Shown here: one piece after another, positions 1-64,000 of the stretch
Layout: each line of letters opens with the position of its first letter
How positions within the stretch are numbered: the first letter of the stretch is position 1
NCBI GenBank assembly: GCA_018822665.1
Contig: JAHJJX010000027.1
Span: 310,001-374,000 of the forward strand
DNA length: 64,000 nt
Reading direction: 5' to 3'
Source: a bacterium
GTDB lineage: Bacteria; Campylobacterota; Campylobacteria; Campylobacterales; Sulfurimonadaceae
Notes under the pieces: generated by a model
What the model was told of the DNA's origin: nothing
Seen by the model: the letters and a program-made list of their open reading frames with translations, nothing else
The model's database searches: none
Position numbers and translations under genes: made by a program

Positions 1-2
1 AA

Positions 3-884
3 ATAACAGGTGCCGATGCAGTGAGCCACGGAGCCACAGGAAAAGGGAATGATCAAGTTAGATTTGAGATGGGCTACCTGGGCCAAGATTCTACCTTAAC
101 CATTATTGCTCCATGGAGAGAATGGGATTTAAACTCGAGAGAAAAACTTTTAGCGTATGCTGAAGAACACGGAATCCAAATAGAAAGAAAAGGAAAAAAA
201 TCCCCTTATTCTACGGATGCAAACTTGCTTCACATCTCTTACGAGGGTGGTATTTTAGAAGATCCAAATGCAGAACCTGAAGACAGTATGTGGTTATGGA
301 CAACAAAACCTGAAGATGCTCCCGATACTGCCGAGTACATCGAACTTGGATATCAAAACGGAAATCCTGTATCTTTAAACGGTGAAGAATTAAGTCCTGC
401 TACTATGCTCACAACTTTAAATATAATTGCCGGAAAACACGGTATAGGGCGTGCTGACATAGTAGAAAATAGATTTGTAGGTATGAAAAGTCGCGGATGT
501 TATGAAACTCCAGGCGGAACAATTATGTTAAAAGCCCACAGAGCTATAGAGTCTATTACGCTTGACCGCGAAGCGGCGCACTTAAAAGATGAGCTCATGC
601 CGCGCTATGCTAAACTTATTTACAACGGTTTTTGGTTCGCACCCGAGAGAGAGATGCTTCAAGCTGCAATCGATAAAACGCAAGAGTTTGTAGACGGAAC
701 GGTGAGATTGAAACTTTACAAAGGAAATGTAACCGTAGTTGGACGTGCATCTAAAAATTCACTTTTTAATCCAGAATATTGTACTTTTGAAGAAGATTCA
801 GTTTATGACCAAAAAGATGCGGCCGGATTTATTAAACTGAATGCTTTGCGATTTATAATTGCAGGCAAAGCTAGAAAAAAATAA
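3..884 (+). CDS. argG: Argininosuccinate synthase, C-terminal part (5' truncated by window edge)
   Basis: Joins citrulline and aspartate with ATP to make argininosuccinate in arginine biosynthesis; cytosolic. The frame is open to the left edge, so the true start lies outside; about 290 of the usual 400 or so residues are present. The first residues ([20 protein letters not shown]) are the family's citrulline/aspartate-binding segment, followed by the characteristic stretches APWREWDL and [10 protein letters not shown]. An internal GTG at position 21 is not a credible start because the conserved frame continues upstream of it. The next gene begins 22 bases downstream. Identification is secure. 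Confidence 0.96.
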
Positions 885-906
885 TATCAATCATAAGGAA
901 AACAAG

Positions 907-1644
907 GTGAGTATAATTAAAATAGATATGAATTCAGATGAGTTTCAAGCCGAACTTGAGAAAACCATTAAATTTACAGATAAAGTAATTAAACAATTTA
1001 ACTGGGAATACAATCCTCAAGAAGAGATAAACGAAGGTGTTCAGCTAGGTCTTGCTCGCAACAAGATGATGTATAACAAAAGATTTTGCCCTTGTTTTAT
1101 GGTAGAAGTTGTTGATGAAAAACCTAAAAGTGTTGAAGATAGAATTTGTCCTTGCAAGCCGGCTTTAGAAAAAGAGATTCCAGAAGATGGTGTATGCCAC
1201 TGTCAAATTTTCTGTACTCCGGAATTCGCAGCCAACAAGCGAATAGAACTTGGTATGGAAGAAGCTGTGCATCAACATTCTCGCGGCTTGACACAAGAAG
1301 AGTGCGCAATGCTAGTAAATCAAAAAGAGTTAGACGGTGATGAGCTGGAAGCTCTTATTGAAGCGCGTGCACTTGGTATGGTTAACTTTAAACTTGTAGA
1401 CGTTCGTGAGCACATGGAATGGCAAATGGGCCATATTAAAGGTGCTGACTCTCTTGTACCTACAAGCAGCTTTTTCCAAACACTTGATGAGGCGAAACTG
1501 GATAAAAATGAAAATATCATTCTCTACTGCCATGTGGGAAGCAGAAGTGCGCACTGTTCAAGAATTTTAACGGATATGGGCTATAAAAAAGTAGGAAATC
1601 TAACGCACGGTATAGTTTCTTATAGTGGTCAAAAACAAAGATAA
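907..1644 (+). CDS. Ferredoxin-thioredoxin reductase catalytic-like domain fused to a rhodanese domain
   Basis: Two-domain protein of about 245 residues. The N-terminal half has the cysteine pattern of the FTR catalytic subunit: CPC at 61-63, CPC at 81-83 and CHC at 97-99, expected to bind a 4Fe-4S cluster beside a redox-active disulfide. The C-terminal half is a rhodanese: LVDVRE followed by the active-site loop CHVGSRS with Cys208. A GTG at 907 is chosen because AAGGA at 895-899 sits 7 bases upstream; a longer reading from 859 would overlap argG. In plants and cyanobacteria FTR passes electrons from ferredoxin to thioredoxin; the rhodanese suggests handling of persulfide sulfur here, which is inference. 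Lies before rplI. Confidence 0.8.
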   Translation: MSIIKIDMNSDEFQAELEKTIKFTDKVIKQFNWEYNPQEEINEGVQLGLARNKMMYNKRFCPCFMVEVVDEKPKSVEDRICPCKPALEKEIPEDGVCHCQIFCTPEFAANKRIELGMEEAVHQHSRGLTQEECAMLVNQKELDGDELEALIEARALGMVNFKLVDVREHMEWQMGHIKGADSLVPTSSFFQTLDEAKLDKNENIILYCHVGSRSAHCSRILTDMGYKKVGNLTHGIVSYSGQKQR

Positions 1645-1664
1645 CAATAAAAGGATAAGCTTAG

Positions 1665-2111
1665 ATGAAAGTATTACTGATTAAAGATGTAAAAGGCCTT
1701 GGCAAAATTGGTGAGGTAAAAGAAGTAAAAGACGGTTATGGGAAAAATTTTCTAATAGGAAAAGGTTTTGCAAAACATGCCACTTCTGAAATCTTGGCAC
1801 AACACACAAAAGATGAAAAAAACAAAGCCGCTCATGAAGCCGCAGAACTTGCAGCTTTAAAAGAGCTGGCAGTTAAACTTGATAAACTTGAAATCATTAT
1901 AACAAAGAAAATGGGAGACAATGGCCATCTGTTTGGTTCCATCACAAAAGATGAAGTTGCACATGCCCTCTTTGATCAACATGGCGTCGAAATTGACAAA
2001 AAGCATATAACTGAAAAACTCTCCATTAAAAGCGTTGGTGAACACGACATAGATTTGAAACTCGGTCATGGAGTTCATGCTACATTGCACGTGGATGTTG
2101 TAGGCGAATAA
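1665..2111 (+). CDS. rplI: 50S ribosomal protein L9
   Basis: Large-subunit ribosomal protein that binds 23S rRNA near the L1 stalk. At 148 residues it has the normal length. The N-terminal domain carries the signature [20 protein letters not shown] and NFLIGKGFA, then a long central helix rich in A, K and E (about 45-75), then the C-terminal domain ending [21 protein letters not shown] lies 9 bases before the ATG. The stop overlaps the hslV start by one base (TAATG), which suggests translational coupling of these neighbours. Confidence 0.97.
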
Positions 2112-2644
2112 TGTTTGACGCAACTACCATACTAGCCTATAAAGGCAAAAATAAAGCCGTCATAGGCGGAGATGGTCAGGTTACTTTTGGAGACAGTGTT
2201 TTAAAAGGCAATGCCACAAAAATTCGCACACTTTACAAAGGTAAAATATTAGCCGGCTTTGCCGGAAGTACGGCAGATGCTTTTAACCTTTTTGAAATGT
2301 TTGAAGAATTTCTTGAAGATAAAAAAGGTGATCTTTTAAAATCTGTTATAGAGTTTTCAAAGGCATGGAGAAAAGACAAAGTTTTAAGAAGACTAGAAGC
2401 AATGATGATAGTTTTAGACAATGACCATATCTTTATTTTAACTGGAAACGGAGATGTAGTTGAACCTGAAGATGGTGAAATAGCCTCTATAGGCAGTGGT
2501 GGAAACTTTGCCATCTCTGCAGCAAGAGCACTAAGAAAACATGTACATGAAATGGATGAAGAAATACTTGTAAAAGAGAGTTTAAGTATTGCGGCTGATT
2601 TATGTATATACACAAACCACAACATTAAAACGCTTACATTATAG
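2111..2644 (+). CDS. hslV: ATP-dependent protease peptidase subunit HslV (ClpQ)
   Basis: Threonine peptidase of the HslUV complex, a bacterial proteasome relative that degrades misfolded and regulatory proteins in the cytosol. The protein starts [12 protein letters not shown]; by comparison with relatives the propeptide is MFDA and Thr5 becomes the catalytic N-terminal nucleophile after processing. GGDGQVTFG and the [14 protein letters not shown] segment are typical. Length 177 is usual. It overlaps rplI by one base and is followed 8 bases later by hslU, its ATPase partner. Confidence 0.97.
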
Positions 2645-2652
2645 GAAAAATA

Positions 2653-3981
2653 ATGAACTTGACACCCAAAGAGATAGTTGAGTACTTAGACAGGTATGTT
2701 ATTTCACAAAAAGATGCCAAAAAAACAATAGCTCTCGCTCTAAGAACAAGATACAGAAGAATGCAATTAAGTAAAGAACTCCAAGATGAGATAATGCCGA
2801 AAAATATCTTGATGATAGGTTCTACCGGCGTTGGTAAAACTGAGATTTCAAGACGGCTTGCAAAAATGATGAAAGTTCCATTTATTAAAGTAGAGGCAAG
2901 TAAATACACTGAAGTCGGTTTTGTGGGTCGTGATGTTGAATCTATGATTAGAGACCTTGTTGTGTCTTCAATAGCAATAGTCAAAGCCGAAAGAGAAGAA
3001 GAAAATAAAGATAAAATAGATAATTATGTCATCAATAAAATAGTTGAAAAACTTCTTCCGCCTCTTCCAGACCAAGCAACTCCTGAAAAAAAAGACGATT
3101 ACAAAAAGCTTCTCAAAACAATGGAAGAGAAAGTAATACATGGAGAGATGGATGAAAAAATCATTCAAATTAAATTTGACAAAGTTAATATAGAATTCAA
3201 TGATACAAATCTCCCGCCTGAAATGGCCAAGGTTCAGGAATCATTTTCAAAAATTTTCTCCACAATGAATAAAGAAGACAATAAAAAAGATGTGACGGTG
3301 AAAGATGCTAAAGTTTTGCTCAGACAAGAAGCCACTTCCAAACTTCTGGATATGACCAATATTAATGCAGAAGCATTGAGACGTGCCGAAGACGGCGGAA
3401 TTATTTTTTTAGATGAAATTGATAAAATAGCTATCAGTTCAAAATCACAAGGAAGAAATGACCCGAGTAAAGAAGGTGTGCAAAGAGACCTATTGCCAAT
3501 TGTGGAAGGGAGCAGCGTAACAACAAAATACGGTGTTATCAATACAGACCATATACTTTTTATAGCAGCAGGCGCATTTCATTTGACGAAACCAAGCGAC
3601 CTTATTCCAGAGCTCCAAGGAAGGTTTCCTCTAAGAGTTGAGCTAGAAGCGCTCACAGAAGAATCTCTTTATCTCATTCTTACACAGACGAAGAATTCTC
3701 TTTTAAAACAATATGAAGCATTACTGAGCGTAGAAGGTTTAAAAATAATTTTTGAAGATGATGCAATAAAAGCAATAGCGAAACTAGCGCATAAAGCCAA
3801 TGAAATAACTGAAGATATCGGAGCAAGAAGATTACATACCGTCATTGAAAAAGTTTTAGAAGATATTAGCTTTAATGCGGATGAATATAAAGACAAAGAA
3901 TACGTGATTACTTCAAAGCTTGTCCACGAAAAACTTGATTTAGTTGTAGAAAATGATGACTTGTCTCGTTATATATTATAA
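2653..3981 (+). CDS. hslU: ATP-dependent protease ATPase subunit HslU (ClpY)
   Basis: AAA+ unfoldase that feeds substrates into HslV. Seen: N-terminal LTPKEIVEYLDRYVISQ, Walker A GSTGVGKTE near residue 57, the pore segment KYTEVGFVGRDVE, an intermediate domain (about 105-230), Walker B IIFLDEIDK, arginine-finger region LQGRFPLRVEL, and the C-terminal DDLSRYIL that docks into HslV. At 442 residues it is full length. Translated directly after hslV. Confidence 0.97.
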   Translation: MNLTPKEIVEYLDRYVISQKDAKKTIALALRTRYRRMQLSKELQDEIMPKNILMIGSTGVGKTEISRRLAKMMKVPFIKVEASKYTEVGFVGRDVESMIRDLVVSSIAIVKAEREEENKDKIDNYVINKIVEKLLPPLPDQATPEKKDDYKKLLKTMEEKVIHGEMDEKIIQIKFDKVNIEFNDTNLPPEMAKVQESFSKIFSTMNKEDNKKDVTVKDAKVLLRQEATSKLLDMTNINAEALRRAEDGGIIFLDEIDKIAISSKSQGRNDPSKEGVQRDLLPIVEGSSVTTKYGVINTDHILFIAAGAFHLTKPSDLIPELQGRFPLRVELEALTEESLYLILTQTKNSLLKQYEALLSVEGLKIIFEDDAIKAIAKLAHKANEITEDIGARRLHTVIEKVLEDISFNADEYKDKEYVITSKLVHEKLDLVVENDDLSRYIL

Positions 3982-4047
3982 TAACAAAAAAAGAAATAAT
4001 TCTTTTAGCCCTGTACGTACTTGCTTATCCATGGCGGGTAACCCAAC

Positions 4048-4066
4048 GCCACTTTGTGGCTTTTTT
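4048..4066 (+). terminator. Rho-independent terminator between hslU and era
   Basis: A 5-bp stem GCCAC/GTGGC with a TTT loop is followed at once by TTTTTT. It lies 66 bases after hslU and 11 bases before era. It should end or attenuate the rplI-hslVU transcript. The bases just upstream (4034-4050) hold a second small inverted structure, GGCGGGTAACCCAACGCC. Confidence 0.65.
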
Positions 4067-4077
4067 AAAGGAAAAAT

Positions 4078-4986
4078 ATGAGTAAAACTGATTTATCCAA
4101 ACAAACCGCTACAAGAGCAGGTTTTGTTTCTCTAATAGGTCGTCCAAATGCCGGTAAAAGCACACTTATGAATTCGCTTTTAGGTGAAAAGATTGCTATG
4201 GTGAGCCAAAAAGCAAATGCAACAAGAAAGCGTTCAAATGCGATAGTAATGCATAACAACACGCAAATAATCTTTGTTGACACTCCGGGTTTACATGAAC
4301 GAGAGAAGGTATTAAATCAGTTTATGCTTGATGAAGCTTTAAAAGCGATGGGCGACTGCGATTTGATAGTATACCTTGCGCCCGTAACCGACAGTCTGGA
4401 AAACTATGAGAAATTTTTAAAATTAAATGATTCAAAAATTAAGCATATTATAGTTCTTAGCAAAATAGATCAGGTGCCTCAGGCAAAACTTTTCAAAAAA
4501 ATAAGCGAATACAATCAACTCTCGGAACATTTTGAAGCACTCATACCGGTAGCTATTGCGAAAAAAGTTGGGCATGTGGACTTACTAGAAACCATTTCAA
4601 AAAATCTTCCCGATTCGCCTTATCTTTTTGATCCGGATGATTTAACCAGTGAGCTTGTACGCGATATTTATGCGGGATTTATCAGAGAGGCTATATTTGA
4701 AAATATTAGCGACGAAATACCTTATGAATCAGATGTATTAATTGAAAAAATAGAAGAAGATCAAAATATAGATAAAATTTATGCAACTATCATTATAGAA
4801 AAAGAGAGCCAAAAAGGGATTATTATAGGTAAAAGCGGTGAGGCAATTAAAAGAATTGGCAAGTATGCAAGAGAAAAAATAGAAACTCTAAGCGGTAAAA
4901 AAGCATATCTCAATTTACAAGTAAGCGTAAAAAAAGGGTGGAGCAAAGATAAAGCCTTCTTAGAAGAGATAGGATATAAGTCTTGA
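4078..4986 (+). CDS. era: GTPase Era (16S rRNA-binding ribosome assembly factor)
   Basis: Essential GTPase that binds the 3' end of 16S rRNA and helps 30S maturation. G1 is GRPNAGKST (about residues 20-28), G3 is DTPGLHE, G4 is LSKID, and the C-terminal KH domain is visible as IIIGKSGEAIKRIGKYARE with the closing VKKGWSKD. Length 302 is standard. AAAGGAAAAAT precedes the ATG. Its end overlaps the next start by 4 bases, so the two cell-wall genes that follow are probably co-transcribed with era. Confidence 0.97.
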   Translation: MSKTDLSKQTATRAGFVSLIGRPNAGKSTLMNSLLGEKIAMVSQKANATRKRSNAIVMHNNTQIIFVDTPGLHEREKVLNQFMLDEALKAMGDCDLIVYLAPVTDSLENYEKFLKLNDSKIKHIIVLSKIDQVPQAKLFKKISEYNQLSEHFEALIPVAIAKKVGHVDLLETISKNLPDSPYLFDPDDLTSELVRDIYAGFIREAIFENISDEIPYESDVLIEKIEEDQNIDKIYATIIIEKESQKGIIIGKSGEAIKRIGKYAREKIETLSGKKAYLNLQVSVKKGWSKDKAFLEEIGYKS

Positions 4987-5942
4987 AGATACTATTTATA
5001 TTTTTCATAAGCATCTCCCTTTATGCTAATAGTTTATTAACAAACTATAGACTCAACGGCATTGAACATATAGAACAACAAATGGATTTTGAACTTACAA
5101 AAAAAGAGTACTGGAGCGAATATTTAAAAGACAAAGATACGCTTTTTGGTTTTATTGAAGCACATTCATCCCTTTTAACTTGTAATAAAGAGGCATCAAC
5201 TCTCAGTTTATACAAAAAAAATGGAAGTAATAAATTCGAATTTGTAAAAGATTATAATGCCTTCACAGGTCGTATACAGGGAGATAAAAGCCATGAAGGA
5301 GATTTAAAAACTCCTATAGGGATATATGAATTGACAGAAAAAATATCCAAACTTGACCAATTTTACGGTCCACTTGCCTTTGTCACGTCATACCCGAATA
5401 TATACGATACTTATCGGGGGAAAAATGGTTCAGGAATATGGATACACGGCCTTCCTACGGAACAAGAAAGAGATGAATACACAAAAGGCTGCATTGCAAT
5501 TAATAATGAAAATATTGAATGTTTAGACAAGCGTATTAATGTTTCTGAGACATTATTAATTATAAATAAATCCAATATTCCACAAAATATTTCCAAAGAC
5601 ACGCTGGCATCCATCCTTTCTCAATTATTTGCATGGAGACACGCATGGCTTTATAATGACTTAGATAAATATCTAGATTTTTATGCATCTGATTTTATTC
5701 GAATAGACGGTATGGGTTACAATAGGTTTACAACATACAAAACAAGAATATTTGCTAAAAATGAAAAAAAGACAATCATTTTTAGTGATATAAATATTCT
5801 TCCTTATCCAAGCATTAAAGATACCTACCAAATTACTTTTAAAGAAAACTACTTATCAAACAGTTTCAAGTTCGTTGGAAATAAAACGCTGATGATAAGA
5901 ATTGATGCAACAAATAAAATTAAAATTTTTACAGAAAAATAA
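4983..5942 (+). CDS. pgp2: Periplasmic L,D-carboxypeptidase (YkuD domain plus NTF2-like domain), Csd6/Pgp2 type
   Basis: Trims peptidoglycan tetrapeptides to tripeptides; in Helicobacter and Campylobacter the homologues Csd6/Pgp2 are needed for helical shape. Signal peptide at residues 1-15 (MKILFIFFISISLYA). YkuD catalytic motif: His155 in WIHG and Cys170 in KGCIAI. The last 110 residues or so form an NTF2-like module with WRHAWLYNDLDKYLDFY, as in Csd6. Length 319 fits. The start overlaps era by 4 bases and the next gene starts directly after the stop. Substrate assignment is from homology; whether the host cell is curved cannot be read from the window. Confidence 0.85.
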   Translation: MKILFIFFISISLYANSLLTNYRLNGIEHIEQQMDFELTKKEYWSEYLKDKDTLFGFIEAHSSLLTCNKEASTLSLYKKNGSNKFEFVKDYNAFTGRIQGDKSHEGDLKTPIGIYELTEKISKLDQFYGPLAFVTSYPNIYDTYRGKNGSGIWIHGLPTEQERDEYTKGCIAINNENIECLDKRINVSETLLIINKSNIPQNISKDTLASILSQLFAWRHAWLYNDLDKYLDFYASDFIRIDGMGYNRFTTYKTRIFAKNEKKTIIFSDINILPYPSIKDTYQITFKENYLSNSFKFVGNKTLMIRIDATNKIKIFTEK

Positions 5943-7226
5943 ATGAAACTTATATTAATTACTTTGATTCTTATGAATTATCTGTATGCTGATATTCAGC
6001 TTATAAAAAAAGAAAATACTGATTCAAATACGACCTTGCTCGTTATAGCAGGCATACATGGGGATGAGCCTGGCGGTTACTTTGCGTCATCTATATTAAG
6101 CACGCATTATAATATTACTTCTAAAAATTTATGGATAGTACCGAATCTAAATAAGGACAGTATTCAAGAAGATAAAAGAGGCATAAACGGAGATATGAAT
6201 AGAAAATTCTCCACAATAGAAAAACATGATAAAGATGAAAAAATAGTAACTGAAATCAAAAAAATTATACTTTCTCAAAATGTTTCTTTAGTTTTGAACT
6301 TACATGACGGGCACGGTTTTTACAGAAAAAAAGACCAAGGAAATATTTTTAATCCAAATGCATGGGGACAAACATGCGTGATTGACCAATGCAAACTTGA
6401 CAAGAATCAACCTTTTGGAAACTTAGATACAATAGCCTCCTCTGTAAAAGATAATTTAAACAAAAAGCTTTTGCTTGAGCATCACAGTTTTGATGTTAAA
6501 AATACAAATACGAAGTTCGATGATGAAACAATGCAACTATCGCTTACTTACTATGCCGTTACAAACAATAAGCCTGCTTTTGCGATTGAAAGCAGCAAAA
6601 ACCTCTCTTCACTATCACAAAAAGTTTTTTATCAACTTCTTGCTATTGAAGAATTTATGAAAATTATGGACATATCTTTTTCAAGAAATTTTGAACTGAA
6701 TGAAGTTGAAATAGATAAAATATTGCATGAAAATGGTACATTAAACATTAATAACAATATATTATTAAATTTTAATGATATAAAAAAATCTTTAAGCTAT
6801 ATTCCGATAAAATCAAGCGGCAATCGATTTGATTTTTCACATCCGCTTGGCAGTGTAAAGAGAGTTAACGGTGATTATATAGTTTATCTAGGCAATAAAA
6901 AAATTACAACTTTAAAACCTCAATATTTTAAAATAGCAAAAAAATGTTTTGAGAATTTTGATGTAAAAATAGATGGGAAAGTTGTTTCTGTGCCTCAGGC
7001 TTCAGATATTTTTGTAAATGACGATTTTAGAATAATGGACGGTAAAGGTTTTCGTGTAAACGTAATTGGTTTTAAATCGAGTAAGTTTACGAACGAGGTT
7101 GGTGTTGATATAAATCTTATGTCCTTAGACAAAGATTTTTCTGTTGATGAAAATAATAAAGTTTATAGAATTGAATTTTATAAAGATGATGAATTTTGTT
7201 CCATGTCAATGGTTCATTTTAAATAG
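5943..7226 (+). CDS. pgp1: Periplasmic D,L-carboxypeptidase of M14 family, Csd4/Pgp1 type
   Basis: Zinc carboxypeptidase that shortens peptidoglycan tripeptide stems to dipeptides; homologues Csd4 and Pgp1 set helical cell shape. Signal peptide at 1-16. Zinc motif H39-G-D-E42 in AGIHGDEPGG, and a later NLHDGHGF segment that supplies the third ligand. About 200 further residues form the C-terminal domains seen in Csd4. Adjacent to the Csd6-like gene with no spacer, so the two trimming enzymes form one unit with era. Confidence 0.85.
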   Translation: MKLILITLILMNYLYADIQLIKKENTDSNTTLLVIAGIHGDEPGGYFASSILSTHYNITSKNLWIVPNLNKDSIQEDKRGINGDMNRKFSTIEKHDKDEKIVTEIKKIILSQNVSLVLNLHDGHGFYRKKDQGNIFNPNAWGQTCVIDQCKLDKNQPFGNLDTIASSVKDNLNKKLLLEHHSFDVKNTNTKFDDETMQLSLTYYAVTNNKPAFAIESSKNLSSLSQKVFYQLLAIEEFMKIMDISFSRNFELNEVEIDKILHENGTLNINNNILLNFNDIKKSLSYIPIKSSGNRFDFSHPLGSVKRVNGDYIVYLGNKKITTLKPQYFKIAKKCFENFDVKIDGKVVSVPQASDIFVNDDFRIMDGKGFRVNVIGFKSSKFTNEVGVDINLMSLDKDFSVDENNKVYRIEFYKDDEFCSMSMVHFK

Positions 7227-7237
7227 GATTAAGGCGA

Positions 7238-8773
7238 ATGAAGAAAACAAAACAAAGCTCTTTTTCAAGTGTAATATCAGTTAATCCATATAAAAATACG
7301 TATTTTAGTGGTATTTCTAGTTTTTTAACGCAAACAAATTCACCACAATATTCCAAAGACCAATTTGCTATCTCATATTTAAATACGAAAGGCTTTATAA
7401 ACAGCCAAATAACAATAACTAAAAATATTCCTCAAGAAGATCTGTATGATGCTATATTTAATAAAGTGTATGATGATTTAGCTCTAGACCAAGCAATAAC
7501 ATATCAAATACAGTTCATTGAAACCTTCAATAATCTAGACGAGAATAATAGACATTTTCATGTATTTATTGTTGATCCGATAACCATAGATGAAGTATTT
7601 AATGAAACAGTAAATAAAATAAAGTATCTAGATATCATCATCCCGTCCCCTTTATTATTGAAATCATTATATTCAAGAGAAATTATAGATAACAATGGCG
7701 TGCATTGTTTTGTGTACTTTCAAGAAAATGATACTTTCATAAGCGTGTATAGTGAGCAAGAATTTTTATATACAAAATCCATAAAATACTCTTTAATACA
7801 AATGCATGAAAGATTTTGTGAAATATATGGAGAAAGAATAGAATATAAAGATTTTATTCATTTTTTATCCACTCACAATCTTAAAGATACTCTAAGCGAC
7901 TACAAAGAAACTGTTATTAAACTGTATAAAGAAATTTTTGCAAATATTAATGATATCTTGACTTATGTAAAAAGAGCATACAATATACCAAAACTGGACC
8001 ATTTGTATATAGGCATGCAAATATCCACTGTCACCAAATTAGATGAAATGGCGGAAGTTGAATTAAATTTAAAATGCAGTAATTTTGAATTTGACTATGG
8101 ATTTGAGAGTCATAGCGCATATATTGACCAACTCCACGCTCTCATGCATATCTATGCTTCACTTCCGGAAACAGAGAAGTACAAATGTAATTTCACAACT
8201 TTTATCCGTCCTCCGAAATTTATTCAAAGAGAAAGCGGTAAGCTTATAATTATAAGCGCGGCATCACTGCTCATTGCTTTTATTTATCCTTTAACTTATT
8301 GGGTATTGACATACGCTCAAACAATACAATATGAGCTTATGCAACTAGAATATACTGAAGTGCATAACATAAAGACGACAAGAGAAGCCACTATTAAAAA
8401 TAGAGAGGCTGATAAAAGTAAAGTTTTAACTTTACTTTCCCAAGAAAAACAAGATTATACTGACAAAAAGAATACTTTAATAAAGATTCGTGAAGTAAAA
8501 GTGCTTTATCCGATGAAAGCAAAACTTTTATCTCTGCTCACAAGTGATCTCAATAAATTTAATATTAATCTTGAATCTTTATCGTACTCAGAAAAAGATA
8601 ATATTAAAAAATTCTCTTTAGACCTCGTTGCTTCTGAAGACAAAAAAATCACCCAACTTTTAGAGTATTTAACCAAAACACATGAGGGGAAATTTATTTT
8701 TTCACTCGAAAAAATCTCATTTGATAAAGAATCCAAGAAATACTTTAGTGAATTAAAGGTAAAAATATTATGA
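7238..8773 (+). CDS. Type IV pilus / MSHA-type assembly protein, PilM-PilN-like (MshI position)
   Basis: First gene of the pilus-like cluster, 511 residues. Residues 1-330 are cytoplasmic and fit an actin-like PilM module; one membrane segment lies near 335-357 (LIIISAASLLIAFIYPL); residues 360-511 are coiled-coil then a small periplasmic fold, as in PilN. This PilM-TM-PilN layout matches MshI, and its place before a PilO-like gene supports this. Sequence resemblance is weak, so the call rests mainly on architecture and gene order. The last 4 bases overlap the next gene. Confidence 0.6.
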   Translation: MKKTKQSSFSSVISVNPYKNTYFSGISSFLTQTNSPQYSKDQFAISYLNTKGFINSQITITKNIPQEDLYDAIFNKVYDDLALDQAITYQIQFIETFNNLDENNRHFHVFIVDPITIDEVFNETVNKIKYLDIIIPSPLLLKSLYSREIIDNNGVHCFVYFQENDTFISVYSEQEFLYTKSIKYSLIQMHERFCEIYGERIEYKDFIHFLSTHNLKDTLSDYKETVIKLYKEIFANINDILTYVKRAYNIPKLDHLYIGMQISTVTKLDEMAEVELNLKCSNFEFDYGFESHSAYIDQLHALMHIYASLPETEKYKCNFTTFIRPPKFIQRESGKLIIISAASLLIAFIYPLTYWVLTYAQTIQYELMQLEYTEVHNIKTTREATIKNREADKSKVLTLLSQEKQDYTDKKNTLIKIREVKVLYPMKAKLLSLLTSDLNKFNINLESLSYSEKDNIKKFSLDLVASEDKKITQLLEYLTKTHEGKFIFSLEKISFDKESKKYFSELKVKIL

Positions 8774-9402
8774 AATTAAATATTGAAGATTATTTACATA
8801 AAATAGATTCTGCTTATAAAACTAAAAGTCAAAAAGATATATATATGATGTATGTCATGATTTTTGGTCTTATTTTTGCTTTTTCATATTTACTTTTCTG
8901 GGAAACATCTGAAAGTGCCTTTACACAACAAAGGGAACAGATAAATGCACTAGACTCGAAAATAAATATAGATAAAATGTATTTGGAGTACAATCCAGAA
9001 ATTAAAATTACCAGTCTTGAAAAAGAAATATCCGATGCGGAGAATGCGTTATTAACATACAAAGACAACAACGAATACATTAAAAATAAAATCGAAGCCA
9101 TCTCTTCGCTTATCTATGATGAGAGGGCTTGGGGCGAGTATCTTCATTCAATTTCTAAAAATGCAAAAAAATTTAATATTAAAATATTGAATTTTACAAA
9201 TACATACTCTATGCAGAATAAGTCATTTGGACATATTTTAGATATTAACTTAAGCACGACAGGAAATTACAGCAATACTTTGAACTTTATAAACTCATTA
9301 GAACAAAGTGAGCTTGTAGTTGACCTTCATGATTTAAAAATAAAAGCAGAAGATACTTTAAATACAGATTTAAATATTTCGGTTTGGGGGATTACATACT
9401 AA
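8770..9402 (+). CDS. PilO-like inner-membrane assembly protein (MshJ position)
   Basis: 210 residues: a short cytoplasmic N-terminus, one membrane segment near residues 27-45 (YVMIFGLIFAFSYLLFW), a coiled-coil to about 110, then a small alpha/beta periplasmic domain. This is the PilO/MshJ plan; such proteins pair with PilN to align the inner-membrane platform with the secretin. Overlaps the upstream gene by 4 bases and the downstream gene by 19 bases. Confidence 0.6.
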   Translation: MKLNIEDYLHKIDSAYKTKSQKDIYMMYVMIFGLIFAFSYLLFWETSESAFTQQREQINALDSKINIDKMYLEYNPEIKITSLEKEISDAENALLTYKDNNEYIKNKIEAISSLIYDERAWGEYLHSISKNAKKFNIKILNFTNTYSMQNKSFGHILDINLSTTGNYSNTLNFINSLEQSELVVDLHDLKIKAEDTLNTDLNISVWGITY

Positions 9403-9872
9403 TGAAAAATAACCTTATTGTAACCTTTTTGCTACTTATATCAATAAACTTAAGTTCTAATGAACTTGCTTGGGTTGATGAACAAGTTGAAGCTATTAAA
9501 CCTGCAAGAAAGGGGGAAAGTATTTCTGATATTGAAAAATTGGCAGATCCGTTTATTTTTTTGCAAAAAAATAAATCTCCCAACAAAGAGGATGCAATTA
9601 AAGTGAATAATAGAGTCAGCACATCTTATAGTCATGCGGTTGCTTCTCCAAAATCTGAAACAAAGCATCATGCTATTAAACAATTGGTACTTGTTGCTGT
9701 CATCAACAAATCTGCCTTGATAAATGACAAGTGGTACCGTTTAAATGACAAAATCGGCAAATATGTAATTACTGATATAGATAGAACATCCGTTGTTTTA
9801 ACAGATAATCATAAAAGTTTAGTACTCTCAACAAATAGCCAAAACAAAACTTTAAAATTTAATAACAAGTAG
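9384..9872 (+). CDS. Putative PilP/MshK-like periplasmic protein
   Basis: 162 residues; MGDYILMKNN is the longest start, but the ATG at 9402 (MKNNLIVTFLLLISINLSS) is likelier because it begins a clean signal peptide and touches the end of the previous gene. The C-terminal half (KQLVLVAVINKSALINDKWYRLNDKIG) resembles the small beta domain of PilP/MshK, which binds the secretin. It also sits in the position of ctsR of Campylobacter. Function is inferred from position and fold only. Confidence 0.5.
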   Translation: MGDYILMKNNLIVTFLLLISINLSSNELAWVDEQVEAIKPARKGESISDIEKLADPFIFLQKNKSPNKEDAIKVNNRVSTSYSHAVASPKSETKHHAIKQLVLVAVINKSALINDKWYRLNDKIGKYVITDIDRTSVVLTDNHKSLVLSTNSQNKTLKFNNK

Positions 9873-9881
9873 GGCAAGATT

Positions 9882-11438
9882 ATGAAATTATACAAAACAT
9901 CAATTTACGGGGCACTTTTTGCACTACTTTTATCAAATAACAGCTTTGCAGATTGTTCCTATGAACTCTTTAGCATCAGCTCAACCAACGATACTAAAAT
10001 TGTTGACTTTATTGATCAGCTGAGTGATGAATGTGAATTTAGTGTCATCATAACCGACCCTTTTGCGGAGAGATTTTTACAAACTAAGCTAAATAAAACA
10101 CATCTGAAAAACTTAACAATAGACGAAGTCTTGGATATAGTACTCCATGAAAATAATTTGTCCTATAAATTAGAAAACAACATATTGAAAATCTCATATC
10201 TAAGCACAAAAGTGTTTAGTATAGATTATATCTTATCACAAAGAAAAGGCACAGGAAGTACCGATATAACGCTGAGCTCATCTTCCTCACAAAATTCTAC
10301 TTCTCAAACAGGAGGAACTTCTTCAACATCAGGAAATTCATCCCAAAAGAACAATAGCTCAAATGCCGAGTCAGGTATTAAAATAGAATCTACTGATGAA
10401 GTTGTATTTTGGGAACAATTAGATTTAGAATTGCAGAGAGTTTTGAATAGTCCAGAAGATAGTTATACTGCAGGCGCACCCATCATCAATAAAAATGCTG
10501 GATTAATCACTGTGACTGCCACAACAAAACAAATGCAAAGATTTGAATCCTATTTAAATAGCCTACAGGATAAAGTTCAATTGCAAGTTTTGATTGATGT
10601 ACAACTTTTAACGGTTACTATGGCAGAAGGAAAAAGTACAGGTATAGATTGGAAACAACTTTATGCACTTCAAAATATGACTATTGAAGCCAATCACGGC
10701 AATGGAACAAAAACAAATGAAGATGGAACTTCCTATGATCCTACCAACTTTTTGACAATTAAAGCTGGCGGAACACTCAAAGAAGTAATTAAATTTTTGC
10801 AAACACAAGGGGATGTTAACTCAATTTCAAATCCTAAAGTCTTAACCTTAAATAATCAGCCGGCACTCATTACAGCAGGAACAGAATATTTTTACAAAAT
10901 TCAGCAATCAACGAATCAACAAGGTACAGGTGGAGGAATAGCGGCTACAACACAAAACGACCAAGTTAAATCTGTTTTTGCAGGTGTCCTGTTAGATATT
11001 ACCCCTGAAATTTCTGATGACAAAACTATCACATTAAAAATAAACCCTTCTTTGTCTGAAACAAGAACAGATTTATCGCAAGAAAGTTCAGCAGACAGAA
11101 AAATGCCACCTGATTTAACTCGTCGTCAACTTTCATCGGTTGTAACAGTAAAAGATGGAAATAGAATAATCTTAGGTGGATTAATCAACACAAGAAATAT
11201 CAACGAATCTAGTAAAGTGCCTATTTTAGGTGACATACCTGGGCTTAGTTATTTTTTTAAATATGAGGAAAAAATAAAACAAGTGGAGGAACTTGTAATT
11301 GTAATTGAGCCACATATTATAAACAAAGAAAAAAATGATTTATCTCTAAGCGATTTAGGGTATGAAGGGTTAACAGATAGTATTGTAAAAATAAAACACT
11401 CAACATCCAAAAAGGTAAAAGAGGCAAATGAAATCTAG
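9882..11438 (+). CDS. mshL: Outer-membrane secretin (MshL/PilQ/CtsD-like)
   Basis: Forms the outer-membrane channel of the pilus or DNA-uptake machine. Signal peptide at 1-23 (ends NNSFA before DCSYE). A short N-terminal domain is followed by a serine/threonine-rich linker (about 128-163) and the secretin domain, with the diagnostic VPILGDIPGLSYFF near 446-459. Length 518 matches MshL. Placed between MshK-like and MshM-like genes. It overlaps the next gene by 11 bases. Confidence 0.88.
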   Translation: MKLYKTSIYGALFALLLSNNSFADCSYELFSISSTNDTKIVDFIDQLSDECEFSVIITDPFAERFLQTKLNKTHLKNLTIDEVLDIVLHENNLSYKLENNILKISYLSTKVFSIDYILSQRKGTGSTDITLSSSSSQNSTSQTGGTSSTSGNSSQKNNSSNAESGIKIESTDEVVFWEQLDLELQRVLNSPEDSYTAGAPIINKNAGLITVTATTKQMQRFESYLNSLQDKVQLQVLIDVQLLTVTMAEGKSTGIDWKQLYALQNMTIEANHGNGTKTNEDGTSYDPTNFLTIKAGGTLKEVIKFLQTQGDVNSISNPKVLTLNNQPALITAGTEYFYKIQQSTNQQGTGGGIAATTQNDQVKSVFAGVLLDITPEISDDKTITLKINPSLSETRTDLSQESSADRKMPPDLTRRQLSSVVTVKDGNRIILGGLINTRNINESSKVPILGDIPGLSYFFKYEEKIKQVEELVIVIEPHIINKEKNDLSLSDLGYEGLTDSIVKIKHSTSKKVKEANEI

Positions 11439-12237
11439 TATCTTTGAGAGCTCTAAAAATGTTTTTTTAGATACTGTCAATGCTAAAGATTATATTCAAT
11501 TAGACAGAGTGTCTACTATTTATCAGTCATTAAAAAATTCAGTCAAAAAACCATTAAAAATGATTCTTTTGTATGGAAAACCAGGAACCGGTAAAAGTAT
11601 GTTTTTAAACAAACTCTATCATGATTTATCAGTCTCTCAAAAAGTGTACCTCTACTCTACCCCGATATTAGATGAAAGTGAATTTTTTAAAACACTGGCT
11701 CATGATATTCTTAATGTTAAATATAGAGGTGAACTTAACTTTACACAATTTATGGCTGTTGTAAATGAAAAGATGCTAAACGAAATTCCTCTTGTTCTTT
11801 TAGATGAAGCTCAACTCTATTCCAATGCATTGATGGAGAAAATCAGGCTTCTTTCAGACACAAGAAAAATAAAATTTGTAATTACTTTGCATAAAACAGA
11901 GAAAGAGGATTTAATAGCTAAAGAGCATTTTCAAACAAGAATTTGGGAAAGTATTGAACTTGAAAATGCTTCGAATGTTGAACTAAAAATTTATATACAA
12001 AAAAAACTTATGAAAGCAAACTGCTTTGATAGTGCAAATATGTTTCAAAACAAACCTGTAAATTTAATTCATAAGCTGACCAAGGGCAATTACAGAGATA
12101 CAAATAAGCTTCTCTATACATTGTTTGATATTTATGCCTCCTACGAAGAAAATAACTCCGTTAAAATAAATAAAAACAATATCTCAAATAAAATTATAGA
12201 AATGGCAGCACTTCACACAGGTTTGATACATGATTAA
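11428..12237 (+). CDS. mshM: AAA ATPase of ExeA/MshM type (CtsP-like)
   Basis: 269 residues. Walker A GKPGTGKS near 50-57 and Walker B LVLLDEAQ near 122-129, with a downstream sensor region FVITLHKTEKED. No transmembrane segment or peptidoglycan-binding domain is visible, so it is the short cytosolic form. Relatives are found in MSHA operons and as CtsP in the Campylobacter transformation locus. Overlaps both neighbours. Confidence 0.8.
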   Translation: MKSSIFESSKNVFLDTVNAKDYIQLDRVSTIYQSLKNSVKKPLKMILLYGKPGTGKSMFLNKLYHDLSVSQKVYLYSTPILDESEFFKTLAHDILNVKYRGELNFTQFMAVVNEKMLNEIPLVLLDEAQLYSNALMEKIRLLSDTRKIKFVITLHKTEKEDLIAKEHFQTRIWESIELENASNVELKIYIQKKLMKANCFDSANMFQNKPVNLIHKLTKGNYRDTNKLLYTLFDIYASYEENNSVKINKNNISNKIIEMAALHTGLIHD

Positions 12238-13105
12238 TATAAATGAATTAGAAAGCCGACAACTTAAATATAAGATAAAATCTTATATTCCACATGCCGT
12301 CATTATAGTGAGTCTTAGTGTTATTGCATTTGTTTCTTATGCTGTTTTAACCTCCAAATCAGTAGCAAATAAAAAAGATGAATTGATGCATTACACATCA
12401 AATACTCACGAAATGGCAATCGATACTGCGAAATCTATGCAAACTGTTGAAGAAAAAATTCTATCAGTTGAAAGAAAAACAGAAATAGCAAAGTCAAATG
12501 ATTTTAAGATGCAAAATACAGCACAAGAAATACAAATTCAGGACAAACCAATCAACAAAATAACAGAGAATGAAAAAAATGAGAATGAAAAAATGCTGCT
12601 TTCTCCATCTTTAGACTTTATGAAAAAAATAAATAATAATACTCTTCCTTATTATGAAAATATTACAGAAGATGAAAACATCAATATTTCGAATTCACAT
12701 AAGAAAGCTAAAGAAAAAGCAATGGAAGAAAAAGTAGAGTTAACAGAAGAACCAATAGTAGAAGAATCGAAAAAAACATCAATGAATATAACACGACAAA
12801 ATACCCACGAAGATATTAAGCATGTTATCGCAAGATTTAAAAAAAATAATAATCCCGCGCTTAGTTTGTTTGTTGCAAAAAAATATTATGAAATAGGTGA
12901 TTACCACAAGTCATATAATTATGCTTTGATAACAAATGAAATAAATAATAATATTGATGCCAGTTGGATAGTTTTTGCTAAATCGCTTGTAAAGCTAAAT
13001 AAAAAAGATATGGCAATAAAAACCTTAAAACAATATATTGAATATTCAAACTCTGGTCAGGCAAAAATTTTACTTGATGAGATTATGTCAGGAAAATTCC
13101 AATGA
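12230..13105 (+). CDS. Membrane-anchored TPR protein (MshN position)
   Basis: 291 residues with one membrane anchor at about 20-40 (HAVIIVSLSVIAFVSYAVL), a long Lys/Glu-rich periplasmic linker (about 45-195), and a C-terminal helical-repeat region with TPR character (ALSLFVAKKYYEIGDYHKSYNYALITNE). MshN of Vibrio has the same anchor-linker-TPR plan. It carries the only copy in this cluster of the repeated word TTCCACATGCC (12288-12298, encoding IPHA). It overlaps both neighbours by a few bases. Confidence 0.55.
   Translation: MININELESRQLKYKIKSYIPHAVIIVSLSVIAFVSYAVLTSKSVANKKDELMHYTSNTHEMAIDTAKSMQTVEEKILSVERKTEIAKSNDFKMQNTAQEIQIQDKPINKITENEKNENEKMLLSPSLDFMKKINNNTLPYYENITEDENINISNSHKKAKEKAMEEKVELTEEPIVEESKKTSMNITRQNTHEDIKHVIARFKKNNNPALSLFVAKKYYEIGDYHKSYNYALITNEINNNIDASWIVFAKSLVKLNKKDMAIKTLKQYIEYSNSGQAKILLDEIMSGKFQ
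12288..12298 (+). repeat. TTCCACATGCC word
   Basis: Exact copy in the MshN-like gene, read as IPHA. The only copy in the first 16 kb. Confidence 0.85.
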
Positions 13106-13644
13106 AAATAATTATTATTTTATCTATCGTAATAAGTTTATATGCTGATACAATTCAAGATATGTTTAATTTATATCAAAATAAAAAGTATGAAGATGTT
13201 TGTACAATAGGCTATGATAATTTCAAAAAATACAAGCAAGATGAAGAATTTGTATCTCTCTATGCTTTTGCCTGTCTTAATTCAGATAGTATAGACAGGT
13301 TGGCTGTACCAATTGTCATACTTAAATTATCAAAAGAATCCCGAGCCAATTCAGCTTATTTTTCAGTCATATTGATGCAAAAAAAATTACTTTATCACGC
13401 ATTAATAGATAATTATGACCTATCGTCTTTAAGCCTTCCTACGACTGATTACGTACTTTCAAAAGTTTTTGACTTATATTCAAAATTAGACAAAAAAGAT
13501 AAAAGAGCATTTTATCTTTTTGAAGACAAGAACGATTATAAGCTTACATACAAGCTTTATGTTACAAGAGATGATAATTTAAATAAAATAGTTATTGAAG
13601 AGTTTTATGATACAATCGCTGTAAAGCGACATGTTTACTGGTAG
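13102..13644 (+). CDS. Secreted protein of unknown function in the pilus cluster
   Basis: 180 residues, not recognised. The first 15 residues (MKIIIILSIVISLYA) form a signal peptide without a lipobox cysteine. The mature part has helical-repeat character (MFNLYQNKKYEDVCTIGYDNFKKY). It overlaps the MshN-like gene by 4 bases and ends 9 bases before the ATPase gene, so it belongs to the operon. No equivalent stands between mshN and mshE in Vibrio; the Campylobacter cts operon also has a small extra gene in about this place, which may correspond. Confidence 0.6.
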   Translation: MKIIIILSIVISLYADTIQDMFNLYQNKKYEDVCTIGYDNFKKYKQDEEFVSLYAFACLNSDSIDRLAVPIVILKLSKESRANSAYFSVILMQKKLLYHALIDNYDLSSLSLPTTDYVLSKVFDLYSKLDKKDKRAFYLFEDKNDYKLTYKLYVTRDDNLNKIVIEEFYDTIAVKRHVYW

Positions 13645-13653
13645 GAAAGAGCT

Positions 13654-15390
13654 ATGGATAGAATAACAAAAGATTTACTTGATAATGGCTCCATCATGCA
13701 GGCTCAGGTTGATAGACTTTTAGCCAAGGGCATTAGTACCGATTTAATTTTGAGAGATATCACCTTATCTGGATTTATGACTATGGATAGGCTTGTTCGC
13801 TACATAGTGGACAGAATACGAGCAGGTGTATATGAATTGTCCATCATAGATAATTATAGCTACATTAACGAGCAGCATGTATTAGAAAAACTTGCGCAAG
13901 AAGAAGATTTGCTCTTTGTTGATTTAGATTCAATTGATATGGATTATAAACTTATAGAAAGAATTTTATTAACGCAACTCAAAAAGTATAATGCTTTACC
14001 GATTTCAGAAGATGACATGAGTATCACCGTAGTATTTAATGACCCGTTAAATATTGAAGCTCAAGAATCTATCCAAAGGCTCATTCCAAGAAAAATACTT
14101 AAAGTAGCAGTTGCTACAAAAAAACAGATTCAGTCTTATTTATTTAAAGTTGAATTAAAAGACAGTGTTAAAGGTTTAATAAAAAAAATAAGAGATGAGT
14201 TAAATTCTATCAACAGTATAGAAGAGCAACAAGAGGCCTCTTCTATACTTCTTTTAATTGATGTTGTTTTAAGAGCGTGCATAAAAGGGCGTGCTAGTGA
14301 TATTCACATAGAACCCACAGAAAAAAACTGTGTTGTACGTGGGCGGGTTGATGGAAAATTAACTGAAATGTTCATATTTGAAAAAGATATATATCCTCCT
14401 CTTGCTTCAAGACTAAAACTGTTGGCAAATCTTGATATAGCTGAAAAAAGAAAACCACAAGATGGTCGTTTTTCAACTGCTGTAGGTGCACAAGAATATG
14501 ATTTTCGTATATCTACCCTTCCAATTCTTTATGGGGAATCCATTGTAATGCGTGTTCTCGACAAACAAAAAGCACTTGTAAAACTTGAAGATGCTGGCAT
14601 GGACAGTGTAAGCTACCGTAAATTTAGACAAGGGCTCAAAGCTCCGTATGGAATTATTTTAGTCACCGGACCAACGGGTAGCGGAAAAACTACTACATTA
14701 TACGGTGCATTGAATGAATTGAGAAATGTTGAAGACAAGGTTATTACAGTTGAAGACCCTGTTGAATACAGGATGAATCTTATTCAACAAGTTCAAGTGA
14801 ATCCAAAAGTCGGCCTTACTTTTTCGGCTGCCTTGCGTTCTATACTAAGACAAGATCCTGATAAAATTATGATTGGTGAAATTCGTGATCAAGAAACACT
14901 TGAAATAGCAATTAAAGCAGCACTAACCGGGCACTTGGTTATTTCAACGCTTCATACAAACGACTCCATAAGTGCTATTCCGAGAATGGCCGATATGGGA
15001 GTTCAGCACTATTTAATCAGTGGTGCACTAGTAGCCATACAAGCACAAAGGCTTGTTAGAAAAATTTGCACCTATTGTAAAGTTGAAGAGATTCTTCCAT
15101 CTGCTACTTTGGAAGAATTAAAAGGTTATCTTCCGGCAAATGCAAAATTTTATACGGGCACCGGCTGTAAAGAATGCAATGACAGTGGCTATATGGGAAG
15201 AGAAATGATATGTGAAGTATTAAATATTTCAGAAAAACTTTCTAGTCTTATAGCAAAGGGCGCATCCAAAGATGCGATGTTAGCACAAGCTATCAATGAC
15301 GGCTTTATAGGAATATTTGAAAATGGCATTCAAAAAGCACTTGATGGTATAACTAGTATCGAAGAGATATTAAAGGTAGCAAAAGGATGA
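13654..15390 (+). CDS. mshE: Type IV pilus / type II secretion assembly ATPase (MshE/GspE/CtsE-like)
   Basis: Hexameric motor that powers pilus extension or pseudopilus growth. 578 residues: N-terminal MshEN-like domain (1-170), Walker A GPTGSGKTTT near 340, Asp box EDPVEYR, Walker B IMIGEIRDQET near 405, His box LVISTLHTND, and a tetracysteine zinc site CTYC (about 472) with CKEC (about 504). All catalytic elements are intact. The stop overlaps the start of the platform gene by 4 bases. Confidence 0.93.
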   Translation: MDRITKDLLDNGSIMQAQVDRLLAKGISTDLILRDITLSGFMTMDRLVRYIVDRIRAGVYELSIIDNYSYINEQHVLEKLAQEEDLLFVDLDSIDMDYKLIERILLTQLKKYNALPISEDDMSITVVFNDPLNIEAQESIQRLIPRKILKVAVATKKQIQSYLFKVELKDSVKGLIKKIRDELNSINSIEEQQEASSILLLIDVVLRACIKGRASDIHIEPTEKNCVVRGRVDGKLTEMFIFEKDIYPPLASRLKLLANLDIAEKRKPQDGRFSTAVGAQEYDFRISTLPILYGESIVMRVLDKQKALVKLEDAGMDSVSYRKFRQGLKAPYGIILVTGPTGSGKTTTLYGALNELRNVEDKVITVEDPVEYRMNLIQQVQVNPKVGLTFSAALRSILRQDPDKIMIGEIRDQETLEIAIKAALTGHLVISTLHTNDSISAIPRMADMGVQHYLISGALVAIQAQRLVRKICTYCKVEEILPSATLEELKGYLPANAKFYTGTGCKECNDSGYMGREMICEVLNISEKLSSLIAKGASKDAMLAQAINDGFIGIFENGIQKALDGITSIEEILKVAKG

Positions 15391-16631
15391 AATACTTTAT
15401 AGTAACAGTACTGACAAAAGGAAAGAAAGAAGATATTCCTTTGTATGCAACAGATAGAAAAGAAGCAAATAATTATGCAAAGTTAAAACATTCTGGCATT
15501 GTTATCAAAGTTGTTGAGGCTACCGAACCCTTAGAAGCACAACTTAAAAGATTCAAGACTAATTTTTTACAAAACATACAAAAAAGAAAAATTAAGCCGG
15601 ATGCTCTCATTGCTGCTATTAGACAACTCGCGGTTATGACAAATGCTGGTATATCCATACACGATTCATTAAATGAAATTGCAAAATCTACTCAAGATGC
15701 AAGTCTAAAATTTGTTTTTTCAAAGCTTGCCGATGATATTAACTCTGGATATTCATTGTCAGCGTCAATGGAGAATTTTCGTTTTGAACTTGGTAACTTA
15801 GCTATTGCGATGGTCCAACTGGGTGAAAAAACGGGTAATCTGGATGAATCGTTATATTCATTGGCAAATATGCTAGAAGAGATTCGGGCAAATGTTATTA
15901 AGTTTAAAAAAGCTATGGCGTATCCAAGAAATGTAATGATTGCCATGGCTATTGCATTTGTCGTGTTAATTTCTTATGTTGTGCCAGAGTTTAAAGCTAT
16001 CTTTGAAGAATTAAATGCTGATCTTCCGCTGCCCACACAAATATTATTAACATTAGAACATTTATTTAATAATTATGGCCCTTACGTTTTGGCTGTTTTA
16101 ATTGTGGCAGTTATAATGTTTAAATATCTGATAAATAATCATAAACATATACGCTATAAATGGCATGAGCTTTTGTTAAAAGTATATCTCATTAAAAGTG
16201 TTATCATGTATGCTACATTAAGCCGTTTTACACTCGTTTTTTCAGAACTTGTTAAAGCTGGTATTCCAATAGCTGAAGCTCTAGACACTTCAATATCTAT
16301 GATTGACAATCTTCCTCTCAAAAGTAAACTTTCATCTGTAAGAATGACTGTTGAGAAAGGTGGAACACTCAATAAGGGCCTACAAGATACCGGACTATTT
16401 GAAAATATGATTATTCAAATGATTTCAGCAGGGGAAGACGGTGGCGCACTCGATGCAATGATGAGTAAGGTTGCCGAATATTTTAAAATGCGATTTGACG
16501 CAATTATCGACGGTTTATCCGAGGCGATAGAACCTATAATGCTGCTTATTATCGCATCAATGGTTATACTCCTCGCACTTGGTATATTTTTACCTATGTG
16601 GGACATGGGGAATGCTGTTCAGGGGAGATAG
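15387..16631 (+). CDS. mshG: Inner-membrane platform protein (MshG/GspF/PilC/CtsF-like)
   Basis: Polytopic protein on which the assembly ATPase acts. 414 residues with two T2SSF domains: the first starts around ALIAAIRQLAVMTNAGISI, the second around SRFTLVFSELVKAGIPIAEAL, with membrane segments near 185-205, 233-250 and 383-405. Last gene of the cluster. No pilin, minor pilin or prepilin peptidase gene follows, so these must lie elsewhere. Confidence 0.9.
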   Translation: MKYFIVTVLTKGKKEDIPLYATDRKEANNYAKLKHSGIVIKVVEATEPLEAQLKRFKTNFLQNIQKRKIKPDALIAAIRQLAVMTNAGISIHDSLNEIAKSTQDASLKFVFSKLADDINSGYSLSASMENFRFELGNLAIAMVQLGEKTGNLDESLYSLANMLEEIRANVIKFKKAMAYPRNVMIAMAIAFVVLISYVVPEFKAIFEELNADLPLPTQILLTLEHLFNNYGPYVLAVLIVAVIMFKYLINNHKHIRYKWHELLLKVYLIKSVIMYATLSRFTLVFSELVKAGIPIAEALDTSISMIDNLPLKSKLSSVRMTVEKGGTLNKGLQDTGLFENMIIQMISAGEDGGALDAMMSKVAEYFKMRFDAIIDGLSEAIEPIMLLIIASMVILLALGIFLPMWDMGNAVQGR

Positions 16632-16672
16632 GAGATATCCCTTTCTCTTCTTGTTTCAGATAGCAATGAAAA

Positions 16673-17248
16673 TTATTCTTTAATTTCAACCAATCTGTCT
16701 ATTTTATTTAAAAAATTATTCATCTCCGATTCAGATGATTTTATTTTAAATACAGCCCCTGCATCAAATATTTTTTCAATAATTTCAATTCCACATGCCT
16801 GACATTCGTACTCTAATATTCTTAGATTAGAATATTCAAAATAAATTGTTTTAAACGTCTCTTGTTTATATTGCACGAATGTGGCAGAATTTAAAACTAA
16901 ATTGATTGCATCACTGTAGGCCCTCACCAAGCCTCCTGTTCCTAATTTTGTTCCACCAAAATATCGGACTGTTATCACAGCCGTATTAATAATATCAGCA
17001 CCTTGAAGCACAAAAAGTGTCGGTTTTCCTGAAGTTCCTTTTGGTTCTCCGTCATCACTTGAATATTCTACTATCTGATTTAATGTATTTAAATACCTAT
17101 AAGCAACAACAAAATGCCTTGCCTTAGGATGTAAGCGCTTTAGATTTTGTAATGCCATCTCATACTCAGAGAATGGAAAAATATGCGCGATAAACCTGGA
17201 TTGCTTTACTTCTAAAGTTTCCATATGCGCAGTATTTACAAATTTCAT
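16673..17248 (-). CDS. yigZ: YigZ/IMPACT family protein
   Basis: 191 residues, conserved protein of the UPF0029/IMPACT family, with the core SSDDGEPKGTSGKP and TAVITVRYFGGTKLGTGG. The E. coli crystal structure suggests nucleic-acid binding, but the biochemical role is not settled. Convergent with the pilus operon. Contains one exact copy of TTCCACATGCC (16789-16799, on the opposite strand to the gene, read as ACGIE). Confidence 0.9.
   Translation of the reverse strand: MKFVNTAHMETLEVKQSRFIAHIFPFSEYEMALQNLKRLHPKARHFVVAYRYLNTLNQIVEYSSDDGEPKGTSGKPTLFVLQGADIINTAVITVRYFGGTKLGTGGLVRAYSDAINLVLNSATFVQYKQETFKTIYFEYSNLRILEYECQACGIEIIEKIFDAGAVFKIKSSESEMNNFLNKIDRLVEIKE
16789..16799 (+). repeat. TTCCACATGCC word
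   Basis: Exact copy inside yigZ, on the strand opposite to the gene, read as ACGIE. Confidence 0.85.
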
Positions 17249-17316
17249 TGATAATTATTCATTTCTATCTCATTTGCATTTGCAGGATTTTTTTATCTTC
17301 CCGGCAGATGTAATTT

Positions 17317-18027
17317 TTATGCTATATTTGTAAAAACTCTTTGTACATCTTCATCATCTTCTAGTCTTTCTAAAATTTTATCTATTTCTGCTTGTTGTTT
17401 TTCAGAAATTGTTATAGGCGTATTGGCCATTCTTTCCAAATTTGCTTTTGTTACCTCAATACCCATTCCCTCAAGTGCTTCATTTAAGGTACCAAAATTC
17501 GTGTAATCCGAAGTTACTAAGCCAATGTTATCTTCAGCTTCAATCTCTTCAAGTCCTGCATCTATAAGCTCTAGCTCTAGCTCTTCTAAATCCATCTCAT
17601 CTTTTAAAGAAAACTCAATAACAGCTTTTCTGCTGAACATAAACTCTAAAGAACCGTTTGTAAGCATTTCCCCGCCATTTTTGCTCAAAATACTTTTTAC
17701 ATTAGCAACAGTTCTCGTATTGTTGTCAGTAGCACACTCTATAAAAAGTAAAACACCATGAGGAGCTTTTCCTTCAAAATTCACCTCTATCATGCTTGCC
17801 GTGTCTTTAGAAGTAGCTCTTTTTATTGCCGCTTCTATATTATCTTTAGGCATATTTTCAGCTTTGGCATTCATGATAGCCGTACGCAGTTTTGAATTCA
17901 TATCTGGATCTGTTCCGCCATCTTTGGCAGCCATAGTAATAATTTTACCTAATTTAGGAAACAGCTTAGACATCGCTCCCCATCTTTTTAATTTTGATGC
18001 TTTTCTATATTCAAACGCTCTACCCAT
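17317..18027 (-). CDS. yebC: YebC/PmpR family protein (ribosome-associated factor or regulator)
   Basis: 236 residues with the invariant N-terminus [21 protein letters not shown] shortened here to its key part [11 protein letters not shown], then [14 protein letters not shown] and the AIKRAT segment. Members have been described as DNA-binding regulators and as factors easing translation of proline stretches; the sequence does not decide. Stands alone between yigZ and a small gene. Confidence 0.95.
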
Positions 18028-18078
18028 AAAATTTTTCCTTCATTCATTATGCTTGAAATTATACCAACTTTTTATATA

Positions 18079-18426
18079 TCAACTCAATTGTGATATGCTT
18101 AAGGCTCCATTTTCGCTATAATCCACATAAATTTTACTAGATTCATCACCTTTAACTAAATTAAAAGTTAATTTTCTCTCTTCAATGCTTTTATTTTTCA
18201 AAAGCTCAATATTATAATCTTTTAAAGAAACGCTCAAAACATCAACAATTTTTGAACTTAATTTTAACCAGTGCCTCTCCAGCGTTTCTTCATCTTCTAA
18301 AAATAATCCGCTTTCATCATATTCTATTTCTTTAGCTTGATCTGAAACACGATTTAGCTTATCAAATAATCTCTGTGAATCTATAAAACTCTCTTTTAAT
18401 ATCTCATAATCTTCTTTGTTTAACAT
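18079..18426 (-). CDS. Small acidic hypothetical protein
   Basis: 115 residues, not recognised. Charged and helical in the first two thirds (KLNRVSDQAKEIEYDESGLF), with a short beta-like C-terminus. No signal peptide, membrane segment or cysteine motif. Divergent from the next gene with a 64-base spacer holding both starts. Coding is plausible from its length and its fit between neighbours without overlap. Confidence 0.55.
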   Translation of the reverse strand: MLNKEDYEILKESFIDSQRLFDKLNRVSDQAKEIEYDESGLFLEDEETLERHWLKLSSKIVDVLSVSLKDYNIELLKNKSIEERKLTFNLVKGDESSKIYVDYSENGALSISQLS

Positions 18427-18490
18427 TTTAATACCTTATGGAAACTATCTTTAAAATTTAAAGATGTATAATACCATATAAGGAGTTTTA

Positions 18491-18982
18491 ATGCGTCTTA
18501 TTTTTAGGTTGAAACATTATCTTTTTAATGCATTCCGTGAGGTTTTTGTGCATCATCATGGTTCCTTGGAGTTCCGTGCCAAAATGCTTGCACTAGTAAT
18601 AACAGCGAATGAAAATTCAAAAGTTGAAGATTATATTATTGTTAAAAATATCGGAATGGATATATACAAGAATGATGAAGAGAGGGCCAACCTTTTAATG
18701 CTGACAACCAAGGAACTTGCAAATAAAATCAAAGAAGAGAGTGGATTGGACATTGATACTTTGGTTTCAAACATACAAAAAGAATTAAAAATAGTACCGA
18801 GGTACGCAAAAAAAATTGACACTGCGTCCTTGAGACAATTAATTAATTCGGCAAACGACAGAGATACTGTAGCATATCAGGAAAATATTTTGGAATTTTT
18901 ACAAAATATAAAAGATGAGACGCTCCATACAAAACAATCTCAAATAGATGAGGACGAAAAGAAATTAAAAATTAAGTCCTAA
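18491..18982 (+). CDS. Hypothetical protein, all-helical, possibly TerB-like
   Basis: 163 residues, mostly helical, cytosolic. The segment RAKMLALVITANENSKVEDY with the following acidic helix resembles the TerB fold (tellurite-resistance protein B), but the match is loose. AGGAG lies 8 bases before the ATG, so translation is credible. The 3' end overlaps the convergent ttcA-like gene by 4 bases. Function unknown. Confidence 0.6.
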   Translation: MRLIFRLKHYLFNAFREVFVHHHGSLEFRAKMLALVITANENSKVEDYIIVKNIGMDIYKNDEERANLLMLTTKELANKIKEESGLDIDTLVSNIQKELKIVPRYAKKIDTASLRQLINSANDRDTVAYQENILEFLQNIKDETLHTKQSQIDEDEKKLKIKS

Positions 18983-19737
18983 ACAGAAAATTTTTCTACA
19001 TCAAAAAAACTATCCACTGAAATGTTCTTAAATGCCGCATTTAGCGAGGTAAACAGCGATGGAAACTCTTTTTCCATTTTTGCCAGCATTTCTTTTGTTC
19101 TTGCTCTGGCATGTGGCATTTTTACATCAAATCTCATTGATGGACAAGCTTCATCACCAATAGTCTTAATTTCATTTTCTAAAGCAAAAGCAGTTAGCTG
19201 ACGCTCTCTCATCTGAATCAATGGCCTTATGACTATTAGTCCATTTGCGGCTTTGTACTTTGGGGCTAAACTTCTAAGTTGTCCGTTATATATAAAGTTC
19301 ATAAAAAAACTCTCAGCTGCATCATCCATATGATGACCAAGCGCAAGTTTATTACAATCATATTTTTGAGCAGCACTATACAGATATCCTCTTCTCATAC
19401 GAGAAAAAAAGCTACAAAAAGATGAATTCTTTCTTATTTTTTCTTCTGCCAAATTATACACATTCGTATTATGCACGGCATGTGGAATATCATATTCCTT
19501 ACAATGGGCTATTAACTCATCATAATTTTCACCCATCCCATAGGAAATAGTTACAGCAAGAAACTCAAATTTAAATGGTGCTCGGCGTTGTTGTTCTCTC
19601 ATTGCGTGCACCATAGTAAGGGAATCCTTCCCGCCGCTAAGCCCTACAAGAATTTTATCACCCTCTTCTATGAGATTAAACTCAGCATTCGTCCGGCCAA
19701 GCTTAGACATAATTTTTTTTGATAGTTTAATCGACAA
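18979..19737 (-). CDS. ttcA: TtcA-family tRNA 2-thiocytidine synthetase-like protein
   Basis: ATP-pyrophosphatase-fold protein that adenylates cytidine 32 of tRNA for thiolation. The PP-loop SGGKDS is at 34-39 and ALGHHMDDAAES follows. In E. coli TtcA three cysteines bind the 4Fe-4S cluster (CSLC plus one C-terminal). Here the site reads C108-S-F-F111, so the second ligand is phenylalanine, while the third is kept as Cys198. Either another residue completes the cluster or the protein uses a different chemistry. Holds TTCCACATGCC at 19477-19487 (IPHAV) and a near copy at 19107-19116. Overlaps mtnN start by 11 bases. Confidence 0.8.
   Translation of the reverse strand: MSIKLSKKIMSKLGRTNAEFNLIEEGDKILVGLSGGKDSLTMVHAMREQQRRAPFKFEFLAVTISYGMGENYDELIAHCKEYDIPHAVHNTNVYNLAEEKIRKNSSFCSFFSRMRRGYLYSAAQKYDCNKLALGHHMDDAAESFFMNFIYNGQLRSLAPKYKAANGLIVIRPLIQMRERQLTAFALENEIKTIGDEACPSMRFDVKMPHARARTKEMLAKMEKEFPSLFTSLNAAFKNISVDSFFDVEKFSV
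19477..19487 (-). repeat. TTCCACATGCC word
   Basis: Exact copy in the ttcA-like gene, read as IPHAV. A 10-base neighbour is at 19107-19116. Confidence 0.85.
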
Positions 19738-20419
19738 GTTTGTCCACCATTTTCATTATAAATTCAGCACTTTCTTTTGCGCTGCTTTCTAAAAATTCAT
19801 CAAAAGAAAAACTCGCATCCACATCTGCGGCATCACTAATGGCGCGAAGTATAAAAAAAGGAATATTTAAAGCATCACAGACAACAGCAACAGAAGCGCC
19901 TTCCATCTCCAGTGCATCTGCATTAAAAGTATTACCTATCCAGTTTTTTCTTTGCTCATTTGCTACAAACTGGTCACCCGTAGCGATAATACCTTCTTTT
20001 ACGGTCTTACGCATGCTTGTAGCTACTTCCTTGCTCATCTCAATCATTTGCGTGTCTGCTTCAATAAAAACAGCACCCTCAGGTACAAATCCAAAAGGAT
20101 GTCCAAAAGCTGTAATATCTAAATCATGTTGAGACAATTTTGTAGCAACAATTAAATCTCCAACCCTCAACTCAGAAGATATAGCTCCAGCCACACCCGA
20201 AAAAAGAAGTTTTTCTGCTCCAAAATGCTCAATCATAGTGCTTGCTGTTAAAGTTGAAAAAACTTTTCCTATTTTTGAATAGGCGATAATTAAATCCACA
20301 CCTCTATAAGATGCTTCATAATATTTATTTTTTGCATATTCAGTCGTTGTATACGTACCGAGTTTTTCTAAAATTGGGGCAATCTCTTCGGGCATTGCTC
20401 CCATAATAGCTATTTTCAT
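19727..20419 (-). CDS. mtnN: 5'-methylthioadenosine / S-adenosylhomocysteine nucleosidase (also aminofutalosine nucleosidase in this group)
   Basis: 230 residues, PNP/UDP phosphorylase fold. MKIAIMGAMPEEIAPIL, FSGVAGAIS, LEMEGASVAVVC and the catalytic aspartate in AISDAADVDAS are all present. In Helicobacter and Campylobacter the same enzyme also cleaves 6-amino-6-deoxyfutalosine in menaquinone synthesis; that second role is likely but inferred. Nine bases upstream ends the nitrilase gene; the mtnN end overlaps ttcA. Confidence 0.93.
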   Translation of the reverse strand: MKIAIMGAMPEEIAPILEKLGTYTTTEYAKNKYYEASYRGVDLIIAYSKIGKVFSTLTASTMIEHFGAEKLLFSGVAGAISSELRVGDLIVATKLSQHDLDITAFGHPFGFVPEGAVFIEADTQMIEMSKEVATSMRKTVKEGIIATGDQFVANEQRKNWIGNTFNADALEMEGASVAVVCDALNIPFFILRAISDAADVDASFSFDEFLESSAKESAEFIMKMVDKLVD

Positions 20420-20427
20420 GTTTAGTC

Positions 20428-21165
20428 CTATATTTCAAATGTTTTAGTTATAGTTTCGTAATGAGGCAGCTTGTGTAAAATCTTTGCATTTTTATCAACT
20501 ATACAACTTCCACCCCAAAAACCAAGTCCATCTTCAAAGCCGACTCTATTTACAAAAATAACTTTGGCACTGCACTGAAGAGCAGCCGATTTAATTAAAG
20601 CGTACCATTGATTTTCAATGACTAATCCATCCTCTTCAAAACCACGTGCCGGTGAAGCGACAAGAGCAATAATATAGTCAGGATTTTCCTCAAAAAGTTG
20701 TTGAATAACACTTGCATGCCATAAATCTTCACAAACAAGCATTGAAACCTTGGCATGTGGAATATTCTTTTGCGTATGCGATATTGCAAAGCTTTCAAAT
20801 ATATTTCCGGCAGTAAAATAACGAGCTTCTTCAAACATACCATAATTTGGGAGATGGACTTTATTGTGTTGACTTAACAGCGCTCCGTTTGAAAAAAAAA
20901 GAGCTGCATTTCTAAATACATTCCCATCTTTTATAGCCGCACCGACTACAATGTCCACATGCCGACTTAGTTCGCACAACTCACCTAGTTCTTCAATTTT
21001 CCAAGCATCTTCAAAAAGTTTGTCTTGAAGCAAATAGCCATTTAAAGACAGTTCTGGAAATACTATCAAATCACTTGTGTGCATATTTTCTTTTACTGTA
21101 GAAACTACATCAAAAATATTAGAGCGATTGAGCTTTGGAGAACTTTGAACTAAAGTTATTTTCAT
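20428..21165 (-). CDS. Carbon-nitrogen hydrolase (nitrilase superfamily)
   Basis: 245 residues with the Glu-Lys-Cys triad: Glu in VFPELSLNGY, Lys in HNKVHLPNYG, Cys in MLVCEDLWH. The CEDLW form is typical of the glutaminase-type amidases related to NAD synthetase and omega-amidase branches; the exact substrate cannot be read. Holds one exact TTCCACATGCC (20752-20762, IPHAK) and a 10-base copy (20954-20963, RHVD). Lies 1 base downstream of fabD. Confidence 0.85.
   Translation of the reverse strand: MKITLVQSSPKLNRSNIFDVVSTVKENMHTSDLIVFPELSLNGYLLQDKLFEDAWKIEELGELCELSRHVDIVVGAAIKDGNVFRNAALFFSNGALLSQHNKVHLPNYGMFEEARYFTAGNIFESFAISHTQKNIPHAKVSMLVCEDLWHASVIQQLFEENPDYIIALVASPARGFEEDGLVIENQWYALIKSAALQCSAKVIFVNRVGFEDGLGFWGGSCIVDKNAKILHKLPHYETITKTFEI
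20752..20762 (-). repeat. TTCCACATGCC word
   Basis: Exact copy in the nitrilase gene, read as IPHAK. A 10-base copy in the opposite orientation lies at 20954-20963. Confidence 0.85.
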
Positions 21166-21166
21166 T

Positions 21167-22111
21167 TTAGTTACAAATTTCCTCTACTACTTTTGTCAAA
21201 CTCTCCATATCGGAAATATTGAATGTAGTTAAGTCTTTTGCAATTCTTCTATTGAGCCCTTTAAGTACAATTCCATTTCCAAATTCTATAGCAACATCAA
21301 CATCCCTAGCGATTGCTTCAATGGATTGTTTGTATTTTACAGGCTTTACTAACTGATCTGTTAACAAAGAAACCGCTTCATTTTTTGTACGGTAAGGCTT
21401 TGTAGTAACATTTGAAATGATTGGTGCACTAAACTCATCTTGAATCATACGAGACATTAAAGTAGACAATGGCTCTTGCGCAGGAGCTAAAAGTTCACAA
21501 TGGCTGGCAACAGACATATTTAAAAGCAATGCTCTTTTCGCACCGGCTTCTTTAAAAGTCTGTTCTAATGATTCTAAATCCGCTTTCATGCCGGCGACAA
21601 CTAATTGTCCATCTTGATTATAGTTTGCAGGCCAAACTTTTTTACCATCTTTTTGGGCATCCAAACATACCTTTTCAACACTTGCATCGTCTAAACCAAC
21701 TATTGCCATCATTCCAGCTTCAATAGAGTCACATGCACTCTGCATAAAAGAGCCTCTCTTATGTACTAACTCTACTGCATCTATATAGTCAATCGCTCCG
21801 CTTGCGCAAAGAGCTGAAAACTCACCTAAGGAATGCCCGAGAAAAAGTGTAGGGCTAACATCAGGGCAAGCCTCCTTAAAAAGGCGATATGCAATCATTT
21901 GCACAAGTAAAATTGCAGGTTGAGTATAAGCGGTTTGTCCAAGTTTTTCATTTTCTTCAAAAATCAATTCTTTAAAATCAATGCCTATTCTTTCTCCTGC
22001 TTTAGAAAACATCTCTTTGGCAATATCTGAATTTTCATAAAAGTCTTTCCCCATTCCTACGGCTTGACTTCCTTGCCCTGCAAAAATCATCGCTATTTTT
22101 TTTGACATCAT
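21167..22111 (-). CDS. fabD: Malonyl-CoA:ACP transacylase
   Basis: Loads malonyl groups onto acyl carrier protein for type II fatty acid synthesis. 314 residues with FAGQGSQAVGMG at the N-terminus, the nucleophile serine in GHSLGE, and the catalytic His region near SVASHCELLAPA. Lies between the nitrilase gene and a Fis-type regulator with short spacers. Confidence 0.95.
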   Translation of the reverse strand: MMSKKIAMIFAGQGSQAVGMGKDFYENSDIAKEMFSKAGERIGIDFKELIFEENEKLGQTAYTQPAILLVQMIAYRLFKEACPDVSPTLFLGHSLGEFSALCASGAIDYIDAVELVHKRGSFMQSACDSIEAGMMAIVGLDDASVEKVCLDAQKDGKKVWPANYNQDGQLVVAGMKADLESLEQTFKEAGAKRALLLNMSVASHCELLAPAQEPLSTLMSRMIQDEFSAPIISNVTTKPYRTKNEAVSLLTDQLVKPVKYKQSIEAIARDVDVAIEFGNGIVLKGLNRRIAKDLTTFNISDMESLTKVVEEICN

Positions 22112-22117
22112 TCTTCC

Positions 22118-22870
22118 TTATAAATATTGTTTATTATCTGATATTTTTTTTCTAAGTGTATTTCTATTTAATCCAAGCTTATCAGAAAGTTGCAACTGAG
22201 ATTTAAATTTACAAAGTCCAGCTCTGATGAGAGGAGCTTCAAATAAATATAAAAAGTTTTTGTAATCATTATTTGAACCCAATCTACTCATTAAATAATT
22301 TTCAATTATGCCCATAAGTTCGAGATCTTCTATATCTTGTAAAAGATAATTTATCATTACTTGTCTTCTTAATGAGTTTGAGTTTTTACTCAAATCAGGT
22401 TTGAAATTTTCAATATTAAATTTTTCACTTCCACCAAAAAGTACAAAAGCTTCTTCTATAAACTTTTTTACCAATAGGTCAACATCTTCCAATCTTTTAG
22501 ATAATGGAGGGATGTCAAATTTAACACTAAACAAATCATCAATTAACTCATTATTAAATGAACTCTTTGCAGTTGCTATAACTCTTACACCGTTTAAATT
22601 AATACTGTCAACAACTCTTTTTATATTAGGTGAATTTTCTAAATTTAAAATAATTATTTCATTTGAAGATTCAAGCGTAGTCAATATTTCATCAAATTTC
22701 GATGCATCCAAAATGGGTGCATCAGGAAGGATATATTCAGCAAGGCTCTTTTTACCAACGCCAACTTCTCCGCAAATAAGAGAATTGACACTGAGTGTTT
22801 TTAAGAGAGTTGCTGTTTTAAATGCTTGCGAAGAAGCATCGGAAGCTGTTATAAAATTAGTCGCATCCAC
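22118..22870 (-). CDS. Degenerate sigma-54-activator-like protein with Fis-type HTH
   Basis: About 250 residues. An N-terminal Walker A-like GEVGVGKKS (about residue 33 from the chosen start) begins a reduced AAA-like domain that lacks the GAFTGA loop needed to contact sigma-54, so it is unlikely to be a classic activator. The C-terminal 45 residues are a Fis-type helix-turn-helix (QLQLSDKLGLNRNTLRKKI). A longer frame reaches 22909, but its first residues are an out-of-frame reading of the slyD Cys/Gly tail; a GTG at 22870 preceded by GGTGG is preferred. Overlaps slyD by 14 bases. Confidence 0.65.
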   Translation of the reverse strand: MDATNFITASDASSQAFKTATLLKTLSVNSLICGEVGVGKKSLAEYILPDAPILDASKFDEILTTLESSNEIIILNLENSPNIKRVVDSINLNGVRVIATAKSSFNNELIDDLFSVKFDIPPLSKRLEDVDLLVKKFIEEAFVLFGGSEKFNIENFKPDLSKNSNSLRRQVMINYLLQDIEDLELMGIIENYLMSRLGSNNDYKNFLYLFEAPLIRAGLCKFKSQLQLSDKLGLNRNTLRKKISDNKQYL

Positions 22871-23378
22871 AACCGCTGCCACCACCAGTACCGCAGCAAC
22901 CAGAATCATCTTGTTTATTTTCAGCTGGAATACCCGTCATTGCTTCTTCTGCTGAAGCATCTCTAATATTATTAACAGTAACACTGAACATTAAATCTTT
23001 ACCAGCCAATGGATGGTTAAAGTCAATAATGACATTTTCTTCACCTATCTCTTTAACAGTAACCTGAACCGTACCGCCATCTTCGCCTTGCCCATATAAA
23101 GTCATGCCTATTTCTAAATCAATTCCTGCAAATTGATCTTTAGGAACTTCTTGTTTTGCTTCATCATTGTAAGTGCCGTAAGCATCTTCAGACTTCACAA
23201 GAACATCACCTTTCTCACCAATAGCCATATCAACTATTCCATTTTCCAATCCTGGAATTATTTGACCTTTGCCAAACATAAATACTAACGGGGCACCGCC
23301 AACATTACTATCTACAACTTTATCACCATCACGAACTTCATATTCGATTGATACAATTTGATTTGTTTCTATTGCCAT
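22857..23378 (-). CDS. slyD: FKBP-type peptidyl-prolyl isomerase, SlyD-like, with Cys-rich metal-binding tail
   Basis: 173 residues. N-terminal FKBP domain (VSIEYEVRDGDKVVDSN) with inserted IF chaperone domain, ending in a tail with DDSGCCGTGGGSGCGCD. SlyD is a folding factor and nickel donor for NiFe-hydrogenase maturation with HypB in E. coli; given the large hyp/hyd locus in this window a nickel role is plausible but inferred. AT-rich spacer of 75 bases separates it from cpoB. Confidence 0.9.
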   Translation of the reverse strand: MAIETNQIVSIEYEVRDGDKVVDSNVGGAPLVFMFGKGQIIPGLENGIVDMAIGEKGDVLVKSEDAYGTYNDEAKQEVPKDQFAGIDLEIGMTLYGQGEDGGTVQVTVKEIGEENVIIDFNHPLAGKDLMFSVTVNNIRDASAEEAMTGIPAENKQDDSGCCGTGGGSGCGCD

Positions 23379-23453
23379 GCTTTAGACCTTATATATTAAT
23401 TTTTTTGGATTTTATCATAAAAAAATATAAAATTGCTGAAATTTAATTTACAT

Positions 23454-24374
23454 CTACTTCATTAAGCTAATGTACTTTTGCGCATCACTAGCATATTTTG
23501 TATTTGGATATTTAGAAATGATTCCATTATAAAATGCTATTGCGTTATTTTTATCCCCTGTTTTTTCCATTGCACTCGCTGTATGCAACATTAATTCCGG
23601 CATATAAGAAGCTTCTGAATATAAAGAAGCACTTTTTTTAAAATAAGCGATAGCCTCTGAATAATTTTTTCTGTAATAATGCATTTCACCTATCATATAA
23701 TGCGCACGGGCAGGTTTATAATTATTATCAATTAAATATGTATAATATTCAATGGATTCAGTATAATTTTTTTTATCATAAAACTCTCTGGCACTATTGT
23801 ATATATCGGCCTTTGAAATACTGTCCAATTGAGATTTACCAGAAGTAGCTTTCTTTTTAAACTCTACAGTCATTATTTCTTTGAATTTGTTAACATCATT
23901 TACAAGTGAATTAAATTCTTCTTTAGTGACATAATTTGCATTAATTGTGTCAAGCAATTTTGATAACTCTGACATTAATAATTTAATTTTTTCTATATTT
24001 TCTGTGTTTGTTTGTGCAACTTGATTAACTCTTTTTTCAAATTCATTTGCGGTTTTCAGCTCTTCACTTTGCTTATCGTTCATATTCTGCATAAAAATCT
24101 TATTTTCTTGTGATTTTCTACTCAAACTTTCAACAATACTTTGTAAACCGTCAATTCTTTCTCTGAGTGAATCAACTTCATTGGCTTGATTATTACTTTT
24201 TACAACTACTTTTTGAAGATTGTCTTTATTTTGCAGAATTACTTTTTCGCTAGAGGTCAAGCCATAGGGTTGAGGGCTGGAAATATCGCCTGCTCCGAAC
24301 GCTGATGGTTCGGAACTTGCTAAACTATAAGGCAGAAGAGTTGCAAGTAATGCAACTATTAAACTGCGTTTCAT
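23454..24374 (-). CDS. cpoB: Tol-Pal system TPR protein CpoB (YbgF)
   Basis: 306 residues. Signal peptide at 1-19, a coiled-coil (about 65-125) of the YbgF trimerisation type, then three TPR repeats (AREFYDKKNYTESIEYY, AHYMIGEMHYYRKNYSEAI, MEKTGDKNNAIAFY). CpoB coordinates outer-membrane constriction with peptidoglycan synthesis at division. Three bases after pal, in the pal-cpoB order usual for tol operons. Confidence 0.9.
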   Translation of the reverse strand: MKRSLIVALLATLLPYSLASSEPSAFGAGDISSPQPYGLTSSEKVILQNKDNLQKVVVKSNNQANEVDSLRERIDGLQSIVESLSRKSQENKIFMQNMNDKQSEELKTANEFEKRVNQVAQTNTENIEKIKLLMSELSKLLDTINANYVTKEEFNSLVNDVNKFKEIMTVEFKKKATSGKSQLDSISKADIYNSAREFYDKKNYTESIEYYTYLIDNNYKPARAHYMIGEMHYYRKNYSEAIAYFKKSASLYSEASYMPELMLHTASAMEKTGDKNNAIAFYNGIISKYPNTKYASDAQKYISLMK

Positions 24375-24377
24375 GAA

Positions 24378-24926
24378 TTAAGGAAGAAGTTTGAAGTCAA
24401 CACGACGGTTTTTTGACCAACACTCTTTCGTTTTATCAGTACAAACTTGGTTGCTTTCGCCATAACTTACCATAGTAACACGATTTTCCTCAACACCTTC
24501 TGCAACTAATGCATTTTTAACAGCATTTGCTCTTTTTAAACCTAGTGCAAAGTTATATTCATCACTACCCCACTCATCACAATTACCTTCAAGTTTAATC
24601 ATGAAATTGCCTGCAGCACCTTTAGCCAATTGAGCATCACTTGAAACTTTATCTTTCATATCCGCACGAATATCAAATTTATCAAAGTCAAAGTAAACAG
24701 ATAACATTTCTTTTTCTAAATTTGCCATAATCGTTTCAGTACTATCTGTATTTGCTACAACCGAAGCACTACTATCAGCAACTGTTTCAGTTACAACTGC
24801 CGGTACTTCTTCTACCTTTACAACTTTTTGTTGTTCAGACAATTCATCAACTGCTGGCTTTTTAGAACTACATCCACTAAACACTAAAAGTGCTATCACT
24901 ATACTAGAAAGAACTATTTTTCTCAT
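24378..24926 (-). CDS. pal: Peptidoglycan-associated lipoprotein Pal
   Basis: Outer-membrane lipoprotein that anchors the Tol complex to peptidoglycan. 182 residues; lipobox LVFSGC with Cys19, a flexible linker, then the OmpA-like domain (VYFDFDKFDIR, EGNCDEWGSDEYNFALGLKRA, VSYGESN, NRRVDF). Separated from tolB by an 80-base AT-rich spacer that probably holds its own promoter. Confidence 0.95.
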   Translation of the reverse strand: MRKIVLSSIVIALLVFSGCSSKKPAVDELSEQQKVVKVEEVPAVVTETVADSSASVVANTDSTETIMANLEKEMLSVYFDFDKFDIRADMKDKVSSDAQLAKGAAGNFMIKLEGNCDEWGSDEYNFALGLKRANAVKNALVAEGVEENRVTMVSYGESNQVCTDKTKECWSKNRRVDFKLLP

Positions 24927-25006
24927 CTCAAACCTTGGTATTAAAATTACGGTATTGTATCAGAAATATATTAATAATAAATCAAAAAAAAAATAATTAT
25001 CTATAA

Positions 25007-26257
25007 TTACCAATCAATGGCCTGAATCTTCCCATATTTTAGAGGGAAAAGATAATTTTTATTATGAAGTAATCGTATTATTCCGATTGAGCTTTGTTCT
25101 TTGTAATTTTTTACAAATAATATAGCATCGCCATCTTTTGAAAATCTAGGAAATTCATTATTTCCCGTTGCTGTCAATCTGCGTATAAAATCCGTTTTTG
25201 TTGAAATCAGATGTAAATTAAATGTATTTGCAGAAAAAGCATTGGAACTTTCTCTTGCTTTATATACAAGATACTCTCCATGTGAACTACAAGAAGAATT
25301 ACTGTTTCCATAATAAACCATTTGTTCAACCGTATTGCTATCAATCACTTTAGAAAAAACATTTGGATGGCCCAGTCTATTTGATATAAATGCTATTTTA
25401 TTGTCATTCATGAACTGACCATTAACATCGATTCCAGCATATGTTGTAATTCTTTTATATGTTTTTGCTTCAATATCATATAAATATATATCGGGTTGAC
25501 CCTTTGGTGCCATAGTTAAAAGCAGTTTTTTTGAATCATCACTAACATCGGAACACACTAACATCCCATCCGATGAAATTATACTAATAACTTTTGCACT
25601 AGCGACATCAACTTTTTTTAATGTAGGTTGAGTGGAATCCAATGATGTATAATAAAAAGCGTCTTGTTGTTTATTGGCCCATTTTGGGAAAATATTAAAT
25701 CCACCTTTTACAACAACATGTTGATATTCCAATGTATAATCCGATATAACAATTTCACTTTTTTTAGAATCCACCATTCTTGAAAAAATAACCTTTTTCT
25801 TCATCCATTCGACAGAGGGTGCGCCCATAAATTCATTAATATCATACGCAATAGCATGTGAAACAAACATATACACATTATTTGCACTTATTTTATAATT
25901 CTTAACCAATACAGTAGCGTTGTCCTTAAATAATTTCAATTCTACATTTAAGGCGCCATTATCATCTTCAAACAATTTGTACCGTAATACATATTGCATA
26001 TTTTTATTTTCTATAACAACATCACCGGCATCAAATTTTGTTGTATTATATTTTCTTTCAACATTAAATAAGGACAAAACATTTAAATCAGAAACTAAGG
26101 CTTTAAAAAATTTCATTTTAAATGTATCATCATAACTAATTGATGCATCTTCAACTGCCAACGCGGGAAGCGATTCAATTTTTTTTATAACTTCAATAGT
26201 TGCATCACTTCCAAAAGATAAACTAAACAACATAAACAATATCACAACTACTTTCAA
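25007..26257 (-). CDS. tolB: Tol-Pal translocation protein TolB
   Basis: Periplasmic protein linking TolA and Pal. 416 residues with signal peptide (MKVVVILFMLFSLSFG), an N-terminal domain (SLFNVERKYNTTKFD) and a beta-propeller whose blades show the repeated SxDG/PDIYLYD pattern (TMAPKGQPDIYLYD, FPRFSKDGDAILF). Two bases after the TolA-like gene. Confidence 0.9.
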   Translation of the reverse strand: MKVVVILFMLFSLSFGSDATIEVIKKIESLPALAVEDASISYDDTFKMKFFKALVSDLNVLSLFNVERKYNTTKFDAGDVVIENKNMQYVLRYKLFEDDNGALNVELKLFKDNATVLVKNYKISANNVYMFVSHAIAYDINEFMGAPSVEWMKKKVIFSRMVDSKKSEIVISDYTLEYQHVVVKGGFNIFPKWANKQQDAFYYTSLDSTQPTLKKVDVASAKVISIISSDGMLVCSDVSDDSKKLLLTMAPKGQPDIYLYDIEAKTYKRITTYAGIDVNGQFMNDNKIAFISNRLGHPNVFSKVIDSNTVEQMVYYGNSNSSCSSHGEYLVYKARESSNAFSANTFNLHLISTKTDFIRRLTATGNNEFPRFSKDGDAILFVKNYKEQSSIGIIRLLHNKNYLFPLKYGKIQAIDW

Positions 26258-26259
26258 AA

Positions 26260-26991
26260 CTATTCCTTTGATGTCAATATAACTGTATAACTTCCAGATT
26301 TATTTTGTGGATTTACAGGAAAAATTGCACTCATTAATCTATCCTTAATTTTATCGCTTTCTTCATTTAAACTACTATTTCCCGAATAGCTTAAAATTCT
26401 AAAATCCAAAACTTTTCCTATACTACTTAACTCAATCACAGCTTTTACACTATGTCCCTGTGAGTTTTGAGGCGGGTAAAAATGCTTGTAAACTAAGGCC
26501 TGAATATTAGCAAAATATTCATTAACCTTATCGGCCGAGGATGCTATATTATTTTTGTCACTTATCTCTATATTGTCTAAATTATTAACTTTTTTAGAAA
26601 TTTCTGTGACTTCGTTACTCTTTTTAGTCGGTATTTTTTTTTGAATTTCCTGAAGTCTTTTATTATCCACTTTTTCTTTAATTTTTTCTTTTTTTATGCT
26701 CTTCGTCCATACATCACTAAATAAGTCATCAATATTTACTGCAGCAGGTTCAACGGGAGCTTCAACAGATTCAATTATTTCTTCTTTTTGTACTGTTGGG
26801 TTTATTTCAGAAATTTTTGTTTCCACAATTGGTGAGTCTAATGAAATGGAGATATAATTGTCTTTTTTTAAAGCATATTGATTAATTTCATCTCTTGAAA
26901 ACATCATATATATAAAAAGAGCTAAAAACAAGACAAATAGAGATAGAGATATCAAACCACTTGTAAAAAAAATAAAGTTATTTCTAACCAT
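26260..26991 (-). CDS. tolA: TolA-like protein with TonB-type C-terminus
   Basis: 243 residues: one N-terminal membrane anchor (about 8-30, FFTSGLISLSLFVLFLALFIY), a charged linker (about 60-155), and a C-terminal TonB/TolA-like domain (FANIQALVYKHFYPP ... GKVLDFRILSYSGN). It transmits proton-motive energy from TolQR to TolB-Pal. Called TolA from position; by sequence alone it could be a TonB. Overlaps tolR by 8 bases. Confidence 0.78.
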   Translation of the reverse strand: MVRNNFIFFTSGLISLSLFVLFLALFIYMMFSRDEINQYALKKDNYISISLDSPIVETKISEINPTVQKEEIIESVEAPVEPAAVNIDDLFSDVWTKSIKKEKIKEKVDNKRLQEIQKKIPTKKSNEVTEISKKVNNLDNIEISDKNNIASSADKVNEYFANIQALVYKHFYPPQNSQGHSVKAVIELSSIGKVLDFRILSYSGNSSLNEESDKIKDRLMSAIFPVNPQNKSGSYTVILTSKE

Positions 26992-27376
26992 TTGTAGCTA
27001 ATGAAACCTCTATGAACCCTGACTGTTTAACAGTAGCTAGAATAGACATGACTGTACCATAATCTAAACTTTTATCAGCACTAATTAATACAGTAGCTTT
27101 CAGATCTAAATTTCTGGAATATTTATAAAAATTATCTCCAAACGAGTTTAAATCAAAAATATCTTTATTGACCATGAGCTTTAAATCTTTATTGATAGTA
27201 ATATGAACAGGCGGAATTTTTGAAAGTTGTTTACTTACTGAGCCCTGAGGCAGTTTAATATTTTCTTCATATACAATATTAGGTGCAATAACCATTAATA
27301 TTGCCAAAAGCACAAGCATAATATCAACCAGCGGTGTGATATTCAATTCAGGTTTGTCTTCCCAATCGTAAATCAT
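26984..27376 (-). CDS. tolR: TolR/ExbD family biopolymer transport protein
   Basis: 130 residues. LNITPLVDIMLVLLAILMV is the single membrane helix with its essential Asp, followed by a periplasmic domain of ExbD type (VHITINKDLKLMVNK, LISADKSLDYGTVM). Works with TolQ as the proton-driven motor. Two bases after tolQ. Confidence 0.93.
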   Translation of the reverse strand: MIYDWEDKPELNITPLVDIMLVLLAILMVIAPNIVYEENIKLPQGSVSKQLSKIPPVHITINKDLKLMVNKDIFDLNSFGDNFYKYSRNLDLKATVLISADKSLDYGTVMSILATVKQSGFIEVSLATNG

Positions 27377-27378
27377 AT

Positions 27379-27945
27379 TTAAGCTTTACGTGCTAAAAGT
27401 GCATCACTTTGCATTTGAAGAAAAGTAATTAATTCAAATGATTTTCGCTTTAATATTTGGTGATATGTATAAGCAAAAATTGCCACAAAAATACCAGCAG
27501 CTGTTGCGACTAAAGCATCAGAAACTCCACTAGAAATTATTGACATACTGCCACTACTTTGTCCAATGTGTGTAAATGTATCCAAAATAGATACAACAGT
27601 TCCAAACAAACCGATAAAGGGAGTAGTAGATGAAAACACAGACAATAATGACAAACCTTTGGTTGCTTCTTTAGTTGCAGCCAACATACCAAGGTCTAAA
27701 ATTTCTTTGTTTATGCTTGAGTGAGTTCTTATAAAATGGCTTAAGAAAGATTGATGACTAACTGTTGAAGCCCCTAAAAGTAAACTTTCCAAAGAATCAT
27801 TTTCTTTTGAGAGCCAATTATTGACTGAAAAGTAACGATAAAAGAAAACCCAATTAAGAACTATGAAGTATATTGACAATAAAGCCAATACACCTATAGT
27901 CACTGGATGACTTTTAAGATAAAAATCTAATAAATCGTTCGCCAT
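27379..27945 (-). CDS. tolQ: TolQ/ExbB/MotA family proton channel
   Basis: 188 residues with three membrane segments: about 18-38, and a pair within 100-160 (STTPFIGLFGTVVSILDTF, SGVSDALVATAAGIFVAIFAY). Forms the channel with TolR. Follows atpC by 3 bases, so the tol genes may be read through from the ATP synthase operon. Confidence 0.92.
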   Translation of the reverse strand: MANDLLDFYLKSHPVTIGVLALLSIYFIVLNWVFFYRYFSVNNWLSKENDSLESLLLGASTVSHQSFLSHFIRTHSSINKEILDLGMLAATKEATKGLSLLSVFSSTTPFIGLFGTVVSILDTFTHIGQSSGSMSIISSGVSDALVATAAGIFVAIFAYTYHQILKRKSFELITFLQMQSDALLARKA

Positions 27946-27948
27946 TAT

Positions 27949-28341
27949 TTATAATAATCTTTTTGCTGCAGATTCAATTTTAGCTGATACTGATGCAATG
28001 GCCGGGCCAGAATCAGCAATATCACTAATAAGTTTTTTAGCATTTTCTAAAGATTTAGCAATTGCACTTTCACTATCACCGCGAATAGCTACTGCACCTT
28101 CAACCAAAACTATAACTTTTTGTTCATCAACTTGCACAACGCCCCAATTAATCAAAACTGATTCAATTGATTTATCTTCTTTTTCGATGTCTACGACACC
28201 AGCTTCCAACAAAGTTGATAATGAAGCATGATGTGCAAGAACACCAAACTCTCCCTCTTCACCGGGAAGAGTAACACTAATGATGTCATCATTAAAGATA
28301 ACACCATTAGGAGTTAGGATTTCAAGTTTAAACTTATCCAT
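27949..28341 (-). CDS. atpC: F-type ATP synthase subunit epsilon
   Basis: 130 residues; N-terminal beta-sandwich (LEILTPNGVIFNDDIISV, LPGEEGEFGVLAHHASL) and C-terminal helices (SAIAKSLENAKKLI). Regulates rotation and links gamma to the c-ring. Last atp gene, 23 bases after atpD. Confidence 0.95.
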   Translation of the reverse strand: MDKFKLEILTPNGVIFNDDIISVTLPGEEGEFGVLAHHASLSTLLEAGVVDIEKEDKSIESVLINWGVVQVDEQKVIVLVEGAVAIRGDSESAIAKSLENAKKLISDIADSGPAIASVSAKIESAAKRLL

Positions 28342-28364
28342 AACAATCCTTTAGTTTCTATGTG

Positions 28365-30664
<2,300 letters not shown>

Positions 30665-30676
30665 AAAGTATCCTTA

Positions 30677-32191
30677 TTATGCTACAAAAGAAGCTTTAAA
30701 CTCTTCAAGTGCTTTAACCATTAATGCTTTAGTATCATCATCCACTTTTGAAGAACTTCTAATGTTTTCAAAAATCTGAGGATAAGATGCTTCAATAAAT
30801 GGATACAACTCAGCCTCAAAGCGAACAACGCTTGATACTTGCATATCATCTAAGAAACCTTCATTTCCAGCGAAAATAATAACAACTTGTTTCTCAACTG
30901 CAAGAGGTGAGAAAGGTCCTTGTTTTAAAACTTCTACCATTCTTTGTCCACGTTCTAATTGATTACGGGAAACTTCATCAAGATCAGATGCAAATTGAGC
31001 AAATGCTTGAAGCTCACGGTATTGAGCAAGGTCAAGTCTTAAAGTACCAGCAACTTGCTTCGTAGCTTTAATCTGAGCAGCACCACCAACACGAGATACA
31101 GAAAGACCAACGTTAATAGCTGGACGAATACCCGAGTTGAAAAGGTCTGTTTCAAGGAAAATTTGACCATCAGTAATTGAAATAACATTTGTTGGAATAT
31201 ATGCAGCAACATCCCCGGCCTGTGTTTCAATAATAGGAAGTGCAGTTAATGAACCTGCTCCTTGCTCATCACTCATTTTAGCTGCTCTCTCAAGAAGACG
31301 TGAATGAATATAAAAAACATCCCCCGGATAAGCTTCACGACCTGGAGGACGACGAAGAATTAGAGACATTTCACGGTACGCTACTGCGTGCTTAGATAAA
31401 TCATCATATACTATCAAGCCATGTCTTGCATTATCACGGAAATATTCGCCCATTGCAACGCCAGTATATGGAGCCAAGAACTGAAGTGCCGCTGCTTCTG
31501 ATGCAGTAGAAGAAACTATAATAGTATAGTCCATTGCACCATGCTCTTCTAAACGGCGAATAATTTGTGCTACTGTTGATTCTTTTTGACCGATTGCTAC
31601 GTAAATACAAATAACGCCATTACCTTTTTGATTGATAATAGTATCTATTGCAATAGTAGTTTTACCGGTTTGTCTGTCCCCGATAATAAGTTCTCTTTGA
31701 CCACGACCAATCGGAACGAGAGCATCAATTGCTTTAATACCTGTTGCCATTGGCTCATGAACAGATTTTCTTTGCATTATTCCAGGTGCTTTTTCTTCAA
31801 CAAAACGAGTTTCAGTTGTTTCGATTGGACCTTTGCCGTCAATTGGCTCACCAAGTGCATTCACAACGCGACCCAATAAAGCATCACCAACTGGAACACG
31901 AAGAAGTTTTCCAAGTCTTTTCACCGACATACCTTCGCGAAGTTCTGCCCCTGCTCCAAGTATAACAACACCTACGCTGCTTTCTTCAAGGTTCATAACT
32001 AAACCTCTTGTTCCATCTTCGAACTCTATCATTTCACCAGCCATAACATTGCTAAGTCCGTAAACCCTTGCAACACCATCAGCATAAGAAACTATTTTAC
32101 CAGTTTCATTAATATCAACACTTAATTCAAAGTTATCGATACGTTCTTTAATTATTGAGCTGATTTCATCAGCCTGAATTTTTGCTACCAC
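30677..32191 (-). CDS. atpA: F-type ATP synthase subunit alpha
   Basis: Non-catalytic nucleotide-binding subunit, 504 residues. P-loop [37 protein letters not shown] with the arginine finger region [14 protein letters not shown]. Full length. Confidence 0.98.
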
Positions 32192-32212
32192 TATTGTTCT
32201 CCTCTCGTGAAG

Positions 32213-32746
32213 TTAAATTGCTTTTATTATGTGTTCTATAATTTGATTATTGATTCTTGTTTTTGAAAAATTAATCTCAATCCCAAGGTCTTCAACATCA
32301 AGTTTAATACCATCAAAATTATTTTTTACAAATTTTAAAGATATATTTGAATCAAATTTTTTACCTAAACCACTACTTAAGTCTTCAATTACTTTTGTAT
32401 CAATGTCACTATCACTGTATACAACTCCAGAATAAGTTTTTGTTGAAACTGCTAAATCTTTTTTCATTACACGCGCAATTGCAGGAATAATGGAAATACG
32501 ATTATGTTCAACAAGCAGTCTTATAAAGTTATCTATCATTCTAGAGTCTGCAGGCTTAACTGCGTCCAATAAAATACTCAACTTTTGATCTTTACCTACA
32601 TTTGGATTTCCAATAATTTGAATAAACTTTGTATCTTTAAATGACATAGACAAAGTATCAAAAACAGTTGTCATATTTCTCATAGATTCAATATCAGAAC
32701 TTTTTTTAATAGCTTTAATATATCTTTTTGCGATTAGTTCTTCCAT
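32213..32746 (-). CDS. atpH: F-type ATP synthase subunit delta
   Basis: Peripheral-stalk cap joining F1 to the b subunits; 177 residues. N-terminal helical bundle (AKRYIKAIKKSSDIES) and C-terminal region with LDVEDLGIEINFSKTRINNQI fit the OSCP/delta family. One base after atpF. Confidence 0.92.
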   Translation of the reverse strand: MEELIAKRYIKAIKKSSDIESMRNMTTVFDTLSMSFKDTKFIQIIGNPNVGKDQKLSILLDAVKPADSRMIDNFIRLLVEHNRISIIPAIARVMKKDLAVSTKTYSGVVYSDSDIDTKVIEDLSSGLGKKFDSNISLKFVKNNFDGIKLDVEDLGIEINFSKTRINNQIIEHIIKAI

Positions 32747-32747
32747 A

Positions 32748-33260
32748 TTATGCCACCTTTTTTAAGATAACATTAGCCATAGCTTCTTTATCGAAACCAT
32801 CACTACTTTGATTCAACACTTCACTAAGTACATCTTCAACAACACTGCGAACCATTTTTCTTTGTTCAAAATTTTTCAATACAACATGTTGCTTAGATAT
32901 AATTTCTAAATCAGCTTCACATTGTTTCATGATATTGTCGTTCAAAATCTTATTTTCTTTTTTTGAGGCAATCATTAAATTTTCTGCAAATTTTTCTGCA
33001 TCAGAAATTTTAGATATTGCTTCTTTTTTTAAAGAAATAGACTCATTCAGCCTATCTTGAACTTTTTGCAACTCATCCGCAATCGTTTGACTTCTTGATG
33101 CAAAATAACTTTTTACAGGTTCTGCAACTAGATACCATATTAGACCGGCAAAAATTAAGAAGTTAACAGTACGCTGAATAATATCAGTACCTGAACCCTC
33201 TCCACTAGATGCTAATGTATAAGTTGACATCATTAGCATCAATACTAAAATTCTACTCAC
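32748..33260 (-). CDS. atpF: F-type ATP synthase subunit b
   Basis: Peripheral-stalk subunit, 170 residues. The protein carries two hydrophobic stretches: a signal-peptide-like N-terminus (MSRILVLMLMMSTYTLASS) and the true membrane helix near 30-48 (TVNFLIFAGLIWYLVAEPV), then a long charged coiled coil. The signal-like start is also known in other Campylobacterota b subunits. Ten bases after the b' gene. Confidence 0.92.
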   Translation of the reverse strand: MSRILVLMLMMSTYTLASSGEGSGTDIIQRTVNFLIFAGLIWYLVAEPVKSYFASRSQTIADELQKVQDRLNESISLKKEAISKISDAEKFAENLMIASKKENKILNDNIMKQCEADLEIISKQHVVLKNFEQRKMVRSVVEDVLSEVLNQSSDGFDKEAMANVILKKVA

Positions 33261-33270
33261 TTTAACATCC

Positions 33271-33693
33271 TTATATTTGACTAAACTTAGCTTTAACAGC
33301 TTCTTTAAACAATGGAACCTGAGATTTTAAGTCATTTATCAATTGCTCTTTAGAATTAGCAAGAGATTTTTCAAACTCTAAATATTCACTAGCCAACTCA
33401 GCACGTTTTGCTTCTAATTTACTTTCTGCTAACTTTTTAGCATCCACAATAACTTTTTCTCTTAGGGCCGAAGCTTCCAATTTAGCATTCATAATTATTG
33501 ATTCTGCTTTTGAAGTCAATTCGTGAATTTCTTCGTCATTAGAGCCTACTTTATCCAAGTCTTTTCTAATGTCTTCGTCACGTTTGTTCATATAAGCGAA
33601 TAATGGATTATAAAGCCAACTGTTCAGAACGGCGATAAGAAAAAGAAATACGACTAATGTACTTAAAAGCAGTATCGGATTTATATCTAACAT
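33271..33693 (-). CDS. atpF': F-type ATP synthase subunit b'
   Basis: 140 residues, N-terminal membrane helix (NPILLLSTLVVFLFLIAVLNSW) and charged coiled-coil. Two different b-type subunits (b and b') imply a heterodimeric peripheral stalk, as in related bacteria and photosynthetic bacteria. First atp gene after parB; the 126-base AT-rich gap to parB likely holds the operon promoter. Subunits a and c are not in the window, as is common in this group. Confidence 0.9.
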   Translation of the reverse strand: MLDINPILLLSTLVVFLFLIAVLNSWLYNPLFAYMNKRDEDIRKDLDKVGSNDEEIHELTSKAESIIMNAKLEASALREKVIVDAKKLAESKLEAKRAELASEYLEFEKSLANSKEQLINDLKSQVPLFKEAVKAKFSQI

Positions 33694-33819
33694 AGCACCT
33701 CCTAAAAGTTGCGTGATTATACAATGTGAAAATTGAAAGGATAGTTAAAGTTAAGAAAAATATTTAAAGAATTTTATAATCTTTATAAAAAAAGTTATAT
33801 TTATCTGTTTTTGTTAGTT

Positions 33820-34662
33820 TTATTTTGAAAGATAATTCAAAAACTCTTCAATTTGGTTTTCATCATCAAATTCTATTGTTAACTTATTTTTAGAACTTTT
33901 TGCTTTTAAACCCAAAAAATCAAATTTGTTTTTAATTTTTGAAAAATCGAATGTAACGGAAACCGTTTTAAAATCTGGAGAAGGATTATCTTCTCTCATA
34001 TTTTTTATCATTGTTTCGACTTCTCTGACATTAAGCTTTTGGCCTATAATTGAATTCACCATCAATTGTTGCGCTTTTTCGTCTAAGCCAATTAAAACTT
34101 TTGCATGCCCCGTTGTTATTTTTTTCTCAATTAATGATCTTTGTGTTTTAGGTGATAACTGCAGCAACCTCACAGTATTTGTAATGTGTACTCTGCTTTT
34201 ATGAATTTTACTTGATAATTCATCATGCGTTATATCATGAAGTTTTATTAACTCACTATAGGCAAAGGCCAACTCTATAGAATTCAACTCATCTCTTTGA
34301 ATATTCTCTATGAGCGCAAATTGTCTCATCTTTGTCTCATCACTATTTAAAACAATCGCACGAATGGTTCTTAGCTTTGCAAGTTTTGATGCGCGAAATC
34401 TTCTTTCACCAGCTATTATGATGTATCCGTCAATATCTTCTTTAACGATTATAGGCTGAATAAGTCCATCTTTTTTAATTGATTCACCAAGTTCAATCAA
34501 GGTTTCTTCGTCAAAAGTTTTTCTTGGCTGATACGGATTAGGTCTAATGTCTTTTAAGGATATTTCTATAATTGAATCTTTTTGAGGAACCTCATTTTCA
34601 TAAGCTTCGTCTATCTCGCCCAAAAGTGCGCCCAATCCTCTTCCTAATGCTTGTGACTTCAT
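33820..34662 (-). CDS. parB: Chromosome partitioning protein ParB (Spo0J)
   Basis: CTP-dependent DNA clamp that loads at parS. 280 residues: N-terminal GRGLGALLGE, the CTP-binding box AGERRFRASKLA, the HTH region (ITHDELSSKIHKSRVHITNTVRLLQLS) and a C-terminal dimerisation helix. Its start overlaps the parA stop by one base. No parS-like palindrome was recognised nearby. Confidence 0.95.
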   Translation of the reverse strand: MKSQALGRGLGALLGEIDEAYENEVPQKDSIIEISLKDIRPNPYQPRKTFDEETLIELGESIKKDGLIQPIIVKEDIDGYIIIAGERRFRASKLAKLRTIRAIVLNSDETKMRQFALIENIQRDELNSIELAFAYSELIKLHDITHDELSSKIHKSRVHITNTVRLLQLSPKTQRSLIEKKITTGHAKVLIGLDEKAQQLMVNSIIGQKLNVREVETMIKNMREDNPSPDFKTVSVTFDFSKIKNKFDFLGLKAKSSKNKLTIEFDDENQIEEFLNYLSK

Positions 34663-35444
34663 TATCTCATTATCGCCTGTGCTAAATCTTGATATGCAAT
34701 TGAGCCGCTAGATTTTACATCATATAAAATTGCAGGTTTTCCAAAAGACGGAGATTCCGCTAGTTTAACATTCCTTGGCACCACTATAAATTTATTGTCT
34801 ACATCTCTAAAAAGCTTACTGTCAAAATGTTGGCGAAGATCTGCAAAAACCTGTTTTGAAAGATTATTTTGTGCACTGAACATAGTTGGTAAAAAACCTT
34901 TAATGCTTAGCTTAGGGTTTATTGATTTTCTTACAAGCTTTACAGTATTTAAAAGCTGCGCAAGACCTTCGAGTGCAAAAAACTCACATTGGATAGGAAT
35001 AATAACCGAATTGGATGCTGATAATGCATTTATTGTCATAGGGCCAAGTGCCGGAGGAGAGTCTATAATAATGTAATCATAATCTTTTAGTACATTTGCT
35101 ATTGCTTTTTTTAAAACAAGTTCGCGACCCTTTGAATTTCCTGCATCATAATACTCTTTTTCAATTCCAACCAAACCAATATTCGATGGAGCCAAATGAA
35201 GCGTCGGTAAATCAGATTTTAAAATAATGTCTTTTAACTTTTTTGTGCCTATGAGAACATGATAGATATTAAATTCATAATCATTTCTGTGAAAACCCAA
35301 AGAAGTCGTTGCATTCGCTTGTGGATCAGAGTCTATCAATAGCACTTTTTTTTCTGCAACAGCCAACGATGCGGCTAAATTTACAGCGGTAGTAGTTTTG
35401 CCAACACCACCCTTTTGATTTGCTATTACTATTACTTCGCTCAT
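34662..35444 (-). CDS. parA: Chromosome partitioning ATPase ParA (Soj)
   Basis: 260 residues; deviant Walker A KGGVGKTTTAVNLAA, switch I SDPQANATTSL, Walker B IIDSPPALG. Moves ParB-origin complexes along the nucleoid. Coupled to birA (4-base overlap) and parB. Confidence 0.96.
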   Translation of the reverse strand: MSEVIVIANQKGGVGKTTTAVNLAASLAVAEKKVLLIDSDPQANATTSLGFHRNDYEFNIYHVLIGTKKLKDIILKSDLPTLHLAPSNIGLVGIEKEYYDAGNSKGRELVLKKAIANVLKDYDYIIIDSPPALGPMTINALSASNSVIIPIQCEFFALEGLAQLLNTVKLVRKSINPKLSIKGFLPTMFSAQNNLSKQVFADLRQHFDSKLFRDVDNKFIVVPRNVKLAESPSFGKPAILYDVKSSGSIAYQDLAQAIMR

Positions 35445-36076
35445 CTTAAACTAAATATCCTCTCGCCATTGACTAGAATCGAACCATCACTCTGTAGTGA
35501 AGCATTTGCTAATGAAATTCTTGAATTATTTTTGTGTGTAAAAAAGTTTTGATTTCTGTAAAATTCTAACTGATATTTACTAAAAACTTGCTTCCATGAG
35601 ATGTTTTCTTGTAATTTTTTGAAATATTTTTTTATAAGTTCATCTCTCTGCACTTCGATATCTAGCTTTGAAAAACCATCAGGTGCGCTTAGTAAATTTA
35701 TTCCGACTCCGCATACAAGCGTTTCTTTTAAAACATTTGTAATCATTCCGCCAATCTTAAAATCTCTTATATAAAAATCATTCGGCCACTTCATCCAGAC
35801 CTGTGAATTTAAATCACTCAATGTATCTTTTAGAAGGTAAGCAAAATAGATAGAAGCGGATTCAAGTTTTAAATCACTCGGCAAATCTTTTAATGCAATT
35901 GCAAACGATAGAAACAAATTTCCATCCATTGAACTCCATGTATTTCCCCTGCTTCCTATCCCATCTGTTTGGATATTTGCAACGATGGCATGTGGAATGT
36001 CGATTGCATGGTGCCGAATCAACTCTTTTAAATGACTTTGAGTTGAATCTACACTCTCAAGATAGCGTATCTGCAA
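35441..36076 (-). CDS. birA: Biotin-[acetyl-CoA-carboxylase] ligase, catalytic domain only
   Basis: Attaches biotin to its carrier protein. 211 residues, without the N-terminal DNA-binding domain of E. coli BirA, so it is monofunctional. Seen: SVDSTQSHLKELI, the biotinyl-AMP loop GIGSRGNTWSS, WMKWPNDFYI and GIGINLLS. Its start overlaps fmt by 20 bases. Contains TTCCACATGCC at 35987-35997, encoding IPHAI. Confidence 0.93.
   Translation of the reverse strand: MQIRYLESVDSTQSHLKELIRHHAIDIPHAIVANIQTDGIGSRGNTWSSMDGNLFLSFAIALKDLPSDLKLESASIYFAYLLKDTLSDLNSQVWMKWPNDFYIRDFKIGGMITNVLKETLVCGVGINLLSAPDGFSKLDIEVQRDELIKKYFKKLQENISWKQVFSKYQLEFYRNQNFFTHKNNSRISLANASLQSDGSILVNGERIFSLR
35987..35997 (-). repeat. 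TTCCACATGCC word
   Basis: Exact copy in birA, read as IPHAI. Confidence 0.85.
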
Positions 36077-36965
36077 TATTCAATCTTTTGCCATTAATAT
36101 AAGAGATAATATTCATCTCTTTTTTGGATTGAGGCTGAACCGTAAATATTCTAAGACTGCCTTCTTTGCAGCCGACGAGTATGCTGTTTGCATCAATTTG
36201 TAAAATTTCCCCGATTTCATTTTGAGAAGTTTTATCTTGCAATGCAATCTTTTTTAGTTTTAATCCGCTCTGTAAATACACACTTGGCCATGGCGTAAAA
36301 GCACGATATTTATTATAAATAACTGTTGCATCTTCAAAACAAACTTGACCGTCTTCTTTTGTAATTTTTGAACAATGCGTTGCTAAAGAATTATCTTGTG
36401 GTATTGATGTGAATGAATTGAAATTTTTAAGTACATCAATTGTTAAATCAGCTGCCGTTTGTGTTAATTTCTCAAATAATCCTTCAAGCATTTCATCACA
36501 ATCAACATCTATACTGCTAATTTTTATAATATCGCCCGTATCTAGACCTACATCCATAAGCATTGCTGTAACACCCGTTTTTGTATCACCGTTGAGAAGC
36601 GTTTGCTGAATTGGACTTGCTCCGCGATATTGCGGTAAAATGGAAGCATGCAGATTGATGCAAGGAGCATGATTGAGTATCTCAAGAGGCAGAATCTGTC
36701 CATACGCTGCTACTACTATAAAATCGCACTCTATTTGGAGGAGTTGCGCAACTGTTTCTTTGTCTCTGAGTCTATTTGGCTGATAAACATCTATGCCGTG
36801 TCCACATGCCAATGTTTTAACTTCGGGAGCGGTAAGAACTTTTTTTCTTCCTACCGGCTTATCCGGCTGCGTATACACGGCAACTACTTCCACCTCTTTT
36901 GTATCTAAAAGACGCTGCAAAATAACCTTGGCATAATCTGGCGTACCCATAAAAATTATCTTCAT
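36057..36965 (-). CDS. fmt: Methionyl-tRNA formyltransferase
   Basis: Formylates initiator Met-tRNA with 10-formyl-THF. 302 residues; MKIIFMGTPDYAKVIL, NLHASILPQYRGASPIQ with the catalytic Asn-His pair, and MDVGLDTGDII. Overlaps proB by 4 bases. Holds a 10-base copy of the repeated word (36801-36812). Confidence 0.96.
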   Translation of the reverse strand: MKIIFMGTPDYAKVILQRLLDTKEVEVVAVYTQPDKPVGRKKVLTAPEVKTLACGHGIDVYQPNRLRDKETVAQLLQIECDFIVVAAYGQILPLEILNHAPCINLHASILPQYRGASPIQQTLLNGDTKTGVTAMLMDVGLDTGDIIKISSIDVDCDEMLEGLFEKLTQTAADLTIDVLKNFNSFTSIPQDNSLATHCSKITKEDGQVCFEDATVIYNKYRAFTPWPSVYLQSGLKLKKIALQDKTSQNEIGEILQIDANSILVGCKEGSLRIFTVQPQSKKEMNIISYINGKRLNIADTLS

Positions 36966-37726
36966 TTCTTAGCCTTAAAATAAGTCCCGCCAATATGTTT
37001 ATTTTCAAGCATAAAACTTTTAACATTGCCTAAATCGTACCCGCTGGACAAAAACATATCGGTTCCACATGCCAAGAGATAATTAGCAGCTTTTAGTTTT
37101 GTCACTATACCGCCTGTGGCAAAGATATTGTTCGGACTGACTTCTTTGTTAAGTTCATTGCTGTCAATATTGTTTACTATTTTAAGTATCTTGGCATGTG
37201 GGTTTTGTCTTGGGTCACTGTCATAATACGCATCTATATCCGAGAGAATTATCAAGATATCCGAGGCCGTATGTTTTGTCATATATGCGGAGAGTTGGTC
37301 ATTGTCTCCAAGAACGAGTTCGTCTGTTGCAGTTGCATCATTTTCATTTACAATAGGAATAACCCCGTTTTCCAAAAGAGTATCTACTGTATTTTTAATT
37401 CTCGTTATATCATCCGGTTTATTAAAATTCGCCGCGGAAACAAGAACTTGCGCCGTTATGATGTTATCTTGAGCAAACTTCTTTGCATACTTTTTCATCA
37501 AAACGGGCTGGCCGATAGATGCAAGCGCTTGTTTGTTTTTTAAAATACTTCGGTCTAGTTTTAGTTCGGTATATCCAGCAGCAACGGCACCGGAAGAGAC
37601 TAAAATAACTTCATGATTTTTTTTTAGTTCAACTAAAAAATCAACTAAAGAGTTTAATCTCTCCAGAGCAATTGAACCATTTTCAGTTAGCACCGCACTT
37701 CCGACTTTCACTACTACTCTCTTCAT
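36962..37726 (-). CDS. proB: Glutamate 5-kinase, short form without PUA domain
   Basis: First step of proline synthesis. 254 residues, an amino-acid-kinase domain only; E. coli ProB has an extra C-terminal PUA domain. Seen: VVKVGSAVLT, VSSGAVAAGY, VNENDATAT, DNDQLSAYMTKH, ILLSDIDAYYDSDPR-like ILSDIDAYYD and GTGGIVTKLKAA-like ATGGIVTKLKAA. Contains one exact motif copy (37063-37073, ACGTD) and a 10-base one (37191-37201). Confidence 0.95.
   Translation of the reverse strand: MKRVVVKVGSAVLTENGSIALERLNSLVDFLVELKKNHEVILVSSGAVAAGYTELKLDRSILKNKQALASIGQPVLMKKYAKKFAQDNIITAQVLVSAANFNKPDDITRIKNTVDTLLENGVIPIVNENDATATDELVLGDNDQLSAYMTKHTASDILIILSDIDAYYDSDPRQNPHAKILKIVNNIDSNELNKEVSPNNIFATGGIVTKLKAANYLLACGTDMFLSSGYDLGNVKSFMLENKHIGGTYFKAKK
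37063..37073 (+). repeat. TTCCACATGCC word
   Basis: Exact copy in proB, opposite to the gene, read as ACGTD; 10-base copies at 36801 (fmt) and 37191 (proB) lie close by. Confidence 0.85.
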
Positions 37727-37769
37727 TCTCTACTCTTTTATAATAAAAATAAAAATTTACAACTCAATG

Positions 37770-38876
37770 CTAAAAAGCACTTCTATTGGATTGTACCAAG
37801 TTAAACAATGCATATTTTAACGGTTCTATATTTTTATAGGTGGCTGAAGATATAGGAACAATAAAATAGGGAAGAGTTCTGTCGTATCCAAGTGTTTCAT
37901 CTGCACTTTCTTGAATAAAGTAAGGCATCTCTTTATCAAAATCAAACTCACTTTTTATATTTGCACTCACACCCAATAAATCTAAAAAGCCATTTACCAA
38001 AGTACTAATTTCTTCAGAGGGAACCACATCCAATCTTGTTAAAGCAATAGCATATTTACTCACTGCCAAGGTATCTGAGAATGCAGAAACTTCACTTTTT
38101 AAAGTTTCTATCTGCTCTTTTAAGTCTCTATATGAAGCTAAATCTATCATAAACAGCAAAGTTTTTGTTCTTTCAATATGTTGTAAAAATTGAATTCCCA
38201 AGCCTTTGCCTTCATGCGCTCCACCAATAATTCCTGGAATATCCGCCATTATGAATGATTCAAAGTCACCAATATTTACTTGACCTAATTTTGGAGTCAA
38301 TGTAGTAAATTCATAATTTGCAATTTCTGGACGGGCATTTGAAACGGTAGAAATTAAAGTAGATTTGCCAACATTTGGAAAGCCGACAAGCCCAACATCT
38401 GCAATAAGCTTTAAATCAAGTTTTATCTCTCTTGTAATCCCTTTTTCACCGGGCTGAGCATAGGTCGGTCTTTGATTTGTCGAAGATTTAAAGTGGGTAT
38501 TTCCAAGTCCACCTTTTCCGCCTGTTATAAACAACTCTTCTTGTCCGTCTTTAAGCATATCAAAAAGAATTTCATCAGTTTGCGCATCAATGATTTGCGT
38601 ACCCGGCGGTACAATAATAATTTGCTTCGCTCCTGATTTTCCAGTCATATTTCGACCTTCACCCTGAACACCGTTTTCTGCTTTTATGTGCATCTTTTTT
38701 TGAAAATGGGAAAGTGTATGCGTATTATTGTCGCATCTAAACCAGATATCGCCGCCTTTTCCGCCATCTCCGCCATTAGGACCACCGTTTAAAACAAACT
38801 TTTCACGACGAAATGCAACACACCCTTGTCCACCTTTTCCTGATGAAACTGTTAACTCGACACTATCTGTAAACAT
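37770..38876 (-). CDS. obgE: GTPase ObgE/CgtA
   Basis: Ribosome-associated GTPase essential for 50S assembly. 368 residues; glycine-rich Obg fold at 1-155 (SSGKGGQGCVAFRREKF), then GFPNVGKST (G1), ADIPGIIGGAHEGKGLG (G3) and ALTRLD (G4). Downstream of the ribosomal protein pair rplU-rpmA, as usual. Confidence 0.96.
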   Translation of the reverse strand: MFTDSVELTVSSGKGGQGCVAFRREKFVLNGGPNGGDGGKGGDIWFRCDNNTHTLSHFQKKMHIKAENGVQGEGRNMTGKSGAKQIIIVPPGTQIIDAQTDEILFDMLKDGQEELFITGGKGGLGNTHFKSSTNQRPTYAQPGEKGITREIKLDLKLIADVGLVGFPNVGKSTLISTVSNARPEIANYEFTTLTPKLGQVNIGDFESFIMADIPGIIGGAHEGKGLGIQFLQHIERTKTLLFMIDLASYRDLKEQIETLKSEVSAFSDTLAVSKYAIALTRLDVVPSEEISTLVNGFLDLLGVSANIKSEFDFDKEMPYFIQESADETLGYDRTLPYFIVPISSATYKNIEPLKYALFNLVQSNRSAF

Positions 38877-38955
38877 GAAAATCCTTGGTAATAATACTTA
38901 AAAATTTACTATCAAGTAAAAAAAAGTAAATTCTTAAATATTTTAAAATTGTTTT

Positions 38956-38969
38956 AGGGATATTTCCCT
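38956..38969. repeat. Small inverted repeat AGGGA-TATT-TCCCT
   Basis: Perfect 5-bp stem with a TATT loop in the rpmA-obgE spacer, next to a longer hairpin. No U-tract follows on either strand. It may stabilise the end of the rplU-rpmA transcript; a role is not shown. Confidence 0.4.
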
Positions 38970-38977
38970 GAAGTAGA

Positions 38978-39003
38978 AATATTTGAGCACAGGCTCAAAT
39001 ATT
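38978..39003 (-). terminator. Hairpin after rpmA, probable terminator or attenuator
   Basis: Perfect 11-bp inverted repeat AATATTTGAGC / GCTCAAATATT with loop ACAG, 7 bases past the rpmA stop. On the minus strand it is followed by TCTACTTC rather than a clean U-run, so termination may be partial, leaving obgE expressed by read-through. Confidence 0.55.
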
Positions 39004-39009
39004 GTAGAA

Positions 39010-39267
39010 TTATGCAGCAGGTACTATAGAAACTTGTTGACGCTTTTTGTCTTTTCGCTCAAATTTAACAACACCTTCAACAAGTGCATATATAGTATGA
39101 TCTTTACCCATACCGACATTGTGCCCCGGGTGAACTTTAGTTCCTCTTTGACGAATAATGATATTACCAGCTATTACAGCCTCACCACCATACTTCTTAA
39201 CACCAAGTCTTCTACCAGCTGAGTCACGATTATTCTGTGTACTACCTTGACCTTTCTTATGTGCCAT
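39010..39267 (-). CDS. rpmA: 50S ribosomal protein L27
   Basis: 85 residues; [20 protein letters not shown] is the standard N-terminus that reaches the peptidyl-transferase centre, with no cleaved extension. [10 protein letters not shown] and [16 protein letters not shown] follow. 34 bases after rplU. Confidence 0.98.
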
Positions 39268-39301
39268 ACTTTACTCCTCTTCTTTAGTTATACAGCTATT
39301 A

Positions 39302-39610
39302 CTATGCTGCTATTTTCGTGATACGAACACGAGTGAAGTCTCTTCTGAAACCTCTTTTAACTTTACTATCTTTACGACGACGTTTCTTGAAAGTTATAAC
39401 TTTCTTATCACGACCTTCGTTGATAACTTCAGCAGTTACAACAGCACCATCAACATATGGAGTTCCCATTCTAAGTTCACCAGCATTTACAGCTAAAACT
39501 TCTTTAATTTCGATAGTAGCGCTAGTTTCAAGAGACATTTTATCAAATTTTAAAATATCACCCTCTTGAACTTTATACTGCTTACCACCATTTTTAATAA
39601 TTGCGTACAT
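39302..39610 (-). CDS. rplU: 50S ribosomal protein L21
   Basis: 102 residues; [20 protein letters not shown] and the C-terminal [20 protein letters not shown] are diagnostic. First gene of the rplU-rpmA(-obgE) unit, preceded by AAGGACC. Confidence 0.98.
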
Positions 39611-39627
39611 CTACGGTCCTTAAATAT

Positions 39628-39633
39628 ATTATA
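39628..39633 (-). promoter_or_regulatory. Probable -10 box of rplU promoter
   Basis: TATAAT on the minus strand 17 bases before the rplU start codon; transcription would begin only a few bases before the Shine-Dalgarno. A second TATAAT lies at 39701-39706. No clear -35 is seen, which is usual in Campylobacterota. Confidence 0.4.
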
Positions 39634-39785
39634 CTAACATCAACTTTTGAGCGCAGAACAATCACGCACCCGCAAGTCCCATTTCTACAAAAAGTGCGGA
39701 ATTATACCCATTCAAGCTTTAAGTTTTATTTAATCCTTTATATAAATCTAAAGAAAACTTAAAAAATGCATATATTCCTTAACAT

Positions 39786-40130
39786 TCACTCTTCCAACTC
39801 AAGTTGCATAAGATACATATCTTCTCCATCCAGTATATCAAGGTCTACACTTTGACAAGCAGGACAGCTGTATTCTAATTTTTGAAGAGTTGATTTGTCT
39901 AAACATTTATTGCATTTTACAACAATAGGCTGAATATTCATCACAAATTCCGCACTATCACAAATAGTTTTCTCCTTAAAAGTATCAAATGCGCTTTGAA
40001 GCAACTCCGGCTCCACTCCGCTCATCACACCGATTTTTACAACAACTTTGCTGACTTTAGTTGCATTGTTTACTTTTGCATTTTCTTCACATGCATCTAA
40101 AAGTGACTGGACAATACTATATTCATGCAT
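39786..40130 (-). CDS. hypA: Hydrogenase/urease nickel incorporation protein HypA
   Basis: Nickel chaperone for NiFe-hydrogenase (and, in some relatives, urease). 114 residues; nickel ligand His2 with Glu3 in MHEYSIV, zinc site CNKC and CPAC near the C-terminus. Starts directly after the hypX stop; last gene of the maturation operon. Confidence 0.95.
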
Positions 40131-41777
40131 TCATACTTCCTTTAATCTTTTTGGTGTCTGCATCGGGCATACTTTATAAACAAAATCATGTCGCAACTTA
40201 TGAAACAGACTCTCTTTATCCCAAAACTCCGGATACATCACTTTTATTTCACTCTCTTTACACTCGTTTATAAACTCTCTATTTTCTTGCAAGTAGTCTT
40301 GCTTGCTATAGAGAAAGTCATCATATTTATCTTCATTTTCTACTAATTTCTGTAAAAAATTTCTAAGCTCTTCAAAATAGTTCTCTTTTTCAAATACCTC
40401 ATCAATCATACCAATCTCTTTCGCTTTGTGAGCATTGATAGGCAGACAATTATTAAGTAGTTTTTCTGCCTTTTGCGCACCCACTCTTTTTGGCAAAGTG
40501 TAAGTGTGATATTCACTCCCACTCAGACCTATTGTTTTATAGTGAGGGTTTAAAACAGTGTTTCCACATGCCAAGACATAGTCACAAGCTAATGCCAAAA
40601 ATACTCCGCCGGCTCCGGCATTTTTATGGAGTGAGGCAACCGTAATCACTTCATCAGCAAATAAAATAGACTTTATCAAATCATTCATCGCATTAATGTT
40701 ACTCCAGCCATCCTCGCCCTGCTTTTGAGAATCTTCAAGAATATTCAGATGAATTCCATTACTAAAAAACTCTTCTGCTCCCATAAGTACAATCACTTTA
40801 GCACTCTCTTGGAGATATTCAAAAGCATACTTTAGCCTTATGCACTGCTCAGCACCCATTGCCCCATTGTGAAAATTAAAATATAGATACGCCACGTCAC
40901 CATCTTTGTGTGAGCTAATTTCATAAAATGTTTTGTAACTCATGTCAAAGAGCAGAGGAAGCCTATCTTCTTTTACACCTTTAATTTTCTCTTTCAAAAC
41001 ATAGGTAGCAGGAAGCTTAAACTTGCCTATTTCTTGGAGATGACTTATCCAGATAGCTCCATCCACTGTGCCTATACAAACAGCGCCGTCTCTTTTAGCA
41101 ATAATCTCTTTTGGGCTACCTTTTAATTTGTCTTCTTGCCACGCGCCAAAGAGATAACACTCTACTTCAAGCAACGTTTCTCGAACACCGGGAAAACTGT
41201 CGCTGAGGCTAATCTTTTTTATTATCTCTTTTGTACTATCTTTTTGCCAATCTATGGCTCTATCTTCTTGAGTCAGATAATAATGCATCGCAGCTTTTAG
41301 CTGCGGAGTTGGCTGAAACTCTTGATTATCCAAATTTCTCAACAGTTCTTTGAGTGCATCTGAAGCGGCATCTGCGACCTCAGCTCTATATATGGAAGCC
41401 TTCGTAGCATCTCTCATCTCAAATCTTACTTCGCTGTATATTTCTCCGCTATCAAACTCTTCATTGGCTTTGAGTATGACAACTCCCCACTCCTTTCTCT
41501 CATCCCGCAGGGCATGGTCTATTGCGTTATGACCTCTGTCTCCTCGGATGCCTGGATGAAGTATAAATGTAGGCGTTTTGAGAAATATCTCTTTGGGAAT
41601 AAACTTTTTCAAATAAGGGCAGAAGATAATGTCAGGCTGAAACCGCTCTACTTCGTCTAGCATCGTTTTATCATTTATGGCAAACTCTACAGACACGGTG
41701 TGATTCATCTCTTTAAGTTCACAATAGATTCTCTGCGTAAGAGAGTTAAAGGCAGATACGAGCAGAAGTATTTTCAT
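40131..41777 (-). CDS. hypX: Hydrogenase maturation factor HypX (HoxX)
   Basis: Makes the active-site CO ligand from a one-carbon (formyl) unit, a route used by hydrogenases working in the presence of oxygen. About 548 residues. The N-terminal formyltransferase-like domain has HPGIRGDRGHNAIDHAL, the C-terminal enoyl-CoA-hydratase-like domain has GAGGVFLALACDYVLA. The ATG at 41777 is preferred to the upstream GTG at 41807 because MKILLLVSAFNSLTQR is the usual N-terminus and the latter overlaps hypE. Contains TTCCACATGCC at 40562-40572 (LACGN). Confidence 0.9.
   Translation of the reverse strand: MKILLLVSAFNSLTQRIYCELKEMNHTVSVEFAINDKTMLDEVERFQPDIIFCPYLKKFIPKEIFLKTPTFILHPGIRGDRGHNAIDHALRDERKEWGVVILKANEEFDSGEIYSEVRFEMRDATKASIYRAEVADAASDALKELLRNLDNQEFQPTPQLKAAMHYYLTQEDRAIDWQKDSTKEIIKKISLSDSFPGVRETLLEVECYLFGAWQEDKLKGSPKEIIAKRDGAVCIGTVDGAIWISHLQEIGKFKLPATYVLKEKIKGVKEDRLPLLFDMSYKTFYEISSHKDGDVAYLYFNFHNGAMGAEQCIRLKYAFEYLQESAKVIVLMGAEEFFSNGIHLNILEDSQKQGEDGWSNINAMNDLIKSILFADEVITVASLHKNAGAGGVFLALACDYVLACGNTVLNPHYKTIGLSGSEYHTYTLPKRVGAQKAEKLLNNCLPINAHKAKEIGMIDEVFEKENYFEELRNFLQKLVENEDKYDDFLYSKQDYLQENREFINECKESEIKVMYPEFWDKESLFHKLRHDFVYKVCPMQTPKRLKEV
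40562..40572 (+). repeat. TTCCACATGCC word
   Basis: Exact copy in hypX, opposite to the gene, read as LACGN; matches the extended form ending AAG. Confidence 0.85.
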
Positions 41778-41781
41778 CTCT

Positions 41782-42780
41782 TTAGCAGATTCTAGGAAGT
41801 AACTCACCGCTTGGAGTATCTAAAAATCTTTTTGTTCCCCAACTGCTGTTTAAAATCACTTTTTTCAAATGTGCATCTGTCACATTGGCGATAATCGTTG
41901 CCCTTGAACAGTTCTCAAATGTTTTTAAAATTTCTATCGCCCTATGGGCATCTTCTTTTTTAACAGCCAATACAAAAGTACCCTCATTCGCCAAAGCAGC
42001 TGCTTCAAAACCAAGCATTTCACAAATACCCTTTACCTCATCGCTCACAGGAATTTTTTCCTCTTCGACCTCGATACAGACATTCGACTGTTTCGCCCAC
42101 TCATTTAAAACAGCACTTACCCCGCCTCTCGTTGCATCTCGCATGGCAGTTATTTTTATCTCGGCATCCAAAAGAGCTTTTACCTGAGGAAAAAGTGACT
42201 CACAATCACTTTTAAGCGGACTACTCATCTCAATACCCTCACGCGCAGCAAAGATAGTAGCACCGTGACAACCGATATCACGGTTTACAAGAATCAAGTC
42301 ATCTTCACTGATATTGTTAGAGCTGATTCCTTTTTTGAGAACTTCACCGATTCCGCTTGTGTTGATAAAAATTTTATCTACACTTCCGCGCGGGACAACC
42401 TTGGTATCGCCACTTACAACAATCGCACCATTAATTGCAAGCTCTTGTTTCATACTTCGCACAATCCGCTCAAGCTCTCTCGTCTCAAACCCCTCTTCTA
42501 TAATCACACTGCAAGTAAGGTACTTCGGTTGCGCACCCATCATAGCAAGGTCATTACACGTCCCGCAAACCGCCAACTTACCTATGTCAGCCCCCGGGAA
42601 AAACAGAGGCGAAACGGTAAAACTATCAGTAGAAAAAGCCAAAGCACCACCATGAATAATCGCCGCATCTTCACTCTTCTCTAAAATCTCGTTTTTAAAA
42701 GCCTTGTAAAACACGCTAGAGATAAGTTCATTATTCTCCTCTCCACCGTTTCCACATGCCAAGGTTACTGTTTTGTTCAT
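41782..42780 (-). CDS. hypE: Hydrogenase maturation protein HypE (carbamoyl dehydratase)
   Basis: Turns the HypF-transferred carbamoyl group into the cyanide ligand on its C-terminal cysteine. 332 residues; ends PRIC, the canonical reactive tail. ATP-binding AIR-synthase-like fold with GDTKVVPRG and MRDATRGGVSAVLNEWA. The start MNKTVTLACGNGGEEN is matched by a degenerate copy at 43732. A 100-base gap separates it from hepT. Its first codons contain a motif copy (42750-42760). Confidence 0.96.
   Translation of the reverse strand: MNKTVTLACGNGGEENNELISSVFYKAFKNEILEKSEDAAIIHGGALAFSTDSFTVSPLFFPGADIGKLAVCGTCNDLAMMGAQPKYLTCSVIIEEGFETRELERIVRSMKQELAINGAIVVSGDTKVVPRGSVDKIFINTSGIGEVLKKGISSNNISEDDLILVNRDIGCHGATIFAAREGIEMSSPLKSDCESLFPQVKALLDAEIKITAMRDATRGGVSAVLNEWAKQSNVCIEVEEEKIPVSDEVKGICEMLGFEAAALANEGTFVLAVKKEDAHRAIEILKTFENCSRATIIANVTDAHLKKVILNSSWGTKRFLDTPSGELLPRIC
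42750..42760 (+). repeat. TTCCACATGCC word at hypE start
   Basis: Exact copy within hypE codons 7-11, matching TTTCCACATGCCAAG in full. Forms an inverted pair with 42867-42877. Confidence 0.85.
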
Positions 42781-42866
42781 CTATTTTTCCTATTTAAAAA
42801 TCTTGACTTGTTCTATTTTATCGGTTAAAATCGTATCGCGAACAAAAAACCGTCTGTGAAATCTTT

Positions 42867-42877
42867 GGCATGTGGAA
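42867..42877 (-). repeat. TTCCACATGCC word, intergenic
   Basis: Exact copy in the hypE-hepT spacer, just past the hepT stop; the only exact copy outside a frame. Confidence 0.85.
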
Positions 42878-42880
42878 AAC

Positions 42881-43300
42881 TCATAATCTTAAATATGCCA
42901 AATCTTCGTAATATTCACTCTTTAACGCTTCGTCAATATAAATTTTATGATTTTCTATTTTTGGTAACATCTCAATAAGCATTTTTTTTAAAGTCGGCAA
43001 ATAGTTTTGGATGATATCCCAAACCATGCTTTCATCTATGCCTCTGTAATTATGTGAGATTTTATCTCTCATAGCCGAGATACTTTTCCAACTGAGGGCA
43101 TCGGAACTCTTAAGAGCATCATCAATCTTTTTATTTTCTTCGCCTATAGCAATAAGCAAATTAACTGTTGCGTTGAAATTGAGCTGTTTATTTGCATAAA
43201 AAAACTTTTCTTCATCCTCAAAATCCTTAGAGTAGTAAAAAATCTTCTCTATCGCTTCAAGAATAGTCAAAATATAAGTTATATTTTTACTGCTAAACAT
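42881..43300 (-). CDS. hepT: HepT-like HEPN RNase toxin
   Basis: About 139 residues from the preferred ATG at 43300, where ATGTTTAG overlaps the mntA stop by 8 bases; a longer frame would start at 43324. The HEPN active-site motif R-x4-H-x-Y is intact in RDKISHNY. In characterised MntA-HepT pairs HepT cleaves RNA and is silenced by AMPylation of the tyrosine by MntA. Here the pair lies after mcrB in the hyp operon. Confidence 0.85.
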   Translation of the reverse strand: MFSSKNITYILTILEAIEKIFYYSKDFEDEEKFFYANKQLNFNATVNLLIAIGEENKKIDDALKSSDALSWKSISAMRDKISHNYRGIDESMVWDIIQNYLPTLKKMLIEMLPKIENHKIYIDEALKSEYYEDLAYLRL

Positions 43301-43577
43301 AGATAAAATCCTCTTTTGCATCAAACTTTATAAGAGGATTGAGTTTTTTAAAATTCATTAAATCCACTTTGGCTTCTAAGCTTTTGGATAATTCTTCTTC
43401 AAGTTTTAAGTATCTCTCAAAACTCATCTTAGAACCCTTTTCTAGGATATAAGCTATATCAATATCGCTATCTTGATGGTTCATATCCTTAGCAAAAGAG
43501 CCAAAAAGAACAAATTGACTAATGTTAAAATCGCTCTTTTTATCTTTTAAAACATTTAAAATTTCATTTTTATTCAT
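43293..43577 (-). CDS. mntA: MntA-like nucleotidyltransferase antitoxin
   Basis: About 94 residues. Minimal nucleotidyltransferase motif GSFAKDMNHQDSDIDI has the GS-x10-DxD pattern for metal and nucleotide binding. The start at 43577 is supported by AAGGAG 7 bases upstream; the longer frame to 43616 adds an unrelated N-terminus. Its ATGA overlaps the stop of the degenerate hypE copy. Expected to AMPylate HepT. Confidence 0.85.
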   Translation of the reverse strand: MNKNEILNVLKDKKSDFNISQFVLFGSFAKDMNHQDSDIDIAYILEKGSKMSFERYLKLEEELSKSLEAKVDLMNFKKLNPLIKFDAKEDFIYV

Positions 43578-43732
43578 CCGTTGTCTCCTTGATGTATTAT
43601 ATCTTTTACTGTGCAAGAGTGACTTACTCTCATCTGAACTTTAGCCCAAAATAGCTTCGTATGAATTAGTGTAGCCAAACTAGTACTCTTCTCTTCAGCA
43701 TTTCCACATGCCAAGGTTATTGTTTTAGTCAT
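43574..43732 (-). pseudogene. hypE: Degenerate duplicate of the hypE 5' end
   Basis: A 52-codon frame starting MTKTITLACGNAEEK, against MNKTVTLACGNGGEE of hypE. About the first 36 bases match hypE with few changes, including 15 of 18 bases before the shared motif word; after that the similarity fades, with hints of a shifted match around YKAF. The ATG overlaps the mcrB stop by 8 bases (ATGACTAA) and the TGA overlaps mntA. It may still be translated as a coupling leader. It marks the place where foreign genes entered the hypD-hypE interval. Confidence 0.65.
43702..43712 (+). repeat. TTCCACATGCC word in hypE remnant
   Basis: Exact copy at the same place in the degenerate hypE 5' end as in hypE itself. 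Confidence 0.85.
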
Positions 43733-45251
43733 TTATATTTTCTGATTTTAAAATATTGAGTGCAAGATTTAATTTAGCATTATCCACATAAAAATATTCT
43801 TCCAAAAGTGGCTTGATTTTGTACTCTTTTACAAACTCCAAATCTTCATCATTTGCAACATTCATAAAATAACTATGTCCGAGTTTATAATCTTCGTTTA
43901 AATTCTCAGCTATAAATATATTGAGCTTGTTAAATAATTCTTTGGCATGTGGAAATGATACAAGTTCAACATTAGGCTTCATTTTCAAAAATGTAAATCT
44001 TCGTCTGAGTGCGATATCTATGGTCGCTATGGATTTGTCGGTAGAGTTCATTGTGGCGATGATGTAGAGGTTTGAAGGTACTTTGAACTTCTCTTTTGAA
44101 TAGGGAAGTGTCACTTCGTAAACATCTCTTTTATCCTCTTCTATAAGTGTGATTAACTCACCGAAGATTTTAGAAATATTGCCTCTGTTTATTTCGTCTA
44201 TGACTATGTAGAAGTTTTTTTGTTCATTGTATTCAACTTCATTTACGATATTATTGCATATAGCATAAAGGATTGAGTTGTAGCCATACATGTACTTATC
44301 AAAGCTAGTATCTATATTTTCTAAATTTCTATTTTTTATATCTTCTAATGTAATGGTTGAATTTTTTATATTTTCAATTAGTTCAACTACTAACTTTTTT
44401 GGCATTGGAACAATTCTATTGTCTTTTTCTTTTTTTATATTTATTAAATCTGATGTTACACTTTCAATTATATAAGTGCTTCTATCTGATTTAATTTCTC
44501 TCCCAATTGACATTGTCTTATTAATGTTTATTTTGCCAAAAGCTTTTGTAGATATTGTTTTAAATATCCCATCTTCAAGCTCGATATTCCCACTCTCATT
44601 CGGTCGAAAACCCTCTATGAAGTCCTCATAAGAGTAGCTTTGATGAAAGGTTACAAACTCTACTCTTTTTTCTTGTTTTATGCTCTCATATATTTCGTTC
44701 TCTAATTCCACATGCCGATTTTCTGAGATAGTATCGAATATCTCTTTTTGACCTTTACCCTCTTCTATCATGGATATTAGGTTTTTATAGTTGTGAGTTT
44801 TTCCGACTCCTGGAGCGCCATAGAGGATTATGTTTTTGATACTTAGCATATTTTGATTCCCTTTATTTATCTCATTCTCTATCATAGCTTCGTTACTTCT
44901 ACCTGTAATATTTTTATAATATTTTTTATGTAATTCCAGAGATTTTTTTGCATTTTGACAAATACTTTCGCCAAAATCACTACATAAATGTTCAATAAAA
45001 TAGTGTTCAGAAAATTTATTTATAGTTCTTGCGAATTGCTGTCCCTTTATCATATATACCAAATTGTTGAGATAGTCGGTTAAACTTGCAATATTCCACT
45101 CAAACTTATTTTCAAGTTTTATAATTTTTACAATTTCTTCAACAATATGCTTTTGTGTTAATTCTAAAAAATTATTTTGATTTTCTTGATAATATTTTTT
45201 AAATTTAGAATATACATCTTTTATATGCTCATTGGTTATTTTTTTATTCAT
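43725..45251 (-). CDS. mcrB: McrB-like AAA+ GTPase of a McrBC-type modification-dependent restriction system
   Basis: 508 residues. N-terminal 150 residues, divergent and probably DNA-recognising; Walker A YGAPGVGKTHN (about 155), VTFHQSYSYEDFIEGFRP, Walker B FYIVIDEINRGN, signature MNSTDKSIATIDIALRRRF. In E. coli, McrB hydrolyses GTP to drive McrC cleavage of methylated DNA. It follows mcrC (overlap of 4 bases), the reverse of the usual order. Contains two exact motif copies (43944, 44706). Confidence 0.88.
   Translation of the reverse strand: MNKKITNEHIKDVYSKFKKYYQENQNNFLELTQKHIVEEIVKIIKLENKFEWNIASLTDYLNNLVYMIKGQQFARTINKFSEHYFIEHLCSDFGESICQNAKKSLELHKKYYKNITGRSNEAMIENEINKGNQNMLSIKNIILYGAPGVGKTHNYKNLISMIEEGKGQKEIFDTISENRHVELENEIYESIKQEKRVEFVTFHQSYSYEDFIEGFRPNESGNIELEDGIFKTISTKAFGKININKTMSIGREIKSDRSTYIIESVTSDLINIKKEKDNRIVPMPKKLVVELIENIKNSTITLEDIKNRNLENIDTSFDKYMYGYNSILYAICNNIVNEVEYNEQKNFYIVIDEINRGNISKIFGELITLIEEDKRDVYEVTLPYSKEKFKVPSNLYIIATMNSTDKSIATIDIALRRRFTFLKMKPNVELVSFPHAKELFNKLNIFIAENLNEDYKLGHSYFMNVANDEDLEFVKEYKIKPLLEEYFYVDNAKLNLALNILKSENIND
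43944..43954 (-). repeat. TTCCACATGCC word
   Basis: Exact copy in mcrB, read as FPHAK. Confidence 0.85.
44706..44716 (+). repeat. TTCCACATGCC word
   Basis: Exact copy in mcrB, opposite to the gene, read as RHVEL, a different frame from the PHA copies. Confidence 0.85.
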
Positions 45252-46387
45252 CTTAATTCTCCTATTCTATTTTTAATCTCTTCCATAAACTCACTATACC
45301 CACCATCAAATCCCAAATCAATACTCTTAATCTTCAAACCAATTTCCCTCTCATCTTTACCTAAACGCATTTCATAATCAAAATGCTCCAAGTGTTTAGG
45401 ATACAAAAGCATCGTATTTTTAATCCCAAAGTTTGTCCCATAGACAAACATCTGGTACTTGTCGTTTGTTGCCAAATCATCTTTAGTTTTTAAAATTTTA
45501 TACTTTGTGTCTATTATCATGTTTGTCGTTATTATGTCGGGTTTTAACTGTAAGTTGCCAAAATTTTTCTGGTTTTGCAGTTTTGTATTTGGGTCTAACT
45601 CTTTAAAAATTCGCCCAATAAATTTCTCAAACAACTCATTCATATCAAACAAAAACGCAAAACTTTTTTTATCTTTTGCGAAGAGTGGAATAGACTTGCT
45701 CAAAAGTAAAAGTGCAAACTCAAAACTCTCTTTGTATCTGGCATTGAGCCTATGAAAATGAATGCTCAAATAATTAATATCAAAACTTTTAATCTCCACT
45801 TCATCAAGTGCGATTTCACATGCCATTAAAAGGCGTTTATCTTTAGCAAAAAGCATAAGAGATTTTACGGCATAAAGAAAAAATTGATTAAGCTCGTTGT
45901 TCATGCTGAACTCATCATATTCGCAATAGATTTTGTTTTTTATATGGTTGGTTTTGAGATTTTCATTGATGAGATATTTGCCTCTGAGTGTTGTGAGGTT
46001 CTCTTGCTCGGTAATGTACTCTTTGTAGATTCCCTGCTGTAACTCGGCAAACAATTTTTTTGCATAGAGCTGGATGAAAACTTCTAAAATCGTGTGACTC
46101 TCATTTTGGCATGTGGAAATATCTTCGTTTTGAAGTTTGATATCATAAGCGTACATAAGCATATAGATAAAAGTATTTAAATTTTGCTTTTCGTCGTTGT
46201 CTTTGTTACTTATCTTGGGAAGCAAATAAAAATCTTCCCCTTCAAAGTTTAGTATTCCACAATATTGACGTGATTTTAATATATTCCAATCGAGTTTGAA
46301 ATACTTATGAAGTGCAGGCGTGTTTATAATATATAGCTTTAATTTCTCATGTGTTACTTCGCTATATTCATATATTATATTTAACAT
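45248..46387 (-). CDS. mcrC: McrC-like nuclease subunit
   Basis: 379 residues. An N-terminal beta region (YFKLDWNILKSRQYCGILNF) is followed by helices and a PD-(D/E)xK core seen as KPDIITTNMIIDTKYK. Partner of McrB; cuts DNA when activated. First of the two mcr genes, 34 bases after the CHAD-SixA gene. Carries an exact motif copy (46108-46118, STCQ) and a one-base variant (45814). Confidence 0.85.
   Translation of the reverse strand: MLNIIYEYSEVTHEKLKLYIINTPALHKYFKLDWNILKSRQYCGILNFEGEDFYLLPKISNKDNDEKQNLNTFIYMLMYAYDIKLQNEDISTCQNESHTILEVFIQLYAKKLFAELQQGIYKEYITEQENLTTLRGKYLINENLKTNHIKNKIYCEYDEFSMNNELNQFFLYAVKSLMLFAKDKRLLMACEIALDEVEIKSFDINYLSIHFHRLNARYKESFEFALLLLSKSIPLFAKDKKSFAFLFDMNELFEKFIGRIFKELDPNTKLQNQKNFGNLQLKPDIITTNMIIDTKYKILKTKDDLATNDKYQMFVYGTNFGIKNTMLLYPKHLEHFDYEMRLGKDEREIGLKIKSIDLGFDGGYSEFMEEIKNRIGELR
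46108..46118 (-). repeat. TTCCACATGCC word
   Basis: Exact copy in mcrC, read as STCQ. Confidence 0.85.
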
Positions 46388-46421
46388 ATTATTTCATCAA
46401 CTTATGCTCATTAGTTTCTAT

Positions 46422-47606
46422 TCACTTCTCTTTTTTCGGATAATCAAACGAAAGCAACCTTGCATTTTTAGCACTTATATCTGTCCAACTATCGCAGTCA
46501 AACTCTATCTCAACAATTCCACATGTCGGGATGTTTTCATTCAGATTTATATACTTTTGAGCTAACTCATTCAAGCTAGGATTATGCCCGAACAAAAATA
46601 CGACCCTGTTTTCATCATCTATTTCACTCACTATTTTATGAAGTTCATTCACGCTTGATTCATAAATATTTTCATCAAACACAATCTCTTTTTCAAACTC
46701 TATTTTTTTTGTAATTATCTCTGCCGTAGTTTTGGCTCTTAGTGCAGGACTTGACAATATTAGGTCGGGCATCACTCTTTTTTCTTTGAGTTTGCTTCCC
46801 ATCAAAGGAGCATCTGCTTTACCTCTTTTGTTTAAAGGTCTCTCAAAATCATCCAGTGAACTCTCTTTCCAGCTTGATTTTGCATGTCTGATTATGTAGA
46901 GTTTTTTCATGAAAGGGCCTTTGTTTACTTTTTGATTCAAATCTTTAAATTGTTTAAATAGTTTGAGATTTTGCTTTTGGGTGAACTTTTCTATTTTTTT
47001 AAGCAGTTTATCTTGTATATCAAAACTGCTTAATTCTTTCACTCCGTTATAGTTGTCATTGATAGTGCCTAAAATATCTTTTATTTTGCTCAGCGTTTTA
47101 ATCTTTTTTTCATCTTTAGAAGAACTGTTTTTTTCTATGAACAATATTTTTTTTATATAAATTCTATACACATGCAACTCTTCTTTATCTAACTTTACTT
47201 CCTCGCTATTCATCATATCCATCTCTTGAATCTCATGATGAAACTCTGCACTCTCTGGTACAACTAAAGTTTTTAAATAATGATGCAGTTTATCTATCTC
47301 TTTTTTTCTACGTTCATTAACAGAGTTTATTATACTTGCTGTGTCCATTTTTTTGAGATATTTTTTTGGTAAAGATTTGAGGTAAGTCTCAGAAAATACA
47401 TCAATATCTCTTACTTTATTACTTGTTTTTATAACTTTTTTTACTATTTTAGAAAAAGGTTCATCACTTTGCAGTAATGAGAAAAGCTCTCTGCATATCA
47501 CTCTGAGCTCATGAATCTCTTCAATGCTCTCTTTATGATGTTTTAGAAAATTTTTAACATATTTTTTAAACTCTTTTAGTTTTTTGAGCCACTCTGTATT
47601 TTCCAT
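46422..47606 (-). CDS. CHAD domain fused to SixA-like phosphohistidine phosphatase
   Basis: 394 residues. Residues 1-230 or so are a CHAD helical domain (IHELRVICRELFSLL, NKVRDIDVFSETYL), a fold that binds polyphosphate. From about 232 (MKKLYIIRHAKSSW) it is a SixA histidine phosphatase with the catalytic RHA, LTSRALRAKTT-type SSPALRAKTTAEII, and FGHNPSLNEL. No stop or frameshift separates the parts. Both modules concern phosphate, so a polyphosphate-linked or phosphohistidine role is conceivable. Begins 10 bases after hypD and 34 before mcrC; it may be native to the locus or part of the insertion. Confidence 0.85.
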   Translation of the reverse strand: MENTEWLKKLKEFKKYVKNFLKHHKESIEEIHELRVICRELFSLLQSDEPFSKIVKKVIKTSNKVRDIDVFSETYLKSLPKKYLKKMDTASIINSVNERRKKEIDKLHHYLKTLVVPESAEFHHEIQEMDMMNSEEVKLDKEELHVYRIYIKKILFIEKNSSSKDEKKIKTLSKIKDILGTINDNYNGVKELSSFDIQDKLLKKIEKFTQKQNLKLFKQFKDLNQKVNKGPFMKKLYIIRHAKSSWKESSLDDFERPLNKRGKADAPLMGSKLKEKRVMPDLILSSPALRAKTTAEIITKKIEFEKEIVFDENIYESSVNELHKIVSEIDDENRVVFLFGHNPSLNELAQKYINLNENIPTCGIVEIEFDCDSWTDISAKNARLLSFDYPKKEK

Positions 47607-47616
47607 AATATTTCAC

Positions 47617-48759
47617 CTACAAAAGATTTCCATATTTATAGTACGCTGCACATGCACCTTCGCTGCTTACCATACAACTACCTATCGGACTTGTGGGTTT
47701 ACATGCGGTTCCAAAAATAGTACACTCTGGCGGATTTGCCATTCCTCTTAAAATATCTCCACAGATACAGAGTTTATGGTCTTCTATCTCTTGAAGCGGC
47801 AGAACTTCTTTGTAAATCACTTCTGCATCATAGGCTTTAAACTCTGCTTTGAGTTTGAGTCCGCTTTTTGGTATATTGCCAAGACCTCTCCATTTAAAAA
47901 GGTCTGTTTTTTCAAAGTACCTGTTTACCAGCTCTTGGGCTTTTATATTTCCATCGTAGGTCACAAGTCTTTTGTACTCTACTTCAAGCTCACATCTGCC
48001 TTCTATAAACTGCTTTACTATCATGCTTATTGCCTGCATAACATCCACAGGTTCAAACCCTGCAACAACAACAGGACGATTATAGTCTCTTGGAAACTCT
48101 TCATAAATTTTGCTTCCGCTTATTACGCTTACATGCGAGGGTCCAAGGAATGCGTCTATTTTATTGTTGTAACTGTCAACATGAATATCTCTGGAATCTA
48201 TAAGCTCTTTCATAACCTCTGGAACTGTTACGTGGTTTATATGAAAGAGAACATTTTTCATATCTTGTTTTATCACTGCATCAAGAAGTGCGGCGGTCAT
48301 CGGGGTTGTGGTTTCAAAACCAATGGCAAAGAAAATGACCTTTTTTGACAGATTCTCTTTTGCAATTTTCAGACAATCAAGTGGAGAGTAAACAAAACGT
48401 ACATCCGCTCCCTTACTTCTTGCATCTTGAAGACTTCCGTTGCTTCCCGGTACTTTTATCATATCACCCAAAGTTACGAGAATAACGTCCGGTTGCATAC
48501 TCAAAACATAGGCATGGTCGATTCTCTCTTTTGGCATAATACAAACAGGACAGCCTGGACCATGAATAAATTTGATGTTTACAGGCAGAAGTTGAGGAAT
48601 ACCGTACTTCATAATCGTATGCGTATGTCCTCCGCACACTTCCATGATGTTTATGGCATGTGGAAGTGATTTTGCATCCTCTTTAATGATTCTTGCGTAA
48701 GCTTTTATAGTGTCTGCATCTCTAAAATCATCATAAAGATTTTTAAGTTCGAGTACCAT
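47617..48759 (-). CDS. hypD: Hydrogenase maturation protein HypD
   Basis: Iron-sulfur scaffold where the Fe(CN)2CO unit is assembled with HypC. 380 residues; EVCGGHTH, GPGCPVCIMP, SPLDCLKIA, and the 4Fe-4S segment near the end (ECTIFGTACKP, SEGACAAYYKY). Start overlaps hypC stop by one base. Holds motif copy 48655-48665 (LPHAI). Confidence 0.97.
   Translation of the reverse strand: MVLELKNLYDDFRDADTIKAYARIIKEDAKSLPHAINIMEVCGGHTHTIMKYGIPQLLPVNIKFIHGPGCPVCIMPKERIDHAYVLSMQPDVILVTLGDMIKVPGSNGSLQDARSKGADVRFVYSPLDCLKIAKENLSKKVIFFAIGFETTTPMTAALLDAVIKQDMKNVLFHINHVTVPEVMKELIDSRDIHVDSYNNKIDAFLGPSHVSVISGSKIYEEFPRDYNRPVVVAGFEPVDVMQAISMIVKQFIEGRCELEVEYKRLVTYDGNIKAQELVNRYFEKTDLFKWRGLGNIPKSGLKLKAEFKAYDAEVIYKEVLPLQEIEDHKLCICGDILRGMANPPECTIFGTACKPTSPIGSCMVSSEGACAAYYKYGNLL
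48655..48665 (-). repeat. TTCCACATGCC word
   Basis: Exact copy in hypD, read as LPHAI. Confidence 0.85.
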
Positions 48760-49049
48760 TATGCACCTCGATTTTCACACTCGTCATCTTCGAGTATTGC
48801 TCTTTGTCTATCCTCTTCATCCATCGCTTCGATAATTTCTCGGTAGGTTTCAAGACTGAGCATTGCATCTTCTTCATCAATTTTATTCATCACAAAACCG
48901 ATATGCAAAAGAACATAATCACCTATCTGCACATCATTCTCAGCCATCAAATCCAAGCTGGCATCTCTTTGAACGCCCATCGTGTCCACTGTTGCCATAT
49001 TGTTTTGCTTGTCTATTTTTACAACTTTACTTGGAATGGAAAGACACAT
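48759..49049 (-). CDS. hypC: Hydrogenase maturation chaperone HypC
   Basis: 96 residues with the invariant N-terminus MCLSIPSKVVKID whose Cys2 carries the iron ligand unit with HypD. GDYVLLHIGFVMNKID is the OB-fold core. Overlaps hypB and hypD by one base each (TAATG). Confidence 0.97.
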   Translation of the reverse strand: MCLSIPSKVVKIDKQNNMATVDTMGVQRDASLDLMAENDVQIGDYVLLHIGFVMNKIDEEDAMLSLETYREIIEAMDEEDRQRAILEDDECENRGA

Positions 49050-49846
49050 TATCTCATCTCCATTTTAAACTTAATCCACTGGGAAACTTTTTTTATCGAG
49101 TTTACGTCTCTTGTGCTTACTTCTAAAATATCCACACTGGGCTTGAGCTTTCTTGCCATCTCTTTCTCTTTATCCATATCGTAATCAAAATAAGGAAGTA
49201 AATCTGTTTTAGTAAACAAAATCAAGTCCGCTTGCCTAAACATAACCGGATATTTCGCAATTTTGTCTTCACCCTCTGGAATACTCACAAGAACGATATT
49301 CAAATGGCTTCCCACATCATAACTTGCCGGACAGACAAGGTTTCCCACATTCTCTACAAAACAAACATCCATCGTGTCCAAATCCATGTGATGAAGCGCT
49401 TTATGCACCATAAACGCATCCAAATGACATGCCGAGCCTGTTTGAATCTGGTGTGCTTGTATCCCTTTTGCTTTGAGTCTGTCCGCGTCACGGCTTGTTT
49501 CCAAGTCACCCTCTACGACACCAAATTTAAAATCTGCCAAATCAGCCAGACTCTCAAGAAGCGCTGTTTTTCCACTCCCAGGAGAGCTCATAAGATTAAT
49601 GCACAGAACTTTATGGGAATTAAAATGCTCTCTGTTATGTCTGGCTTCTTGGTCATTCTTATCTAAAATCTTTGTGATAACCTCTATTGTTTTTTTATCA
49701 TTCAACTGAGGATTATCATGCAAATGCTGATGCGCCTCCTGATGTTTGTGCGAATCTCCATGATGATGGAGATGCTCATGAGAATGCTTTTCATGACTAT
49801 GAATCCTGACACTGTCTGTTATACTACAACCGCAATCTTTACACAT
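49049..49846 (-). CDS. hypB: Hydrogenase nickel incorporation GTPase HypB
   Basis: 265 residues. N-terminal high-affinity nickel site CKDCGC, then a histidine-rich stretch (about 15-45, many HxH repeats) that can store nickel, then the GTPase: GSGKTALLESLA, ETSRDADRLKAKG, GSACHLDA with the CH metal site, and FTKTDLLPYF. Hands nickel to HypA. The gene order nicO-like, hypB, hypC, hypD fits nickel supply and maturation. Confidence 0.96.
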   Translation of the reverse strand: MCKDCGCSITDSVRIHSHEKHSHEHLHHHGDSHKHQEAHQHLHDNPQLNDKKTIEVITKILDKNDQEARHNREHFNSHKVLCINLMSSPGSGKTALLESLADLADFKFGVVEGDLETSRDADRLKAKGIQAHQIQTGSACHLDAFMVHKALHHMDLDTMDVCFVENVGNLVCPASYDVGSHLNIVLVSIPEGEDKIAKYPVMFRQADLILFTKTDLLPYFDYDMDKEKEMARKLKPSVDILEVSTRDVNSIKKVSQWIKFKMEMR

Positions 49847-49865
49847 TTACTATTCCTTTGTATTT

Positions 49866-50510
49866 TTATCCGAGTAACATATTTGAGCCGACAACTACAG
49901 AAATCATTCCTGCCGCGGCGAATACTCTTTTTAAATTTTGTTTTGAATTTAATAAATTTTTATTTATATACAGTATCACCGTACCAAAGCCTACAAAAAT
50001 CACCATTACACCAAGCGCAAAAACCAAAACCATTATCAAATCTACACTTTGCCCTTCTATCATTCCAAGAGTGACAAGCATACCCCGAACCCCGCCTATG
50101 CCCATTAATGCTCCAACCGTAAAAGCGGAAGCGGTGTCGTTGTTGTTGTGGCTATGTTCTTTTCCAAACCAGATGTGAATATGCTCTTGTCCATTGTGTA
50201 TGTGTTTTTTCAGCTGGATTCTATCTGCAAAAACCATAAACAAAAGATAAAATCCCATACTTAAAATGACGGCAGAAGAAATGGTATCTCCATAACCTAA
50301 AATACTTTCGCTTATAGAATAGGTTTCTAATATTTTTGCAAATATGAAAAGAGTAAGCCCGTGACCTATTGCAAACAAAACCGTAATAAGCATCGTTTTC
50401 TTTTTATTTTTGCCTATGGAAAAATCTGCGATAGCACTCAAGTGGTCAGGCCCAAAAGCATGTAGCACACCGTACCAAAAAATAAGAAGCAAACCTAAGT
50501 TTTCCATCAA
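49866..50510 (-). CDS. Nickel/cobalt transporter-like membrane protein (UreH/NicO type)
   Basis: 214 residues with six or so membrane segments. Near the N-terminus HAFGPDHLSAIADF recalls the HAxDADH motif of nickel permeases, and a histidine-rich loop (HIHNGQEHIHIWFGKEHSHNN, about residues 98-120) is typical of NicO/RcnA proteins. It stands 19 bases before hypB, which points to nickel uptake for hydrogenase, though export cannot be excluded. Upstream gap to the divergent gene is 96 bases. Confidence 0.75.
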   Translation of the reverse strand: MMENLGLLLIFWYGVLHAFGPDHLSAIADFSIGKNKKKTMLITVLFAIGHGLTLFIFAKILETYSISESILGYGDTISSAVILSMGFYLLFMVFADRIQLKKHIHNGQEHIHIWFGKEHSHNNNDTASAFTVGALMGIGGVRGMLVTLGMIEGQSVDLIMVLVFALGVMVIFVGFGTVILYINKNLLNSKQNLKRVFAAAGMISVVVGSNMLLG

Positions 50511-50621
50511 AATATCTCCATTAGTGAATAACTATTCATATTCTATATTTTTAATTTAAAAGTAAGATTAATTTTATACTTTCTTCTCTATTTTTGGGAC
50601 TAATTTGTGTTAAAATATCGT

Positions 50622-51329
50622 ATGGAATGTATTTTTTGTAATAATAAAAAATTATATGCGCTCGAAACCGGACAGTTAAAGTGTTCGGGGTGCAAAAAAA
50701 AGTTTTCTCCCAAAAAAATAAAAACTGATTTGGCGCTTATAGCATGTTTTTGTGAGAATCTCACCGTAAACAAAGCAAGCGAAAAATTAAACCTTCATTA
50801 TATGAGCGTAAAAAAGAGATACGAGCTTTTTCGTCGGCTCATCGCCAAGCATCTTGAAGAGGAGTACAAAGATAAAACAGTCATAGAATACGACGAATAT
50901 ATCTATTTGGAAAAAAGCAAGAAAAAAGTAAAAGAAAACATTTTTGATGCGCAAAATTTTCTCACCTTTGCCTATGGGAACAAAGTTTATAATCTTCTCA
51001 TGCCAAATCTGGGAAGATATAAAAACCAGTTTTTGGAAGATGGGGCGAGTGATGCTTATTTTAAAGAGTTCTCAAAGTTTATGATGTTGAACAAAATATC
51101 AAAAACGCAAAAAAGAGAAAACCTCATCACACAGTTTTGGCTCTTTTTTGAGCAGTCTCTTTTGAAGTATAAAGGTGTGCGTGATGAGAACTTTTTTTAT
51201 TATCTTAAAGAGATTGAGTTTAAGTTTAATTTTAGTCTCAAAGAACAAAACAGCATACTAAGAAACTTGCTGGCGAACAGTTTTATCCTAAGCTTTTTTT
51301 ATATCTTTCAAAAGAGTGTCACAGCATAA
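50622..51329 (+). CDS. IS1595/ISXO2-like transposase relative, zinc-ribbon HTH protein
   Basis: About 235 residues. Two CxxC pairs (ECIFCNNKK, KCSGCKKKF) form a zinc ribbon as at the start of IS1595-type transposases, followed by a helix-turn-helix-like stretch (NKASEKLNLHYMSVKKRYELF) and EYDEYIYLEKSKKK, which resembles the first Asp segment of the family. The rest is divergent, and no terminal inverted repeats were seen. A GTG at 50607 could also start it. Either a decayed transposase or one recruited as a regulator. Confidence 0.6.
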   Translation: MECIFCNNKKLYALETGQLKCSGCKKKFSPKKIKTDLALIACFCENLTVNKASEKLNLHYMSVKKRYELFRRLIAKHLEEEYKDKTVIEYDEYIYLEKSKKKVKENIFDAQNFLTFAYGNKVYNLLMPNLGRYKNQFLEDGASDAYFKEFSKFMMLNKISKTQKRENLITQFWLFFEQSLLKYKGVRDENFFYYLKEIEFKFNFSLKEQNSILRNLLANSFILSFFYIFQKSVTA

Positions 51330-52754
51330 TTTTGCACTGTTAATCGCGGGGGAGAACCCTCCTCCCAAAACCCATTGCCCTACAAAATAAAGATTTGACA
51401 GCTTTTTAGATTTTGATTTTGGTATTTTGAAAAACTGTTTTACCGTCGGTGCAAAACCGTAGGCGGTTGCATTTGGAGTTTTAAGATACCTTTGCATTGT
51501 TTTTGCGGTTGCCGCTTCGGCAAACTCTATATATTCTTTTATGTTTGGATAATGCAGCTCAAGCTCTGCAACAAAGGCGTGCAGGATTTGCTCTTTTTTT
51601 TGCAGATACTGTTTTGTATCCAAATTGTCCCAATCGCTTAGATAGTCGGTGGTGCACATTACGCCAAAAGATTTTTCTTGGCTTGTCAAACCTGCATCAA
51701 TTTGAGAATAATCTACAAAAACAAAACCTCTGTCTTGAATATCTCTTTTTGTGCTTTGATTGTAATCGTCAATGTTTTGGATATTTTTCAAAAAGAAGCT
51801 GGAATACGCACCTTCTCCGTAAACATCTTTCAAATTCTTACTAAATCCCAAATAAACGCTTAAAATAGAATTTCCTAGTTCTTTCTTGTTTTCATACTCG
51901 ATATTTGCCATCGCGTATGTCTGCATAGGAGAAATATTTGAGATTAAAATATCATACTCCAGTATTTGCTCTTCATGTTTTTTTACATACCTTACGCTTT
52001 TGCTTCGTACATCTATTTTGATAACATCCGCATTCGTAAAAACTGTGCCGCCGTTTTGCCGTATGACGCTCGCCAGATAATCACTTAATTTTTTGCTTCC
52101 GCCTTTGATAAACCAGCCCCCGCCGTTAAAGTACGAATACTGCGCAAGCGCATGCAGGAAGAAACTGAGGGTATCGGCATTGTCGTGGTAATATCCGATA
52201 TTTGCATTGAGTATAAGTTTTAACTCCTCATTTTTAAAAATATCATCAAAAACTTCCCGCACCGATTTATTTTTATATTGGATTATTTCATAATACTTCA
52301 ATGGGAAAAAAACAATATCATCCCACTTCATGTTGGATAGTTTTTCTAATTTAAAATAGATGGTTTGGATGAGACTAAAATAGTTGTCAATAGATTTTTC
52401 GCACTCCGGATACTTGTTTTTTAAACTTATTTTTGCACCTTGAATATTGTCGGGCATAATAAAGTCAACGGTATCTGTTTTTACTCTGAAAAATTCATTC
52501 GGTTTTACAAACTCTATATTTTCATAGACTCCAAGCTCTTTAAATATCTCATTTTTGACTTTATCCGTATAAAGTCCATCCATCTCATGCAGTCCGACCT
52601 CACAAACAAAACCCCCTTTTCTCTTAAAAGTAGTGGCACATCCTCCGACTATGTTATGCTGCTCCAAAACTGTTACTTGAAAACCTTTTTTTGAGAGTAA
52701 GGCACCGGCTGTTAAACCGCCGAGTCCTGCTCCTATAACAACTATCTTTTTCAT
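51288..52754 (-). CDS. FAD-dependent oxidoreductase of phytoene desaturase / retinol saturase type
   Basis: 488 residues. N-terminal dinucleotide fold VVIGAGLGGLTAGALLSKKG with downstream Glu in VLEQHNIVGGCATTF, C-terminal FAD segment NLYFVGQWVLGGGFSPAIN. Close to the CrtI/CrtO-like and all-trans-retinol 13,14-reductase families; substrate unknown, likely a polyene or unsaturated lipid. Overlaps the DUF2141 gene by 4 bases and is convergent with the transposase-like gene (overlap 42 bases). Confidence 0.8.
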   Translation of the reverse strand: MKKIVVIGAGLGGLTAGALLSKKGFQVTVLEQHNIVGGCATTFKRKGGFVCEVGLHEMDGLYTDKVKNEIFKELGVYENIEFVKPNEFFRVKTDTVDFIMPDNIQGAKISLKNKYPECEKSIDNYFSLIQTIYFKLEKLSNMKWDDIVFFPLKYYEIIQYKNKSVREVFDDIFKNEELKLILNANIGYYHDNADTLSFFLHALAQYSYFNGGGWFIKGGSKKLSDYLASVIRQNGGTVFTNADVIKIDVRSKSVRYVKKHEEQILEYDILISNISPMQTYAMANIEYENKKELGNSILSVYLGFSKNLKDVYGEGAYSSFFLKNIQNIDDYNQSTKRDIQDRGFVFVDYSQIDAGLTSQEKSFGVMCTTDYLSDWDNLDTKQYLQKKEQILHAFVAELELHYPNIKEYIEFAEAATAKTMQRYLKTPNATAYGFAPTVKQFFKIPKSKSKKLSNLYFVGQWVLGGGFSPAINSAKLCCDTLLKDIKKA

Positions 52755-53164
52755 TTTTGCTCCATATCTATTTTTATTGTTGCATTGCCTTTTAGAATAA
52801 ATTTAGCCTCATCAAAAGATGGCGGCCCGAAGCTCGCTTTTGCCTTATTTGAAAAAGCGTACTCCTCTTGGGGAATTCCAAAAAAGTTTTTATCGAGTTT
52901 TTTATTGCTATTTTTATCATGGTAAATTGCTATTGCATATTCGCCGTCTGCGATATCCTCAAATGTATATTGCACGCTCTGTGAGTCGAGTTCTAAAAAT
53001 ATTCCCTTATACGCATTTTGGGAATTTGGAAAATTTTTCTGTGAATTATACAAACCCACACAAAGCTGCCCTTGTGTATTTTTAAGTCCGCTGACGCTCA
53101 CTTCAAGCTCCGATGCATGCACAAAAAATATACAAAACATTAAATATAAACTAAACTTTTTCAT
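52751..53164 (-). CDS. Secreted DUF2141 domain protein
   Basis: 137 residues. Signal peptide at 1-17 (MKKFSLYLMFCIFFVHA). Mature part is a compact beta protein: GQLCVGLYNSQKNFPN, DGEYAIAIYHDKNSNKKLDKNFFGIPQEEYAFSN, as in DUF2141, often found beside carotenoid-like genes. Function unknown. Part of the five-gene operon. Confidence 0.8.
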   Translation of the reverse strand: MKKFSLYLMFCIFFVHASELEVSVSGLKNTQGQLCVGLYNSQKNFPNSQNAYKGIFLELDSQSVQYTFEDIADGEYAIAIYHDKNSNKKLDKNFFGIPQEEYAFSNKAKASFGPPSFDEAKFILKGNATIKIDMEQK

Positions 53165-53178
53165 GTCGATTCCTTCTT

Positions 53179-54210
53179 TTAAAAATCAAATCCAAATCCA
53201 AGACTTAGGGAATGTTCGAGCACGATACCCAGAGTTGAAAATTTCTCTTTATTCGTTTCAAATTTTGAAAACTCCAGTCCGTATTTTTTATTTCCGCCTG
53301 CATTAAGTAAAATTCTGCCTCCGTAATGGGAACTCTGATTGCTTCCAAAACCAAAATGGGGTCTTAACATAAAAGAGAGATGCTCTTTTGTCATCACCGC
53401 TGTTTTGTTATGATGAATATTTTGCAAATCATAATAAAACCCTTTATTGTTCGCATAAAGCTCATCTTTGAGATTCAATGCGACTATCTCGTTGTTTTTA
53501 TATTTTATATACACTCTGTGCTTCGTTAAATCATACACATTCGACCAGACGGTAAAATCTTCTTGGCTGACCTTATGCAAAAGGGAAAATACTTCATCCA
53601 CATTTTGTGTGTTTTTCAAGGATTTTTTTACTGTGTCAAATCTTTGATAAGAGCTTTGAGAAACCTTCTCTTCGATGGAGTGAGAAAGATAATGATTCGT
53701 CATGACCCGACACATCGTTGAATCGTTTATAATTTTCATCTCATCATTTACAAATTCGATAATAAGGCTGCCGCCCGCCTTATCCATGATTTTATAATGA
53801 ATAAGCGGATAACCGAGAAACTCTCCAAAAACTATAGAATAATTATGAAAAACGTCCACAGCCTCATCCACATTGGACGCATTTTGCAATATAAGCTTTA
53901 TCATCTCCAAACTGGTTCGTAGCGGCTTCAAAATATTTGTTGTGGTTGAAGTATGCGCAACGGCGGAAATAGCGACAAAAAGTCCTTTGTCATTCATCCC
54001 CTCATAGGGCATATCTGTATTTTCCTGCGTCAGCAAAAGCATTCCGTGCGTCTTTGGCGTGGCCTGTATAAATACTATTTTTCCGCCTCCCCCGCTCCAG
54101 TCGAAATTTCTGCCCACAAGTACGGAGCCCTCAGGACTTTTTGTATCAAAAACAGTACATGCAAAAATGTTATAGGCAAAAATTATAAAAATATATAAAA
54201 TTTTCATCAA
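53179..54210 (-). CDS. Secreted Ntn hydrolase (linear amide C-N hydrolase / acyltransferase type)
   Basis: 343 residues. Signal peptide ends before Cys18 in NIFACTVFDTKSPEG, which would become the N-terminal nucleophile. VLVGRNFDWSGGGG and the catalytic Arg/Asp-Asn pattern around MTNHYLSHS fit choloylglycine hydrolase/C45 type enzymes. The last 75 residues are rich in alternating hydrophobic and aromatic positions and end in Phe (LGFGFDF), like an outer-membrane strand. Substrate unknown; an acyl-amide is likely. Overlaps the regulator gene by 4 bases. Confidence 0.75.
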   Translation of the reverse strand: MMKILYIFIIFAYNIFACTVFDTKSPEGSVLVGRNFDWSGGGGKIVFIQATPKTHGMLLLTQENTDMPYEGMNDKGLFVAISAVAHTSTTTNILKPLRTSLEMIKLILQNASNVDEAVDVFHNYSIVFGEFLGYPLIHYKIMDKAGGSLIIEFVNDEMKIINDSTMCRVMTNHYLSHSIEEKVSQSSYQRFDTVKKSLKNTQNVDEVFSLLHKVSQEDFTVWSNVYDLTKHRVYIKYKNNEIVALNLKDELYANNKGFYYDLQNIHHNKTAVMTKEHLSFMLRPHFGFGSNQSSHYGGRILLNAGGNKKYGLEFSKFETNKEKFSTLGIVLEHSLSLGFGFDF

Positions 54211-54485
54211 TTTTCCTCTATAAATTTTTTTAATTCATTGATATAATTTTTAAAAGCTTCTCTACCCTTTTTTGTTATGCTGACAACAGTTTTTGGTCGT
54301 TTTGCTTCAAAAAACTTCTCTATGTGTATGTACTCTTGTTCTTCTAGTTTTTTCAGATGGCTGGACAAATTCCCGTCACTTAAGTCAAGCATTTTTTTCA
54401 GTGCGCCAAAGGGCAGTTCCTCATTACTAATCAACAGTGAGATTAGTTTTGAACGAACAGGCTGGTGCAGCAGAGTGTCAAACAC
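54207..54485 (-). CDS. Winged-helix transcriptional regulator (MarR/ArsR-like, HTH_34 type)
   Basis: 92 residues. One winged-helix domain: VRSKLISLLISNEELPFGALKKML, recognition helix DGNLSSHLKKLEEQEYI, wing FEAKRPKTVVSITKKG. It overlaps the membrane-protein gene upstream by 8 bases and the hydrolase gene downstream by 4. Probably controls the operon; inverted repeats at 55127-55161 are candidate sites. Confidence 0.85.
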   Translation of the reverse strand: MFDTLLHQPVRSKLISLLISNEELPFGALKKMLDLSDGNLSSHLKKLEEQEYIHIEKFFEAKRPKTVVSITKKGREAFKNYINELKKFIEEN

Positions 54486-55095
54486 CTTTACACTCCTTTT
54501 TAAGTCTCACTCCCAGATAAATGTAGCCTATCCCCAAAAAAAGGATTGCAAAAATCTGATTTATCACAAAAGACACGTGGTCTGCTCCAAGAAAAATCGT
54601 AAGTCCAAAAAGCACCAAGGAGGCAAGAACAGTGTATTTGCCATGAAGTAAAAACAATCTAGAACTTATCGTATATCCGACTACGAAACCCGATATGCCG
54701 ATAATAAACATCCAGATAACATAAATGTAAGAGATAAGATTATTAAGAACTAAAACTATGCTTATGAGTATTCCAAATATAAAATTTGCCCTAAAAACAG
54801 TTTCAACAAATTTTTGTATTTTTGTAAACTTAATAAAATCATATTTTTTATTTTCTTTTTTAGTTAAAAAATACTCAAACAATCCCCCAAATCCCAAAAT
54901 AATCGTTAGAAACAAAGTACCGTAAACTATACTGAGTTTAAACATGTGTTGTGCAGATACAAACAGTATTATCGAAATAACTCCCCATAAAATCACCGCA
55001 TTAAAATTATAGGGCATAAATTTTTCACTCTCGAGCAAAGAGTTGTGAATCTCTTCTACTTGTCTGATTGCTTCTCGTTTTATTTGATTTCCCAT
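54478..55095 (-). CDS. Multi-spanning membrane protein of unknown function
   Basis: 205 residues with six or so hydrophobic segments (from about 33). An N-terminal cytoplasmic stretch (MGNQIKREAIRQVEEIHNSL) precedes them. Such proteins often pair with a small winged-helix regulator encoded next to them, as here; a ligand-sensing role is inference. First gene of the operon, preceded by an AT-rich divergent region. Confidence 0.7.
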   Translation of the reverse strand: MGNQIKREAIRQVEEIHNSLLESEKFMPYNFNAVILWGVISIILFVSAQHMFKLSIVYGTLFLTIILGFGGLFEYFLTKKENKKYDFIKFTKIQKFVETVFRANFIFGILISIVLVLNNLISYIYVIWMFIIGISGFVVGYTISSRLFLLHGKYTVLASLVLFGLTIFLGADHVSFVINQIFAILFLGIGYIYLGVRLKKECKGV

Positions 55096-55126
55096 TTATC
55101 TTCCTTGTTGCTACATGACACAAATT

Positions 55127-55161
55127 ACTTTGCATTGCAAAGTTTATTAAAATAAAACTTT
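55127..55161. repeat. Overlapping inverted repeats, candidate operator
   Basis: ACTTTGC-ATT-GCAAAGT (55127-55143) overlaps AAAGTTT-n9-AAACTTT (55139-55161). They lie 32 to 66 bases before the membrane-protein gene, where an autoregulated operon would carry its operator. Confidence 0.45.
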
Positions 55162-55299
55162 AACAATTCTTAATTTTAAATATAAAAATCGTTGAGCCTC
55201 TCCCGATTAGTTTGTACAAAAAAGCAGATTCCCTGTTTAATGAAGCTTAAAATTTACAATAAATAGGGTATAGTTTTCAAAAATTTATAAGGAGCAATA

Positions 55300-55491
55300 A
55301 TGGCATTCATTGATTTAGTTAAATTTAACGCGATTTTAAATAATTCCAAGCCTTGTCATTGCAACTTATTTTTTACTATCAGGTCTAAATTGGTAGTTTT
55401 ACTTAACCATTTTATACCGAGATGTCCATTTTATACCGTATGTTTTGCATTCCGTCGCACAGGTATTCACCCTCCTTTTTCAATATCCTAA
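55300..55491 (+). CDS. Possible 63-codon leader ORF or gene remnant before metE
   Basis: ATG preceded by AAGGAG at good spacing. The peptide (MAFIDLVKFN...) matches no family I recognise and contains the repeated 13-mers in its coding region. It ends 51 bases before metE. Coding is doubtful; the start site is the best evidence. Confidence 0.3.
   Translation: MAFIDLVKFNAILNNSKPCHCNLFFTIRSKLVVLLNHFIPRCPFYTVCFAFRRTGIHPPFSIS
55407..55438 (+). repeat. Two direct repeats of CCATTTTATACCG, 19-base period
   Basis: CCATTTTATACCG occurs at 55407-55419 and again at 55426-55438, separated by AGATGT. A 19-base period places both on nearly the same side of the helix, so they could bind a regulator of metE or be remnants of a repeat. 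Confidence 0.6.
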
Positions 55492-55542
55492 TCCATTAAC
55501 TACTAAAAAACACAAAAAAATAAAATATACAAGGATATTGTA

Positions 55543-57825
55543 ATGCCAAAAAAATATGCAATAGGCTTCCCTAGAATTGGTGAGCAAAGAGAATTAAAAA
55601 AAGTGTTAGAGAGCTACTGGGCACAAAACAGTAGTTTTGAGAGTGTAAAAAAAATAGCAAGTGAACTAAAACAAAGACACTGGAATTATCAAAAAGATTC
55701 CGGTATGAGTTTTATTAGTTCAAACGATTTTTCTTTTTATGACAATATGTTAGATATGGCGGTAACACTGGGAGCCATACCAAAAAGATTTAGATTACTA
55801 AAAAACGAAGAACTTTATTTCTCCATGGCCAGAGGAGATAAAAACAGTGTTGCAATGGAGATGACAAAATGGTTTAATACAAACTATCACTATATAGTAC
55901 CGGAATTATCACTTGAAGATGCGTACAAACTAAATGCTACTAAAATTGTAGAGGAGTATAATGAAGCTCTTTCTTATGGCATAAAAACAAAGATAAATAT
56001 CATAGGACCTATAACTTTTATCGGGCTTTCAAAGAGAATTGATGGAGGTGATACGTATGAACTATATCATAAAATATTGCCGCTTTACGAGGAGCTTTTA
56101 GGTGAAATATCTAAGCTAGATAGCAATATTATAGTCCAAGTGGATGAGCCTATATTTGTAAAAGATTTAGATACGAAGGTGCTAAGTCTTATAAAACCGA
56201 CTTACGATAAATTAGCTTCTGTCTCAAAAAAACTAAAAATAGCGGTAGTGACATATTTTGAGAACTCATGTGAGGCTACAAATATTTTAGTACATACACC
56301 CATTGATTTTATAGGTTTAGATTTTTTACATGGAGATGAAAACCTTAAAAGTTTGAATGTTTTAGCTAAGAGCGATAAAAAGCTTATAGCCGGGGTGGTT
56401 GATGGAAGAAATATTTGGAAAAATGATATAGATAAGAGTCTCAAACTGCTTGAAAACATCTCTCAAATAGTTAAAAAAGAAAATATCTTAATCTCTTCAT
56501 CTTGTTCACTTTTGCACACTCCCTTTACTCTCAAGTATGAAGAGAAGATGGACAAAGAGATAAAGAGTTGGTTGAGTTATGCTGTAGAAAAACTTGATGA
56601 AATATCTCTTATAGCTACAATATTTTTTGATGGCGAAGATGCTTTAAGCAGCGAAGAAAAACATCTTTATGAAAATAATAAAAAAGCAAATATATCAAGA
56701 AGAACATCTCCTCTTATTCATGATAAAAATGTTCAGCAAAGAGTTGAAAATATCACCAAACTTGAACGAGATGGTGTATACGAGGAGAGAATAAAGATTC
56801 AAAAAAGTCTTTTAAGATATAAGGAGTTAGCAACTACGACCATTGGTTCCTTCCCACAAACTACAGAGTTAAGAGCCGCTAGAAGTGAATTTAAAAATTC
56901 ACAAATAACAGAAGATGAATATATTGCTCAGATGAAAACATATATTGATGATTGTGTTGCATTTCAAGAAGAGTGCGGATTAGAGGTTTTGGTTCATGGT
57001 GAGCCTGAGAGAAATGATATGGTTGAATACTTTGGTGAGCAACTGAGCGGTTATGGCTTTAGTCAAAACGGTTGGGTTCAAAGTTATGGAAGCCGTTGTG
57101 TGAAACCGCCCTTTATCTATGGTGATATTTCTCGCCCCAAACCTATGACGGTTGCTTGGATTACCTATGCACAAAGCAAAACAGACAAAATTATGAAAGG
57201 TATGCTAACGGGACCTGTCACAATCCTTAACTGGTCCTTTGTACGAGATGATATGGACAGAGGCAATGTTTCAAAGCAGATTGCCTTAGCTATCAGCGAT
57301 GAAGTGAATGACCTGCAAAAAGCCGGTATAAAAATAATTCAAGTTGATGAAGCGGCATTTAAAGAGGGCTATCCATTAAGAAATAGCAAAATATCTGCGT
57401 ATGAAGAGTGGGCTGTAAGAGATTTTAAAATTTCAGTGAGCAGTGCAAAAAAAGAGACTCAAATTCACACACATATGTGTTATAGCGAGTTTAATGACAT
57501 TATAAAAACTATCGAGGCGATGGATGCGGATGTTATCTCTATTGAGACTGCAAGAAGCGGAAATGAACTTCTGAAAATCTTTGCTAAAGTTGCTTATAAA
57601 CAAGAGGTAGGTCCAGGTGTATATGATATACACTCACCAAGAATTCCTTCAGTTGATGAGATGGTGTCTCAGATAAAATCACTTTTGGAAGTATTGCCAA
57701 AAGAGCAAATTTGGATAAATCCGGACTGTGGTCTTAAAACTCGTAAATGGCAAGAGGTAAAACAAAGTCTTATCAACATGGTTGCAGCCGTTAAAATTGT
57801 AAGAAAAGATAATTTTCAAATTTAA
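55543..57825 (+). CDS. metE: Cobalamin-independent methionine synthase
   Basis: Transfers methyl from methyl-THF-polyglutamate to homocysteine. 760 residues, full length. N-terminal IGFPRIGEQRELKK, folate/homocysteine loop TTIGSFPQT, zinc ligands in HTHMCYSEF, IETARSG and NPDCGLKTRKW. SD AAGGATATT. Flanked by accessory genes; no MetR or S-box structure recognised in the leader. Confidence 0.97.
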   Translation: MPKKYAIGFPRIGEQRELKKVLESYWAQNSSFESVKKIASELKQRHWNYQKDSGMSFISSNDFSFYDNMLDMAVTLGAIPKRFRLLKNEELYFSMARGDKNSVAMEMTKWFNTNYHYIVPELSLEDAYKLNATKIVEEYNEALSYGIKTKINIIGPITFIGLSKRIDGGDTYELYHKILPLYEELLGEISKLDSNIIVQVDEPIFVKDLDTKVLSLIKPTYDKLASVSKKLKIAVVTYFENSCEATNILVHTPIDFIGLDFLHGDENLKSLNVLAKSDKKLIAGVVDGRNIWKNDIDKSLKLLENISQIVKKENILISSSCSLLHTPFTLKYEEKMDKEIKSWLSYAVEKLDEISLIATIFFDGEDALSSEEKHLYENNKKANISRRTSPLIHDKNVQQRVENITKLERDGVYEERIKIQKSLLRYKELATTTIGSFPQTTELRAARSEFKNSQITEDEYIAQMKTYIDDCVAFQEECGLEVLVHGEPERNDMVEYFGEQLSGYGFSQNGWVQSYGSRCVKPPFIYGDISRPKPMTVAWITYAQSKTDKIMKGMLTGPVTILNWSFVRDDMDRGNVSKQIALAISDEVNDLQKAGIKIIQVDEAAFKEGYPLRNSKISAYEEWAVRDFKISVSSAKKETQIHTHMCYSEFNDIIKTIEAMDADVISIETARSGNELLKIFAKVAYKQEVGPGVYDIHSPRIPSVDEMVSQIKSLLEVLPKEQIWINPDCGLKTRKWQEVKQSLINMVAAVKIVRKDNFQI

Positions 57826-57852
57826 GAAATGTTTTTAAACTCTCTGTTAAGT

Positions 57853-60111
57853 TTATAAATTCAAGGCATAATACGCCTGTCCCAAAGCAATGCCGCCGTC
57901 GTTGATGGCGGTTTGCTGTTGGAAGTGGTACATGATATCTTCCTCTTCAAGTCCACATGCCGCAAGTTCCAAAAGCGTTTTGTTCTGAAACACTCCGCCG
58001 CTGAGAATGACTTTTATTTTTTCTCTTTTTGAAATATCCACTATGATTTTTACAAGTGTGTTGATAAACATAGAATTCAGAAGTTTTTTATCATATGGGT
58101 TATTTAGAATAAACTCTACGATTTGTATCTCTATTTCACCCTCCGCAATGGTATACCCAAAAGTGCTTTCTATGTTCTCATCATAGTAACTCTCGCACAA
58201 AAGTCCGCTTTCACCCTCGTAACTTATGGTCTGGGCGATATCCGAGAATGAGGCTATTGCGTCAAAGAGTCGCCCTACCGAAGAGCTTAGCGGTGCATTG
58301 AGATTTTTTGTGTGGCTCTGGTGAAGAAGTCTTAGTTCGGCATGCGCTGTGAGCGATAGCGAGGAAGTACTCTTGGGGTGTGAAAATTCTTTTACGACTT
58401 GTAAATCAAGCGCTTGAATTTCTTCCAAACTCAGCGTATCAAAAAGCATACTCAGGGCAACTCTTCTTGGCTCTTTTATGGCCTTTGCTCCGCCTAGAAG
58501 TTTGATGGGTTTGAAATGGTATTTTCTTTTATCGCCCACAAAGACCTCTCCGCCCCAAAGTGTGCCCTCATCTCCGTATCCTGTACCGTCAAAGCTAAAA
58601 CCTAAGTAATCGCCTTGGAGTCCAAACTCAGCCTTGCAAGCGTAAATGTGTGCCAAATGGTGTCCAACTGCTAGAAGCTCTTTGTTTTGTTCTTTCGCCC
58701 ATTTTGTCGTCATATAGCCTGGATGTTTGTCATGCACGATAATGTCCGATTCAAAATCGTAAAAGCGTTTGAATGTCTCAATGGTTCGCTCAAAATACTC
58801 AAAAGCCTTAAGGCTCTCCAAATCTCCTATGTGTGGAGAAAGGATGATGTTATCGTCTATCACAAATGCAACGGAGTTTTTTTGGTTTGCTCCCACTGCG
58901 AGGATTTTTTTCTTAGATTTAAAGGGCAGTTTTATCACCTTTGGAGCGTATCCGCGTGCGAGTCTGAGTGTTTGCGTTTTTCCATTGATGACCTGAAGCA
59001 GGGAGTCATCCACGCCGTTTACAATATCTCTGTCAAAATCCAAAACAAAATCCACAAAGGGAAGTTTTTCAAAGATATCTTCCCTTTGCGTGATGATAGG
59101 CTCATCCCCCAAATTCGCACTCGTAGCGACCAGGGGAGTTTCCACATGCCCAAAGAGTAAATGATGAAGCGGTGTGTAGGCCAGCATACACCCCAGTCTG
59201 ATTATGTTTGGAGCCAATAAAGGGGAGAGTTTAACATAAGAAAATACACATTTTTTCAAGATAACAATAGGGGCTTCTTTGGAGCCAAGCAACTTCTCCT
59301 CTTCATCATTTACACATGCCAGACTTTGTATCTGTTCAATCTCTTTGCACATGATCGCAAAAGGTTTTGATGGTCTGTTTTTGTATTCTCTGAGTTTTGC
59401 GATTACCTCGTCATTCGTCGCATCGCAAACGATGTGAAATCCGCCGATGCCTTTGATACACACTATTTTTCCCTCATGAATATACTTTGCGACTTGCATA
59501 CATAAATCATCTTCTTGAATTTCTGTTTGACTTTCCACATGCCAAAGCGATAATTTCGGTCCGCAGTTGTTACATGAAATCGGCTGTGCGTGGTATCTTC
59601 GATTAAGCGGATTTTTGTACTCCTCTTCACAGGATTTGCACATGCCGAACTTCTTCATGGAGCTGTTTTTTCTGTCATAGGGAACTGTTTCGATGATGGA
59701 GTATCTCGGTCCGCAGTTTGTGCAGTTTGTAGCAAAATAGTTGCGGTATTTGCCCACATTTTTTATGTCATCCAAACACGCTTGGCATGTGGAAACGTCC
59801 GGAGATATTAAAGCTGTTTTTGAGTTTTGCGTATTATTTGAACTCTCGATTATCTCAAAACTCTTTTCATTTTGTGGTTCTATTTCTTTGAAAGTGAGGG
59901 AGTCTATGCGTGCAAGCGGCGGAAGTTGCATGTGAAGCTGTTCTTCAAAAAGCCGTATATTCTCTTCGCTTCCCTCAATCTCCAACTCCACTCCATTACT
60001 ATCGTTTTTGACAAATCCGCAGAGGGAATTTCCACATGCCAGCTTGTATATAAATGGGCGAAATCCAACTCCTTGAACAACTCCGTTTATAAGAAAGCTT
60101 TTTCTAATCAT
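57853..60111 (-). CDS. hypF: Hydrogenase maturation carbamoyltransferase HypF
   Basis: Makes carbamoyl-adenylate and transfers the group to HypE for cyanide ligand synthesis. 752 residues: acylphosphatase domain (VVQGVGFRPFIYKLA), two zinc fingers (CQACLDD-n-CTNCGPR and CKSCEEEY-n-CNNCGPK), YrdC-like domain (RYHAQPISCN then IKGIGGFHIVCDATN), and Kae1-like domain (GHHLAHIYACKAE, GFSFDGTGYGDEG). It has four exact and one 10-base copy of the repeated word, the densest in the window. Overlaps hydE by 8 bases. Confidence 0.97.
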   Translation of the reverse strand: MIRKSFLINGVVQGVGFRPFIYKLACGNSLCGFVKNDSNGVELEIEGSEENIRLFEEQLHMQLPPLARIDSLTFKEIEPQNEKSFEIIESSNNTQNSKTALISPDVSTCQACLDDIKNVGKYRNYFATNCTNCGPRYSIIETVPYDRKNSSMKKFGMCKSCEEEYKNPLNRRYHAQPISCNNCGPKLSLWHVESQTEIQEDDLCMQVAKYIHEGKIVCIKGIGGFHIVCDATNDEVIAKLREYKNRPSKPFAIMCKEIEQIQSLACVNDEEEKLLGSKEAPIVILKKCVFSYVKLSPLLAPNIIRLGCMLAYTPLHHLLFGHVETPLVATSANLGDEPIITQREDIFEKLPFVDFVLDFDRDIVNGVDDSLLQVINGKTQTLRLARGYAPKVIKLPFKSKKKILAVGANQKNSVAFVIDDNIILSPHIGDLESLKAFEYFERTIETFKRFYDFESDIIVHDKHPGYMTTKWAKEQNKELLAVGHHLAHIYACKAEFGLQGDYLGFSFDGTGYGDEGTLWGGEVFVGDKRKYHFKPIKLLGGAKAIKEPRRVALSMLFDTLSLEEIQALDLQVVKEFSHPKSTSSLSLTAHAELRLLHQSHTKNLNAPLSSSVGRLFDAIASFSDIAQTISYEGESGLLCESYYDENIESTFGYTIAEGEIEIQIVEFILNNPYDKKLLNSMFINTLVKIIVDISKREKIKVILSGGVFQNKTLLELAACGLEEEDIMYHFQQQTAINDGGIALGQAYYALNL
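59140..59150 (+). repeat. TTCCACATGCC word
   Basis: Exact copy in hypF, read as GHVET. Confidence 0.85.
59533..59543 (+). repeat. TTCCACATGCC word
   Basis: Exact copy in hypF, read as WHVES; followed by AAA. Confidence 0.85.
59784..59794 (-). repeat. TTCCACATGCC word
   Basis: Exact copy in hypF, read as STCQA; inverted relative to the copies on either side. Confidence 0.85.
60030..60040 (+). repeat. TTCCACATGCC word
   Basis: Exact copy near the hypF start, read as LACGNS. Another 10-base copy is at 57952-57961. Confidence 0.85.
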
Positions 60112-61519
60112 CTAATGCAAAACCCTTTGAAAAATAGTGATTGTTTTGTTGAAATTTACTGAGTATTCTACTGTATAAAACACTGTTTTCAAACATATCT
60201 CCCATCATTACAAAGTTGTTTATTTTAAATTTTGTCTTTAGTTGAGAGAGTGTTGCTATCGCCATGTCTCCGAGTGCTTCAAAGAGAGAATATGCCAAAT
60301 AATGCTCTTTTGTGTTGGCAAGTTTAAAACTCATAATTGAGCCTATAAAAGAGACATAATCAAAACCATTATCACCGAAGTTCGTATCTATTTTAACTCC
60401 GCCGTTCCCGTGAAACTCTAAGGATTTATCACTGAGCGATTCAAAACTTTTCTCTTTTAACTCTAAAATTGCCGCTATTGTTTCAAATAAACCATACGCA
60501 TCATTTTTGGAAAATTCTTCCATGATTTGAGGATATTTTTTGGCAAAATTTGGAAGTAATCTTGATTTATTTTCATCTTGATGCATTAACTCTAAAACAT
60601 CCTTCAATCTAAAAGGCTGAAAATTGATGACTTTTTTATTTCCTGTCTCATTGCTGAGCAGAAAAGAGATTCCGTTTCTGGTACTTAAACTTGCACCCAA
60701 GGAAGCTTTTTCAAATCCTGCTTCTTTGGAGATATTTAAAAATCTGTTTATAACATTATCGGCATCTAAATTCTGGAGTTTTTTGCTTATACCTCTGGTA
60801 TCTCGGACGATAATTATATTTTTTTGGACTACGACTACTTTTAAATCATCACCGCCATCAAAAAAGAGATAATCTATTTCGCTCTCTCTTGCATTAAGTG
60901 CTACGAGATTGCTTTTTATACTCAAAGGCGATTTAATATTTATAAATTTCTTTCCCGTGAGTTCTTTGAGTGCTTCATCTTTAATGGTCACTTTAAGCGT
61001 TGGTTTTTCGATACAAAAGAGAGCTTTTATCTCATCATCTGTCATTATAAAAAGAGAGTTCACACTCTTTGGGTCTACAACTAAAAGGTCACTCCCCTCA
61101 CTGTAATGGGGAGAGTAATATTTGTCATCAAAATAGTTTTCACTGTTTTCATTGGAGTAATGGTTGCATCTAAGGGAATCATTCAGATAATCTTGACTTG
61201 CGGGGTCTGTTAAATTCTCCAAACATTTCGGGCATGCAGCAATATTATAGGTTGGTGAAGTAAACTCTGGGTACATACTGTCCGTGTCTACTTTTATTGT
61301 TTGAATTTCACCCAAAAAGAGAGAGTGTGCTAAATATTTGCTTGTTAACATACTAAATTCAGAGAGAGCTTTTTCATCACTATCGTCTAGTTTAAGAACG
61401 ATACTCTCCTCTGATTGTGAAACACTGCCGAGTATACCGCTCTCTTTTATCATTGCCTGCAAAAAACCTGCAAAATATTTGTTATCACTCTTGTATTCAA
61501 TTACTTGTTTGATAGCCAT
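60104..61519 (-). CDS. hydE: HydE-type hydrogenase accessory protein, HypF-like
   Basis: About 471 residues. Occupies the hydE place of the hydABCDE operons of Helicobacter and Wolinella, where HydE is needed for hydrogenase activity. A zinc-finger-like CPKCLENLTDPASQD and the C-terminal GALGDMAIATLSQLK-like stretch point to a remote, reduced HypF relative without acylphosphatase motif. The ATG at 61519 (MAIKQVIEYKSD) is preferred to 61546 to limit overlap with hydD. No catalytic residues can be assigned. Confidence 0.75.
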   Translation of the reverse strand: MAIKQVIEYKSDNKYFAGFLQAMIKESGILGSVSQSEESIVLKLDDSDEKALSEFSMLTSKYLAHSLFLGEIQTIKVDTDSMYPEFTSPTYNIAACPKCLENLTDPASQDYLNDSLRCNHYSNENSENYFDDKYYSPHYSEGSDLLVVDPKSVNSLFIMTDDEIKALFCIEKPTLKVTIKDEALKELTGKKFINIKSPLSIKSNLVALNARESEIDYLFFDGGDDLKVVVVQKNIIIVRDTRGISKKLQNLDADNVINRFLNISKEAGFEKASLGASLSTRNGISFLLSNETGNKKVINFQPFRLKDVLELMHQDENKSRLLPNFAKKYPQIMEEFSKNDAYGLFETIAAILELKEKSFESLSDKSLEFHGNGGVKIDTNFGDNGFDYVSFIGSIMSFKLANTKEHYLAYSLFEALGDMAIATLSQLKTKFKINNFVMMGDMFENSVLYSRILSKFQQNNHYFSKGFALDD

Positions 61520-62057
61520 TTTTAAACTCACTTTGTGGATTTGCATACTTTTCTATAATATCATCTAATTCTACAGTTTCAGCGTTTCTTGTATACTTTA
61601 TTCCGGACTTATCTAATTCAGCTAAGGCTGCATTTATTAAATTATTAAATGTACTTTTCATCTCATCTGTGAGACCTACGTTGACAGTTTCTATATCTTT
61701 TGGAATTATTCCTATAATATTGACCTCCGCCATTCTCTCAAGAAGTGAACATATCTCTAACATCTCTATAATTTCTACTTCATGCGCAGTCTGTTTGTAA
61801 CTTCCAAGACCCAAAAGCTCTTCTGAGGGCATATTATAAATCGAGCCGACCTCATCGTCCATGGTAATGGTGTCAAGAATGACTACTTTGTCGTAATCTT
61901 GATAGTATGTCATTAGCTGAAAGCCTAAAACTCCGCCATCAACTAATGTCACATCATCCGTAAATATAAAATTCTCTTCAAGGTATCTTGCGGCATAAAC
62001 ACCTACACCTTCATCCTGATAAATAACAGTACCCGCACCGATTATTGCTGTTTTCAT
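61497..62057 (-). CDS. hydD: Hydrogenase maturation endopeptidase (HyaD/HybD type)
   Basis: Removes the C-terminal peptide of the large subunit once nickel is in place. 186 residues; IIGAGTVIYQDEGVGVYAARYLEE with the metal-binding Glu, LVDGGVLGF and the DTITMDDEVG stretch. It is separated from hydC by 71 bases that contain a strong hairpin, while its 3' end overlaps hydE. Confidence 0.93.
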   Translation of the reverse strand: MKTAIIGAGTVIYQDEGVGVYAARYLEENFIFTDDVTLVDGGVLGFQLMTYYQDYDKVVILDTITMDDEVGSIYNMPSEELLGLGSYKQTAHEVEIIEMLEICSLLERMAEVNIIGIIPKDIETVNVGLTDEMKSTFNNLINAALAELDKSGIKYTRNAETVELDDIIEKYANPQSEFKNGYQTSN

Positions 62058-62072
62058 ATCTATCCTTAAATA

Positions 62073-62108
62073 AAAAAGTCAAAAAGAGATAACTCTTTTT
62101 GACTTTTT
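62073..62108 (-). terminator. Strong bidirectional hairpin between hydC and hydD
   Basis: A perfect 16-bp inverted repeat (AAAAAGTCAAAAAGAG / CTCTTTTTGACTTTTT) with an ATAA loop. On either strand the 3' arm ends in TTTTT, so it looks like an intrinsic terminator in both directions. It should lower hydDE and hypF expression relative to hydBC. Confidence 0.75.
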
Positions 62109-62128
62109 AAGTATCTATAATCTAAAAG

Positions 62129-62824
62129 TTATTTTTCTTTTATAAATTTATTTCCGCCGACAACTATGTTAATATCTCCCTCTTTCCAGAAGATTGTTCT
62201 CCATATCTGGTAATAAATATGAAACATAACCCAAGCAATAATGGAATACATCGTATAGTGATGTGAAATTCTTACATCCATATTTGTTCCGCCCGTAGCC
62301 CAAAGGGTCCAGTCCGTAGCAAGATGTAGCATTGCAGGCCACCACGCTCCAATAGAACTTAATCCCGAAGCAAGTCCGTGCACATACAATTGGAGTCCGG
62401 TTAAAAGCATCCAAACAAGCATCATATGAAACACAAAGAAAAACACGGAGTTAAAGCTGTCCGAATGGGACGAATCAAACTTTTTCACACGATTGAGCGT
62501 GATAAGGTTCACTAAAACCGCAAAAAATTCACTTATATTTTTCCCTGAGGGTATTAACTTTTTATAAGGCTTTTCAAACCTTGAGAAAAAGTACAGATAC
62601 GCCACAACGATACTGCTCACATCAAAGATAATGGCAACGATAAAGTGTGCCAATCTATTCCATGCCATTACATATTTCGTAGCAGCAGGGTCTGCGATAA
62701 AACTCTGATAATAGGGATGCCCGATATAAAGACCGGTAACTATTGCAACTACCATAGAGACTGCAACCACCCAGTGGTTGATTCTCATGGCTCCGCTCAT
62801 CCTCTCAACTTTTTTATAATTCAT
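62129..62824 (-). CDS. hydC: Ni/Fe-hydrogenase b-type cytochrome subunit
   Basis: Quinone-reactive haem b membrane anchor. 231 residues, four membrane segments; His residues for haem in INHWVVAVSM (first helix), HFIVAIIFDVSS, and HHYTMYSIIAWVMFHIYYQIW (last). Electrons from H2 pass to menaquinone. 11 bases after hydB. Confidence 0.95.
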   Translation of the reverse strand: MNYKKVERMSGAMRINHWVVAVSMVVAIVTGLYIGHPYYQSFIADPAATKYVMAWNRLAHFIVAIIFDVSSIVVAYLYFFSRFEKPYKKLIPSGKNISEFFAVLVNLITLNRVKKFDSSHSDSFNSVFFFVFHMMLVWMLLTGLQLYVHGLASGLSSIGAWWPAMLHLATDWTLWATGGTNMDVRISHHYTMYSIIAWVMFHIYYQIWRTIFWKEGDINIVVGGNKFIKEK

Positions 62825-62835
62825 CGCAGGCTCCT

Positions 62836-64000
62836 TTAAACGGCGCAGCTGGTATTTACTTTGAAACTACTCAGCTCTCTTCCCTTTGTATCTACAATAT
62901 GCACGGCACACGCAATACACGGATCGAAACTGTGCACGGTTCTGAGTATCTCCAAAGGCTGTTCAGGGTCGGCTACCTTCGTGCCAATGAGCGCTGATTC
63001 ATACGCGCCCATTCTGTTTTTATAGTCTCTTGGCGCTGCATTCCATGTAGAGGGAACGACTGCCTGATAGTTTTCGATTTTACCCTCTTTGATGATTACC
63101 CAGTGGCCTAAACCGCCACGCGGAGCCTCTGCCATTCCAAAACCTCTTGCATCTTTGGAAACAGCGTCAAAATCAAACTCCGTCCACGTACTCACATCTC
63201 CCGATGCCACATTGGCTGCTAATTCATCCACCCATTCCATCATCACATCCGCCATAAGTTCCGTTTCTATTGCACGGGCGGCCGTTCTGCCTACTGTAGA
63301 AAAGATTACGGAAGCAGGAGCTGCATCTTCAAGTCCTAAAGCCTTCCCGAGTTTCGTTAAAAAGTCCACTGCGTATTTCGTAGTTCTTTCATCACCCGCA
63401 GCAAGACCCACGGCGATTCTGGCAAGCGGTCCCACTTCCATTCTTGTATCATCATACAGCGGCGACTTTATCCAAGAGTATTTCTCATCCGTTTTTAGAT
63501 ACGAATAGCCGTCTGCTTTTTTCTCCAAACCGGTATATTTAGGATTTGTAACACCATCGTAAGGGTGAAGCCCTTTATCGTTTGCACCTTCATACCATGC
63601 GTGTGAAACATCTTCCGTGATTTTAGTCTGATCAAGAGGATGCAGTGTACTCAAATCACCGTTTAGCACGACACCGCTTGGAAACAATTGGGAAGAGGTG
63701 TAAAAACCCGTATCATCGAGTTTGAAGTCTCCGTAACTCATATAGTTTTTAAGCCCTGCTCCAGTTCCCTCAAGCGCATCACCCGCATATACGGTACCTG
63801 CCATTAAAACATCCACAAGATAAGCATTTTTAACAAAGTTTCGCGCTTTGTTGAGCAGGGACTTGAATTCAGCAATTCTCATCGGATTTTGAATATCCTG
63901 CACACAGGTAACACCTCCGACCACCAAGGATTGAGGGTGTGGCATTTTACCGCCGAATATAGCCATCATCTTTGACATATCTCTTTGCATATCCAGCGCC
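62836..64000 (-). CDS. hydB: NiFe hydrogenase large subunit, C-terminal part (5' truncated by window edge)
   Basis: Catalytic subunit with the bimetallic site. 388 residues visible; the frame stays open to the window end (upstream codons read ALDMQRDM), so the true start lies beyond. The C-terminal ligand motif DPCIACAVH is followed by a 20-residue tail removed by HydD. GGKMPHPQSLVVGGV and DARGFGMAEAPRGGLGHW are group 1 features. The order hydB-C-D-E resembles membrane-bound uptake hydrogenases of Wolinella and Helicobacter. Confidence 0.97.
   Translation of the reverse strand, partial: ALDMQRDMSKMMAIFGGKMPHPQSLVVGGVTCVQDIQNPMRIAEFKSLLNKARNFVKNAYLVDVLMAGTVYAGDALEGTGAGLKNYMSYGDFKLDDTGFYTSSQLFPSGVVLNGDLSTLHPLDQTKITEDVSHAWYEGANDKGLHPYDGVTNPKYTGLEKKADGYSYLKTDEKYSWIKSPLYDDTRMEVGPLARIAVGLAAGDERTTKYAVDFLTKLGKALGLEDAAPASVIFSTVGRTAARAIETELMADVMMEWVDELAANVASGDVSTWTEFDFDAVSKDARGFGMAEAPRGGLGHWVIIKEGKIENYQAVVPSTWNAAPRDYKNRMGAYESALIGTKVADPEQPLEILRTVHSFDPCIACAVHIVDTKGRELSSFKVNTSCAV

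Follow-up and report, generated by a model that had tools for sequence, protein, structure and literature searches.

The hypD–hypE junction of Sulfurimonas-like bacteria as a putative operon-internal docking site for defence and toxin–antitoxin genes

Introduction

Restriction systems of the McrBC family would be expected to cut incoming modified DNA, and the MntA–HepT family combines an RNase toxin, HepT, with an adenylylating antitoxin, MntA. The DUF3578 N-terminus of Escherichia coli McrB is not universal and so is not decisive for membership of the McrBC family. How defence genes without an integrase move and are expressed is poorly understood. McrBC, as represented by the E. coli system and by archaeal McrB (PDB entry 6ut3), comprises an AAA+ GTPase with an MNxxD motif and a PD-(D/E)XK nuclease subunit, McrC (PMC3874153). 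In MntA–HepT (MNT/HEPN) modules, the chemistry of which has been described, an antitoxin nucleotidyltransferase and a HEPN RNase, both with catalytic motifs, form an overlapping pair (PMC7641770). Restriction-modification genes inserted with a long target duplication are known from Helicobacter pylori (Nobusato et al., 2000, as relayed in PMC3077401 and PMC7494987) and, in the outline given by those two accounts, are the closest precedent for the locus described here. In both cases defence genes lie in a host gene region and a copy of the target is left, and the phylum is the same. On that same outline, the present locus differs in that the copy is a 45–77 bp hypE 5′ segment and the junction separates two genes of an operon; many types of cargo have used this point in several genera, and the copies have diverged (82–88%). 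The locus also resembles defence islands and integration hotspots in its variable defence and toxin–antitoxin content between fixed core genes, but it is set within a metabolic operon of closely spaced genes and is strand-locked, and neither a tRNA nor an integrase or prophage was seen at the junction. The likeness to integron cassette arrays is partial: the cargo is co-oriented, closely packed and apparently served by an upstream promoter, whereas the inserts showed no integrase and a core pathway gene closes the downstream end.

In this study, we analysed a stretch of 64,000 nucleotides (the window; G000:C20:310001-374000) from a 2.5 Mb genome; of the named relatives, Sulfurimonas and a Campylobacterales bacterium from Lac Pavin are the closest to it. 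The hyp operon lies on the minus strand, running from hypB (49846) to hypA (39786), and its hypD and hypE genes are spaced 4.8 kb apart. As judged from sequence comparison, the hypD|hypE junction of Sulfurimonas-like bacteria is a hotspot at which species differ in the anti-virus and toxin–antitoxin genes that they carry: a variable locus between conserved genes, enriched in defence genes. A literature search found no relevant report on such a hotspot. The window block is best accounted for as a single visible layer at a docking site that has been used again and again, and not as a one-off accident. A core operon junction thus seems to form a ready-made slot with a promoter, in which the cargo varies by species and the scars of successive arrivals are visible.

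Methods

Relatives were collected by HypE as 60 genomes and 80 named contigs, the two sets overlapping. The HypE tree was built without the first 20 residues. Insert genes were counted as predicted genes of at least 70 amino acids, and minus-strand open reading frames shorter than 100 amino acids were excluded in inserts and flanks alike. AddB, AddA, MurG and DedA were named by sequence inspection, as were, in part, the families in the gene stack of genome G062.

Results and discussion

Genes of the window block

The block is flanked upstream by hypD (47617..48759, minus strand, as are all features below; PF01924, E = 1.9e-147) and downstream by intact hypE (41782..42780; PF00586, PF02769), which is followed by hypX (40131..41807; PF00551, PF00378) and hypA (39786..40130; assigned from its sequence, aligned to relatives). 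The first-pass annotation had read mcrC, mcrB, a hypE remnant, mntA and hepT ahead of intact hypE-hypX-hypA; all were found on this strand and in this order. It had not included the first cargo gene, which encodes a CHAD-SixA histidine phosphatase (46422..47606; PF05235, PF00300) and is also inserted between hypD and hypE. The mcrC product (45248..46387) carries PF10117 (E = 2.6e-53) together with an intact PD..DxK nuclease motif (PDIITTNMIIDTK; PD..DTK), as McrC of McrBC does. The mcrB product (43725..45251; AAA_5) retains GAPGVGKT, YIVIDE and MNSTD (Walker A, Walker B and MNxxD), and its closest solved relatives are the McrB GTPases 6ut3 and 6hz4. The pair shares the GTPase and nuclease architecture of the known systems and differs from them in gene order and in the McrB N-terminus, where residues 1–134 gave no Pfam match, including none to the modified-base-binding DUF3578. 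The order with mcrC first had been taken for the reverse of the usual one; in this genus it is the ordinary arrangement, mcrC lying 5′ of mcrB in 17 of 17 full-length homologues examined, the window copy included.

The mntA gene (43293..43577; PF18765, PF01909) is given with its minimal start at 43577, the better start, which is preceded by an AAGGAG site; the better start of hepT (42881..43300; PF01934, E = 6.4e-14) is at 43300. The GS-x10-DID motif of MntA (GSx10DxD) and the R-x4-H motif of HepT are intact, so that an MNT protein with GSx10DxD adjoins a HEPN protein with Rx4-6H, as in the MntA–HepT family, from which the window pair differs only in its genomic setting. No solved relative of HepT was found by sequence. 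PADLOC placed MntA in a candidate family only (PDC-S09) and McrB in REase_II, and gave no match for HepT or McrC in the window. From these domains and motifs we infer that McrBC and MntA–HepT of the window would have the biochemical functions of their families.

Several neighbouring genes of the block overlap, by 4 nt (mcrC/mcrB) or 8 nt (mcrB and the hypE remnant; mntA/hepT), and no intrinsic-terminator-like site was found on the minus strand inside the hypD–hypE block. Because of these overlaps, the single strand and the absence of terminator-like sites, co-transcription of the block with the hyp genes is favoured; the DNA is AT-rich and internal promoters are possible. Embedding in the operon may also anchor the toxin–antitoxin pair.

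Remnants of hypE and the layering of the insert

The hypE remnant, which begins at ATG 43732 with MTKTITLACGN..., had been recognized correctly, but it comprises 11–14 codons only, and the duplication to which it belongs is longer. This 76 bp duplication spans the mcrB 3′ end and the hypE 5′ end (43684..43759) and is 82% identical to the region around the intact hypE start (42732..42806; E = 1.3e-13). Direct-repeat copies of the target therefore flank the insert, as in insertion with long target duplication, and similar remnants occur in loci L049 and L080. A second hypE start, each from an ATG, is thus present in three genomes: the window genome, L049 (26–31 codons) and Sulfuricurvum L080 (16 codons). 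Their remnant protein scores are 70, 137 and 77, respectively, against a background maximum of 41. Duplications of the hypD 3′ end were sought, and none was as clear as the hypE remnants. A search for the origin of the 100 bp separating hepT and hypE gave no cargo-protein match above shuffles.

In the window mcrB overlaps the remnant ATG by 8 nt, and the same 8-nt overlap joins mcrB to intact hypE in L059 and L110. Because the overlap is identical, mcrB–hypE is probably the older junction of the window, with mntA-hepT and the second hypE start having arrived later. At least two layers may then be distinguished: CHAD-SixA-mcrC-mcrB, ending in the mcrB/hypE overlap, followed by mntA-hepT with the second hypE start. 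Some of the block may be of older date and not a recent acquisition, since the SixA-mcrC segment common to the window and L069 has diverged about as far as HypE (mcrC 82%, HypE 85%).

The hypD|hypE junction in relatives

At 67 named loci with hypD upstream, which are not independent, the hypD–hypE gap is at most 60 bp in 28, 61–250 bp in five and more than 250 bp in 34, with a maximum of 9.3 kb. The tight junctions mostly show a 1-nt overlap or a 2-nt gap. The control junctions of the same operon are almost never interrupted (hypB–hypC, 1/62; hypC–hypD, 0/63). As read from this comparison, hypD and hypE were ancestrally tight, only a few bases separating the hypD stop from the start of hypE. 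The 28 intact junctions bear out the proposal that the block was inserted into the hyp operon, and the layouts, which would have been identical in all relatives had the block been ancestral, differ strongly. On the HypE tree the interrupted state requires at least 14 changes. The nearest relative (HypE 95%) has kept CHAD-SixA (83%), but in place of mcrCB and mntA-hepT it encodes an ORF6N protein and an NTPase of the KAP family. Many loci are metagenome assemblies; an assembly artefact was rejected because interrupted junctions are also found in isolates (Arcobacter caeni, Aliarcobacter vitoriensis, Poseidonibacter ostreae and Sulfurimonas indica) and in single-contig genomes.

The 34 inserts contain 107 predicted genes, all 107 of which point in the hyp direction; of 395 genes flanking the inserts at these loci, 272 are co-oriented (plus) and 123 are on the opposite (minus) strand. 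The last cargo stop lies a median of 8.5 bp from the hypE ATG, with an overlap of exactly 4 or 8 nt in 11 of the 34. The contents include Fic (6), McrBC (5), ParE (5), KAP (4), MazG-like (4) and Phd (3) proteins, PtuA/PtuB Septu-like pairs (4), DUF1016 nucleases (3) and PemK (2), along with KilA-N/ORF6N/Bro-N proteins and, in L095, a Wadjet-like SMC set. Among 107 random flank proteins used as a control, each of the PADLOC families listed had a single matching member, a per-family comparison and not one of set totals. SixA and other proteins were found as well. The site is not reserved for defence, since some of its cargo is metabolic: an aldo-keto reductase, pyruvate kinase and, in L109, hydrogenase genes. 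His_Phos_1 occurs in 11 of the 107 insert proteins, and SixA/CHAD genes also lie at hypD|hypE in L049, L064, L069, L071 and others. No integrase was detected among 40 insert proteins scanned singly or among the 25 leading Pfam families of the whole set of 107, a search that could have missed one; a transposase remnant is present in L111/G016. Cargo genes overlap by 4–8 nt in many inserts, leaving little space for attC sites.

Cargo shared between species and sites

By sequence comparison, cargo genes from different species can be much more alike than the core genes of those species are. The window and G062 both carry mntA-hepT directly before hypE, with identities of 96.4% for HepT and 83% for MntA against 75.9% for HypE. 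The DNA match of 88% is limited to 42883..43598, the putatively transferred mntA-hepT unit, and breaks off sharply on both sides, a little 5′ of mntA and at the stop codon of hepT; the hypE DNA is 75% identical. In G062 about 12 kb of co-oriented genes are stacked before hypE, including a second MntA–HepT pair, a Septu-like pair, a DUF1016 protein and a protein of 1812 amino acids. A DUF1016 protein is 89% identical between G004 and G062 (HypE 74%), and, in species with HypE at 81.9%, the DUF4143 ATPases at the hypD|hypE and addB|addA sites share 93.5% identity. A related mntA-hepT pair in G089 (HepT 90%) is located elsewhere and not before hypE.

Outside hypD|hypE, the mcrC homologues mostly lie between genes for a 781-residue AddB-like and a 905-residue AddA-like protein, or have murG on one side and a DedA-like gene on the other; they are co-oriented there, sometimes with another mntA-hepT alongside. 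Of 83 genomes with addB and addA on one contig, 40 have a gap of at most 20 bp and 34 one of more than 600 bp. The addB|addA cargo is co-oriented in 88 of 101 genes, a strand lock that is strong but not absolute. By these comparisons addB|addA is a second interrupted joint that behaves similarly and has cargo in common with hypD|hypE. In the genome of the window addB|addA is itself occupied, its cargo including a remnant of the mcrC start.

Origin of the inserts

We consider the hypD|hypE junction to be an operon-internal docking site for accessory cargo, largely defence and toxin–antitoxin genes, that is fed by recombination, strand-locked and without a visible integrase, and give this reading a probability of roughly 0.68. 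Foreign genes would be brought in by homologous recombination in the core genes on either side or, as the hypE remnants suggest, by recombination that is homologous on one side and illegitimate on the other, a process that can leave behind a short copy of the former hypE 5′ end. Only insertions that leave hypE transcribed would survive; because hypE must stay transcribed, the cargo would be co-oriented and end at the start codon of hypE or inside it, and it would be expressed from the hyp transcript. The pattern of orientation and cargo ends is observed, and selection is what we infer from it. In a compact genome with few intergenic gaps, accessory genes could instead land in any operon and be co-oriented through the purging of disruptive insertions, the site being in no way special. 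The presence of the same cargo families in the addB|addA and murG|dedA operons fits such a neutral effect, but the strong preference for one site inside the hyp operon (34/67, with 0/63 and 1/62 for the neighbouring junctions) and the placement of the cargo end so near the hypE start make it unlikely.

The idea that mcrCB stood in the operon of the common ancestor and was deleted in most lineages draws on the occurrence of mcrCB at hypD|hypE in several genera and on G012, in which mcrC is reduced to its first 33 codons and joined to a sequence that, by eye, resembles a Fic C-terminus. It is made quite improbable by the many unrelated cargoes at the same point, by mcrCB homologues at other sites, by the scattering of the mcr-bearing tips over the HypE tree (seven changes, one per tip) and by a HepT far closer than HypE between the window and G062. 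Least probable of all is a regulatory coupling in which defence is placed under hydrogenase control and pays off during hydrogen oxidation. The apparent operon structure, with its overlaps and without a terminator, had led the first-pass annotation to suggest such a tie; as a specific logic it finds no support, since the cargo is highly diverse and often non-defensive and mcrCB, mntA-hepT and other cargo families recur in the recombination-nuclease (addB|addA) and cell-wall (murG|dedA) operons of other species. The docking-site reading has no need of a link between hydrogen and defence. Whether it extends to hypD|hypE, addB|addA and probably murG|dedA as integrase-free, strand-locked sites across Campylobacterota, with one pool of defence cassettes exchanged between species through recombination on operon flanks and expressed from host operons, is in our judgement evenly balanced. 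For new defence genes, the hypD–hypE and addB–addA intervals are places to inspect, and it becomes testable whether operon embedding protects toxin–antitoxin and restriction genes from loss.

An abundant 11-mer

The 11-mer GGCATGTGGAA, which extends to (C)TTGGCATGTGGAA, has 662 copies in the genome, against one for the reversed control, and looks like a DNA uptake signal. A literature search on uptake signals in this genus found nothing relevant. The defence block contains six copies in 3.5 kb, which places it in the top 0.27% of windows; an uptake signal was not adopted as the mechanism of insertion because other cargo is without the 11-mer or has it at background. Other repeats, and not GGCATGTGGAA, were found in G012 and G032. 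Across the genus GGCATGTGGAA is abundant in a minority of genomes (946 and 907 copies, for example) and near zero in most. The start of hypE contains one copy; at this point the window protein reads ACGN and its relatives AQGN, AHGN or AMGN.

Accessory genes at and away from the hyp operon

In Sulfuricurvum PC08-66, a Wadjet-like SMC set (MksE, DUF3584) is located at the hypD|hypE junction and is accompanied by small proteins without a Pfam match (L095:3360-10008). Approximately 12 kb of co-oriented genes lie upstream of hypE in another relative (L290, G062:C4:96000-112000), among them two MntA-HepT pairs that differ from each other, together with a Septu-like pair, DUF1016 and the gene for an 1812-amino-acid protein. 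The addB|addA junction of the source genome, outside the window (L213, G000:C43:38917-43466), carries 4.5 kb of cargo comprising a 404-amino-acid ATPase, a 565-amino-acid protein of DUF262 type by inspection and a RhuM-like protein; a remnant of the mcrC start is also present there. In a further relative (L183, G101:C35), rplU-rpmA-obg, which in the window come after hypA (39786-40130, minus strand), are preceded by mcrC, mcrB, VF530 and an aldo-keto reductase gene. The hyp genes are absent from this locus; possibly the operon was lost while its cargo stayed in place.

An abundant 11-mer repeat

The 11-mer GGCATGTGGAA occurs 662 times across the 2.5-Mb source genome (one occurrence for the reversed-pattern control) and at 18 places in the window versus 0.01 expected, including 42750-42760, 43702-43712 and 46108-46118; it is a repeat resembling a DNA uptake signal. 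The copy at 42750-42760 covers codons 7-11 of the intact hypE (42780-41782, minus strand) and coincides with an altered HypE residue (ACGN in the window versus AQGN, AHGN or AMGN in relatives), which suggests that the repeat signal shapes the protein sequence. Copy numbers are near zero in most members of the genus and high in some (G127, 946; G133, 907; G094, 595; G110, 573; G097, 535); a search of the available literature library found no paper describing such an uptake-like signal in this genus. Different short repeats are strongly over-represented in two other relatives, of CCCGTCACCCTGA type in G012 (loci L250-L255) and of CTACATGTAGA type in G032 (loci L256-L261).
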